Assembly (NCBI GenBank): GCA_964019135.1
Contig: OZ025249.1
Span: 16,889,088-16,953,087, forward strand
DNA: 64,000 nt
Reading direction: 5' to 3'
From: Arenicola marina
Lineage: Eukaryota > Annelida > Polychaeta > Arenicolidae
Shown here piece after piece: positions 1 to 64,000 of the stretch; positions within the stretch are counted from its first letter, which is position 1; each line of letters starts with the position of its first letter. A model generated the notes under the pieces. That model saw only the letters and a program-made list of their open reading frames with translations, was not told the DNA's origin and did not search any database. Made by a program: the position numbers and the translations under genes.

Positions 1-1065
1 GGAAATTCCATAGACTGGTAAACATCGTTACTGAAGATGAACCTGGTATAACGTAAAACAAGACGCCCTTCCACAAACTCAACAATCGATCAAAGCTCGA
101 TTCTTATTTACGTCAACTGCAGATCCGCGCCTGGTCTCAAAACCATCCCAAACTGAAATGGTGGATGTGTTCCGCGCGAAGTTGGAATCGGCGCTGATTC
201 GGCATTTTCGGAATTCCCATTCAGCGCAACCGGCAACTGCGTTCCAGTTGACCTGGAACACTGGAAACACTCAGCATATATTTAGCCACTCTCTATACTG
301 CTACATTCTCAACCATTACTGATTAATTTTTAATTTTCCTTTGGCAGCCAATAACAATTAAACGGCAATTAAGGCTTGTTTTGGACCATCCAACCCTGTT
401 ATACTGAAGACCACAAAAACATTGGTTGGCGGGAAAGATTTAATGTGATGCTATTTGAAGTTATTCAAAATGCTGAACAGGTAAATGGATTTTAATTCGC
501 CAGAAGCAGACATGGCCTGAATCATTTAACTTGGTTCCATACAAAAATCAGAATTTCTAGTTAGGCCCGAACTAAATCAGAATTATTCCAACTGGGCCAG
601 CTATTGTATTGTAATTGTTTTATTTAATTGGGCGAGAACCGTGTAGGCATAAATTCAATTATTATTATTAAAATGCAGAGAGATTGAATTCCACACGATT
701 CCGATATGGCCGCGCCATGTGGGAATTCCTATTTGGCGCTGCGCCATGTGAGAATATTGCCACATGGCGCGGATCACGACATGGCGTAAGCTGGGAACCG
801 GTCTAGAGCTGCTCGCAGCATACTCTAGGCGTCTGTTTCGGACAGGCATGCTGGTTCCCAGCGAAGACATGGCGCAGACCAGAGCCACAGACCTGCATGT
901 CCATAATAAAATCTTCGCGCCACTGGCAAACTGATTTACTGAAGGCACGCATGGTACAGCAATAACGTACACAAAAGATACCATCTCACTACGTGAATAA
1001 CAAATGTAACAGCGATACAGGAATATGTCTTGATCACAGTTGCGTGACGACCGCCGCCTAGTTTA
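1..1065. other. Intergenic, no gene recognised
   Basis: No exon or recognisable protein was found. Between about 705 and 880 the word GCGCCATGTG and its reverse complement occur about five times, and CTGGGAACC/GGTTCCCAG forms an inverted pair around 810-860. A short TTA run near 659-670 would be a (TAA)n tail on the minus strand, so a degraded non-LTR element is possible but not shown. Confidence 0.4.
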
Positions 1066-1408
1066 CCGGGGAGGGGGGGGGGGCACTATATTAGTACGGT
1101 GGTGGGGGCCCGGTGGAGGGGGTGGGTCTTAATAGATTGATGGGTTCGGGGGGTTCCACGGAATAGCCCCCCCTTTTTAACCGCCAAAATCCACTCGGAA
1201 GGGGTATTTTTTCCCGGCAACCCGCTCTATGAACGCACATTTTCAGTGCCTTCCTCCCCCCCCCCCCCCCCGGCCTGATTTTAAAATATCCGTTCTAAAG
1301 GGGTATCTTTTTCATCACAATGTCCGCTCTCTCAGGCATCAAGTCGGCTACCGCGGATCCCCCGCCCCCACCATATTTGTATAATAGTGCCCCCCCCCCC
1401 TCTCCGGG
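1066..1408. mobile_element. MITE with GGGGGGCACTAT-type inverted ends
   Basis: The two ends are inverted copies. The left reads CCGGGGAG, poly-G, then GGCACTATATTAGTACGG. The right, reverse-complemented, reads CCGGAGAG, poly-G, then GGCACTATTATACAAATATGG. The interior holds the word CTCTCAGGCATCAAG at about 1329-1343, shared with copies near 20.4 kb and 43.7-43.9 kb. No coding capacity is visible. Homopolymer runs make the exact ends and any target duplication uncertain. Confidence 0.6.
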
Positions 1409-2174
1409 GGTGAGGGTGTATAGCGCCCAGGCCACGTAGGGCATATGGAGAGCGAGAGAAAGTGCGAGATTTCGTCGTCATAATGACATTGAGAGCATTT
1501 TTTTCGTTAAAAAAGGCCTCCAAAATAGACAGTGACAGTCATGGCAATATACGTAGGTTAGTTATTTTAACATGTATACCTAGCCATATGTAGTGCCCCC
1601 TCCCCCCCCCCCCCTGGGCGGGGGTGAGGGGGGGGGGAGGGGATATGGAATGGGCGGGACTGTGGGAGGAGTTGGTGGTCCTTGCTTATAGGGGTAGAGG
1701 TGGCTGGGGATGAAGATAAATGACGGCTGGAAGGTGGCTCATTCATTAATCGTCTGAAATTCATCGCTGATACCAGTTTAAGACACAATTCGAAGTTCAT
1801 CTTTTATTCTGTTTACACATATACATGCCATGCAGTGGCTGGTGGGTGGGGGGGGGCAATGGAAGAGGGCGTCACTGGGAGGCCGTCATCTAGAGCAACG
1901 TCAGGGGGGACACAACGTCGGTTAGGCATCCCGGGGTTTGATGAGCTGGCTGGCTATATCCGGATTAGAGAGACAGGGTATCATTCCCCGGCTATGTATT
2001 GGCCTGAATCCCCAATCACTCCACCCCTCTGCGGTCAAAATGTCCAGCGGTCCTCTTCAAAGTGGGGCTATACACCGTCTAGTTTCGCCTAGACTAGCTA
2101 TACTGCTTAAATAAAAAAAAGTCTTCATTTACGCACAGGAGGCGGGCGTCATATAAACTGATCTGTGTGCTTGC
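1409..2174. other. Low-complexity intergenic DNA
   Basis: Contains long C and G homopolymers (about 1595-1640 and 1845-1856) and no recognisable exon. It leads directly into the 19-bp tandem array. Confidence 0.4.
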
Positions 2175-4090
2175 AATGGGAAAGTCAGCACCGAATGGGG
2201 AAGTCAGCACCAAATGGAGAAGTGTGTACAATATGGGGACATAAATTCCGATTGGGGGAGTGAGACCGCATAGGGAATTGAGCACCGAATAAAAAAGCGA
2301 GCATCGCATGGGGACGTGAGCACCGAATGAGGCAGTGAACAGGGAATGGGAAAATGGGCATGTAATGGGAATGTCAACTCCGAATGACGAAATCATCATC
2401 GAATGGAGAAGTGGGAACAATATGGAGAAGTAAGCCCGTACGGAATGGGGGAATGAACACCGCATGTGGAACGGAGCACCGGATGTGGAACTGCATGGGC
2501 ACCAACTTGGAAATTAAGCACCAAATATGGAATTGCATGAGCAACGAATGGGAAAGCGACCATCGGATGGGGAAGTGAGTAACGAATGGGAAGTAAGTAC
2601 CGAATATTGAAGGATGACCGATGGAGAAGTCTGCACCGATTGGGCGAGGGAGACCGAATGGGAAATCGAGCACTGCAAATTGAGCACCGAATGGGAAATT
2701 GAGCACCTAGTGGGGAAGTGAGCAATGAATGGGGAAGGGAGCAATGAGAAAGTGAGCACCGACTGGGGACGTGAGCACCGAATAGGAAATTGAGCACTGA
2801 ATGGGAAATTGAGCACCGAATGGGAAATTGAGCACCGAATGGGAAATTGAGCACTGAATGGGGAAGTGAGCACCGCATGGGGAAGTGCGCACCGAATGCG
2901 GAAGTGAGCAGCGAATGGAGAATGAGCACCAAATGGAGAAGTGAGCATTGAATGGGAAATTGAGCACTGAATGGGGAAGTGAGCAATGAATGGGGAAGTG
3001 AACAATGAATTGGGAAGTGAGCACCGCATGGGGAAGTGAGCACCGCATGGGGAAGTGAGCACCGAATGGGGAAGTCAGCACCGAATGGAGAATGAGCACC
3101 AAATGGAGAAGTGAGCATTGAATGGAGAAGTGAGCACTGAATGGGGAAGTGAGCATTGAATGGGGAAGTGAGCACTAAATGGGAAAGTGAGCATTGAATG
3201 GGGAAGTGAGCATTGAATGGGGAAGTGAGCACTGAATGGGGAAGTGAGCATTGAATGGGGAAGTGAGCACTGAATGGGGAAGTGAGCATTGAATGGGGAA
3301 GTGAGCACCGAATAGCGAAGTGAGCACCGAGTGGGGAAGTGAGCACCGAATGGGGAAGTGAGTAACGAAGGGGGAAGTGAGCACTGAATGGGGAAGTGAG
3401 CATTGAATGGGGAAGTGAGCACTGAATGGGGAAGTGAGCATTGAATGGGGAAGTGAGCACCGAATAGCGAAGTGAGCACTGAGTGGGGAAGTGAGCACCG
3501 GAAGGGGAAGTGAGCAACGAATGGGGAAGTGAGCAACGAATGGAGAAGTGAGCACCGACTGGGGAAGTCAGCACCGAATGGAGAATGAGCACCAAATGGA
3601 GAATGAGGACCAAATGGAGAAGTGAGCACCGAGTGGGGAAGTGAGCACCGAATGGGAAAGTGAGCAACGAATGGGGAAGTGAGCAATGAATTGGGAAGTC
3701 AGCAATGAATGGGGAAGTGAGCACCGACTGGGGAAGTCAGCACCGAATGGAGAATGAGCACCAAATGGAGAATGAGGACCAAATGGAGAAGTGAGCACCG
3801 AGTGGGGAAGTGAGCACCGAATGGGAAAGTGAGCAACGAATGGGGAAGTGAGCAATGAATTGGGAAGTCAGCAATGAATGGGGAAGTGAGAACCGAATGG
3901 GGAAGTGAGCACCGAATGGAGAATGAGCACTGAATGAAGAAGTGAGCGCTGAATGGGGAATTTAGCACCGAATGGGGAAGTGAGCACCGACTGGAGAAGT
4001 GAGCACCGAATGGGGAAGTGAACACCGACTGGAGAAGTGAGCACGGAATGGGGAAGTCAGCACCGAATGGGGAAGTCAGTACCGAATGGG
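2175..4090. repeat. 19-bp minisatellite, about 100 units
   Basis: Tandem repeat of a 19-bp unit close to GTGAGCACCGAATGGGGAA. The left third (about 2175-2700) is strongly diverged, while 2700-4090 is regular, with variants such as CATTGAAT, CACTGAAT and CACCGAAT. Because 19 is not a multiple of 3, translation gives a 19-residue period (57 bp = 3 units) on the minus strand. That explains the long, low-complexity open frames here, which are not genes. The array ends 270 bp before the receptor's start codon. Confidence 0.93.
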
Positions 4091-4359
4091 TGTGGGCTTG
4101 CATAAAGCGCATTTCTCTTTTCAAAACTTCCTGGTATACCTGGGAGCTGGGCTCTGCATGTGTACTTCAGTGTGACGCCGCCCTTGGACATGCTTCGTTT
4201 CACATAGTGAATGCTTGGGGGCAAAGGTAATGCATCATATGCCTTTTCAGCCCCATACACAAAGCCAAGGACCCAACACTCCTTCGTTCGTCACCCTTAG
4301 GATACTGCGCTTGAAAGTAACTATAGCCATCTATTGCTAGCAGTGTCACCCCACATAAC

Positions 4360-4435
4360 ATGACGATGTCGGCAAAGATGCACGTAATCTTGTTGCAAGC
4401 AGTGGTGATATTATTGGTGGGACCACAAGTCTCAG
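4360..4435 (+). CDS. Receptor exon 1: signal peptide
   Basis: The first in-frame ATG after a TAG at 4324 is at 4360; another in-frame ATG follows at 4366. The peptide has a short polar start, the core VILLQAVVILLVG, then PQVSG. The exon ends in phase 1 at a GTGAGT donor, matching the phase-1 acceptor of the next exon. It is linked to the gene by phase, strand and the receptor's need for a leader, not by a transcript. Confidence 0.72.
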
Positions 4436-7400
4436 GTGAGTTCACTGACAGATCCAGGGATCACTGAGGGCCGTATACTGAGATACCTGGTGTACATACG
4501 GTCGGGCTTCAATGTTCGAGCGAACCCTTGTCTGTGCACGCGTGCACAGCTCACATAGTACTCACGTCTGCCATTGACTATAATAATATACGTTCGTCGT
4601 GAGCTCTAACATGATCCTGACAGTTACACGGACACACCTATAGCTGTTTAGTGGCGGTCACACATATCTCTTAAAGCGGGTGGCCAACCTAATTTGATCG
4701 CGATCTGCACCGAAAGTTTACATCTTAAAATCAAATTGGCGAGTGTTAACGCTTCGTTTCGGCGGACTGGTAAGGAGAAAACAATTAAGGCAACCCGCCC
4801 CCATCAATGTCGAGCAGCGCGCCATTTTGCAGGAGCAAGTGACGCATATGGTGACTATTCATATGGCGCCGCCATACGTTACAGCTCGCGGAGAGAGAGA
4901 TCAGGGCCGCGATTTCTAGATGAACAGCGGCAGTTCCAAGCCGTGCAGTAGCGCAAGATCTTAGCCTTTCATGGAAAAGTACCGTTCAAACAAATTGATA
5001 TACATCTTGCGACGATTGAATCCGCAACAATGCCATGATTGGAGTTAGAATCGCAGCTATTTATACTAGCGATTATCATGCGCTCTTGTTTTGCTCACAC
5101 AATAGGCGCAATTTCCGGTTTGAATAAATTAGAGCATCGCCTCCTGATTGGTCAATCGCGGACACGCCTCCAAAAAGAGCTGCCGCCTGGGTAGGCGGCC
5201 AAATCGTGCCTGGCGGTCACTTCTAAATGCTATGGTGAGCTACAGATAGAACGTAAAATTCTGTAATTTGGAGGATAGACAATTGAGTATTATATGAATC
5301 GGTAGAGCAGCGTTAGAGGCCAGGCTGGCGGTTCCCTTTAAGTGGCGTTTCTGGCGGAGGGGTGGGGGGGGGGGGCGTGGTACGGTGGGGAGGCAGGGAG
5401 AAACGTGTCACTCACCCACCCGTTACTATCGAAATCGAAGGTCATTTTGGCATCAAGGGCTGGTCTGTCATTGGAGGGTCACATAATCGTTAAGATTAAT
5501 GCTTGTGTAAGGGGCCGGCCGTGGGACGGTAATCACTTATCGAGGGTCAGCGTTTTGTTTGTCAGGTTGGTGTAGTGTGTGGATTTTGTATGGAAAAGTG
5601 CCTTTGACGCCATATGTGACCCGAATTGATTAAAGCGCCCTGAATATACAACCAATTATGATGTTCATAAATGCCTTTACATCGTTGGATAGAGGCCTTC
5701 GAGTATTCCTATCATAAAATGGTACCATGTTGCATTTCGTCACGGTCGAGAGCGGATTTTTTCCGAACTAAATTAATTGTTTAGGCTCCAATGACAACAA
5801 TTTAAAATTTGAATATACATGTAGGTATGTTATATATTGCAAGCAAATACACAAAATATTCAGTAATTACAAATGTGGTGTCCGTGGGTGTGGGTATATG
5901 GACTCCCGTCCTTGCCCCATCCACGTACTTCCGGGTCCGCGGATCTTGGCGTTCACATCTTGAAAACACGTGGTTAGCTTTCTACTGCTGAACTTTATTT
6001 TATTTCTGGATTACCCCGAGGAGCCCAGGTCCGAACGACTGTGTAACCCGATCTCTGGCTCTGCCGAGCCAGCCAATCAGGGGCTGGGGCTTAGTGATCG
6101 GTGGCGGGCGGACCTGCCCCCGCCACCCCGCCCTGCACATGTCACGTCCGGACAGTACGCGCCGAAAGGCAAAATTAAGACAATTCTGCGTTGTTGGCCT
6201 ATTGTATGGCCTATTTTAGTTACACTCGAGCTTTTACAGAAAAAATTAGTTCAGTAAAATATCTTTTTTTTTTTGGCTATTTAGGTATTCACCATGAAAA
6301 ATTTGTAACATACGTTTTTTTATTGCCTTTTCAAGTAGATCCATAAACAAGACTTATTAAGAGAGAAAAGATAAACATTGTGTGAACGATAATTTGTTGA
6401 TCCCCCACCCTCTCTCGACCTTAAGCGCTAGATAAGCTACCATCCAAAAGAAAGATGTCGTCCTCTTGGATGAGGTTATGTCTATTGGCCCGCGACCAGG
6501 GACATGAATTGTACTGGAAACAATTAGCAATTTATTACGCGGGAGCAGTTGAAATATATTAGCAAATAGCTCACAAGAGGGTACGTGGCATTAAATTGTT
6601 TAAAGGTTTTTCAATGCACAGTCAGTCAGATCTTAGAGTGGACAATATACAAGCCGTGTAAGCAATGTGGGGCGGTGTCAAACTGAGACCGGGGTAGGGC
6701 GTTTCCCCTGCTTATGACCTGTATGGCGGGATGGGGGCCTGTCTTCAACAATAGGTCGGGTTCAATCACCACCACACAACTTTTATGTGTCTGTATTGGA
6801 ACTATGCCATATAGAATTAATTACTAGGAATATTGTTTTTATATTGTGAGCATTGTTTATATTTAATTCGTATTAAAGGTACCTGCGTGTTCGGCACGGA
6901 TGCTGACTGTGCGTTCCAGTGTCACTGCCAAGGTGGCACGTGCGACTCACAAACAGGACGGTGTTCCGATGGTTGTGCCGAGGACACCCCGTCGCTATTC
7001 TTATGGAGTGGCGAAGCGTGCCAAATAGGTATGACTCAATCCCCTTTTACCAGACTGTGTCCCAGGAAGAAAAGTACAGCCACCGGGTCCCTTATCGGTT
7101 TGATCGGTAATTCGCAGATGTTATCGCGGTCAATTTATAAAGAGAAAGATGATTTAGGACCGGCGCAGTGGCTTCAGAACGGGAGCCGGTCCCGACGCCA
7201 CGGCAAAAATATAGCCGTTTTGTTAGTTACCTTGCCTCATATTTACAACTTATACCAGTCATATACCCATGCGCTATTTCTAGCTCATGGCCTAGTAGGC
7301 CTATGTAAATGATCGGCTCTTGTCGAGTGTGCGCTGCCCGGTCAGCCCAAGCAGTTGGCGGATAGTTCTAGCCCAACCTGTGCAGTTATATGTGTTGTTG

Positions 7401-10400
7401 CAGGATAAAAGACCCATTCAGTAGATTAGGGTGATACTTCGGGAGACATTATAACGCCCCTCTTAAGCCAATTTAAAGCTTAAGCCAACCAACGAAACCA
7501 TGTGTGCCATTTATATACGTGAAAGATGTATCCAATACTTCATTATAGCAATAAAATTAAATAGTCCATAATCATTACATCCCTGTCACATATATATTTT
7601 CAAAATGAATTACGAAGTTATCACAGAAGACACTGCATGCTTAGCGACAGGGTTCATGCAGTATATATAGCTAGCAGTAATTGGGGTGTAACTGTACATC
7701 AGTCTGTAAGGCTATATAATGTCAAGATTTGATACTTAAATCATGTTATATATACATCGATCACACCTTTCGCTGGAGACAGGTAACGTGGCGCGTGGGA
7801 AACCAACCAGTTTAGCTGCGAACGCCGGTCTGGCAGTGGATGGCCACGTGATTGACCAAACGCGCCAAGACGAGTCCCAGACATGCGCAGTCGTACCCGC
7901 TGCTTCCGGTGGTGCCACGTGGTCGGTCGACTTGGGGCAGGATTACGTGATTCACAACGTCACAGTCTTCAACACCAATGACGAGAGCGGTGAGCGTTTA
8001 CCCATGCTCGACATGAATCGTAAATTAATTATCCCCAGAACTATATAGGCACCTACATGCACTGCATTACAAGCGCGGATCCTGGATTTTGAAAGCGGGT
8101 ACGGGGGAGCCAGTTGGAGCTTTGGAAAATCCTACGACCGTTGAGAGGGGGGAACGTTTTTCCATTGAAGAAGAACGTCCTCGCTTGAAAAAGGGGTGGG
8201 AGGGTCAAGGGGCGGGATTTATAAACGACAAGTAGCTTACCCATGGGATTTGGCAGACCCACCGTTCAGTTACTGACGTCGTGAAGATTGTGTCTGCAGT
8301 ATCTATTGCTAATATTGTCATATCTAATTGCAGGGGTAGATCGAGGAATTTAAAAAGGGTTGGGCCCACTGAAAAGTGGCGACCTCTGGGGGGGGTGGGG
8401 GGGGGCTCTCAAAAAACAATTGCGACGGGGGAGAGGGTGTGTCGACGCCTCAGATGGCTTAAATTGTGCGTGGAAAAATTGCATTTTCTTCCTCATGCGC
8501 TCTAAACCCTCCCCCCCCCCCCCCTCTAACCCCGCCTGGATCCGCGCCTGCATCATTTGACTTAAGTACCAATAATCTGTACCATCGGCAGCCACAGTAT
8601 ATGACGCCATTAAGATCACTATAGTTACCAGACACCCAATTTCCCATTGCGTTTCCCTTTAGGGGTGCACCATTTCATATCAGGGGGGAGGGGGGGGCCT
8701 AGAAAATATTTGAAAAAAAATAGTTTGTTGCGACTATTTGGGGGAAAAAATGCTTGCTTTTCAGATGCTACATTGATGACAAAGATACAAAAAAAAAAAA
8801 ATGTCAATAAATTTGTGAAAAATAAAAAAATTGCATGGTAATTTATTTTCTAGCCCCCCCCCTCCCCCACCCCCCTGATATGAAATGGTGCGCCCCTTAT
8901 CGCTCACTTGTTTGATTGGGATCTACGCAATTTGTCAGGTTATCAGCTGCTACAGCAGTTTCACGTCATGGTGGACTCCTATCGCTGCGGGTTCCACCGA
9001 AACGTGCCACAAGCCACGCCAAGTAACTCGTCGGCGGGCAGCTCCACCATCAAGTGTGACGCACATCCAGTCGGTCGCATAGTCACCATTTTGAAACCGG
9101 ATGGGGGCGACATGACTCTTTGTGAGGTCGTCGTCACTGGTCATAAAGCTGTCAGTAAGTATGGGATGTAAACTCCCCGAGTGTAATACATTTAGCTCAT
9201 ATCAGTGACAATCTCTTTGAATAAATTTGCATAATTTGCGATAGTTTGTGATTCTATAATTTGCGGTACCGCACGCGTTAAATACCCATTTATCAAAGGT
9301 CCTGTTGCAGCAAAATGGATGCAGAAAACTGTTGAAACTGGCGGGGGCATGGGAAAAGCATGCGGTATCGTGTGTTGTTCATTTTGAGTAGTCCGGCACT
9401 ATTACTGGTACTATTCATTTATTCTATTTACGCTTTGGTTAGGTTGCGACCTGTGCGACGGTCAGTGTTCCAAGGTCACTGGGTGTCTGGATTGCCCCGC
9501 CGGAACGAAACGACCTGATTGTGTCGATGGTAAGTTTACCACTAAGATGAAACTTCTTCAATTAAATCCAGCTAGTCTAGACGCTACGCTGAAATGATTA
9601 ATGATCATTTTTCAGTAAATGAAAAGTCTAAGATTCGGATTTAACTGTTACATGTGCATCAATTGTAATGATAAATAAAGTCTTTTTGTTCCATGTATAA
9701 GTCTAAGAATAGATTATCCACGATTAATCAGGCCATACAGTTTTTTTTTCAAATACTGGAATGACTCGGCGGCCAAAAACTATTTAAATACATATCTTTA
9801 GGTTGAATGATCACTCAAAAGTGGAATTCTTGCAACGTTAAGTGCTTAATCTCGACCTTGTAGGTATATATCGATCACCCGAGTTTTAAAGGGTGCGTTG
9901 GTGTATTCATGCGCACGGTTTTCAGTGTAGTGATACGCTCTCGTAGTGACTCGATCGCCCCTTGGTGATGGATCCGTCCGCGTGGCACTGTTACACATAG
10001 TCCTTAGCCTGGTCTGTCGGTCTGGCTACATCAGCTGGGTCTGATCGAGGTACTCGTTTCACTGTCATAGATCACCATACTGTGGACAATTTTGGGCGGT
10101 CGTTTAATCTCTTAATACCGTAATAAATTCTCTGTGTTTACCCGCTTGCGAATTATTATGTCCAAATAGTACAGGAGGTGGGGGCGGGGGGGTAGTATTC
10201 TGAGTGATTTACATAGGTTCCGGGCTAAAGTTGAAGACTGTAAAAACTTACGTGATAGAGAAATCTTCTGGATCTGATCGAGGCGATCGTTTCACTGTTA
10301 CATGTCACCGCGCTGTTGGGAAAGATGATTTCGGGTGATTTTTTTCTTAGTACCACAACAAAGACTATTCAATTAATACAAACTAACGTGTTTTTATACT

Positions 10401-13400
10401 GAATTTCGGGAGGGGGGGGGGGGTTATTGGCTGGAACTAAACGAAAACGCACCCAAGAAGAATGCAATACACCCCTCGACAACCGATGCCTATGTACAGC
10501 ATCAACCTTCACATGTCAACCTAATTGTGACACCATTGAATAATTTCTAGTTAACGTTCGCAATGCATCCAGAAATAATCAGACCGGCTCTCAGTTTTGC
10601 TGCTCTGATGAATAGGGGATTAGTTATTTCATGGAAGAATAGCCGTAATCTTTTATTGAAAAACATTTTTGTTTCTTTATTTTTAACAAACAAGTTAAAT
10701 TTGAAGTAGAAAATAACGTGTTACCAATTTAACACTTTAGTCCATAAGTCGGCCTGTAAGTGATCTCTGTCTTTTTAACACGCAGCCTGCGACACTGGTT
10801 ATTTCGGACCGAACTGTCAATACAGTTGTAGCGGCAACTGTTTTGGGAAGAGGCCGGGAGACTGCTCGGCTGTCGATGGCAGCTGTCCGCAGCAGTGTCA
10901 GCCGTGGTACATCGGCCAACGGTGTGAAGTCTATCTCGGTAGGTCATGGCGGACATGCGCCTTGATTTCCCTTTTCTTAAATCATCACTGGTTTGCATTT
11001 TGATGCAAAGTTCAGCACGATCTTAATTGAAGGCTTAATGGGTGTATTGGCAATGGCTGAACTGGCCTGACCCACAGAGATCGAAAGACTCTGGGTGGCG
11101 GGCAAGGCTAACTGGAACAACATTAGCTTTTCTGACACTGGATGTGAATTATAAGTACGATGCAATTTGGTTATTGTATCACTTTCAGAGTTGCCGCTTA
11201 ACAACGGGGAAAATGTGACTCTGATGAACGTCAGAAGTACCTCAGTAGACCTCGTGTGGGAACAAAACACCCAGCTGCCACGTGGTATGGATCACCATTA
11301 CGGCTACCAGATCCTTGCCATTGCGAACGACGGCCCGGATGGTGACGCTCGACCGACGGAAATACAACACGACAGTAGCTCCCCCTGGCGAACCCTAAAG
11401 CTGCGCTCGCTGCAGAACAGCACGCGATACGAGATCAGCGTGAAGCAATTCCGGAGGCTTGGTACTGACACAGTATTTGGTCAGGACTTGAGCCGTCGCC
11501 AGGTCACTACTCGGTCATGCTCAGGTGAGTAGTTATATATATCCTCAGGCATGTGTAGGTAAGATGCGGGAGAAGGGGATGCCATATAGAGACTATATAG
11601 GGCAGAATCTTGAGCCTCCAACCCAAACCTCTATTGACCTTTTTTTATTTTCAAGTCATGTCCAACAAAAATATCATATGCTTGCATCATTGGCTATTTT
11701 AATGGTTATCACAGTTTAGTTCGGGTTTCCCGCACTGTTATACAATAGGGATAAATAGTAATGTATATTTACACATACATGTATATCATTAGTGCCGAAT
11801 ACGATGTTGTTCGTGATGATATGATCTTGTCTAAGGAGCGTTTAATTTACTACTACATCTAGCCCAGTTTAGACTTTATTTGCACAAAAGCATTTGAAAG
11901 CCGTCATTCATTTCTTGTCTTACTTGCTCATCTATTAGTATTTATATCAATGTGGTTCAAACGTTTCAATCATACTTGAACTTTATAAAGAACATCGCTT
12001 TGACAGGTCCTGATCCGCCCGTGATCGAAGACTTAACAGCTCAGCCGCAGCTCAAACTGAATGGTACCGTGTCTTTCACCGTCAGTTGGCAGGTAATTGC
12101 GATGTTATATGGCCTTTAAATATGACCATGCATTCTCTATGTAAGTTGGGAGTATGTTGTTGTGTGTCCGGGAATGATCTGCTCCGAAAATGGTTGAGAC
12201 TTTAAAAAAATTGCCTTGTTTTCCGCAACCGGCTAGCTGTGGTAGTTCCGCATTAACCAAACGACGGAACATGGTGGATTCTTTACAACAGTGCTCGAGG
12301 ATGAATTTCCAAGTGAATTGGTTAAGCGAAACCACCACATCATCATAATATAACCACTTCTCGCTATGCTGCTCAAGAAAAAGTCAGATTAGCGGGGATT
12401 TGTCGCACATAATCCACAGCACAAATGGTAGAATGCGGTCACTACAACGTAAGACACTCGAATGTCTTATCCCAACTATGCGGTTATATTCAATCGACAT
12501 TGTTCTCCATTGGGCTATATATAGACCAGCTGTTTTTGCATCGTTCAACATCAGACGTCGTATCTCAGTTCGTAACTTTTGTTCAATTGACACAGGGTCC
12601 AGAATATACCGGTTGCTACCCTTTGAGACGCTACGAGGTTGGATATAGGCTACAATGTCAAGGCCATTGGCAGACGGTAACGACGCCTGGACCTGACGTT
12701 TTAGAGGTCAGTGTCGGCCTTACAGTGCCAGGGTCATATGAAGTCCAGGTTGCGGTCATCGACAGCACTGATGACGTCAGTACTAGCTCACCGAGGCTTG
12801 TTCACGTGGATGGTAATTAGTGCTACATATTGACTTAATCACTTTGCTTCAGTCAAATAGGATATTGTGACTGTAACTACCTGTACCTGTCTTATAATGA
12901 GGGAATTATAGGAACGTTGCCACGTGCATCTAGGTTGCGGTTTAACATAATAATTGTCTGGTTACTTCATATGTAGACTATGATAGCTCATAGTAAAGGC
13001 TGCTCTTACTTTTGGTCAACGGGCATGATTAGTGTATCGCCTTGGACGGATCGAGCATAAATTTCTACAAAATCCCGCAAACCCACTATACTCCCTCCTA
13101 TGATCCTATATCTACCCTCCCCCCCATCCTTCACCCCCCTAGTTGTACAGATTTGTAGCACTGACTAACATTAACTAATGTCAAATGGTAGACACACAAA
13201 TCCTAAACGCTCGAGTCTCATGTTCCAGGGTGTTTCAAGAGAGTGTTTTCCCATATTGCCAGTGCTATACGTGCGATAATAATGATAATGCATTCTATTA
13301 ATTAAAATCAATTTGAATCAGCTGTTCTCAGATTTAGTTAAATTTGCGCGAATTCTGATTTAGGTATCTTATCTTCCGTCTTATCTTGCAGCTTTCGTGT

Positions 13401-14169
13401 CCTCGTGCACGGAGCCGGTGACCACTCTGTACGTCGTGATTGGAGTGCTTGCGGCCTCCACCTTGGTTCTATTCGTCGCTCTGGTCATCACATGCATACG
13501 CCGTCGTGGCATCCAGGCGCCCAACGGGGTGGACGGTGAAGCAGACTCCAAACTACAACCGAACAGATTGGCTAATATTGCTCGCCAGTCACCGAGAGCG
13601 GTCGATAACAGCTACACTGACGAACTGTACCTTACCAGCCCGGCCGCCCACGCTCTGTCCGAAAACAAGGGAAACGACGAAAATATGCCAACGTACGAAG
13701 ACATGAAGAACATGGTATGTCGCAACAATATGGAACTATATAGATGGGACTCAAGCAGACACAATTTGCATTGTCTGTAAATGTTTAAATGCTTATGAAA
13801 AGAATACCCACATTTAGAGAAAAAAATCAATTAAATATACATAGCAACAGTCAAAGCCCATCTATCTGTAAATCTGTAAGATATGTAAGATGAGTTTAAG
13901 ATATCTTGTTTTTCTTGAAACTTGTTTTTAAATGTTTTAATTTGTATTCCAAGACATATCTCTAAGTTAATATTTTATGTATGACACAATGACGTATATC
14001 AACATTCGGCATAAAGTAATGCGATATTCTATATATCCTTATTGATCAGAGATCTTAAGAAAATAACTTATAATGTTAATACGTAACATTTCGATTTCAG
14101 GAAGAACACTACGAGAAGCCATGCGTTAAACCCACAATCACATCCATATATGACAAGATAATAGACTGA
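4360..14169 (+). CDS. Type I membrane receptor: EGF, F5/8C-like lectin, EGF, 2x FN3, TM, tyrosine-motif tail
   Basis: Eleven exons: 4360-4435, 6879-7028, 7783-7989, 8939-9154, 9443-9529, 10786-10938, 11189-11524, 12007-12092, 12596-12812, 13392-13714, 14101-14169. They sum to 1,920 nt (639 residues plus TGA), and every junction has AG/GT and matching phase. Most extracellular introns are phase 1, as is usual for shuffled domains. Order: signal peptide (1-25), EGF-like (26-75), F5/8C or fucolectin-like (76-216), two small EGF-like modules (217-296), FN3 (297-408), FN3 (409-509), TM (about 521-545), RRR stop-transfer, and a 94-residue tail. No kinase or phosphatase domain follows before the stop. 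The likely role is a cell-surface adhesion or glycan-binding receptor with SH2-recruiting tyrosines; this is inference and the ligand is unknown. Such domain mixtures occur in invertebrate MEGF, Tie-like and RPTP-like proteins, so orthology is not assigned. An additional tail exon used by alternative splicing cannot be excluded. Confidence 0.85.
6879..7028 (+). CDS. Receptor exon 2: EGF-like module
   Basis: Residues 26-75. It is cysteine-rich, with the core CHCQGGTCDSQTGRCSDGC followed by GEACQ, the spacing of MEGF/laminin-type EGF repeats. The exon is symmetrical (phase 1-1), with acceptor AAAG and donor GTATGA. Confidence 0.85.
   Translation, partial: VPACSARMLTVRSSVTAKVARATHKQDGVPMVVPRTPRRYSYGVAKRAK
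7783..9154 (+). CDS. Receptor exons 3-4: F5/8C or fucolectin-like domain
   Basis: Exons 7783-7989 and 8939-9154 encode residues 76-216. The first half carries NVARGKPTSL, LAVDGH and WSVDLGQDYVIHNVTVFN. The second carries GYQLLQQFHVMVDS and ends in VGRIVTILKP...LCEVVVTG. These are the standard landmarks of F5/8 type C and fucolectin/tachylectin-4 (FTP) jelly-roll domains. The canonical FTP fucose-binding His/Arg cluster is not evident, so sugar binding is uncertain. The intervening intron holds two MITEs. Confidence 0.85.
8331..8550. mobile_element. MITE, GGATCC-end family, receptor intron 3
   Basis: A 220-bp element. The left end CAGGGGTAGATCGAGG and the reverse-complemented right end CAGGCGCGGATCCAGG are imperfect inverted repeats. 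The interior holds runs of G and C and no coding capacity. It belongs to the same family as 31.66, 43.49 and 61.4 kb. Confidence 0.65.
8662..8896. mobile_element. Harbinger-like MITE with TTA target duplication, receptor intron 3
   Basis: A 235-bp element with inverted ends of about 50 bp beginning GGGGTGCACCATTTCATATC (left) and GGGGCGCACCATTTCATATC (right, reverse-complemented), then poly-G and CTAGAAAATA. TTA is present immediately outside both ends (8659-8661 and 8897-8899), matching the TTA/TAA target preference of PIF/Harbinger elements. It lies just 42 bp before the acceptor of exon 4. Confidence 0.8.
9443..10938 (+). CDS. Receptor exons 5-6: two small EGF-like modules
   Basis: Exons 9443-9529 (29 codons) and 10786-10938 (51 codons). 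The first has six cysteines in CDLCDGQCSKVTGC-type spacing. The second begins CDTGYFGPNCQYSC and ends WYIGQRCEV, a Tie/MEGF-type repeat. Both are phase 1-1. The intron between them contains a diverged 233-bp direct duplication. Confidence 0.82.
10041..10430. repeat. Diverged direct duplication, about 233-bp offset
   Basis: TCTGATCGAGGTACTCGTTT at 10041 recurs as TCTGATCGAGGCGATCGTTT at about 10274. Both are followed by related text through CACTGT, TCACC, GGGCGG/GGGTGA, then CTTAATACC/CTTAGTACC and poly-G. It looks like an old tandem duplication inside receptor intron 5. Confidence 0.6.
11189..12812 (+). CDS. Receptor exons 7-9: two fibronectin type III domains
   Basis: Exon 11189-11524 encodes one complete FN3, with VDLVWEQ near the start and LQNSTRYEISVKQF as the conserved Leu/Tyr strand. 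Exons 12007-12092 and 12596-12812 share the second, with PDPPVIEDLTAQ, VSFTVSWQ, then YEVGYRL and YEVQVAVID. The phase-0 intron inside the second FN3 follows the WQ codons, a common position in FN3 genes. Confidence 0.85.
13392..14169 (+). CDS. Receptor exons 10-11: transmembrane segment and cytoplasmic tail
   Basis: Exon 13392-13714 encodes a hydrophobic stretch of about 25 residues (VVIGVLAASTLVLFVALVI) followed by IRRR. Exon 14101-14169 ends the protein. Tail tyrosines are Y584 and Y589 (YTDELYLTSP), Y611 (YEDM, a p85-type YxxM), Y621 (YEKP, a Crk/Nck-type YxxP) and Y634 (SIYDKI, fitting the ITIM pattern). The motif matches are seen in the sequence; phosphorylation is inferred. Confidence 0.85.
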
Positions 14170-14610
14170 AGCATCGATCATGTCTTCAATCAAATGTATT
14201 CTGCCGTTTATTTGTACTAAAACGTCCTCATGGTCCTGTTGCGAACTGGATCGTAACGTCAATACATATGGGTTATATAAGGTGCAGCACTGTATTATTG
14301 GGTATGTTGGCTTTCACGCTTTAAAACACAGTGGAAAGGGATCGGTAGTCCTGACAGCTTCGGCATGTATACGGTTGGTATGATAAGCCATTTTATGTAT
14401 TAATTGGCACTGTACGACAGGTTAGAACTTCAAGCACGTATGCACGCTCTAGTGGTCAAAAGTATAATTAGAAATATGGTGTAAATATGTTGTAAATATA
14501 TATTATTGAATTTGGGTTTTACCGTATAGATTGTAGTATGGGTATGCAGAAGCTGCAAGATGACCAGAAATTCTAATTTGCTCGCTTCATAACGTACTGA
14601 ATATACAGAT
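14170..14610. other. Receptor 3' flank or UTR
   Basis: AT-rich DNA with no AATAAA. The next AATAAA on the plus strand is at 16399-16404, beyond the 33-bp array. The array may therefore be transcribed as part of the 3' UTR, or an unrecognised signal may be used here. Confidence 0.35.
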
Positions 14611-16040
14611 ACATGGTTCAGGTCGGGGGATGAGTCCCATCACACATGGTTCAGATCGGGGGATGAGTCCCATCACACATGGTTCAGGTCGGGGGATGAG
14701 TCCCATCACACATGATTCAGGTCGGGGGATGAGTCCCATCACACATGGTTCAGGTCGGGGGATGAGTCCCATCACACATGGTTCAGGTCGGGGGATGAGT
14801 CCCATCACACATGGTTCAGGTCGGGGGATGAGTCCCATCACACATGGTTCAGGTCGGGGGATGAGTCCCATCACACATGGTTCAGATCGGGGGATGAGTC
14901 CCATCACACATGGTTCAGGTCGGGGGATGAGTCCCATCACACATGGTTCAGGTCGGGGGATGAGTCCCATCACGCATGGTTCAGGGCGGGGGATGAGTCC
15001 CATCACACATGGTTCAGGTCGAGGGATGAGTCCCACCACATATGGTTCAGGTCGGGGGATGAGTCCCATCACACATGGTTCAGGTCGGGGGATGAGTCCC
15101 ATTACGCATGGTTCAGGTCGGGAGATGAGTCCCATCACACATGGTTCAGATCGGGGGATGAATCCCATCACGCATGGTTCAGGTCGGATGATGAGTCCCA
15201 TCACACATGGTTCAGATCGGGGGTTGAGTCCCACCACACATGGTTCAGGTCGGGGGATGAGTCCCATCACACAGGGTTCAGGTCGGGGGATGAGTCCCAC
15301 CACATATGGTTCAGGTCGGGGGATGAGTCCCATTACGCATGGTTCAGGTCGGGAGATGAGTCCCATCACACATGGTTCAGATCGGGGGATGAGTCCCACC
15401 ACGTATGGTTCAGGTCGGGGGATGAGTCCCATCACACATGGTTCAGATCGGGGGATGAGTCCCACCACATATGGTTCAGGTCGGGAGATGAGTCCCATCA
15501 CACATGGTTCAGGTCGGGGGATGAGTCCCATCACACATGGTTCATGTCGGGGGATGAGTCCCACCACATATGGTTTAGGTCGGGGGATGAGTCCCATCAC
15601 ACATGGTTCAGGTCGGGGGATGAGTCCCACCACATATGGTTTAGGTCGGGGGATGAGTCCCATCACACATGGTTCAGGTCGGGGGATGAGTCCCACCACA
15701 CATGGTTCAGGTCGGGGGATGAATCTCATCACACGTGGTTCAGGTCGGGGGATGAGTCCCACCACACATGGTTCAGGTCGGGGGATGAGTCCCATCACAC
15801 ATGGTTCAGGTCGGGGGATGAGTCCCATCACACATGGTTCAGGTCGGGGGATGAGTCCCATCACACATGGTTCAGGTCGGGGGATGAGTCCCATCACACA
15901 TGGTTCAGGTCGGGGGATGAGTCCCATCACACATGGTTCAGGTCGGGGGATGAGTCCCACCACACATGGTTCAGGTCGGGGGATGAGTCCCATCACACAT
16001 GGTTCAGGTCGGGGGATGAGTCCCATCACACATGGTTCAT
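14611..16040. repeat. 33-bp minisatellite, about 43 units
   Basis: A 33-bp unit spanning ACATGGTTCAGGTCGGGG then GATGAGTCCCATCAC, highly homogeneous with point variants (TATGG for CATGG, CACCAC for CATCAC, AGATCGG for AGGTCGG). No frame-changing indels accumulate. The unit lacks stops in several frames, giving open frames of up to about 519 codons with an 11-residue period. There is no leader, flanking exon or non-repetitive coding sequence, so it is not called a gene. Confidence 0.95.
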
Positions 16041-17568
16041 GTGGAGGACGAGTCACTTTACACAAGGCTAAATGTGGCACCCTAATTTACATGAGCATGA
16101 GTTATCGGAAACTGTTATTTGGCTTTACCAATTTCTCAAATATATTTTCCTCATCTGTGATATACGATTTTGCCCTTGGTATTTTTTGAATTAGTATGCA
16201 CTCACATGAATCTCGGTGGAATTCCAATGCAAGAAAATCGTGCTATGATGTAACATAATGTTTCGCTCGATGTTGTATAAGACTATATATAGCTAGTGGC
16301 GCAATGTATATCGTTTCTTTGTTTGCGACGTTGTCTCTGTTCCTCTCTGTAGTGACATGATTTAATTGTTCAGTAAATGCGACATTTGTACATTTCGGAA
16401 TAAATACGTACGTCATTTTACTCCTAGTCGATCCATGTCAATAATTTTCAGTGTAGTGGTTAACATTTACACCGTAAATGAATGAGAATTTGTAAACATC
16501 GATCAGATATAGGTCTATCGAGGGACTGTGCGGCGAAGGGAAACCACGTGGAGGGGACGGCGGCTTGTATATAATGCATTTTTACACTCGTTTCATTCAC
16601 GATAACCAATTTATGTACTTCGATGTATTGATATACGCCACATATCCTGGGGAACAGACAACGAGCAAGACCGTGGACATCTTAATTACTACCTGTTTCG
16701 CATCAAATGTTTCCCTTTGTACTTTGCCAGATTATAATATTTTTTTAGATTTCGAGAATTTCGAGAATTTCCGGAAGGTTAGAAAATGGTACTTAGATGA
16801 TGTAATTAAGCAGCATGATATGACCTTGTTTAATGTTTAATTTTTAATACATAGAGTACAAATATTCAGATCTTAAAACACGAAAACTATTTCGCACATA
16901 CGTTTAAGATACATCTAAATAATATATCTTTGACCTTCGGTTAATTGTTGTGATTTATTGTATGGAGCTATTGAGAATTATATACGTGGAACTTATTGAT
17001 ACTAAAAGTCTACAAGACACTGTCTATACTACAGAGGGATCGGATCGATCTCTAGGCCTGAGGCTTGTACATAGAAGCCCCAACACCCAAGTGCCCTGTC
17101 TCTCTGGATCTGAGGTATCTCTGGATCTGAGGTCTCTCTGGGTCTGAGTCCTCTCTGGATCTGGGCGGCTGCATGACTCCAGAACCGGAGAGCCGTACAG
17201 TAGAGAGGCCCGGAGTCATATGCAACTGCCCAGATCCAGAACCCTCCCGTCCCCCCCTCCCCCAACCCCCCAACCCCCCGCGGGAGGCACGCCCCAGGGA
17301 ACACGGGAAAGCGCGCGGATAAGGGCACCGGCCAGTCCCATGAACAACCGGCTCCTATCTTTTGACAGCCGCTGGCCTACGTTAACTAGTAAATGGTATC
17401 TAATTCAAAATACCACACTTCCACAGAAATTGACAATTATAGGCGCGGATCCAGGATGATGTTTAAAAGGGGAGAGAGTGGGTGGCGGAGGGATGTAGGC
17501 GTGTAGGTGTACCTTTGGGTTATTACAGAAATAGAGGGAACCTGTAAAAATGATGAAGGGATCCACAA
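16041..17568. other. Intergenic, with short repeats
   Basis: No exon recognised. Four imperfect 18-bp units of TCTCTGGATCTGAGG type lie at about 17098-17163. At 17442-17455 GGCGCGGATCCAGG is a GGATCC-family MITE end, followed by degraded sequence up to the next array. An AATAAA lies at 16399-16404. Confidence 0.4.
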
Positions 17569-19218
17569 CACAAGATGGCATTCATTTCGCTGTACCATCG
17601 CCACAAGATGGCAATCATTTCGCTGTACCATCGCCACAAGATGGCATTCATTTCGCTGTACCATCGCCGCAAGATGGCATTCATTTCACTGTACCATCGC
17701 CACAAGATGGCATTCATTTCGCTGTACCATCGCCACAAGATGGCATTCATTTCGCTGTACCATCGCTACAAGATGGCATTCGTTTCGCTGCACCATTGCC
17801 AAAAGATGGCATTCATTTCGCTGTACCATCGCCACAAGATGGCATTCATTTCGCTGTACCATCGCCACAAGATGGCATTTATTTCGCTGCTCCATCGCCA
17901 CAAGATGGCATTCCTTTCGCTGTACCATCGCCACAAAATCGCATTCATTTCGCTGTACCGTCGCCACAAGATGGCATTCATTTCGCTGTACCGTCGCCAC
18001 AAGATGGCATTTATTTCGCTGCCCCATCGCCACAAGATGGCATTCATTTCGCTGTACCATCGCCACAAGATGGCATTCATTTCGCTGTACCGTCGCCACA
18101 AGATGGCATTCATTTCGCTGTACCGTCGCCACAAGATGGCATTCATTTCGCTGTACCGTCGCCACAAGATGGCATTCATTTCGCTGTACCGTCGCCACAA
18201 GATGGCATTCATTTCGCTGCACCATCGCCACAAGATGGCATTCATTTCGCTGTACCATCGCCACAAGATGGCATTTATTTCGCTGCCCCATCGCCACAAG
18301 ATGGCATTCCTTTCGCTGTACCATCGCCACAAGATGGCATTCATTTCGCTGTACCGTCGCCACAAGATGGCATTCATTTCGCTGTACCGTCGCCACAAGA
18401 TGGCATTTATTTCGCTGCCCCATCGCCACAAGATGGCATTCATTTCGCTGTACCATCGCCACAAGATGGCATTCATTTCGCTGTACCGTCGCCACAAGAT
18501 GGCATTCATTTCGCTGTACCGTCGCCACAAGATGGCATTCATTTCGCTGCACCATCGCCACAAGATGGCATTCATTTCGTTGTACCATCGCCACAAGATG
18601 GCATTCATTTCGTTGTACCATCGCCACAAGATGACATTCATTTCGTTGTACCATCGCCACAAGATGGCATTCATTTCGCTGCACCATCGCCACAAGATGG
18701 CATTCATTTCGTTGTACCATCGCTACAAGATGACATTCATTTCGTTGTACCATCGCCACAAGATGGCATTCATTTCGTTGTACCATCGCCACAAGATGGC
18801 ATTCATTTCGTTGTACCATCGCCACAAGATGGCATTCATTTCGTTGTACCGTCGCCACAAGATGGCATTCATTTCGTTGTACCATCGCCACAAGATGGCA
18901 TTCATTTCGTTGTACCATCGCCACAGGATGACATTCATTTCGCTGCACCATCGCCACAAGATGGCATTCATTTCGTTGTACCATCGCCACAAGATGGCAT
19001 TCATTTCGTTGTACCATCGCCACAAGATGGCATTCATTTCGCTGTACCATCGCCACAAGATGTCATTCATTTCGTTGTACCACCGCCACAAGATGGCATT
19101 CATTTCGTTGTACCATCGCCACAGGATGACATTCATTTCGCTGTACCATCACCACAAGATGGCATTCATTTCGCTGTACCATCACCACAGGATGGCATTC
19201 ATTTCGCTGTACCATCTC
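17569..19218. repeat. 33-bp minisatellite, about 50 units, with repeated AAGATGGCATT
   Basis: The unit is CACAAGATGGCATTCATTT then CGCTGTACCATCGC (33 bp). The span of 1,650 bp equals 50 units. It shares no sequence with the other 33-bp array. Left units carry CGCTGTACC, and many right-hand units carry CGTTGTACC, showing patchwise homogenisation. Three plus frames and at least two minus frames stay open through the array because the unit lacks stops; these are not genes. The AAGATGGC core resembles a YY1 site. Confidence 0.95.
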
Positions 19219-20043
19219 CCAAACAGAGGCGTTCGGGCCCCGCCTTAATCGGCAGAGATGCTGCGTCACCCCACCCCACCCCACCCCACCCCACCCCACC
19301 TGCGTCTGCATGACCCGCTCTCTCCGGCATCCCATACCTGCCCCCTTGTTGAGGGGGACGGGGTGGGGAGGCCGGGGTGGGGGGTGCATGCTCCCGGGTT
19401 TGGCGAAAGGTAAGAAAAATAATGCATAAAAGTCGGCCGTTTGGCTGTGGTATTTTCATTGCGGAACACATAGTTTTGTTTTCGCCGTGTTCAGGCGGAA
19501 AGCGGAAGGTACGGCTTATCTGAAGGTTTACAGAAATGCTTAAGTTGTGCATTACTTGATGGTTTTTCATATATGTATCGGCATCGTCGCCAGACATGTG
19601 GAAAATGTTCTCCAGTGAGAAGCTCATCAAATAATTCTTATGTCATCCACAATCAACAACTCCTCGTTCATTATGCAGGTGGTTATAAGTCAATTATCTG
19701 TATTTATGCTTTGTTCCTATCTAATCTTTCCATCATATTAATTAATAAGATACCAGGCTCAGAAGCATCTTTTATGCATCTTAATTACGACATCCATTGG
19801 CCTTCTAATAGAGAATACTGTCTTGTACAAACCACATTATCGCCCACTAATGCCTTGGTCGAATATTCGCCTCGATATTACTATTAGCACGATCAGCAAA
19901 CGCTGGAAACAGTCTTCACTCTTATTTAATTTTGAACATAGTATTTAATGGAATGTTTTATCCTGTCAGAAAATATGTATACAGCTTGTCAGGTAGTCCT
20001 GCTAGCAAGCCACTGTGGCTACTGCCAACGGCATCTTGCTTCC
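19219..20043. other. Intergenic, no gene recognised
   Basis: Contains a CCCCA repeat at about 19271-19300 and GC-rich low-complexity DNA to 19400. No exon was recognised. This region and the next 3 kb are where the missing first exon of MED8 might lie. Confidence 0.35.
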
Positions 20044-20347
20044 TAGCTCTGACGTCAAAACCACCACCAAGGTGAAGGTTTTGAACAGCACAACACTTTC
20101 TAATGTAAAGTCCCTTTCGGAAGCTCCCGGGCGCAAAATGTTTTAACTATTGTTTACAATATTTGGAATTTACAAACTGTATGCTTGCTCCCGGCGCCTT
20201 TTCTGAAGTTGAATACCCGCAAAATATCCACTATCGTAAAAAAATTATGAGTTCAGTTTGCATACGCTGCCATGCTTGTTTTCTACTTTGATAATTATTG
20301 TGCTATTCAAAACCTTCACCTTGGTGGCGGTTTTGATGTCAGAGCTA
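20044..20347. mobile_element. 304-bp MITE with 9-bp target duplication
   Basis: Left end TAGCTCTGACGTCAAAACC and reverse-complemented right end TAGCTCTGACATCAAAACC begin inverted repeats of about 46 bp that continue through ACCAAGGTGAAGGTTTTGAA. CTTGCTTCC lies directly outside both ends (20035-20043 and 20348-20356). A 9-bp duplication suggests a Mutator-like mobiliser, though this rests on length alone. No coding capacity. Confidence 0.88.
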
Positions 20348-20435
20348 CTTGCTTCCAAGCTCACCCCTCTCATTAGCAGAGCGAAGCGACGACAACATCT
20401 GACGTTTTGCATCTGATGATTTTACCATCGAAATT

Positions 20436-20515
20436 CTCTCAGGCATCAAGGCATCCCACAGAACCCCCCCACCAACTTTGTATATGAGGCCTCCCCCCCC
20501 TCCCCCGGGCCGCTG
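20436..20515. mobile_element. Partial copy of the GGGGGGCACTAT-end MITE family
   Basis: CTCTCAGGCATCAAGGCATC, then ACCCCCCCACCAACTTTGTAT and a C run, match the right half of the elements at 1066-1408 and 43668-43913. The left half is not visible. Confidence 0.6.
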
Positions 20516-21274
20516 CCAGGTCACTAATGGTTGCAAATATTCTGAGATTCACACCCCTCCCGCTGTCATTTGCTTGGTGAAAAGGTCTTGAATACAAATT
20601 AAACATCAATGGAACCCTGAAAGAACTTCCACTTAAGTTGTGCTTTGCTCTGCATGTACTCGCACGAAACAGCAACTCCGTAAAGCAGAATTGCTGTTGT
20701 CATCCAAATTTCACATTTTTGAGACCGTCCTTGCATTCAGATACCTGCTTCAATGTCAAAACAGGCCGCTAGATGGCGTGATCTGCTACTGCCTAAAATG
20801 ATCTATTACTGCCTACTACAGTACACTACAACATGGACCATTTTTAGACAGGTCGTTGCCAGAGAATTAGCAAGTTCACTACACATGAAAAGAGCCTACA
20901 TTTCTGAAAAAAATGAGCCAAAGAGGATGCACAAGCTCCTTAGAAAACATTCTCAATCAGGCCTTAGACAAAAGTGGTCAGCTACTGCCTGAGAAGCTGT
21001 ATACTAGTGTGGCTGGTAGAATGTAAATGTGATGTCCAGTGATGTGCCCTGTTAACTCTCAAAAGTTATTTTTAGGCATAAGTTTGGAATTAGGTTCAAA
21101 CATAGTTTTTCAAATTATTTCGTTACTGTGAGAGGCAGAGAACAGATCTACAGATATTTCATTCCTATGAACTAAGGTCCAGATAAATGTTGGTCTGATC
21201 TTAACTTTTCATAACCTCACAATGCATGATGTAATATGTTATTTCATACAGCACATAGTGTTATTTTGACAGCT

Positions 21275-21450
21275 GTCTTGTCAGTTGTGCGAAGGTGAAG
21301 GTCATCTAATTGCCATCTTATTGGTTCAAAATCTAGGTTGTGTTGGACAAGGCCAACACATCATTTGAATAGGCTTTAAAGTGCAGCAAAGCAACACTTG
21401 GAGCCTTATTGCCAGTATCTCAGGAGATGTATATAGCATATACTTCTTGA
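21275..21450 (+). repeat. Dispersed repeat, short copy (partner at 54.4-54.8 kb)
   Basis: CTTGTCAGTTGTGC, GGTCATC, TTGGTTCAAAATCTAGGT, then GTGCAGCAAAGCAACA and GTATCTCAGGA match the reverse complement of 54425-54815 in order. The 54-kb copy has about 230 bp more between the two halves. Class unknown; no ends or target duplication identified. Confidence 0.65.
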
Positions 21451-21862
21451 GCCCTTACTTGATTTTTTTATTTTTTTTTTTTATACAAATTAGTCAATAT
21501 TTTCTTGAAAAGAGTAATTTTCGTTGTCTGGAAAGTTTCCACTTTAGGTTAGTCTAAAACCAAGATATTGCATTTAATAAATTAGGTAGATATATCACTG
21601 CATTCATTGTACACTTGATGATTCAATTGATGAGGTATGAGGTGCTTTTTAGGATATGAAGTGTCCTTCTTAAACCAACAAAAACAGCTTATGTTTTATA
21701 CTACCCATAAATACATATCCATTAATTATTTGGTATCTACTCTCACATACAGCTTGTGACTTAATATGTACCATGGCATGTAAATTATTTCAAGGGTTCA
21801 TTCCCTAAACAGGAATGAATAGAATTGCAGAAGATTGCAAACACAAAATGATGCAATATATA

Positions 21863-23366
21863 CACTGAAAGACTTTAATTACGCAAGATATTGTAAGGGA
21901 CATAATTTTATGGTCCAATAATTTAGACATGTGAGTTGAGTTTACAAACACAATAATTGAGTCTGTAATACGGTGCACCGTAAAGCGTTTGACTCGCTTA
22001 ACAATGTCCCCCGACTTTTACCAATCCTTAAAATCGCTCACGCAAGTGAGTTAAGGGCTCTAAGGAGGGAGTGGTGAGCAATACTGAGAACCATGGGGTA
22101 CCTTGGGTCATGGCTATAAAAGACCGACACAAATTGCACCACCTTCAGTACGCGTCGCCATGCCGCGAATTAGCCAAGTCAGTCATGATCAGGGTATAGG
22201 AATGCTGTTGACGGGAGCTACGCAAGATGACGTCGCCAGAAGGTTTCGGGTAGCTCCATCAACCAGAAGCCGTCTTCTGAGACGGTTCCAGGACACTGGA
22301 GTGACAGGTGATCGACCCCGACCAGGACAGCCACGTGTTACGACGCAAGCGCAAGACCGCTATTTCCGCCTGACGCATCTCCGCGACCGGTTCCGTGCAG
22401 CATCACAGACGGCATCGGAGACCAAGGGTCGCACTCGACCCCAAGTAAGCGCTCGAACTATCCGCCGGCGGCTCAGAGACCATGGGATCCGACCATATCG
22501 AGCAAGGATGGGTGTCACACTGGACCAACGTCGAAGGCGCATCCGGTTGGCGTGGGCACAAGCTCATGCCAGTCGAAACAGAAAATGGCCAAAGGCAAGT
22601 TGGCGTAACGTTATTTTCAGCGACGAATCGCGATTTCTGCTCTTCCGACATGATGGGAGGTCTCGGGTGTATCGCAGACGGGGAGAACGCAACGCTGGGC
22701 TTGTGTTGTGCAGCAGGAGCGTTTTGGTGGAGGTGGCTGGACGATTTGGGGTGCCATACGTCATGGGTGGAGGTCTGAATTTTTTTTGGAGGGAGCATTG
22801 AACGCTCGGCGGTATGTCGACCTCATCTTACGCAACCATGTGGTACCCTACGTCACCAACAACCCGGGGCTGCTGTTTATGCACGACAACGCCCGTCCTC
22901 ACGTGGCACGCATATTCATGGACTTTCTCAACGAACATAGGGTGGATGGTCCAGGATTGGCCGCCATATTCGCCCGACATGAATCCCATCGAGTACGTCT
23001 GGGATATCCTGGGTCGACGTATTCGCCGTAGACTAAACCCGCCTCAGAACCTGGCGCAACTGTGTGTCGCTCTTCAAGAAGAGTGGGAACACACTCCGCA
23101 AAGAGAAATTAACGGTATGGTCACGTCTGTACCGCGCAGGCTTCAAGCATTGCAACATGCAAAGGTGGCCATACAAGATATTGAGGGGTCATGACGTTTG
23201 GACGGCTGTAGTCGAAGCAACTCGGGCGTCATCACCGCGACCTGTGCTCAGTTCTCTAGCACAGATATCGATAATTGTAAAACTGTTGATAAAATTATTC
23301 AATACCTTAACTTGTATCTGTCGCACCTCTTACAATTTCAACTTGCGTAATTAAAGTCCTTCAGTG
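21863..23366 (+). mobile_element. Tc1-like DNA transposon
   Basis: A 1,504-bp element. Its terminal inverted repeats of about 26 bp read CACTGAAAGACTTTAATTAC on the left and CACTGAAGGACTTTAATTAC on the right (reverse-complemented), with TA outside each end (21861-21862 and 23367-23368). It carries a frameshifted transposase (22160-23194). Near-identical ends suggest recent insertion. It sits 258 bp upstream of MED8's first recognised exon, so it may lie in MED8 intron 1. Confidence 0.93.
22160..23194 (+). pseudogene. Tc1-family transposase, broken by two frameshifts
   Basis: Starts MPRISQVSHDQGIGML at 22160. An N-terminal helix-turn-helix region (GATQDDVARRFRVAPST) is followed by a second DNA-binding part with GRPR-like GDRPRPGQPR. 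The catalytic triad of the DD34E type is present in pieces: IFSDES in the first frame, FMHDNARPH in a second frame (about 22708-22945) and WPPYSPDMNPIEYVWD in a third (about 22945-23194). The frame changes lie near 22690 and 22945. With its TIRs intact, the element could still be moved in trans, but it makes no complete transposase. Confidence 0.92.
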
Positions 23367-23624
23367 TAATACTATGGTAGTACATGTAGTACCGATGATC
23401 ATGACACTCTAGAATATTTTAAGTAGGTGCTGGTAAGTTGTGTTATCTAGTGTTCTAAATGCTTTACAGTGCACAGGTTTACTAATAATCTAATTATATA
23501 ATGTAAATATATTTTTTAAAATGCCATTTGAATGCCCAGTAATAACACATCATAAAGTACTGGGTAATAACATTACCACATAATATGAGTTGGATTGATA
23601 TGTGTTCTTTTTTCTTCTATGTAG
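23367..23624. other. Sequence between Tc1 element and MED8 exon 2
   Basis: AT-rich. An ATG|GTAGTA at 23374-23382 would supply a Met-only exon, but the donor is weak and its 5' UTR would have to lie in transposon DNA, so it is not called. Confidence 0.3.
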
Positions 23625-26600
23625 CAAAGGGAAGAAAAACACCTGGATGCATCAGTGGAAGCTCTGAGCCAACGAGTGGCTGAGATGAAAGCATCCATCA
23701 CTTCCCTGCTGTATAAACTGGAAAATGAATACACCACTCTCAACTGGTATGATTGATGGATATATCATGTCTGTCTCTGGTGTGTCATATCCTGCACTAT
23801 TCTTTGTTGGATTAAGGATGGTTGTGTGGGTTGAGAGCTGCATTTGGGATGTTCATATATTTTGAATTTCTAGCCAAATAATATCACATGCGCTTTCAAG
23901 TTTAGTGTTTCAATGATTATAAGGGGCAGGGTAATCTAACATAAATGCTTTTGTGTTTAAATGTGAGAAACCGTTTTTCTTTTCTTTCAGGCCGACTGTT
24001 TTGGACAACTTTGCCTTGTTATCTGGACAGATAAGCTCCTTGAATAAAGTATTAAAGAATGACAAAACACCAGTTTTTCGTAACTATGTATTGTTACCAC
24101 TTGTACTTGCTCCAGAAAAGGATGAAGATTTAGAGGTAGGTACCTTTACCATGACAAACCCATGCATTCACAATTAAATTAACTCGTGTGATAATGAAGA
24201 ATGTACACTATTGTGCAAGTGTTTTTTCCGTGATGCTTCGTCACGCTAAATGAAACTCTCACAAGAAGCTAGTGACTATCTTTCATTGTGTGACTCAGAT
24301 AGTCAGTAATAATGTCCAAGCAATTATCTGACCGAGATTCAAGTGTTTACTCATGGTATGACAGTCATAGTTAACTTATGCCCAATTTTACTCCATATCC
24401 ATATTTACATCTATCTACATGTACCTATTTTTTTCAGAAACTTACTGAGGGCCGTGTCTCTGCTTTCAATCATGAAGTAGTACCAGATTACTTACGTACT
24501 AAGCCAGAACCTGAGGCTGAAGAAAAAGTTCACACTTACTCCGTTAGAGCCAGCACAATATCTCAAGATCATCTGCAGGTACGTTAACCTCTGTCGGACC
24601 TGTATGACCAATATATTTTACAATAATGTCTTAAAGCGGCCTCGGCTGCAGATGACTTAAACACCAAGCCAAGCACACCAGTTATTTTTACATCAAAGGT
24701 GGTTCCTATATATAAATATATACACTCGTCAAAACTGGAAGAAAATCCACAGGCTCACCCTTCAAACCGTTACTTAATTAATCTTTTTGGCTTTGCTACA
24801 TTGTATAGTGAATACTCAACGAATATACTGGTAGTTAACGTTGCTTTTTCGTTTGAATCTTTTCAGAAACAGATGAATATGCTGAATAAGTTATCAACAA
24901 ATGTTGTTGAAATGATCAACACTGAACGCGAGAAAGCCGAGAGTGAATTAAGTGAGTATGACGGCGGTGAAGGGTATTAGAAAACGAACGCTCAGCAAAA
25001 GAAGCTCTGATTTGATTGAGATACGCCAGGAGTTCATCACTGAAATATACACGTCTCTCTTCTGCTTTACTTGCGAGATCACTGAGCGTATTATGTTGCT
25101 TAGAAGGTTCATATTCATTGATTAACCTTGATATACCGCTTTATATTGCCACCAATCACCATTTCTATTACCTTGCAGCGAAGTCTCAAATGGCTCAAAC
25201 CAGTAATCTGTCCGACACCCACCTGCTGATAGCGGCGGTCTCGAACGGCAAGGGGTTGAAGTCTCGCCGCCTGGAGGGTGGCCACCCCGGCCCAGGAGTG
25301 TCCCCGGGGCTGCAGGGAGACCAGCGAGCGGGCATGCCCCTCCAGCCCGGCCAGCAAGGTAGGCACGCTTCCTGCCTCGTCCATGACACGGCTCTGTGGC
25401 GGTGCTCAACACGTTGATGGCGCGGTGCACATATGCCCGAACTTAGTACGGGGTAGGGGTACTGTTGGTTTATTGTTGGCAGAGACTCAGAAAAAGGTGC
25501 TCTTAGGGAATTGATGAAAGTTATGAAATGTACGGTATTTATGGAATGTACGAATGTACGTTAGAAAATCACAAAAATTTCACTAAACAGTGAGATTGTG
25601 AGTACTTGTAACGTCGATATCTACTTGTCCGTGTGCCTCGCGTCATGGCACTACTATCTGTAAGATACGGCAGGCTGTAATGAACCTGTGGAGCTCATGG
25701 GTTCAGGAATTATTGTATTATGAAGCCGTATGAGGGCACGTAGAGAAGGAATCGTCATAAATGAACATTAACTAAGACGTTCGGGAATGTTTAGGTGAAT
25801 TAAAGTTTGACGTGCAAGAAGAATAAATGTAACTTAACACCCTATGTGAGTGTGTATCTCTGCTTGGGGTTTTTACTGCGATCTGGACAGACAGCAGGAT
25901 TTACAATTGTATGTTGGATGCGCCGCGGTAAGGGAGAGATTCTGCCTTCCGTCCATCCACATTTCTATCTGTATGTTTGTTCCACGACAGGCGGGTACCA
26001 CACTATGTATGGCGGGCACGGTGAGTTGCTGTTGATCTGGTTATTTAAGTCCCTGTCGCCACCGGATGGTATGCCCCCCTTGTCTCCCGTCTTCCCTTCC
26101 TGTCCACATCTTTACGGTTAGGCCCTGTATCTTAGTGACGTGCTTGGTGATAGCAAACTGGTGGTCTTTTTGTGACGTCAACCATTTCCTGGGAACGGAA
26201 CTTGTTTCGTGACAGAATGAGGATTTAGCAAACGACGGGCTTCGATCAAAAATTGTAACAGTTAAGCTGGGCTTTTAGTACATCCCTCTCTGTATGTCCC
26301 TTATCAGGGCCGTATCTGCTGTTTGTATTCTGCGACAAGCGTCGTTGGTGGCTTCAAACTTTTTCTTCAGCGTTGGACAAAACTATCGCCAAAAAACGCT
26401 GCGGCATAAACCTACAAAATAAGGGAAAACTATAACCAAACAAAAAATACATCAAGAGCAAACTTTAACTTGTGTAACCTCCCTTGGAAAGCGTCAGCCT
26501 ATAACTTACTGCCTAGAGAGTAACTACTGTCTACGGACAACCATAATCTACCGTTTCAGGAGAACTATTTTCTACAAACTGAGATTTCAGCCAACGACTT

Positions 26601-27975
26601 ACCGCCTTTCCAAAAATACAGCTTTCAAACTACTGCCATTGAAGTATTACAGCTTACGAACTAAATCTACAAGCTGCGTCATGAGGAAAAGTACAAAATT
26701 AAAGCCTAAGGAAGTACAGCGTACAACTTGCACAGTTACCTCCCGAGGAAACCTACCGCATAAGGAAACAAACTACCGCCCTTAGAATGGTACAGAATAC
26801 AGACGATCGTATAAAAAGAATAAAAAATGCCTCAGGAATATTACAGCCTACAACATTCCGCCTTTGAAAACCTGCAAAACACACACCACTGCCTACGGGA
26901 AACTAAATCTTAAAAGCTAAAAGATACCGCCCTCTAGATAACAACAGCTTGCAAGTCCCGCATAAATAAAACTACAGCTCACTCCAAACTATTACGTAAG
27001 ACAAACTGCAATGCCAAAGGAACTTCGCGTTGAGTGGCTTTAGAGACGTGGGGATTCCCGTGCTTGGACGGCTGCCGCGAAGTAATGGGTGTTTCTTGAT
27101 CGACGACTGTTTAGTAACTGGCTAACGGCGTGAACGGGAGTTACCAGGAGGCAAATTCTTGTTGCCGAGATTGATTTGATCGATGATGTTTTGCATAAGG
27201 ATAAGAACAAACGACTTTTCCTTTCATTTACTGGGTGATATGGTTTCCTTGCTTTGGTTTACTGCAGCTTTTCCACGAACAAATCAAATACACTGTCTAC
27301 GGAACAATACGACCCCATCGTATCTAAATGCCTACTGTCCCGTAAATTTGTGGTATGTAATAACAGCGAAGGTTGGGTGCCATGTTGCAAATCAGCCTAT
27401 GTGGTGATACACAGTCACAGTAAGGGAGTTTATGATCTTTAACCACCATAGTTTCACACACTGTTGACAATTTCTTGCACTCAGTCACACATATATGGGC
27501 ATGTTATCACCTTGGAAGTTCTGCATGCAATAGCACACTGAGGTGGACATTTGGTTTGGCGTTTGAGCATGCAACCACTATCATTATGGTTCAGAGAAGG
27601 GGTAAGTATAACGTGATCTGCAAGTGATTTGTCTCCGGCGAACACGGGTTCAACGGTTTTATAACGTTACCGTGTAACATTGTAACCTTAATGTTGTTGT
27701 TGAAGCTGAGGTCTTGACGTGTCATGTTAGTTGTATTAGTTGAGTTCCGCGTTGAATTATCCAGCCGCACATTTGATGTCGGACCATAGTTGTCTCTGGG
27801 TAGTTATCGATGAATTATGTACCTTTAATGCGCTTGATGCTGGTTTCGATTGCAGCAATATTTATTGTTGGTGATTTCAGGTGGCATGCCAGTAGGGGTC
27901 ACCGGGAAAGCCCCGAGCACCATCAAGACCAATATCAAGGCAGCCACCAGCATCCACCCGTACAACAGGCCGTGA
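23625..27975 (+). CDS. MED8: Mediator complex subunit 8 (initiator exon not found)
   Basis: Exons 23625-23746, 23991-24135, 24438-24578, 24867-24951, 25179-25358 and 27881-27975 join in phase and encode residues 2-256, against 268 in human MED8. Landmarks: QREEKHLDASVEAL coiled coil, CKLENEY-like [70 protein letters not shown], and the conserved C-terminus TIKTNIKAATSIHPYNRP. MED8 belongs to the Mediator head, where it contacts MED18/MED20 and transmits activator signals to RNA polymerase II in the nucleus. A TAG immediately precedes exon 2, so the start Met must come from an upstream exon encoding little more than Met. Intron 6 (2.5 kb) holds a decayed tandem array. Confidence 0.95.
26400..27000 (+). 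repeat. Decayed tandem repeat in MED8 intron 6
   Basis: The phrase TACAGCYTACAAACTACYGCC recurs about a dozen times with heavy divergence, for example TTCAGCCAACGACTTACCGC near 26585, TACAGCTTTCAAACTACTGC near 26619, and TACAGCCTACAACATTCCGC near 26842. Spacing is irregular, roughly 30-50 bp, with GGAAA-like spacers. This reads as an old minisatellite losing its register, unlike the fresh arrays elsewhere in the window. Confidence 0.65.
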
Positions 27976-28209
27976 ACCGCACCCAAACACGTGTTTCTTC
28001 GCCGCCATGCGTTAACAATGTGAAAAGGAGTACATCCAAAAGAACGCCTGCTTCCGATCACGTCGGATCGAAGTGCTGTCAGCACCTGCAGTACCGCAGA
28101 TACTCGATAACGATAACAATTTATAGCGGCCCCAGTACATGTGTGATGGTTAGGTTGGCATTCTCTTGTAGACGTATGATTGATATATGAATGTGCTCAC
28201 GTGTCTTGT

Positions 28210-28215
28210 AATAAA
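28210..28215 (+). terminator. Putative MED8 polyadenylation signal
   Basis: AATAAA, 235 bp after the MED8 stop and the first such hexamer downstream on this strand. The btaA-side signal on the other strand is only about 110 bp further on. Confidence 0.6.
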
Positions 28216-28324
28216 AATATTCTTTCTTCGGAAGTTTTTTTAGTCTATATGATAGTTGTCTGCTGGGTTATGTAGGCATGCTGTTAACGTACAGATAACG
28301 ACGCACAGACAATCCCGCGGGAAT

Positions 28325-28330
28325 TTTATT
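28325..28330 (-). terminator. Putative btaA-like gene polyadenylation signal
   Basis: TTTATT on the plus strand, so AATAAA on the minus strand, about 770 bp after the BtaA-like stop. It implies tail-to-tail transcription units whose 3' ends nearly meet. Confidence 0.45.
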
Positions 28331-29100
28331 AATGTAACAGTTTAACATGGCCTCAGTGAGTCGCTATAATTTTCGTCATTCACATAGTGAATATAATCAA
28401 AATCATAATGGCAACAAAACCAGAAGCTCAGAAACGTTTCACAAAATTCAAACGATGTGTTGTGAATAGTAGTCCCCGACCGTCCTTGTGAAACGTCAGT
28501 CTGTCCTCGAGAGGGTAGCGCAAGAATCATATGAGAATTGGTCTTAACAAGAAACAACCAGCTTCCATATTATACCATATTTGATATCCTCACCCTGGTT
28601 CCAGTTCAGCATGTAACATTTTTGCTTCTATAAACCCGAGACGTACCTTGGTACATGTAGCGGTCCTACCACATGATGTGTCGCAATACCGGCTTTAGAC
28701 ACGCAGCTGGTTCCATCGCGAGTCACACTCAATCTTAAGCAAACATGTTTGGTTATATAATCTGCTGTAAGCAAATCTGAATCAATCCAATTAACTCACA
28801 CGATAAACAAATAACGCCTTTAAATAGTCACAACAAAGCGCGTCTCCATTATATGAATCAAAGAAGAAATAATCGTTAGGGAACTAACAAATTAACAGAA
28901 CCGTTGTATTCCACGCGCAATGTGCATGCAATTCAAACTACTTTTGTCGATTATAGAATTGTCTATTGACCATCATGTAATTCAGTGCCGTCAACGTTTT
29001 TTCCATGTACCATGCAGTGTCCATGCTATACATGGTTGGTAGTGCCTTGATTGTCGATACCGGGGATCATTGTTCGAGTGATTAGGAACTAGTATGCCGC
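28331..29100. other. Probable 3' UTR of the BtaA-like gene
   Basis: No coding signal on either strand. It lies between the putative minus-strand AATAAA and the BtaA-like stop codon. Confidence 0.4.
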
Positions 29101-31156
29101 TCAATGAAGATTATTGGACGAGCAAAATCCATTTCGATGAGCGAATCCATTTTTGTGCGTATAGCCGTTCGTTTGCTTCGGTGGAGGCTTGATGTGTGCC
29201 TCGCCCGCCTCGACCGTTTGCAGAACAAAGGTTTGGTAGAACCAAGCTCGTTCCACGCAACTCACCGTCTTTGACATCTCCATATCGACCTCCGAGTTCG
29301 ACCCGAAGGATTTGTAGTCGATTTGATCATTCGACACTGGGACGAATGTCCAATGGCAGATCCGAGCCCCGGGTTTGGCCTTAGAAAGCATGATTTCCAT
29401 GCAGTGAGCGTGACTTGACTGCGGGGTGAAGTCGAATATGTTTGACATATCTATGACATCAAACGAACTGGCGCTTTTCTCCAGTGCGCTGGTCAAATCG
29501 CCTTCTTGGAAGTTGATTCGGTCTACGTTTGATTTGAGATGATCAAAGTTCTCGTGCTGCAAATATTCCGGAAGTCCGTAGTCACCGGAAAGCTCTCCGG
29601 TCAAGACGTACTCCAGGTAGTAATTGTCGTGCGTAGGGATGTTGCGCATCACGTGACTGAGTCGCGAAAGGAAGTGATCTCCGACATTGACATTCGTTCT
29701 TTCATAGAAAGGGGTGCAGCGCCCGACGAGGACATCTCCAAAATACAACCTGCAGAGCATGCGCCAGGACAACGTGTCCCAGACGTCGTCATAGAAAGTC
29801 CTCCGCGCCTGCGCGTCGCGCATGGACAGCAGCTTGTGGACGGCGTCCTTGGAGTGAGCCAAAGGACGCACGGCCAGTCCGAACGACCGGAAGTACTGTT
29901 CGTATATTCCCGCGTGTATCAAGCCTCCTGCAATGACATCTACGTGAATGTCCCAGAATGCAATCAATCTGGCATCCAAGTGTGGTCTCAACAACTGCCG
30001 GTAGATGTCCGTCCTCTCGATGCCCTTGACGGCGTCCGGTCCCAGCCCGATGAGACAAGTGAATAGCTCGTATGTGAGATGCTTGATGGCGGCTTTCTTC
30101 AGCTCGGCCACGGCAATCTGGGCGGGAGAGAAGTCCACTGCCACCACCGCACGCGGGTTGTCCAAGAGCAGCGCCAGGGCGTTGTCACCCCCGGAGCACA
30201 CGCATACCACGTGATCCGTCTCCCGGATCTTGAGGGCCTGGCGCAGCGTCACAGAGTCTTCCCAGACCTGCACGTGTCATAAAAAGACGTAGCACGCTGA
30301 AATCGACCAATATAACGCCCAAAACCCTAATTCGATCACAGCATTGTTCGTATTTGCGTTCGTGTAGGGTTGCCTGGGACGACAACCTCTACAAAACTTA
30401 AGGCGCCTCCTAATAATAATCAGGCCAGCGGACCACGTGCTTTTAAAATGGCGCTTCCCATGACTATATATACACCTCATGGTCATATATACATGTACAT
30501 ATCGACACGTGACCCCACCTGTGAGTACGTGATGTGGGACGGCTCCAGACTGTCGTACATGGACTGGATGGCGTGTGCATCCGGTTTTCTCCATCCCAGC
30601 CATCGTCGTAACCGGAACACCCAGCCCCTGAATGCGCTACAATGACAGGAAACACACAACCACCCGGTTCAGACTCCTGCGCACAGCACATCTGAAACAA
30701 CTTTGTAAATACCGCCACAGCACGCAACATAAACCTTGCGGTGTAGTGGGTGTCGCCGATGCTATTCTCTCGGATACTTCAGGGATACGTTATTTTTTTA
30801 GGATGAATTCATAGCGATGATCATGGGAGGCCTGGTGGCAGTGTTTTGGTGATTTGTTAGTCGCAGCCAGATCCGCCTATGTATCAGTTCATGATCTATG
30901 ACTTCCGTCATGCGATATTTCGCGTGATGGACAACGTACATTCATTGCATATAGTCAACAGTAACTTCTAGTCATCAGGCAGATAGACACATACACTGAT
31001 ATACATTGAAATGATTAACTGACGCACCGTAACGTTATCTCTGAGCACAGCAATCGGTATTAACTACTAACAATTATCCAGTCCGTCTTACCACACTACG
31101 ATGACTTTCCATGTACGAAGGATGTCAAAGAAGTAAAGATTTCTCTGGCTCGCCAT
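29101..31156 (-). CDS. BtaA-like SAM:diacylglycerol 3-amino-3-carboxypropyltransferase (DUF3419)
   Basis: Three minus-strand exons: 31156-31092, 30636-30519 and 30267-29101 (1,350 nt, 449 residues plus TGA), with GT-AG junctions in phase. The family moves the 3-amino-3-carboxypropyl group of S-adenosylmethionine to diacylglycerol, giving diacylglyceryl-homoserine, the first step to betaine lipid (DGTS). Family landmarks in order: basic, aromatic N-terminus (FRLRRWLGWRK, 29-39), YSQVWED (59-65), SAM-binding VCSGGDNALALLL (84-96), VVAVDFSPAQIAVAELKKAA (102-121), IYRQLLRPHLDA, THDNYYLEYVLTGEL, LPEYLQHENFDHL, then FDVIDMSNIFDF and KPGARICHW. The last 35 or so residues are low-complexity (NGYTHKNGFAHRNGF). 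The exon 2/3 junction falls inside the YxQ|VWED motif and restores it exactly, which supports the model. No BtaB-type N-methyltransferase is fused to it or lies nearby. Acceptor specificity in animals is unknown. Confidence 0.93.
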
Positions 31157-31660
31157 CGTTTATAGTTTTGCAAGGAATCCTAATCTTCCGTGGATGCCAC
31201 GCACACGGATCTCCAAGGTCAAGGTTAATACATCCCGGTACCTGAGTAGAGTGAGGATACATTGTAATGAAAGGTACTCCCTGAGGTAATATCTACGCTT
31301 AGATTCAACTTGAGTAAATATCCACACTCTTTGCTTAAATAAACCACGAGACGGTGCTTTTTACTTACACATATTCACGATACCATACACTCGACACATA
31401 TTTGCAATAGCGACAAATCAATTGTATGCATTTAATATTCTCATACCACAGTCGCGCGCTCTGTAACAGGAGCGACATTGACTTATACTGTGTATAATTT
31501 CTTTGTGTATCGGTTTTTAGTGCATACTTCATTCATTCATATGTTTTCTACCAATGAAGTTCAAAGTGCAATGACTGGACCGCAATTATCATTCGGAAAT
31601 AAGTTGCTGATTTCCTCTGGATATAAAAACCCCATTACAAAGCCTACATATATATATATA
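31157..31660. other. Upstream flank of the BtaA-like gene
   Basis: No exon recognised. It should contain the promoter of the minus-strand BtaA-like gene, but no clear core element is visible. A TA repeat at about 31647-31660 precedes a MITE. Confidence 0.35.
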
Positions 31661-31915
31661 CAGTGGCGGATCCAGCGGGGGGGGGCTACTGCAGCTATGG
31701 CCTCCCCCCCCCACCCACCCCCACCCCCTGGTTAGGCCGCAGAAGCCCCCCTCCCCGCACCCAAGAAGCCTATCCCTGTCTACGAACAGCCACCTGATCC
31801 TGAAGAAGGGCCAGTGCCCACCCCCCCCCCGCCTCCGCCGCCTATACACTATAATGCACTATAATCTCGCTTTTACCCCCCCCCCCACATCCCCTAAAGT
31901 CTGGATCCGCCCCTG
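31661..31915. mobile_element. MITE, GGATCC-end family, inserted in a TA repeat
   Basis: Left end CAGTGGCGGATCCAG, right end (reverse-complemented) CAGGGGCGGATCCAG. The 255-bp body is mostly G and C tracts. TA repeats lie on both sides, so the target duplication cannot be measured. Confidence 0.8.
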
Positions 31916-33403
31916 ATATATATAAGCTTATATACTTTTACAAAATTGGTTCAAGTGGACTACAAAATCTTTACCGCCTTCTAATTTGGAGCCGAGCCCT
32001 CGAGTAGGCAATTCAACAAGCTTGTTTTTTTGTTCAGGCTAGCTTTCACTTTCCCGGTTTGTTAACACGGCCGGCTACAGTTGCGTGGCCCGTAATCCGC
32101 TCCAGTAATACAGAGGCCAATACAGAGCTAGCATCCGGTGGTACCTCATGTATGATTCCGCTGCGCTCCGACCATGGACGCTATTCAAACTAGATGAAAG
32201 CCCCGCGCTGCTAGCGGCCGACAGTGCTCTCGGGTGACGTACACCTGTCGGGCACGTTTCCAAAGCACCACCTTGCTATCGCATCTATCTAGCGCATACA
32301 GCCACCCGGCTCCTCTCATATCTACGGAACTATAATGTTTCGCAGAGAAAACACAAAAGTGGCAGCTGCGCTCAGGCCTCCTGGTTCCTATATCACAAAC
32401 ACTTAAAATAGTCTTCTCCTTGTGGCCACCGAACAGAATTCTTGGCAAAGAAGCCAGTCGTAAATAAGTTCTTAAGGTCGTTTCAGGAACCAACCTGACA
32501 TCATTTCTCTCCCCTCTTGGTATGAATGATAATTACGACTTACTTGAAATATTAGCCTGACGTCACAGCCGCGCGTCAGAAGGAGCAAACTCAATGTCTA
32601 TATTGATGCTTTAGCGGTATATGAAAAACACAGGCTAATTGCTTCCGACGCAAAATTAGCTTGAAGCGCCATAATCTCTTGTCCATCTCAAATCCATGTA
32701 AGCTTACAACAAAATGCACACACCTTCCGCCAGCCACAAAATGCGAACATGCCATGACCCAAGAATGCAAGGGAAGTACTTGTGGCTTGGCTGGAACCGG
32801 ACTGGTGAATAGTTTTACTCGGCAGCAGACGAGTCGTTACAGACGGTAATTAAAACAACACGACGAAGACTGCGGATGAATTTATTCAAGTCTACCTCGG
32901 ATGCAAACGCGAGAAGTAAACGCTTCTGTTGTAGCAATATGTGCAAATATACATTTTGCACACTTGATAACTTTGAATTAATTTATTTGATTTTACTGGG
33001 TTTTGGAATTACTAGATTTAATTTGAACGAATAATTGCCATAGGGCTGCTACGAAAGTGGCAGGATTCTCACATCCCGAATGCTTCCCCAAATACGTTCT
33101 GCAAATGGGAGGAACAAGAGGGAATGGGGAGAGGGTCACCGAGGTGATGTTCCATATACCGTTCCCCGGTACCCGAGCACTTTCTTGCTGAAAGTAACCA
33201 GAATCATTTCTTTCTGGCCGCCTCCGTGATCATAAACAAAGCGGAAGAATCGTCGTAAGTCATCAATGTGACGTGGCCGTTAACCTGCCTCTCAAATGAA
33301 CGATGTCTCTTTACGTGTTGTCCTTACCACCTCAGTACTCGAAAAACTATCGCTTATTCCGCCATTTGTCTGGCAGGGTGATGGGTGGCATCAGATTCGC
33401 AAT
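31916..33403. other. Intergenic, nothing recognised
   Basis: No exon, repeat or RNA gene could be supported on either strand. Confidence 0.35.
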
Positions 33404-34362
33404 AGGGCTATAAAGTCTCGTTCGCCTAGACTTCCGGTTTACTCATTTTGGGGACAAACAAACGAAGCACGTGTTCGGAACGAGTTTAGAATCTCTGCGC
33501 ACACTGGTATCCTGACTATCTGTGACGTAGGGGTGACGTGTATGTTACGCAAAGAGTGAGACTGGGGACCAGACTACCTGCGCAAGAGCCAGGCGCCGAG
33601 GGGTGGGTCCATTGCGGAAGGCCTGGCGATATAATTAAGAATATTTAAGAAATATAGCTGCCCAAAACGGATAGACGACATATTTTTTATTCATTTGCGC
33701 CAACACAATGACTAATATTAGTTACGACGGGACAACACGGCTGAGAAACCAACGTTTTTTTGCATTTCCTACGAAAACGAGACATTATGACGTCACATAG
33801 ATTCTCCCCGAGTGACAACGTTGGCGCAACGCTTCAAACAGAAAACTTACAAAGAATGAAGAACCAACTTCTCGTGATCTAAAACTGATACAAAAACATC
33901 CTACTGGTCTTAATTTACCTTTACCATGGGGTTTAATGACGCGTTCGTGTGTTGTTACTCCATGCACTGTACATTTTGACAGCGGAATGGTTAAGTCGAT
34001 CACTTGCTCTCGCCATTTTTGTTACCGCGGCACGTGAAACTCTGTGACGTCACTCGCAGTTTGGAGAACTCGCGAAAACCCGGGTGCAGGGCTAAATTTG
34101 GAACGCTGTTTTTAGCTTTCGAGTGTTGTGAAGACGGATTTTTCCTTGTATATTCCCAAAGTTCTGCGCTCCATCGCCTCCAAATATTTTGACGTCTATC
34201 TTCCATAGCCATGTTTAGTGAAATGGTACTCATAGTCTTTAGAATAAACATGGAAAGAAATTGACTTAAAGCTGCCTATAGTTCAACATGGAGCACGTGT
34301 GTTTGTTTGTCCCCAAAATTGAAGTCTCGCGGCCCGATCGCGAGAACTGTATAGCCTTATGA
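33404..34362. repeat. Inverted-repeat pair about 0.96 kb apart, possible non-autonomous transposon
   Basis: GGGCTATAAAGTCTCG near 33410 and GGGGACAAACAAACGAAGCACGTG further in are mirrored at the right by GCACGTGTGTTTGTTTGTCCCC near 34289 and CTGTATAGCC near 34344. Arms are about 90 bp and diverged. The interior is unrelated between arms and has no recognisable transposase. Target duplication not identified. Confidence 0.5.
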
Positions 34363-37343
34363 TGATGAATGGTTAGGAAACAGCTAAGAAACAAGTTATA
34401 TCTGCCCCTGGCAACTGCATGAGATCCATCCTACGTAGGCCTAATATAAATTCTGCTTCTGTCGTATTATGTTTGCCACTCCCAGCAGGAGGACAGTACA
34501 GGCGCCTACCTAGATGGTCCCTATCTGTCTACGGCTAACCAACGTAAATAAAGAGCCATCCATGCACATTATCTAACATCCCACAAAATAGATGTAACAG
34601 TTACCTAGTGAAGATTAAGAACGCAGTATGAACGGTTCATAAATTGGTTATGAACAAACTACATAGCATGCAATGTAACAATTTAAGCATATGGCTATAT
34701 ATATATATTTCAATACGGCCTGGGTGCGATGACAGGTAATGACATTATGTGCTATCTTGTCCGCATGAAGGTTAATTAAACTAAGTAGGGGATGGGTAAA
34801 ACCCCTCTGAATCGCGTATCCCCAATATCGAAGCTCAAAGACGAGTACATTTTAAAGTTCGGCGCGAAACCCCACCTTAATGGTGATATCGCGAATATCG
34901 AGGAATTCGCAGACTGCTATAACAAATCGCGGTAAATAAGCGCAAATCTCTGGAATTCCTGGATGCCAATCGCGGAGATCGGAGAAGGTACCCCCCTCCC
35001 CCCCCCTACCCCACCCCTTAGGTAAAGACACCTCCTGATATAATAAAATGAGAGTGAAAAAAATGTATAACGATATAGGCCTAGATGTGAATAATATAGG
35101 TGACCTATGACTGAAACACAGGCGAACATCCTGGTGCAGCCCCATTGAAGCCTCATTATATATCATAATAGAGGTCTCATATGCATAAATGATATTTGGA
35201 TAACATGAATAAACGATACAGAGCGGATACAGCAGTTATTAATCATTTCCTTGTATTTCCTTGCGCAAGGCAACGCCCACTATAGCTAAATGGTTCATGA
35301 GTTCTTACGCCGGCCCTTTCCGATAGCCAATTACATGCAACTAGTTAATCGAAAACTTACTCTCGAGATGTTCACGAGAAGTTTGTTTTACAGTCAGGAG
35401 TCAATCCCTTGTGATGTAAGGCGCCGGTGAGTCGCAAGGTTTACCTTGAGATGTCAGGAGTGAAGGTCGCCCTCTCGGGCTGAGACGTGTGCATGTGGGA
35501 TCTCATATTTTGTGAGCCAGGTTCACCACGGCTGCCTGCTGCCTCCTTCTATCAATTTACGCCAAGAACCTCTCGGGGGGTATGTGAATGGTGACCGACA
35601 TATATGTTTGCAAACAACGCTGAAAACTTCCCCGCATTCCCCAGCAGTCCTCACGCATGCAGGGTTTTATCCCTTTTCCCATTATACCAGAGCCAAGTTA
35701 TAGCGCCAGGGTGGGGCGTTTACGGGATACGAACTGGGCCCTGACTACATTCATCCGGACGTCGACCATGAAGCTGCCATGCCGGTGCCATGCAGTAGGC
35801 ATTCAAACATATCCATGCCCTCCCCCCCCCCCCCCGTTCACTTGCTGTATGTACTGCATTTATGTATACGCCTTCGGGGAAAACCAAACCTTCTGGTGCA
35901 TGGTACCCGCGCGCAGCAACAAAGCCCGCCATACAGTCGGATCTCGATCCCCAACGCCCGTCCCGACCTGGCACTGCCCCCACCCACCCCCCGCCCCCGG
36001 GGGTCTAAACATGCCGGCAGAGATCTGGCTATGTTATGCGCGTTGACGTCAAACGTCGGTCCGCCTCTCGACGGTGGGCAATGCAAGCTGGCGAGGTGAG
36101 TAATAGATACCTCGGAGATTTCTTTGCGCAGAAACAAGACGCACGGCTGCCAGTAGCCACACGTGAATATATCCCTGCGTTATATCCAGAAACCGAATGA
36201 AGCAACTTTACAAGATTCCAACAAACAAAATAATCAGAAAATCATATATCAAAAAATCAAATAAGTTCCTCCTTCAGAAGTTCGTACAATAATATGTCTA
36301 TGGGTCTAAACCAAATATTGTCTTGAAATGCTTGGTTCATCTATCCAGAGAGCGCATTGTGCAAAATATCCGATCAGTAAGGCTATGAAGCATTTGCATC
36401 GAATAACCTGGCGCATATGATCGAATTCATCCGCGATCGAGAGTTCCGATGACTCATGAGTATTGCCTACAGGTTTATTCCCAGGTGGATTGACTCGCCT
36501 TTGGTGATATATTAATCAAAGTTTTGACCTTGAGGGTGTGATAGCAGTCATCGCGACGCTGTCGTCGTTTGTAACTGCATGGAGGCAGCGCCGAACTGTA
36601 CAGGGGCTAGAGTCCATGGTGCTTACCTGTGCTGGTTTCTGGAGGCCGTGGAGATCGCCGGTCAGAGCATTTATCCGTAGCCGCTGATGTTATTCAGCCG
36701 TTCCGATTAGGCCCCCTCCGTCGTCCGACTGGCGCGAGATTTGCGGGCGCCGTGGTCTCGCTGTCTGGCTGGATCCTTGGCTACTGGGAGCTACGGCTCT
36801 GACCCAGGTTAAGCCACTGCGGCAAAACTGTATAGTGTAGCCATGTCGGGACACAATGCCCTTACGCCAGAGCAGGGTAACCGCGTCAGTGGGCGGTAAG
36901 CACCATAACACCTAGGCCATCCCTCACGCAGTGGATGATAGGAAAAAGTAGCGCAGACGCAGCCATACTGAGCTTCACCTAAAGGAAGGCAGAGCCAAGC
37001 CAAGTTTCTCTGTCGTGTATGATGTTGGGTACTAGTGATGGCAAACGTATCTGGGTCACTTTCTGAAGATAATCTTTGTTTCTCGAGTCGGGTATAGTAT
37101 GCGCAGGTGGGGATGAAACTGGTCTTTGTGTGGGGGACCTTAGACTTAGCAGCCTTCGAAAGTCCAGTTACACTAAGTGTATATCTAAATATGTTACAAT
37201 AAATATATATCTATAGAAGTTACAATAAGTATATATTTAGATTTTTTATTATCCGAAAATTGGCGGGCTGCCACTGGTTGATGTCCGGCCAATAAAATTG
37301 CCTAACGCCCCGCTACCTCGCGCTATTGTTATATTACTGTTAC
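34363..37343. other. Intergenic, nothing recognised
   Basis: Poly-C tracts at about 34990-35015 and 35820-35836. Several open stretches of 60-130 codons overlap on both strands around 35.6-36.1 and 36.7-37.0 kb, but none shows a domain, splice context or family resemblance. Confidence 0.35.
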
Positions 37344-37745
37344 TTAAAGTTGCATGTGGAGTTGTTTCGCTGTTTTTGAATGCCAAATTTGCGTATAAGA
37401 ACACAAACCTAAGGCCTTAAGGTTCATAACAGACAATAAACACCTACCATATCGCTCACCAATTATCCGCCAATGAGCAAAACATTTCAAATTCATGAAT
37501 TGTCCGCCACGAAAATGAAAACTTGTGCTGATTTGAAACGTCATAAACGTGTGTACACAAGTCGTTTACCGGTGCCACCGACAGGGGGCCCAAGCGCAAA
37601 ATTATATGAGACAATAAAAGCATCCGGAGCGCTACTTTTTCTTTGGCGGTGGCCGTTGACACTGGTTGTGGTCAAAGATAATATTTCCTGTTTATGTTTA
37701 TTTTGGTACAGCCGTTGCAACGGTCAGCTCCACATGTAGCTTTAA
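37344..37745. mobile_element. TTAA-flanked MITE, copy 1
   Basis: Bounded by TTAA at both ends. The left continues AGTTGCATGTGGAGTTG and the right (reverse-complemented) AGCTACATGTGGAGCTG. Same family and length class (about 402 bp) as 56600-57005; both contain AAATGAAAACTTGTG internally. TTAA targets are used by piggyBac transposases, so mobilisation by one is inferred. Confidence 0.8.
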
Positions 37746-38633
37746 AGCTGCTCACACCGCCTTTTATTACGTTATTAACTATTAAAAAAGTAACTGGATA
37801 TTTCGTTTAGTCTTGCTATAGTGTAGGGTAACCTTTTTTCTTTAGAAAGACATGAGAGGCTTGGCACCACAAAAATTGACACTTTACCCAGATGGGACTC
37901 GAATTGGTCAAATTTTAACGGAGTAGACAAGTCCAGCACTGAACAGTGTTTCACATTGCATCACTGGTGATTTAGTTACGAAAAGGGTTTTCAGGAGAAG
38001 TATTTTTTTTTACGAGGCTGACGATGTGAGAGAATCGACAAACTAAAATAATCGATTTTTATTCACGACAAATAATTGACATCGTTTCATATATGTGCAA
38101 AAATGAATAACCTGTTCAACTCTGTAAAATATGGTATAAATGCACCGTTTGCCGATGGACCGAACAGGGACGTGGCAGGGAGAAGATGGGAGGGTCAGTC
38201 TCCATATTAGTCCGGCTAGCCAGGTGCGTCTGGGCAAACCGATGTAAATAGCGTGGGCCGTGTGGACGGCTCCTGGGTCGGGTAACGCCGCCCGGCCCAT
38301 CTATTTATAGAACATATTTCGGGGAAGACGTTCCCGCTAACTCGCCGGCTCTCACCGATAGGGCTTCTGCGTACGGTGGTATATAAGTACAATGCAGAAC
38401 GGAGAAGTAGTAATTATATATATCGGAGCCGACAACAATAGACGGCGAAGTCGAGGAATCGTATCACATGGTGAAATGAAGGCCGCAATGGTAGCAAAGA
38501 AATTGCGGAAAATGTGGTATCGAACATATCGCCATGCAGACTCCCCCACAGGGTGACACCACTGCCACTGCTTTCACCGGCTTAGCCGAACACTTCCAAG
38601 ATCAATTAGGTCAAGGACAGGCCATTTGTAAAA
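37746..38633. other. Intergenic, nothing recognised
   Basis: No supported gene. The stretch leads into the 39-bp array. Confidence 0.35.
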
Positions 38634-39933
38634 CAAAGACATCGCTATTGCCGAGCGGACAAGTTGGCGTAGCGAAGACATCGCTATGGCTAAGCGGACA
38701 ATTTGGCGTAGCGAAGACATCGCTATGGCCGAGCGGACAAGTTGGCGTAGCGAAGACATCGCTATGGCCGAGCGGACAAGTTGGCATAGCGAAGACATCG
38801 CTATGGCTAAGCGGACAATTTGGCGAAGCGAAGACTCGCTATGGCTGAGCGGACAAGTTGGCGTAGCGAAGACATCGCTATGGCTAAGCGGACAAGTTGG
38901 CGTAGCGAAGACATCGCTATGGCCGAGCGGACAAGTTGGCGTAGCGAAGACATCGCTATGGCCGAGCGGACAAGTTGGCGTAGCGAAGACATCGCTATGG
39001 CCGAGCGGACAAGTTGGCGTAGCGAAGACATCGCTATGGCCGAGCGGACAAGTTGGCATAGCGAAGACATCGCTACGGCTCAGCGGACAATTTGGCGTAG
39101 CGAAGACATCGCTATGGCCGAGCGGACAAGTTGGCGTAGCGAAGACATCGCTATGGCCGAGCGGACAAGTTGGCGTAGCGAAGACATCGCTATGGCCGAG
39201 CGGACAAGTTGGCATAGCGAAGACATCGCTACGGCTCAGCGGACAATTTGGCGTAGCGAAGACATCGCTATGGCCGAGCGGACAAGTTGGCATAGCGAAG
39301 ACATCGCTACGGCTCAGCGGACAATTTGGCGTAGCGAAGACATCGCTATGGCCGAGCGGACAAGTTGGCGTAGCGAAGACATCGCTATGGCCGAGCGGAC
39401 AAGTTGGCGTAGCGAAGACATCGCTATGGCCGAGCGGACAAGTTGGCATAGCGAAGACATCGCTACGGCTCAGCGGACAATTTGGCGTAGCGAAGACATC
39501 GCTATGGCCGAGCGGACAAGTTGGCATAGCGAAGACATCGCTACGGCTCAGCGGACAATTTGGCGTAGCGAAGACATCGCTATGGCCGAGCGGACAAGTT
39601 GGCGTAGCGAAGACATCGCTATGGCCGAGCGGACAAGTTGGCGTAGCGAAGACATCGCTATGGCCGAGCGGACAAGTTGGCGTAGCGACGACATCGCTAT
39701 GGCCGAGCGGACAAGTTGGCGTAGCGAAGACATCGCTATGGCCGAGCGGACAAGTTGGCGTAGCGAAGACATCGCTACGGCTCAGCGGACAATTTGGCGT
39801 AGCGAAGACATCGCTACGGCTCAGCGGACAATTTGGCGTAGCGAAGACATCGCTATGGCTAAGCGGACAAGTTGGCGTAGCGAAGACATCGCTATGGCTG
39901 AACGGACAAATTGGCGCAGCGAAGACATCGCTG
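38634..39933. repeat. 39-bp minisatellite, about 33 units, with 6-unit higher-order repeat
   Basis: The unit is GCGAAGACATCGCTATGGCC followed by GAGCGGACAAGTTGGCGTA. Each unit contains AGCGA-AGACA-TCGCT, a short palindrome. A variant pair (GGCATAGCG... then CTACGGCTCAGCGGACAATTT) recurs in a fixed pattern of six units (234 bp) at about 39.1-39.33 and 39.33-39.56 kb. Lack of stops in the unit leaves long frames open on both strands (13-residue period); no gene is supported. Confidence 0.94.
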
Positions 39934-40660
39934 TGTCCAAAACGCCTTCTTGATTTTGAATTGTCTGAACTCATTGAACCTATGAGCCGCCGTAAGTGAC
40001 AATCTTCGGGATCGGGAATCCGGCGACTGGGGGCCCGGTATACGGGGGTGTCGGCCGCACATCAGCGAGTCCAGGGCAGCGTGTAAATAGGCGGGTAACG
40101 ACAGATTGAAGTACGGCCCATCGGCGCGGCTCAGTGCCAAGTCCAGGGGCAGTGCGACCCTGTTAGCGCAAATAAACGGATCTAGATAACCAGGTCATGC
40201 AGGTCGTATGGTTAGCAAGGTGAGACCTTGGCTATGCAAGTCAATAAGCGAGGTTGACATATTGACCCATATCTGAGGTAGACACGTCACTGGTGGATCC
40301 AGGGGCAGCCCCCTCACCACCCTCTTCACCCGCTCATACCATAGAGCCAGGAGGCCTTAATTTTTGCGCCATCCAAAATGAACCAACCACACCAGCATTC
40401 AGAGAGTTTATCCGATCGAAGTTGACCCCGCCCTCTTTTCACAAATCCGGCCTGGATCAGTCTTTGGCCGCGGGTTCGATCCAAACACGCATCTCGGCAA
40501 ATGGGCAACGACACACGAAATAATTCAAGCTCCACAGACTGATGACCGAGTCCTAATCAACAGTTCAACAGAATATAACGAGATTGCGTTGCCCGTAGGG
40601 TGAGATGACGTAAAATGTAAAACCCAGATTTTGTCTTCGGTCCACTACAATGACCTTGAT
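39934..40660. other. Intergenic with a GGATCC-type repeat fragment
   Basis: CTGGTGGATCCAGGGG at about 40290 resembles the ends of the GGATCC MITE family, with a possible partner GGCCTGGATCAG near 40450. No gene recognised. Confidence 0.35.
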
Positions 40661-41420
40661 CTTAACAGTTGAGTTGACTGTGACTTTGACCTGTGACCTA
40701 CAGACCCCGTTAACGAAATCGCTCGGATATCGATGAGTAAATTTATACGACGAAATGCTGCGTTTTGTGGCCTACACAGAGTGCACAGACACCCCCTGAA
40801 ATCCAGATTTTACCATTCAAATTCGTATTTAGCCTCTTAGATCTAGATTTGATACCGCAGATCAATGTTGACCCCAGGTTTAACGATCTCACTCGGCAGA
40901 CATCTCGGTACCGCACGCGATCGCCCAACGCCTCGCAGTTTGTTTTGATAAGCAGATTATCAGAGTCGTCGCGCTTTGTCATGATATAAGGCATGTGGTG
41001 GTGTGGGGGCCCTGACAGGTCACCAGGAGATAGAGGGCGACCAGCTGTTCTTAATAGTTAATAGCTCTCGTAGAGTCCCATGTTAAAGTTTAGCATTTTT
41101 TTGCAAAAAAAAACTACTTAGGCGATTTGCACAATTCCAAGACGTACGTAATACAAGTTACCTAAAGGCTCAATACGTGACGTAATGTACAGCGTCATTA
41201 AATGAAAACTGTGAACGTTATAGCGATTTTCCCGATTTTTGGTCCCATCTACCAAGGAACAAACAGAAAAATCCTGTGACCTTGACCTTTGACGTACATA
41301 TCCCGCTAACTTGACCGAGCCATGTCGAATACCTATCGATGGGTAAAGTTACAGAAGGAAATGTTGCGTTTTGCGACCTACCGAGCGCGCACACACACCG
41401 GCACGCACACACACACACAC
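40660..41420. repeat. Two diverged copies of a 120-bp repeat, the second ending in a CA microsatellite
   Basis: Copy 1 (about 40668-40790) and copy 2 (about 41275-41400) align through TTTGACCTGTGACCTACA/TTTGACGTACAT, CCCGTTAAC/CCCGCTAAC, TATCGATGRGTAAA and GAAATGYTGCGTTTTG, then GACACC versus a CACACA run at about 41389-41418. Upstream segments (ACCCAGATTTTGTC and CCCGATTTTTGGTC) also correspond. Class unknown. Confidence 0.6.
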
Positions 41421-41758
41421 AGACATACCAACCTAGTGATAGATGCCGTAAACTTACGTCATAATAAGTTTTCAATACTAAGTTTCAAAACTTGCAAGAC
41501 AGCAAAACACCATGCTACACGCACCCGATCTATCAACCTATTAACCTGGTTCCTGGACTCACCAGTTTGGCGAGTTTGGCGCACTCACCGAAGACGGTGG
41601 CTGATCCAGGGTATGAGGCGCCATAGTGGACAAAACCTCCATGAGTCTGGGCCTGCATGGGTTGAGCTTTAGGCCCCCTGAGGGGGGAGGAGGGGTGGGG
41701 GAGTAGCCACGCCGTATGTTGATTTTAAGATGACTTCTATATAGCAAGTAGAGTTTAA

Positions 41759-41850
41759 GAAGTGGTCCATGTCGCATGTCGATCTTATCAAGAGGTCCAT
41801 GTCGCATGTCGATTTTATGAAAAGGTCCATGTCGCGTTGTCGATTTAAAA
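41759..41850. repeat. 30-bp tandem repeat, three copies
   Basis: AGAGGTCCATGTCGCATGTC plus GATTTTATGA-like text occurs three times in tandem with increasing divergence to the right, immediately before the 21-bp array. Confidence 0.8.
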
Positions 41851-41895
41851 AATCACCGTGTCGCCGTGTCGAAAAATGCCCTCTGGGGCCCTAGT

Positions 41896-42168
41896 TTTGA
41901 CCTGCATGGGTTGAGTTCCAAGTGCCTGCAAGGCTTGAGTCTCGGCCTGCAAAGGTTGAATTCGTACATGCCAGGCCTGCATGGGTTGAGTATGTGCCTG
42001 CATGGGTTGAGTATGTGCCTGCATGGGTTGAGTTTGAACCTGCGTGGGTTGATCGAGTTTGAGCCTGCAAACCTTGAGTCGACCTGGGCCCTGCAAGGGT
42101 CAATCTTTTGTTTGTATGGGTTGTATTTGTGCCTGCATTGGTTGTATTTTTGCCTGCAACGGTTGAGA
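41896..42168 (-). repeat. 21-bp minisatellite, about 13 degenerate units
   Basis: Plus-strand unit GCCTGCATGGGTTGAGTATGT. Its reverse complement, CCCATGCAGGCACATACTCA, is a close relative of the 21-bp unit of the 45.5-48.7 kb array (CCCTTGCAGGCACCAACTCA). The two arrays are therefore the same family in opposite orientation. This one is older: units differ in the AGTATGT part. Confidence 0.88.
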
Positions 42169-43137
42169 TCGCGTGCTGTAGCAACCGGTATCGTGTCTGT
42201 AATCGGCTGTGACATTCGGCACTATGTGAAAGAAAAATTATTGGTGTTTTTGAACGATGCCCCACAATATCGTGGACTGGACATATCGTGCCTGGAGCTA
42301 TTCTGTCGTTAACCGGAGGAGCAGGAGAAAATCCTTGCGGCATTTGATTATTTGGAATTTGCCTGTTTATAATTTGCAGTCCTCTCGGTGTCTCTTGGCG
42401 ATTTTGTTTTTAATTTGTTCAAAATTATAGTTTTTTGTTAAAGAACAGAATAAAAGCTATCATAACGTTTTTTTTTATCGAATTAATGGTTCCTTACTGC
42501 CGGTAGTTCTGCAAGCTTGTATGCCAGTTTCTCATACCTTATATCAATATCAAGAGACGTACCTTTTTTGTAGAATAAACGGTTTGCTTATGTTACGTGC
42601 GGCGTCCATGAGATGTTAAGCCTCATATACCTCTACCACAGACCACCTCTCTGGGCTTTCAATAGATGTCGGCGTTGCGTTCAACACGTCAACATCTACT
42701 CCAGCTACCGTATGCAAGGGGCTTTTGTGGCTCCACAGCTCAGAGACCTCGAAAGGCTTTAGAAAATTCTTACTCCCTGTACATAATAATAACAAAAAAA
42801 ATCATTCCCCCCCCCCAACAAAAAACGGCTGTTAACGGCTGTTGACAGCCGTTTTATGTTGGGTGGGGGGGGGCAATGTATTTAATACATTGACAAACGC
42901 ACATTATAGGCTTTTGCAGACAATATATTGGCTCAAGGTTTGTAGAGGTTTTAAATAAGTTTTTTAGAGGTTTTACTGTGAGGCGTGAAAGTGGAATGTT
43001 CGAAACGCTAAGAATATGGGTATATTCAGAGTAAAGAGTAGCCTATAATTAATCAATTATTCATTAATATGCTATTAAAAGTATATATATATATAGATAA
43101 AATGTAGGACTGAAAAATTATTATACTTATTATCCTT
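42169..43137. other. Intergenic, nothing recognised
   Basis: A short hairpin, AAACGGCTGTTAACGGCTG with its inverse TTGACAGCCGTTTTATG, occurs at about 42823-42860 between C and G runs. No gene recognised. Confidence 0.35.
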
Positions 43138-43493
43138 TGGCAAAATGACCACCTTAACTTTATTTGTATTTTTTTGGGGACAAGCAATGCTATGGAAAGA
43201 GCCAAATTTTGGTAAACTGACAACAGTAGTATTGTGAATAACATTGCTTGGATACATGCGAGTAACACGAACACAATTTTTACTAGCACAAGAAACCTTT
43301 TTTTTATGATACAGTGGGTCATTTTGTCCCCCTAAAGGGGCAAAAAAAGGCAAACTGCTAACTCTCTGGCACAGTTTGACCCAGAAGGATCGCACACAGA
43401 AATTACAAATAACGGTTACGTCAGCGGATGCGGATCCGGCGGGGGGGGGGGGGGACACCCTCTTCCCCCACTCTTTGTTGAACAGACCCGGGG

Positions 43494-43667
43494 CAGGGGC
43501 GGATTCAAGGGGGGCCGACCCGGCCCCGCCCCGCCTTTTTAGGGCGAAATTTTACATTATTTATACTATTTACCATATAAAAATCACCCGCCCCACCCTC
43601 CCTATCCAGCATATCAGCCGATCCTGAAACCGGTCCCCCCTATCCAGCTTTTCTGGATCCGCCCCTG
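43494..43667. mobile_element. MITE, GGATCC-end family, 174 bp
   Basis: Left end CAGGGGCGGATTCAAG, right end (reverse-complemented) CAGGGGCGGATCCAGAAAA. The interior carries CTATCCAGCATATC and TATCCAGCTTTTCTGGATC, matching the element at 61.36-61.52 kb. Confidence 0.75.
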
Positions 43668-43913
43668 CCGGGGGGGGGGGTTATTTAATACATTGCTGGG
43701 TTTGGAGGATTCCGCGGTAACCCCCCCCCCCCTTACACCGCCAAAATCCGCTCTATGAACGCACATTTTCAAAGCCCCGCCCCCCCGATCACAAGTTTCA
43801 AAATATTCGCTCTATTGGGGTATCTTTGTCATCACAAATATCCGCTCTCTCAGGCATCAAGGCACCCGCAGAACCCCCCCACCAGATTTGTATAATAGTG
43901 CCCCCCCCCCCCT
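43668..43913. mobile_element. MITE, GGGGGGCACTAT-end family
   Basis: Shares with 1066-1408 the ordered words ACCGCCAAAATCC, GAACGCACATTTTCA, GGGGTATCTTTTTCATCACA (here GGGGTATCTTTGTCATCACA), CTCTCAGGCATCAAG and TTTGTATAATAGTGCCCC. It is the longest intact match between two copies in the window and abuts the previous MITE. Confidence 0.72.
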
Positions 43914-45474
43914 TCCTTCGCTGTCTTCTAGATTTCTGACTTCTCGAAATCAGCCGGGCCTTGCCACACTCTTTATGTTGGTGGGGACCGTAGCGGGGCA
44001 TTGCCTGTTACTGGGCTTTGTCTTTCTAACTGGAAGTCTAGTAGCCTTTGGGAATGGGGATGTAGCGAATGAAGACACAATGTCGCTTGCCGCCTCCTTC
44101 TACAGAGAACTTCTCTCTGTAGAAGTTTTTGTTGACAAAGCTACCTCAATCAACGCTTCCGGCTCCCTCTCCCTTCTTCAAGCTCCCTGTGACGCACATC
44201 GTTTTCTTCTTGAAGCATATTCGTGATCATCAAATGCGTTCCGAGTCAGTGGACATATCATCCAGTTTGCCAAAGAGAATCGTTGCTGTTATAGTATACA
44301 TATTAATTGGATGTGGGTAAAACGGCCCACTAGGTCACTTTCCCCCTAAACAGCGTGGGTCATTTTGCCCCCGTTAGTAACCGTAATATTTGACCGTTGT
44401 ATGTAAAATACGGCGCAGTATATTCCGCATCTGAATTACGTTTGGGGCTTGACTTGGACTTATGTTTGGTCGTGTTAATTAATCAAAATTTCCCTCCAAG
44501 CTAGTATCTATCTACTGAGTTCTATTTGCTTCCCGTGTTTACCATAAATGGCCGCAGCCCAGAATCTTTTACTTTGGTAACGAAAGTCAGCTGTCTGCTT
44601 CAGCGCCCATATAGATTTTTTAAGGTATCACGTAACAAACAGGAACAAATATAAAACGCTTCAATACAGGTATCAGCACCGCAATTGCGCGATATTTTGG
44701 TTGCCCATTTGACCCCGACCCAAGGCCGGTCATTTTGCCCCATGTTCCCCTATGTTTGACATGATTTAACGTTACTCATACAGAAACTGTTCCTCTGATA
44801 AACTAGTTTTATCTTTTAAATGGAAATGACATATTTAGACCCTTATTGTATATAAATATATTATATGCAATGAATGAAATGGCATGCTGTAAGGGCTCGT
44901 TTTATTATAAGGGCTTTCTTGTGTATTAGCTTGGGGATTACTGCCATTGTTCGGCCTAAAATTTGCTAAAGGTGGGAAATGCACGAAGCATTTATATAAT
45001 TTGCTACTATGATGAAAATGAGAATGAATAATGGGGTCAAACGCCTACCCAATCATCTGGTAGGCATCTCACCCCACAATGAAGCGGGCGTTTTGCCCCA
45101 TTAGACAACAGTAACGTTTTAACAACAAACGAGTCATAATGTGAAATTGTAATCCAGGGATATACCGTTTATTCGTTTTTCATTTTGCTTCTAAACATTG
45201 CAATAGCAGAATTTACGCTTTTGCAATTTTCTACTTACCAAAGGGTAAAGCAGAAACACTCTTCAGCAATTCCTTTTCCCTTTACCGTTTGAAACATGAA
45301 AAAGTAAAAAAAGATGATAGGCGTCAGAAGCCTTTTGCCCTTTGTGAAAAGAGCAATACGAAAATAGGTAACACGTGCTGTTGTGTCGTATATGGGTGGG
45401 GAACCAGGGTAGTGAACAAGCCAAAAATCAGGCTTCTCAATCCAGCTCATCGTTTCAACACATACATGCAGATA

Positions 45475-48400
45475 TTCAACCCATGCCAGCACGAACTCAA
45501 ACCATTCAGGCGATAGGCCGGCCCTTGCAGGCACAAACTCAACCTTTGCAGGCACCAAATCAACCCTTGCAGGCACCAACTCAACCCTTGCAGGCACCAA
45601 CTCAATCCTTGCAGGCACCAACTCAACCCTTGCAGGCACCAACTCAACCCTTGCAGGCACCAACCCAACGCTTGCAGGCACCAACTCAATCCTTGCAGGC
45701 ACCAACTCAACCCTTGCAGGCACCAACTCAACCCTTGTAGGCACCAACTCAACCCTTGCAGGCACCAACTCAACCCTTGTAGGCACCAACTCAACCCTTG
45801 CAGGCACCAACTCAACCCTTGCAGGCACCAACTCAAACCCTTGCAGGCACCAACCCAACCCTTGCAGGCACCAACTCAACCCTTGCAGACACCAACTCAA
45901 CCCTTGCAGACACCAACTCAACCCTTGCAGGCACCAACTCAACCCTTGTAGACACCAACTCAACCCTTGCCGGCACCAACTCAACCCTTGTAGGCACCAA
46001 CTCAACCCTTGCCGGCACCAACTCAACCCTTGCAGGCACCAACTCAACCCTTGCAGGCACCAACTCAACCCTTGCAGGCACCAACTCAACCCTTGCAGGC
46101 ACCAACTCAACCCTTGCAGGCACCAACTCAACCCTTGCAGGCACCAACTCAACCATTGCAGGCACCAACTCAAACCCTTGCAGGCACCAACCCAACCCTT
46201 GCAGGCACCAACTCAACCCTTGCCGGCACCAACTCAACCCTTGCAGGCACCAACTCAACCATTGCAGGCACCAACTCAAACCCTTGCAGGCACCAACCCA
46301 ACCCTTGCAGGCACCAACTCAACCCTTGCAGGCACCAACTCAACCCTTGCAGGCACCAACTTAACCCTTGCAGGCACCAACTCTACCCTTGTAGGCACCA
46401 ACTCAACCCTCGCAGGCACCAACTCATCCCTTGCAGGGACCAACTCAACCCTTGCAGGCACTAACTCAATCCTTGCAAGCACCAACTCAACCCGTGCAGG
46501 CACCAACTCAACCCTTGCAGGCACCAACTTAACCCTTGCAGGCACCAACTCAACCCTTGCAGGCACCAACTCAACCCTTGCAGGCACCAACTCAACCCTT
46601 GCAGGCACCAACTCAACCCTTGCAGGCACCAACTCAACCCTTGCAGGCACCAACTTAACCCTTGCAGGCACCAACTCTACCCTTGCAGGCACCAACTCAA
46701 CCCTTGCAGGCACCAACTCAACCCTTGCAGGCACTAACTCAATCCTTGCAAGCACCAACTCAACCCGTGCAGGTCAAAACTCAACCCTTGCAGGCACCAA
46801 CTCAACCCTTGCAGGCACCAACTCAACCCTTGCAGGCACCAACTCAACCCTTGCAGGCACCAACTTAGCCCTTGCAGGCACCAACTCAACCCTTGCAGGC
46901 ACCAACTCAACCCTTGTAGGCACCAACTCAACCCTTGCAGGCACCAACTCAAACCCTTGCAGGCACCAACCCAACCCTTGCAGGCACCAACTCAACCCTT
47001 GCAGGCACCAACTCTACCCTTGTAGGCACCAACTCAACCCTTGCAGGCACCAACTCAACCCTTGTAGGCACCAACTCAACCCTTGCAGGCACCAACTCAA
47101 CCCTTGCAGGCACCAACTCAACCCTTGCAGGCACCAACTCTACCCTTGTAGGCACCAACTCAACCCTTGCCGGCACCAACTCAACCCTTGTAGGCACCAA
47201 CTCAACCCTTGCCGGCACCAACTCAACCCTTGCAGGCACCAACTCAACCCTTGCAGGCACCAACTCAACCCTTGCAGGCACCAACTCAACCCTTGCAGGC
47301 ACCAACTCAACCCTTGCAGGCACCAACTCAACCCTTGCAGGCACCAACTCAACCCTTGCAGGCACCAACCCTAACCCTTGCAGGCACTAACTCAATCCTT
47401 GCAAGCACCAACTCAACCCGTGCAGGCACCAACTCAACCCTTGCAGGCACCAACTTAACCCTTGCAGGCACCAACTCAACCCTTGCAGGCACCAACTCAA
47501 CCCTTGCAGGCACCAACTCAACCCTTGCAGGCACCAACTCAACCCTTGCAGGCACCAACTCAACCCTTGCAGGCACCAACTTAACCCTTGCAGGCACCAA
47601 CTCTACCCTTGCAGGCACCAACTCAACCCTTGCAGGCACCAACTCAACCCTTGCAGGCACTAACTCAATCCTTGCAAGCACCAACTCAACCCGTGCAGGT
47701 CAAAACTCAACCCTTGCAGGCACCAACTCAACCCTTGCAGGCACCAACTCAACCCTTGCAGGCACCAACTCAGCCCTTGCAGGCACCAACTCAACCCTTG
47801 CAGGCACCAACTCAACCCTTGTAGGCACCAACTCAACCCTTGCAGGCACCAACTCAAACCCTTGCAGGCACCAACCCAACCCTTGCAGGCACCAACTCAA
47901 CCCTTGCAGGCACCAACTCAACCCTTGCAGGCACCAACTTAACCCTTGCAGGCACCAACTCAACCCTTGTAGGCACCAACTCAACCCTTGCAGGCACCAA
48001 CTCAACCCTTGCAGGGGACCAACTCAACCCTTGCAGGCACCAACTCAACCCTTGCAGGCACCAACTCTACCCTTGTAGGCACCAACTCAACCCTTGCAGG
48101 CACCAACTCAACCCTTGTAGGCACCAACTCAACCCTTGCAGGCACCAACTCAACCCTTGCAGGCACCAACTCAACCCTTGCAGACACCAACTCTACCCTT
48201 GTAGGCACCAACTCAACCCTTGCAGGCACCAACTCAACCCTTGTAGGCACCAACTCAACCCTTGCAGGCACCAACTCAACCCTTGCAGGCACCAACTCAA
48301 CCCTTGCAGGCACCAACTCTACCCTTGTAGGCACCAACTCAACCCTTGCAGGCACCAACTCAACCCTTGTAGGCACCAACTCAACCCTTGCAGGCACCAA

Positions 48401-48749
48401 CTCAACCCTTGCAGGCACCAACTCTACCCTTGCAGGCACCAACTCAACCCTTGTAGGCACCAAATCAACCCTTGTAGGCACCAACTCAACCCGTGCAGGC
48501 ACCAACTCAACCCTTGTAGGCACCAACTCAACCCTTGTCGGCACCAACTCAACCCTTGCAGGCACCAACTCAACCCTTGCAGGCACCAACTCAAACCCTT
48601 GCAGGCACCAACTCAACCCTTGCAGGCACCAACCCAACCCTTGCAGGCACCAACTCAACCCTTGCAGGCACCAACTCAACCCTTGCAGGCACCAACTCAA
48701 CCCTTGCAGACACCAACTCAACCCTTGCAGGCACCAACTCACACTCACC
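45475..48749 (+). repeat. 21-bp minisatellite, about 156 units, with 926-bp higher-order duplication
   Basis: The unit is CCCTTGCAGGCACCAACTCAA. At 3.27 kb it is the largest array here. Variant markers repeat at a fixed offset: GCACTAACTCAATCC at 46458 and 46731 recurs at 47384 and 47657, and AGGTCAAAACTC at 46771 recurs at 47697, all 926 bp apart. A block of about 44 units was therefore duplicated. Frames stay open for up to about 400 codons with a 7-residue period on both strands; no gene is supported. Confidence 0.96.
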
Positions 48750-49447
48750 TCCTCCCAGATTTCCCTTCCCCATCGTCCTGGATCCGCCCTTGTACCATAT
48801 TTATATATATGCGAACATAATTTGTTAAATATAAGATGTAAATATAAGTAAAAAAGGGTATTATTTGACATACATAATGATAACGCAGATCCAAGAACTT
48901 GGCAGGGTGTGTGTGTGGACGCGGGGAGGGGATGGGGGAGGGAGACTCGTAAAAGGATTGGAAATGGTATTGCGGCTGTAAAGGGGCTGGGGCTTTACGG
49001 TCTGCAGCCACAGATCCACACTGTGTATTGCGATATATGACGGGCATATGAAAAGTACCACTTCTAATTACATCGCACGCCCATTGTCACGTCGGTTCCA
49101 AGGCAATTTCTTGCTAGTTCATTGAAGAGCGGACGTTCGACAAGTCCTTGGAGCAAGCTACAGAGAGTGCCGATGCCCCTGTTGAGCTGGATACTCGGCC
49201 AGTTGCACCGGTTGTGCTGCCAGGCGGCTGGTAACCTCGGACCTTATGACACCATTACACAAATAGGATGAACTATCTTGAGAGTAAGTGTTCGCAAAGT
49301 CATCAGGCTCCCACCCATACCATGCCACGCATACATCATATCACCAGCATAGGACTATAGGTCAATAAGGTAATTAATCATATGAATCCCCCCCCCCCAC
49401 CCCACCTACCTACCCATCTTCGAATAAACAATCAGCCACACAATTCT
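48750..49447. other. Flank between the 21-bp array and the zinc-finger gene
   Basis: CCTGGATCCGCCCTTG at 48779-48794, a GGATCC-family MITE end, lies 30 bp after the array. Otherwise no feature. The 3' UTR of the minus-strand zinc-finger gene should be here, but no clear AATAAA was found on that strand. Confidence 0.4.
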
Positions 49448-51610
49448 CTATCCATCAACATGGAGAATGATATAATTACTATCAGATTGCGTGATTACGT
49501 TATCACCATTTATGATGATATAACTAATTTGAGAACTGTTATCTTCGGAACCATCTATGACCAGAGCCTCATTGCTTAATAATTCGGACAATCCTGGGTC
49601 AATTATTACTCCAGACGCAGCTTCATTGGTCAGGAGTTGAGTGTCATTACTTAGCACTCCAATATCAGCTTTACTGGTTATCACTCCTATGTCAGTTCGA
49701 TTGGTTGTTACATCAGACGGAGCTTGATTAGTCGATACTTCTGAACCAGTTATTTTGCTTATCACTTCGGGACCAGCGCCATTTCTTTTGACATCAGTCG
49801 CATGGATTAGTGTGTGAGGCTCATTGCATCCGACCTTCGTAATTGCCTCACTCTTGTTTTTTCGTGGGCGCACAACTGATTTCTTTGGATTAGTCACTTT
49901 CAGAACTGGTTGCTTTTTACTATGGACCTTCCGCTTGTGATGAATTAGGTTCGACGGATCACAAAATGCTAAGCCACATGCGTTACACTGGTAGGGTTTC
50001 TCGCCAGTATGGGTCCGCATGTGGACCCGCAGGTTATACGCGTTAGCGAAGGTCTTGCCACATTCGACACAACAAAATCCTTTGAATTGTCTGTGAATAT
50101 TCCTCTTGTGGTTATTGAGGGCAGTCGCCGCGGTGAAACTCTTGTCACACTCGTCACACTGTATTCTTTCTCGCGGTTCTGTGCCGTGCTTGGCCGCAAT
50201 ATGCGCCATTAGATCCTTGTGGCGGTAAAAACCTTTACCGCAGTAATCACAAGTGGCAACGAAGTCGTTCTCGTGGCGACGTATATGGTCTTTAAAAGAA
50301 TTTTTCCCGCGAAATCGTTTGCCGCATTGTTTGCATTCGAACGGCTTTTCTCCGCCATGGGTCCGGGCATGGACTTCGTAGGCCGCCGCGCTGGCAAGAA
50401 CCATCCCACAACGACAAGAGTAGAACCCGCCATGTTCGGCTCGCTCGGGATCGAGAATCTCGATACCGTCCCCATCCCCTTCCACGTGGATCAACTTATG
50501 GTAGTTTAAGCCACATTTCTGGGTAAAGCACTGGTCGCACTTTGAGCATTTATACGGCTTCTCATTTGTGTGAATTCTCATGTGTATTTTCATATTTCCT
50601 TTCTGGCTGAAGCCTTTGTCGCATAATGTACATTTGTACGGCTTTTCGCCGGAGTGTATCAGCAAGTGCACGTTCAAGTGGCTTTGACTGCGGAAGGACT
50701 TGCCGCATTTGGAACAATCGTGTTTCTCCCGGATCAAAGGTTTCTCTTTTTGCGTGATCGTCCTTGGCGTATCATGCTCTGACACGCAGTGTCGACGCCA
50801 TTTAGCCCCAGTGGCAAAAGTAACATTACAAGATTCACAAGATAACGTTTTCTTGCTATTTTGTATTTTTTTCGTCTGCAGAGAAGCATCAGCTGCCTTT
50901 TGAACTACGACAGTCGTCTGTAACCGATCATCTTCGGCGTCTGGAGCCCCCCGCGGCGAATTGGTGTCGTCTTTAGACTTTACTGGTGACTTGCTGCGTT
51001 TCCTTCTCTTGGAATGGAGTTCTGTGTTATGTTCGCTGGAATTATGCAAGTCGGTGAGGTTACTCTCACTAAATGCAGAAAACGTTTCTGATTTGCCCCT
51101 TTCATTGTCATTATTTGTGACTGGCATCACACAAGCCAAATGGGACTTAACTGATGGCGTTCCACGTTTTCGTCTCCTGGAGAGGCGTTTTGTGTCACGC
51201 TGGCTAGCATTAGCTCCACTGACGTGGACACCCGCAAACAAATCAGATGAAACATCTTCAGATTTATCATTTGCGCTGTTCTTAGTTTTTACTGCCATCA
51301 ATTGTTCCACATGTTTCTGTCTGCTTTTTTTTAGCTTTGCAGCAACGCCTTTCGAGGTTCCAGGACATGGCAAGTGCCCGTCCAACCCATACTGACTATG
51401 AAAGACTTGCTCACACACATTACACATAAAACTTTTCCTTTTTCTTCTTCCTAAACTTGAAGCCTCTTGAACTTCAGATGTAGCTGAACAGTGAACTGGG
51501 TCACTTTTGATATGTGAGCGCAGTTTAACCACACTCTGATCCTTAAGTAGTATGCCACTGCTTGTGGCTTCTAGGACTGGCTTGCTCATGGGAATCTCAT
51601 CAGTGGCCAT
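49448..51610 (-). CDS. C2H2 zinc-finger protein, 720 residues
   Basis: A single coding exon with stop TAG at 49448-49450. The start was chosen at ATG 51610 (context CAGGATGG, MATDEIPMSK), because an acceptor (TTTCTATTTTAG) lies 41 bp upstream and the reading frame before it is intronic. Ten C2H2 fingers: 258-279, 299-319, 327-347, 355-375, 399-418 (C-x-C spacing, CRCG), 426-446, 454-475, 485-506, 514-534 and 542-563, plus an atypical C2HC-like finger at 63-82. TGEKP-type linkers join several of them. Basic clusters KRLSRRRKRG (141-150) and KRRKRSKSP (201-209) look like nuclear localisation signals. The tail (570-720) has no fingers and is Ser/Thr/Asn/Asp-rich. No KRAB, SCAN, BTB or ZAD domain. 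Probably a nuclear DNA-binding regulator; targets and orthology unknown. At least one 5' non-coding exon must lie upstream. Confidence 0.93.
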   Translation of the reverse strand: MATDEIPMSKPVLEATSSGILLKDQSVVKLRSHIKSDPVHCSATSEVQEASSLGRRKRKSFMCNVCEQVFHSQYGLDGHLPCPGTSKGVAAKLKKSRQKHVEQLMAVKTKNSANDKSEDVSSDLFAGVHVSGANASQRDTKRLSRRRKRGTPSVKSHLACVMPVTNNDNERGKSETFSAFSESNLTDLHNSSEHNTELHSKRRKRSKSPVKSKDDTNSPRGAPDAEDDRLQTTVVVQKAADASLQTKKIQNSKKTLSCESCNVTFATGAKWRRHCVSEHDTPRTITQKEKPLIREKHDCSKCGKSFRSQSHLNVHLLIHSGEKPYKCTLCDKGFSQKGNMKIHMRIHTNEKPYKCSKCDQCFTQKCGLNYHKLIHVEGDGDGIEILDPERAEHGGFYSCRCGMVLASAAAYEVHARTHGGEKPFECKQCGKRFRGKNSFKDHIRRHENDFVATCDYCGKGFYRHKDLMAHIAAKHGTEPRERIQCDECDKSFTAATALNNHKRNIHRQFKGFCCVECGKTFANAYNLRVHMRTHTGEKPYQCNACGLAFCDPSNLIHHKRKVHSKKQPVLKVTNPKKSVVRPRKNKSEAITKVGCNEPHTLIHATDVKRNGAGPEVISKITGSEVSTNQAPSDVTTNRTDIGVITSKADIGVLSNDTQLLTNEAASGVIIDPGLSELLSNEALVIDGSEDNSSQISYIIINGDNVITQSDSNYIILHVDG

Positions 51611-51871
51611 CCTGCATTCTCTTTGGATAGCGCAGTAAAACCAGGTGTCTAAAATAGAAACAAATAACAATATGTAAGTCACGCACAATAGTTTTTGAAA
51701 ATATAGTGCATGAACAATGTATCATAATAGATTAGTAATACTTTATAACAGTGTAAGCCAGAGGCTATAAGTAGGCAAAGGCCTGGTGTCTATTGAGTGG
51801 TAGCCTAATTTTAATATGTGCTGTGGTGAGCTTATGAGCTCAATACATACACCAATATTTGGTGTATGCTG

Positions 51872-51923
51872 GGGTGAGCATATGAGCTCAATACAGGTGT
51901 ATATATTGAGCTCTTAAGCTCAC
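51872..51923. repeat. Imperfect 52-bp palindrome
   Basis: GGTGAGCATATGAGCTCAATACA is mirrored by TGTATATATTGAGCTCTTAAGCTCACC. A related arm, GGTGAGCTTATGAGCTCAAT, lies just upstream at about 51825. It would fold into a long hairpin and sits in the probable first intron or promoter side of the zinc-finger gene. Confidence 0.75.
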
Positions 51924-54424
51924 CCACACAAATAAATCGCTTAAAATGATCCACTTCAAGGGAAGCCATACCACTATGGCTATGGTTGAACAATTATAGC
52001 CAAGTTGCATTCTATAGTAAAAAATCCACTTCACATAGACAAATTGCATTGCTTTCAGTAATAAGCCATAAGTGCTTACTGGCACAAAGATTGCCAATAA
52101 CATACCACATAAATACCTACCTACATACCTATAATACATATTTGTAAAGTCATTACATGACCACATAAGCCATGCTGATTGGTCCACTGAGGATTTCCTA
52201 TTCATTCACTGGATCAGGGATTTTTCATCTAGCTGTTCATATGATATAAATTTCTGGTGACATACTTGAGTACTTGCCATTCCAGAAAGTTTAATCATGT
52301 GATTATTCATTACTTGTCAGGATATAAGAGAAGATGGAGCAGCATCACCAAGGTTTTGTTCTGTTATTCTTATAAAGTTTTCTCTACAAAAGTAGGATAA
52401 TAAGAACTATATTAGACCAAAATGTCAAACAACCCTGTAATGGGGTTGTTCCAGACCTAAATTTTATCATAACATGTGACTAGGCTGCATAGCCCAAACA
52501 CAGAAACTGATACTAGGCTGTATAGCTGTCATATAGCCTACACCGGGGGCACATTTCTTTGGGCCAGGTTCGGTATCCAGCCTAGGACTAGTCCTGCAAG
52601 CATGCTGCTGTAGCTACCACTAACAGTAGTTCCGCGACTGGACCTAGCCATGAATCCATGGCTATGGTTGAAGAATCATATGTTTCAGCCCACACACAGC
52701 CTAGGGTTCTGGGCTAGACTGGACCCATATCAGAGCAGACCATGTTACATCTATGGAACTAGCCTAGGACCAGCAACAAGTGACAGGGAACTCCAGATAT
52801 GCTGATAGGGATTGGCCCATTCCAGTTAACTGCACACATAAGCACATCTAGTGCATATGGGGGCACTAGAACAAACCTGCTATCACATTTCCATCAGCCG
52901 CCATCATCTGCATACCAAATAAATATGAATGCACCCATACCCGAGTGAAAGAAGTGCCAGGTGGTATACTGATGTGTAATGTACATATTCAGTCCACCTT
53001 AGCATGCTTAGGGGTGTTTTCTTCATCAAAGATTGACTACTGTAAAACATATATATATATATATCAATGAAATTTGCTGATTTAAAAAAAAATTACCTCT
53101 TGTTTTATATTCTATAATTATTAACAATAACAAATTAATGTTTTAAAACAGAATTTGAGAATTTGTTGCAGCTATAATAATGAGTAGTTGTGATATCAAA
53201 ATGCTATAAAAATGACATCAAAATAGGAGTTGCTAAGTAACCGCATGATATACCACAAGCATATGCATTGTATACGTCATCCTGCCAAAGATATGCATTA
53301 TTGCAAGCCGAAGTGGGATTTACTAGTTTCAAATAACAATCTATATATACCCCCACATTATGACAGGCCACTTCATCACTCACAGGCTCGCACTAAAGTG
53401 GCGGCAGATACCAGTTTTTTGCTGGTGAAACTCTTCCGGTCTTATGAAAAATTGCAATTTCACAATAACATCTTTGCTGTTTTCACATTTCTTTAAAACT
53501 AACATAACTACAAATCATTTAACTTTTCATTTGTAGCTTGCTTTTTCACAAATAAATGTCTTCTGTGCGAATCGCTGGACTTTATAACAAGAGCCCAACA
53601 TCTACACTGACCGCTTACGCGCCATGATTGTTTTCAACAGTTGGTTAGTGACTTTTTTCGTAGGCCTGAAAGCAGGCCATTGAAGACCGCTCGTGCTACA
53701 CGGATTGGGGCCACTAACATTTGCCACTTTGGACCTCAGAGCACAACCGCAATGGTGGCCGAAAACAGTCCTTGCGACAGGGTGCTCTGACAAAAATGAG
53801 CGCTGAGTCTTTTACAAGAGTCACTAGGACTATTGGACAGATATTTTTGAATTATGAAAAGTTTTTAGTTATGTAGGTATTCATATATAGGTGACAAACG
53901 TAAGACATATTTGAGCTTCTGGTGATTTTTTTACGAACTCTCACGATCGCTGACTTTTTGCAAGCTGTCGGCTCTGGCCTTTATGCCAGCTCTGGTAAAC
54001 CCCCACATGGCTACAGAGCTGACTTAATAAATATACGCTCACAGTTTTCAGGTAGCACCTATCCATATGGTGTACATCCATGAAGGCCGTGCGGCGTGAG
54101 TGCCCCGTGATCTCCCCACCTATTACATGGGGGGGGAGGGGGTGGGGGTCGTGTTTAGTGTTTATGTATTATATATACCTGGTTCTATCATCTGACATCA
54201 AGAAAGTATGTTGCCTGGGGGCACTTGTGCTGGTATATCACCAGTCGACCAAGCAGGTAAGGGTGGACGTCATATGATATAGACATTATAGTCGCAACAG
54301 AAATTCTCCGGACAACACAAATTTCCTGTTTACCAAAAAATATTCATTGATTCGAAGAAAAAAATACTTTCTGTGTGAACTTCAAATCGGGGCCTAATAA
54401 GTGTATATCAACTCACGTTTCCTG
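51924..54424. other. Upstream region of the zinc-finger gene, no exon recognised
   Basis: Contains CTAGCCTAGGAC-type words around 52.5-52.8 kb, a TA repeat at about 53050-53063 and a G run at 54127-54150. The first exon and promoter of the minus-strand zinc-finger gene should lie here, but I could not place them. Confidence 0.35.
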
Positions 54425-54815
54425 AGATACTTGCAAATAAACTATAAGCAAATGTTGCTTTGCTGCACTTCGAAGCAGCCGATCGGCTTGATGGCGCCAT
54501 TCACTATTTACTGTCATGTCACTGGGCGATACCATTTACATCTTTGTAAGGGGTCATATGTTTGAATTCCTTTGTAGTGTTTTATCATTAAATCAGTTTA
54601 GTATCAATTGAGGCTGAACTTGGATTCATTGCGCTAAAGCAAATGCCTTCTGCAAAAGTGGGTACAGCAGATCAGCCACTATCCCTTGACCATTGCATTC
54701 AACCTTGGTACCCTCGTCAAATGACGCGATGGACTTTGCTAACCTGACCTAGATTTTGAACCAATCAGGTGGCAGTTGGATGACCTTTACATTGGCACGA
54801 CTGACAAGAGAACGA
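54425..54815 (-). repeat. Dispersed repeat, longer copy (partner at 21.3 kb)
   Basis: The reverse complement contains, in order, CTTGTCAGTCGTGCCAATG, AAAGGTCATCCAACTGCC, TTGGTTCAAAATCTAGGT, then after about 230 bp AGTGCAGCAAAGCAACA and GTATCTCAGGA, as in 21275-21450. No coding capacity or recognised ends. Confidence 0.65.
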
Positions 54816-55820
54816 TAAAAACATCATCTGCTCTATTAAATAGCATGGCAGCTAGGTCATGTATTGTGAGGATAGGAATTGAACTGCAGATCGGATAAAC
54901 AATTATTCAGACAGGCCCCAGTTCATAGGTAAGGAATATACATAGATTTCGTCCTCAACTCGTATAGTAAACAAATAGATCTAATGCGCAAATTTCGATG
55001 TCCGGAGAGTTTCCGTTTTGACTGGTTATCGCCAATTATCACTCACTGTACTTTTATAGCATTCGACTTCCAGATAACGCTTGAGTGACTCTGTAACATA
55101 TTCAGCAGTACTATGGCATTCGGCTATAGTCACGAGACAGTTTACCTGTATTTTAATTGGACAAGTCAACAGACGAACAGTCAATACATTTTAAGTCCCC
55201 GACTTTCTACGAAAGCCTTTCTACTTTCGGCAAGCAGCGCTCAAGTGATTTAGTCAATAGCCGTTTTCATGGGACGCAATTATGTTGCGCTGAACAAAAA
55301 TGGATCTATGGCCTATGGAAGGGATCTAGCGCACGTCGCCCATAAGCTTTACGGGAAAGGTGTTTGCTCAAAATATTTGCTCAACAATCAGATCAACTTT
55401 AATAATATTTTTCGGTCCAATGTGCCTATAGTCATATGCCGTACTTCTGCCCATATCAGGGGCGTGTGCAGGAATCAATGAAAGGGGCCGGGGGGCACAC
55501 AAAAACAACTTGGCGACCCGGCGGGGGGTGGGGGGGGGGGGGGGGTCTGTGACCACATGGTATATAGCTCCTGCATGGCCACGCGGTAATGAACAATAAA
55601 TTACTCATATTATAGAATAATGATAATTCACTATGAAACTACATTCGATCTCCGCCGGTTATATTCTTCGCAACTATATAAAATTTGCATTTACCCGTTA
55701 ACTCATTTGTGGCCAGGAATAAGAAAGCATCACTATGCCTGCCCGCATCATCAGAATTTTGTTTACTGTCTTGAGAAACGATCGAATATATACAATCCTA
55801 TCGGCGCGTCAGTCATTTAG

Positions 55821-55825
<5 letters not shown>
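54816..55825. other. Intergenic, nothing recognised
   Basis: AGGGGCGTGTGCAGGAATC at about 55459 resembles a GGATCC-family end, followed by a G run at 55520-55544. No gene. Confidence 0.35.
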
Positions 55826-55851
<26 letters not shown>

Positions 55852-56599
55852 CATACATACATCTGATACAGCTGTATCAGGCTTGAAGCCTATCAGCTGG
55901 TCGTGGCTTTAAACCAACGCTTTTACATTTATAATCAGTGCAAAACATACCGCAGGACTGGAGGATTTATTGATTTACTGAGGAGGGAAAATACAAGTCT
56001 TGGGTGTTGAGGTGCTGTTGCCAGACTGTGTCCAACCTTCCCTTGAAACAATTCAGTGAGGGGGCCGTTACTACATTGTCGGGTAGGGAGTTCCAGGTTT
56101 CGGTTACTCGAAGGGAAAAAAAGTGTTGGCGCAATGCCATCCTGCATGCCTCCTTCTCTAGCTTTAGGCTGTGTCCCCTTGTGTTGCTATCACCCTGTAA
56201 CTTGAGCGGGCAGTTTGTTTGGTATTTCCCATGGAGATATTTCCACACCTCTATCATATCCCCTCTGTCTCTCCTGTATGCCATACTTGGCAATTTTAGG
56301 TTTTTTAGTCTCTCCTCGTATGTTTTTTCTCGCAAGTCGGCCAGAAGCCTTGTGGCTCGCCTTTGAACTCCCTCAATAAGTTTCCGATCTTGAATTAGCA
56401 TTGGGGACCAGACGGAAACAGAGTACTCAAGATGCGGTCTCACCAGGGATGTGTACAATAGTTTCAGAGACTGCGTGTCCAGGTACTCATAAGAACGTCT
56501 GATTAGGCCTAACAAGCGATTGGCTTTATTGACCTGTAACTCAGTGTGGTGGGAGAATTTCAGTGCGGGGTCAAAATGCACACCCAGTAACCCAGTTAC
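55826..56599 (-). mobile_element. 5'-truncated LINE, 3' end
   Basis: Minus-strand element ending in an (ATGT)n tail at 55826-55861. A 3' UTR of about 100 bp holds the hairpin TGATACAGCTGTATCA (about 55864-55879) next to the tail. The coding part is 55967-56590. The 5' break coincides with the edge of the TTAA-flanked MITE. Confidence 0.85.
55967..56581 (-). pseudogene. LINE reverse transcriptase, C-terminal fragment
   Basis: About 205 residues downstream of the RT palm: LGVHFDPALKFSHH, NRLLGLIRRSYEYLD, LLYTSLVRPHLEYSVSVWSP, IEGVQRRATRLL and YRRDRGDMIEVWKYLHG. This signature is shared by many CR1/Jockey-group LINEs. The catalytic YADD region and endonuclease are missing through 5' truncation; the remaining frame is uninterrupted to its stop, so the copy is fairly young. 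Clade not assigned. Confidence 0.88.
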
Positions 56600-57005
56600 T
56601 TAAAGTTGCATGTCGAGTTCTTTCGCCAAAACTAAGCCTAGGCGAAATTTATATCAAATTTTGCAGAAAACTCGACTGTTTCATTCCATAAATTCAGAAA
56701 CCTGATAAACATCGCCGTTTCGGCTGTGGTGTGGCAAACGTGTCTATCCCGGTACACCACAGAACTCAGTCGCGGCACTGCTACTTATACCAAAGCATCG
56801 CGAAGCACACAAACTGATGACGTTTTCTACTAAAATGAAAACTTGTGGTAAATTGATATCACGGGTAAGGCTAAAAGACACTATTTGGCAGTCTGGTGGA
56901 GTAGATCTATAGATAACAGAAGTCTTGAATGATTCAAGGACTGATTCTTATATGTATTTTGACCTCATTAGTTTAGGCGGGAAAGAGCTCGACATGCAAC
57001 TTTAA
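56600..57005. mobile_element. TTAA-flanked MITE, copy 2
   Basis: TTAA at both ends. Left AGTTGCATGTCGAGTTCTTTC and right (reverse-complemented) AGTTGCATGTCGAGCTCTTTC are nearly identical inverted repeats of over 20 bp. 406 bp long, no coding capacity. It lies directly next to the truncated LINE and about 360 bp upstream of the GIPC start. Confidence 0.87.
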
Positions 57006-57318
57006 ATAATCATCTTTTTCCAGTATTTTAAATGCGACACAAATTACTGAGATCAAAAAATGTCTAAGCATATATATGTCTGTGCCAGGCATATATTGCA
57101 CTATAATTGAACAAGAAACCCAGAATTGAAGACATGTTTTATTCCTTGTCCGCCGCCCATATATGTCGTCATCCAGGTGCACAATGCGCAGGTAGATCCC
57201 CGCGAGTCGTGCACCTACCGCCCATTTTGTGTGCAGTGGTGCGCATCGAGTGGGAGGTCGGAACTTGACCTTTGGACCATTGAGTGGCTCTTCGTCAAAG
57301 ATATTTATCGTTCCTCAT

Positions 57319-57325
57319 CTTCCGG
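57319..57325 (+). promoter_or_regulatory. Possible ETS site in the GIPC 5' region
   Basis: CTTCCGG, 37 bp before the first GIPC ATG. Such sites are common near TATA-less housekeeping start sites. This is a single short match, so only suggestive. Confidence 0.3.
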
Positions 57326-57361
57326 TTTAGAATTTCATACTGACGTTCAATCCTTTCCAAA

Positions 57362-57898
57362 ATGGAGGCGGCGAGTGAGGATGTTCGGCGTAAGAAGAGT
57401 GGGGTAAGTTTATCAACGGCTTGGGTTAGCTGGGGCGCCTCCCTGTTTATGAGTTCCCAACCTCCATACTGATTCGCACCTGGCTGGTGTCATATGTGCT
57501 TCCGGTTTGTGAACTGATGTGATTCACAATCGGAGTTACCTTATTAATGATTCTGACCAATCCTGGTGCTTTATCATACATTTACATCGTCATTTCTGTC
57601 GTCACAGGTGTTCAAGAAAATGCCAAAGAAGTGGAAGAAAGAGAAGGAACCGCAAGGGCCGAAGGTGGGGGAGAATAAAGCGCCAGACATGGATACACCT
57701 CCGAATTCCACGGCCTCAAACGGCTCAGCGGCCAGTGGAGGTGTCAATTCAGACACTCAACAAGCGAGACCCCGTCCCAAATTGGTATTTCATTGCCAAC
57801 AAGCCCACGGCAGTCCCACCGGTGTGATCTCCGGGTTTACCAATGTCAAGGAATTGTACAAGAAGATTGCTGAATGTTATGATATGGATGCAGCTGAG
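57362..57898 (+). CDS. GIPC: GIPC PDZ-domain adaptor, N-terminal exons (gene runs out of the window)
   Basis: Exons 57362-57403 and 57608-57898 join in phase 0, giving 111 residues. GIPC proteins (GIPC1-3) are cytosolic adaptors that bind receptor tails through a PDZ domain and recruit myosin VI for endosome transport. The recognisable part is [20 protein letters not shown] and [21 protein letters not shown], the start of the GH1 region, preceded by a basic/acidic stretch ([11 protein letters not shown]). That stretch corresponds to the usual MPLxLxRRKK start of vertebrate GIPCs, so the true start could be the ATG at 57620; the upstream ATG ([21 protein letters not shown]) stays in frame and has a good context. 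The remaining GH1, PDZ and GH2 exons were not found in the next 6 kb. Confidence 0.93.
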
Positions 57899-59197
57899 GT
57901 AGGTCTAGTAATATTATATATTTAGATCTATAGCATTTATTTTGTAGATCTATGAAATTAGTGTAGAATATTATTTAACTCTGTTTATATTTTCTGGAAA
58001 GAATAATAAGAAAACTTATAATATTCTCAAATTAATAAGAGTGTAATAAGCAATTTGTAAGAGTTTGATTATTTTTAATATTAAGTCTTACTTTATTTAA
58101 AAGTAATTATAATATAACTAGGTCTATATGTATCATTGCCTAGGCTGTGTTTCGGCTGAGGCACAGTCTAGTTGGATTCTATAGTAAAATTTAGGTATAT
58201 GTATTGCTGCATAGATATAGAAATATTTCTTTCAAGTATTATTTATTGAATATGATTAAACTTGAATATGTTTAAAAATTATATCATTTATAAATCTGTT
58301 TTATTTACTTCTGGAAGCTGAAAATGCATTCATACTGTTATATGAGCACTATTTGGAAATTACTCTTATGATATCACAAGATTGATATATAAACATTGTT
58401 CATAAACATCTGTTGTCTAGGGGGTGTATTTATACTCCTGGCTTAGTACTACAGTTTGACTACTGTATGAGCACTATTTAGAAATTACTCTTATGATATC
58501 ACAAGATTGATATATGAACATTGTTCCTAGACATCTGTTGTCTAGGGGGTGTATTTGTACTCCTGGCTTAGTACTTTTCAGATTTTGTATGCCCATTTTG
58601 ACCACTGAATGATTTGACCATGGAAATGTGAAAGGGAAGGGAGAATAGGCCTCATAAATGGATGGGGAATGGGACCCTACATGTCTCCATATTCCGGGCA
58701 GGCAGTCATCTCATCGGACCCTGGTATTCCCGCTGTTGGGGCTGATGTTGCTCAGCTGATGTAGCTGACGCCGCTGCCCAGTGATGCCTTCTCTTGTTGC
58801 TTGCGCCAGCTGCCATGTGCCAGCTGATTAATGATAACCACCAGCTATTTCAATCCCTTTTCACCGGGGCATGGCTCTACCCATTTAAACAGTCACCCCC
58901 AAACCCCACTGGCGATCAAAACGTCATGCAGTCAAAATAGGTGTTGATTGAGTTCAACCCAATGACAAAAGACCTCTAGAATCTCTGTGTGATAGCATGT
59001 GGGTTTGTGTTGCTCTATGAGAATATTTTCCCTCTCTTAAGATTCAGCTAGGAAACTATAAAACTGGGGCAGATCCAGGAATTTGAAAAGGGGGTGCACT
59101 GAAGTGACTGGAGTGACTCTTTGCTCCTAACATTGATGTATGACTCCTGTTTTGCAAAGTATAGTAAAATAGTAACTCAATTTAAATCTCAAGTTGT
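57899..59197. other. GIPC intron 2, first part
   Basis: AT-rich. A 125-bp tandem duplication is listed separately. AGATCCAGGAATTTGAAAAGG at about 59073 is a GGATCC-family remnant. Confidence 0.45.
58339..58574. repeat. Tandem duplication, 125-bp unit, two copies
   Basis: TATGAGCACTATTTGGAAAT at 58341 recurs at 58466 with one change. The match continues through TACTCTTATGATATCACAAG, CATCTGTTGTCTAGGGGGTG and ACTCCTGGCTTAGTACT. Only a few differences, so fairly recent. Confidence 0.9.
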
Positions 59198-59450
59198 AGT
59201 TGGTTGGTTGGTTGGTTATTCAGGACGCTTTAACCACTTTTGGTCACATCACGTCAATGGGAGAGTGGAGCCATGCCCCCTGGCGTAACCCCCTACTCTT
59301 TACGAAGAAGACCTGGGATCTTTATCCTGCAACCACACAGACATGGACACAACAGGGCTCAAACCACTGACCCACATGCCGTTAGGCTCTCAGGTGACCA
59401 GAGCACTCAATGTGAGCACTCTAGCCCACTGAGCTGTCGTGCCAGCCCCT
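59198..59450 (-). mobile_element. tRNA-derived SINE
   Basis: Read on the minus strand, a tRNA-like head begins GGCTGGCACGACAGCTCAGTGG (A box AGCTCAGTGGGCTAGAG) with a B box GTGGTTTGAGCCC about 65 bp later, then an unrelated body. It ends in (AACC)n, seen on the plus strand as TTGG repeats at 59199-59216. The A-B spacing is longer than in most tRNAs. No other copy was noticed in this window. Confidence 0.75.
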
Positions 59451-59637
59451 GCAGTTAGTTGATAATAAAGTAGAACAACAAAGGAAGGGCCTCTTGTCTG
59501 TTACATATACATAACTGTTTTAGCTAGACAATTACTAGACGATTATATCATAGACTGCATGCTACCCAGTACCCTTTTCTTCTGTACTTAAAGGTGCATT
59601 ACAAAATATTCCAGGTTAAAATGCTCTTACAGATATT

Positions 59638-59921
59638 ATCTGGGCTCGCGTTAGCATTCGCCAATAGCCATTTGGCGAGAAAATTCGGGATTTGGCGATA
59701 AGAACTTCCTGAACACTCGCCAAAATGGCGAATATAAAATTTCAACTACAAACACCTTTTTATTCATGTTCACATTACATGGTAGATCTACTACATTCAT
59801 CTCCAATTATGAGATTTATAACCAATTCATAACCAATATATTTGGCTAATTTTGGCTAACGTTTTTCCACGGAATTAGCCAAATTGGCTAATGAAAAAAA
59901 TATCCTAGCGCGAGCCCAGAT
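59638..59921. mobile_element. MITE with ATCTGGGCTCGCGYTAG ends, 284 bp
   Basis: Left end ATCTGGGCTCGCGTTAG and right end (reverse-complemented) ATCTGGGCTCGCGCTAG. The interior is built of partly inverted words (CCATTTGGCGAG, CCAAAATGGCGAA, AGCCAAATTGGCTAA). TTAT flanks may be the target duplication, but the boundary is ambiguous. Confidence 0.75.
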
Positions 59922-61361
59922 TATGACTCCATTTATCAAAATATCACTTCATCTGAATATTTACATAACCCTTCACCTGCCTATATTTAACAATTTAAAA
60001 GGAAAAAAACTGCATCTACAGAGTTGTTCAACATTGTTCTGGGGTTGGTGCCATAGTTTCTACAGATTTTGTGACTAAAATGTGCCACACCTAACTATGA
60101 GCCACATAATATAATGTTAGGAAATAATTTTCCCAGAAGCTGGCCTTCAAGCTCTAAGGAAAACAATGTTTTAATAATGAAGGCTAAAGGTCAATTTGAA
60201 TAAAAGGATAAAGATAAATCAAAGGTTTTGTTGCTTCTCACTTAATTAGCTATGGTGTCCACTATCTATAGGGATCAAGTCCATATCAAAGGACAAGCTG
60301 ATGTCATAAGGTTATTGTTACCAATAAGATATTGTAGTCTTGTACTGGTAATTTACATATACAACATATAAAGATAAGTGGGCAAAAGAGGGCAGGTTGT
60401 AGTCTGGTATGGGGCATGGTCTTATCTGTCATGATAGTATTTAAAAAGTTAATCCTGTTCTAATACAGTGCCAGTGGTCTTTGGCATATGAGAACTTCTG
60501 TAGGGCCATTCAATAAATGCAGGAAGTCTTACAACTAAAGAAAATCTATTGTCATACCACTGATACTAAAGTTTATACTGTAGTCTGCCAGAGTAACCAT
60601 AGTCCTATAATATTGGCAGCATTGCTATGGCATCTTGTTTGCCACAGCTGAAATCAATCCATTGACAATATTATGGAGACAGTTTTGGGTTGAGAGCTAC
60701 TTGGAGTCTTAGTCATTGCTGTAATAGTTATAGTCCTGTGTCATCTTGTGAGGATATTTCTATCAAGAACAACCTGTGCAGTTGTCTATCATTGATTGAT
60801 GTACATGTACCCCTACATGTATTTGGTTTCATTTTAGATGGTAAAGGATATTAGATGTCATTATAAAGAGGGTCTTTACCCTGTTATTATGTACCGGTAC
60901 ATACCAAAAATATATTTGTGCATTAGTGCAATAAGGACTAAACATAATATTGCTACTTTAAAAATTGGACACAAATGATTCTTGAGGGGAGATTGTGGTA
61001 TGAACAGCTTCAGGTATAAAACAAACTCCCGGTAGGTACTAGTAATTTGTCCATTGCTATATGTTGTATGCAAAATAATCAAAAGCTATCTCTATCATGT
61101 TAATTGTTTATGAATACCAATCTTATGAATACAGGACATTATCCTCCCCAAAATATTATTCCTTCCTAGTGACAAGTAAGTCTATCTTTCTCTTAAGGTA
61201 CCTGGATATGTCACATCATAAAGCTTACTAGGTTTTTTGAGTGACTGCATCTTGAAACATCTACAATAAATGTGATTAATCTCAAATGAAGAACCTAAAC
61301 TCAGCGCCATGCAATTCCTTTTTTTTTAAATTGCTGCTTGTAAAGTAAAGATGTATAGTAA
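59922..61361. other. GIPC intron 2, nothing recognised
   Basis: AT-rich, with no exon of the GIPC GH1 or PDZ region on the plus strand and no other gene on either strand. Confidence 0.4.
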
Positions 61362-61516
61362 CGCAGGGTGGGGGGGACCCCCCTCTTTAAGGGCCGACAT
61401 TTATACCATTTAACATGAAAACCGAAACTGCCCCCCCCCCTTTCCAGCATATCTGGATTCAACCCTGAAACTGCCCCCCCCCCCCCCATATCCAGATTTT
61501 CTGGATCTGCCCTGTA
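61362..61516. mobile_element. Degraded MITE, GGATCC-end family
   Basis: The right end CTGGATCTGCCCTG and interior words TTCCAGCATATCTGGATTC and CATATCCAGATTTTCTGGATC correspond to 43494-43667. GTAAC lies beside both ends, a possible 5-bp target duplication. Confidence 0.6.
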
Positions 61517-64000
61517 ACAGATCTTTGCTCATAATCTTTGTTTATGTGACACCTGTACTTTTACACTCTGGTGTGTAAATTGTCCTTGTCAGTTTAGCCT
61601 TACCATCACCATGGAATATTGAGTAGTTGTTCGATCAGCAAGGGACATAACCGCTGATAACGACATAAGTCGACTGATAGAACAGGAACCGCTATTGTAG
61701 CGCCACTATGTTCGCGGGGAAGGGTGGGGGGGGGGGGGTACCAATAGCTGGGAGGATACGAGGAGAGGAACTGGGGGGGGGGGGAGTACGAGACGGAATA
61801 CATGGGGATTTTTCGCGACCAATCTTGTGTTTAAGATTCTATTGGTGCCTTGGATCTAAGCATCTCATTAGAAATTTAACATTCAGGGGATTGTCGTAGG
61901 CCTATTCACGTCCCAATGCCCTTCGTGTGTCATGCGCGGATCAACCATGTACAGTTGAGGAGTATGTAACATTGTGGGGGGAAGGAGATGGGAGGGGATG
62001 AGGAACGGGAAGGGGAGAGGGAAGGAGGATACCAGTATATTTGACGCCCCGACGCCTTCATTTTGTGCGCTGCGATTTAGCCATTGGCTTGCTCGAAGCT
62101 TGTACTTCCTGGAAACAAAGAAATGACACGCTACTTCATTTGTAGCTACTTGTAGGATTGTAGGATTATGTCATATATCCAGGAAGTAGCCACTGACGAC
62201 TGGAGTGTTTAACATTTTTATTTGCCTAGTTACGAATGACAATTTCTGGGAATGTTTGGCGAGCTGTTACATCGTATCATATCACAGGTGCTGCTACCGA
62301 ACGGGTGGCATAAAACATTGACACATCGACATATACTTGTTACCAAGGAGATATACATTTATCGGGATTGCTCAATCTGCAGTTGTACACCCATCATGCT
62401 TTTGTTTCAAACTGACATTCTGCCAAAGCGGGACAGGGCATATTCTCATTAGGTATTGCTTGATAGGTAAGGTTGACACGGTTAAAAAAGCTACCGTAAT
62501 AGCTACTGTGAACGCGTCTAGGCTTATCCAGGCGGTGTACGACAGCAGTATGGATTGGCATGCGACACAGCAAATGAAGCTCGTATAGTGGAAGGCAGAC
62601 TCTGTTCACCCCATCGATGCCACTACCTCTCACATTCCCATTCAGCCGGCCACCCCTGCCTCCCCCCCTCCAACCCCAAGGCTAATTGTTCGGGCGATGG
62701 CTGCGCGTCTGTCTGTGTGTCTATAGGCGTGGTCGTCTATGCTTCTTACTGCTATGGTAGTACCACGCTGGCAGCCGTGTCGTGATCGGCACTTGGAATA
62801 TCACCGTGCGCTTCAGACGCCCCCTGCAGCCTGTTCTCTGCCGTGTGGTGTAGAGTGGCGGTCGATGCCAAAAGCATGCTTCCATGTCCTGGTCATCGGC
62901 TCGCCAATTTACTGGCGGATCCAATCGATGGGTTCCATGGACTCCGCCCCCCCCACTCTCCCAGGTCCCGTTCCTTCCTTTGGTGTACGTTTATGCGGAT
63001 AATTCATCCCACTCAAAGTGGACCCTCGCCCCTGTTCAAAATCTGCCGATGCACATCCTGGTAAAGAGACCCCTGGACGTGTTAGACATCAACGATATGA
63101 TGTTTTAACAGATATCCCCGGTGTATACCACGGACGTCATTCGGTTTCTAGTGCGAATGCTCATGTCCCCAAACGATTATTTGTATCAATCATTACAAAT
63201 ATAAGTACTTATATCTTAAGACGAAATACTCGTTGGCCTGCAAAGGATTGACCACTTGACATTCACCTATCCTTAGCCTTATTTGTGATTGAAGTAGGCT
63301 ACATGTCATTGGGTGCGTCAGGATGCGTATATTACCCGATGTCAAATATCACCGTCGGGACCGTTGGTAATCGGCAATCCACGGAAGCGCCTGCACCGTT
63401 GCCGGCGGTGGGTTGAGGATGTCAATGATTGATGTAATCTAGGCGCTAACCGCCACCTACGCCTGACAGCAAACAGGCGTTCTACTATTACTGTATTAAA
63501 AATACGGGAAAGTGATATGGCACTAACTATCATTTAATAATTAAGAGCCTTGTCATAGCCAACTTTTACTAACAAAGATCAATGTACATGTATGGCCAAA
63601 ATGACTGTCCTCGCGGAATCGCGCTGTTGTTTTCCGTTTATATCTAGGGATGGACATGAAGTCCATTCTCCGTGTTGCGGAGACCATATGTTTAGAGAGG
63701 ATGTCGTGCGTTCACCGTATTTGATGTCATGTTCTTGACAACAAAAGTGGCGTTTCGGTAGTCAGCTAACCTAGCCTAAGCAAACACCGATGGATGAATC
63801 GCTCGACAAAGGGCCGCTGACTTGAAACCGGGTCTCTCTCTCTCTCTCTCTGCCCTGCCGTGAGGTCGTGTGCCAGAAATGTCAGTGGCGAGCAACGGAG
63901 CGGAGACAGATATAGAGCGAGAAGCAAACACCGTTCGCCGCCCCTGTGCCTGTGCGATGTCGTCATCAAAACGTCAGTCGAGTACCGGTGCACGATCTGT
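61517..64000. other. Probable GIPC intron 2 continued, no exon recognised
   Basis: G runs at about 61725-61740 and 61771-61784, a GGCGGATCCAATCGATGG fragment at 62914-62931, and a TC repeat at 63834-63852. No exon with family resemblance on either strand. Confidence 0.35.

Follow-up and report, generated by a model that had tools for sequence, protein, structure and literature searches.

A resident DUF3419 gene in the genome of Arenicola marina with probable affinity to a bacterial branch of the family separate from BtaA

Gene structure and residence in the animal genome

The window, that is the whole stretch of the Arenicola marina genome that was analysed (64 kb), carries on its minus strand (31156-29101) a DUF3419 gene in which GT-AG splicing of three exons gives 1350 nt and a protein of 449 aa (Table 1). 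The Pfam model PF11899 (DUF3419) matches residues 56-410 of this protein at 202 bits (E 1.9e-59), above its gathering cut-off of 28.2 bits, and the complete three-exon gene put forward in the original prediction is confirmed. The open frame of exon 3 extends over 391 codons from stop to stop and exceeds chance expectation: when the bases of the surrounding 6 kb were shuffled 200 times, the longest run without a stop reached 204 codons. The codon-position GC of the joined frame is 0.54/0.39/0.68. Of the two introns proposed earlier, the one that splits the key motif finds support in homology: the Q|VWED splice junction is supported because Tyr59, encoded by exon 2, is kept in 35/35 BtaB-linked BtaA proteins, a set retrieved without that motif. 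Tyr59 is present at 78/80 and Gln61 at 76/80 clade-C loci (best 80 of 231 relatives; see below), counts which are partly circular because both residues sit in the retrieval pattern. Exon 1 is the least certain of the three, being predicted from its splice sites and start context in a region that no relative covers.

Table 1. Positions of the DUF3419 gene parts and of repeat-like open stretches in the window.
Feature	Position	Strand	Description
Exon 1	31092-31156	-	65 nt; ATG 31156-31154; 21 codons + 2 nt; donor GTAAGA
Intron 1	30637-31091	-	455 nt; phase 2
Exon 2	30519-30636	-	118 nt; ends ...SHITYSQ; holds conserved Tyr59 and Gln61
Intron 2	30268-30518	-	251 nt; phase 0; falls within YSQ|VWED
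Exon 3	29101-30267	-	1167 nt; from VWED to stop TGA
Exon 3 content	29101-30267	-	SAM-binding fold (GGDNALALLL, AVDFSPAQ), helical insertion, low-confidence C-terminal tail
Open stretch	2396-3736		long, open in several frames
Open stretch	14564-16189		long, open in several frames
Open stretch	17507-19313		long, open in several frames
Open stretch	38574-40061		long, open in several frames
Open stretch	45235-48851		long, open in several frames

The gene is intact and resident in the animal. It is the one PF11899 match found in the 867-Mb genome and lies on a contig of 61.5 Mb; a Tc1-type transposase and a C2H2 zinc-finger gene occur elsewhere in the window, and 37 Wnt exon matches were found in the same genome; the large contig, the Wnt-bearing genome and the animal elements argue against a bacterial contaminant, as had been proposed from the introns. 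The translations of five other long open stretches in the window (Table 1) consist of short repeats, and these stretches resemble minisatellite arrays, not genes.

An AlphaFold model of exon 3 (pLDDT 87.8, pTM 0.87) predicts the fold of a SAM-dependent transferase that carries a large helical insertion. Structures matched by this model in Foldseek were mostly methyltransferases, the best being a phosphoethanolamine N-methyltransferase (E 8.1e-5, TM 0.19), together with a weaker match to nicotianamine synthase (MtNAS; E 1.2e-3, TM 0.19). By sequence, no BtaA relative was found in the PDB, where a BtaA query itself gave none; the animal N-terminus matched 6ar7 over 39 residues (E 2.8e-4), and the clade-C profile gave a weak match to MJ0883 (2yx1, E 0.0044).

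Relationship to clade C and to BtaA

BtaA is the S-adenosylmethionine:diacylglycerol 3-amino-3-carboxypropyl transferase. In a tblastn search of plasmids, a Roseinatronobacter protein matched the animal protein better (E 1e-37) than did BtaB-neighboured BtaA from Shinella (3e-16) and Rhizobium leguminosarum (2e-13). Clade C, as used here, is the best 80 of 231 relatives from a pattern scan of a prokaryote genome collection, the patterns being drawn from the animal protein and one Roseinatronobacter protein, so that retrieval defines the clade. Over the domain, the animal protein is 28-35% identical to its aligned clade-C relatives, and 20 columns are invariant across it and 43 bacterial clade-C sequences. 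The BtaA set comprises 35 DUF3419 proteins whose own locus also matches the BtaB profile, out of 36 such BtaB-linked loci (L098 was filtered out); they come from planctomycetes, alphaproteobacteria and plasmids. L158 and L159, which repeat L108 and L131, and L161, with a BtaB match 4 kb away, were left out before this list was drawn up. Stop codons fell inside the extended frames at five loci. Three scans of viral contigs and a search of phage records found no relatives; among viral structures, the DUF3419 fold was matched (E 4.5e-13) by a Yasminevirus protein (A0A5K0UB36) of 632 aa, a size compatible with a fused Bta1. Rhizobial plasmids (L003, L005, L008) carry a third DUF3419 branch, in which the WED motif is without its Trp, and the L003 gene comes after annotated ketoacyl-ACP synthase III, MBL-fold protein and CoF synthetase genes.

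The animal protein scored 294 bits against the profile of the 80 clade-C sequences (best 80 of 231), 282 bits against one of 20 random members with L009 excluded, 251 and 233 bits against two of 10 members each, and 246 bits against one of six lone clade-C-like proteins. Scores were 110 bits with 14 alpha-type BtaA sequences, 130 bits with 21 of planctomycete type and 134 bits with rhizobial branch B (four sequences), the clade-C profiles being 103-185 bits better than those of BtaA, depending on the sets compared. Of the 19 columns that are diagnostic between clade C and BtaA at a 75% level in each set, the animal protein has the clade-C state in eight, the BtaA state in three (305, 340 and 401) and neither in eight. 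At positions 89, 146, 184, 216, 244, 248, 336, 339, 367 and 404 its residue is the one most frequent in clade C and differs from the one most frequent in BtaA; the last of these positions falls inside a clade-C retrieval pattern. The clade-C signature (D/E89, R146, E184, R244, F248, S336, F339, W367 and F404), each state of which occurs at 78 or more of the 80 loci (best 80 of 231), reads D, R, E, R, F, S, F, W and F in the animal; at residue 89, where it has D, C is found in 35/35 BtaB-linked BtaA proteins and D or E in 78/80 of clade C (best 80 of 231). Further residues fixed in the 35 BtaA proteins besides C89, namely G184, Q216, Q248, L336 and R367, are E, R, F, S and W in the animal protein, and at 244 its R stands against V/I in BtaA. 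That the motifs originally quoted identify BtaA is not supported; they are either family-wide (WED) or in their clade-C version (GGDN, W367, E184). The main ground for caution on activity lies at residue 337, which is Asp in 79/80 clade-C proteins (best 80 of 231) and in 35/35 BtaA proteins: because Asn replaces this near-invariant residue in the animal, its activity may differ or be reduced. Asn337 is likewise found in L076, a bacterial clade-C protein inside the cassette described below.

Three trees were built from the animal protein and bacterial relatives: a FastTree tree with 131 rows, from which short rows and repeat fetches had been excluded, an IQ-TREE of 65 hand-picked rows, and an IQ-TREE of 53 rows, obtained from the 65 by removing 12 mostly long-branched or divergent ones, a removal which raised support for the clade-C reading. 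The animal protein fell outside the BtaA set in all three. The forks beside it are weak in the 131-row tree (0.41, 0.89); in the 53-row tree, it pairs with a Neomarinimicrobiota protein (L009; 94/77) within a 32-row set (100/98), BtaA forms a separate set (100/100), and no branch other than that of the animal protein is flagged as long (2.03). Forcing the animal protein together with BtaA cost 29.7 log units in the 53-row tree (AU p 0.058) and 17.2 in the 65-row tree (AU p 0.259), and the placement outside BtaA is thus favoured, not proven. Beside L009, the closest bacterial relative in the 53-row tree, lie genes for an AurF-type N-oxygenase and an MMPL-type transporter (L009:5764-9977).

Bacterial gene neighbourhoods and the search for partners

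At 74 of the 80 clade-C loci (best 80 of 231), spread over 11 phyla, three or more members of a single cassette are present. The cassette consists of UbiA, a PEP-synthase-like protein, DUF3419, a membrane protein suggestive of CDP-DAG synthetase, GNAT, an AMP-binding ligase and often HMG-CoA reductase, and its members carry the Pfam/NCBIfam names UbiA, PPDK_N/PEP-utiliser, GNAT, HMG-CoA reductase and AMP-binding. Among the 80 loci (best 80 of 231), the membrane protein and the PEP-synthase-like protein were each found at 75, UbiA at 71, GNAT at 70, the AMP-binding ligase at 69 and HMG-CoA reductase at 37. The sequences behind the cassette profiles come from neighbours at the same 80 loci (best 80 of 231); one neighbour table lost 7/80 loci, where no core frame was picked, and the counts given here use all 80 and another method. 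The examples of the membrane protein that were scanned had no Pfam match, and one model (pLDDT 93.7) had a CDP-DAG synthetase as its nearest Foldseek structure (E 0.029), a likeness that is suggestive only.

A BtaB-profile match was found near clade-C genes at 0/80 loci (best 80 of 231). In the control, the same kind of match was obtained at 32/38 loci (L108-L145), a range which takes in L134-L136, outside the BtaA clade, and L137-L145, retrieved with a BtaA query. Lone clade-C-like genes of planctomycetes and of a Trueperaceae genome lie near genes of the male-sterility/fatty-acyl-reductase or diacylglycerol-kinase type. For the individual loci L154, L155, L156, L157, L161 and L163, the neighbours are NAD_binding_4 (male-sterility type), diacylglycerol-kinase-type or PLP-decarboxylase genes, and at L161 the BtaB profile is also matched weakly (31 bits) at a distance of about 4 kb. 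Taken together, clade-C gene neighbourhoods suggest lipid chemistry, and the 11-phylum cassette seems to be a pathway for lipids or prenyl-lipids that has not been described; among the matches listed in the open-licence PubMed Central literature, there was no description of the cassette and no report of an animal DUF3419 gene.

The prediction that no BtaB is fused to the animal gene or adjacent to it stands, the protein having a single DUF3419 domain and no methyltransferase domain, and two genome-wide BtaB searches, with alpha-type and planctomycete-type queries, having placed no match in the window. As to a BtaB elsewhere in the genome, which it had been suggested to look for, these searches gave no clear BtaB and only weak SAM-fold matches, the best at E 8.6e-6 over 111 aa in one search and 3.8e-5 in the other, with 23-31% identity over about 110-130 aa. 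One of the 17 weak matches is on contig C9 and the other 16 are in one tandem array on contig C3; none of them is put forward as BtaB, the three that were scanned (two from the array and the one on C9) matching generic methyltransferase Pfam models. The array itself (C3 53193051-53373021; L090-L096) contains at least 10 class I methyltransferase exons, which are 27-31% identical to BtaB across the SAM fold alone. Searches for cassette partners in the animal genome covered the membrane protein, UbiA, GNAT and PPDK_N and had weak power because of introns. Queries with single membrane protein, UbiA and GNAT sequences, which could match exons only and were run with no positive control, found none, and PPDK_N gave one marginal match of 27.3 bits (cut-off 27), which is interrupted by stops. 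The absence of BtaB and of cassette partners from the animal genome is therefore provisional.

Possible function, origin and comparison with known systems

Residues, profile scores, trees and the operon context of relatives point, for the animal protein, to clade C, a branch distinct from BtaA. Of the earlier designation as a BtaA-like enzyme, membership of the DUF3419 family holds and the BtaA label is not supported. By a modest balance of probability, the animal gene encodes a class I SAM-dependent DUF3419 transferase of clade C which probably transfers an aminocarboxypropyl group to a lipid acceptor outside the BtaA route; to our knowledge, no clade-C protein has a tested activity. SAM would be bound at GGDN/VDFS, and the group transferred would most likely be 3-amino-3-carboxypropyl, by analogy with BtaA. 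The group would go to a hydroxyl on a membrane lipid or prenyl-lipid, which the large helical insertion would keep in place. The animal enzyme would work without the bacterial partners, so that one would expect as product either an amino-carboxypropyl ether lipid without methylation or an intermediate that animal enzymes of other kinds take further, instead of the DGTS that a BtaA-BtaB pair makes. The gene may be of bacterial origin, because the animal protein branches among bacterial clade-C proteins, beside the Neomarinimicrobiota sequence, in a tree whose other members are all bacterial. The bolder proposal, that the animal uses a lone enzyme from a widespread, apparently uncharacterised bacterial lipid cassette for an aminocarboxypropyl (homoserine-type) ether lipid not known from animals and separate from DGTS, is tentative and has distinctly less to be said for it.

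A serious possibility, if a somewhat doubtful one, is that the gene is an old eukaryotic one, vertically inherited and present in many animals as DUF3419, a history compatible with the functional readings. The introns and the long branch fit a long residence, whereas the legend of a Bta1 tree (PMC10685587) names no animals and a passage of that paper describes eukaryotic Bta1 as a BtaA-BtaB fusion, unlike the animal gene. It is unlikely that the protein is a divergent BtaA which converts diacylglycerol and SAM to diacylglyceryl-homoserine, with an unrelated animal N-methyltransferase completing DGTS. The shared Pfam family, both AU tests and the class I methyltransferase array on C3 (53.19-53.37 Mb) would agree with it, as would the use of DUF3419 as a DGTS marker in algae, where 20/21 DUF3419-positive strains had DGTS according to a passage of PMC6642084, and the measurement of DGTS in copepods, as reported in part of PMC10744631. 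Against this reading stand the clade-C residues at key sites, the tree position, the profile scores and the weakness of the BtaB matches, and a review (PMC8708635) attributes the betaine lipids present in sea slugs and symbiotic cnidarians to photosynthetic organisms or symbionts. The tree of DUF3419 homologues called for in the original prediction was run on bacterial relatives, and synthesis of DGTS or DGHS by the animal protein is considered unlikely rather than excluded because the AU test against a grouping with BtaA was borderline (0.058) or not significant (0.259). Also rather improbable is a SAM-binding protein with changed or lost transferase chemistry, such as a methyltransferase or a regulatory protein: Asn337 and Glu400, each at a near-invariant Asp, the long branch and the mostly methyltransferase structural matches are consistent with it, but the 20 invariant columns, the confidently predicted fold and the occurrence of Asn337 in a cassette protein argue the other way. 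That the gene is a contaminant, an assembly artefact or a pseudogene, as its single copy and the bacterial nature of the relatives found might suggest, is extremely improbable and was rejected in view of the large contig, the Wnt exons, the animal elements in the window, the two introns, the intact frame and the codon-position GC.

If the favoured reading, that of a clade-C lipid transferase, is correct, animals own a lipid-modifying SAM transferase without a described substrate. The likely enzyme would belong to a different, uncharacterised DUF3419 branch. A DUF3419 match alone would, it is suggested, be no marker of betaine-lipid synthesis, because 0/80 clade-C loci have a BtaB match and 74/80 carry another cassette (best 80 of 231), and the product of the 11-phylum cassette can now be sought.

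Among known systems, nicotianamine synthase, an aminocarboxypropyl transferase, shares the SAM fold and matches the exon 3 model (E 1.2e-3), yet it was absent among the PDB sequence matches and its TM-score is low (0.19). Bta1, the bifunctional DGTS synthase of algae, fungi and choanoflagellates, is like the animal protein in placing a DUF3419 domain in a eukaryote and differs in its methyltransferase domain, a comparison made from the description of the fusion in a passage of PMC10685587. Bacterial BtaA shares with the animal protein the Pfam domain and, in 35/35 proteins, the WED motif, Gly88/Asn90, Asp106, Asn276 and Tyr405; it differs at residues 89, 184, 216, 244, 248, 336 and 367, in its BtaB partner, of which the animal has no clear counterpart, and in the lower scores obtained with its profiles. 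The clade-C cassette proteins, such as that of Roseinatronobacter sp. S2 (WP_277807337.1), differ from the animal protein in its solitary gene, its Asn at 337 and its N-terminal and C-terminal extensions, and resemble it in sequence identity (28-35%), in the residue signature and in giving the highest profile scores.
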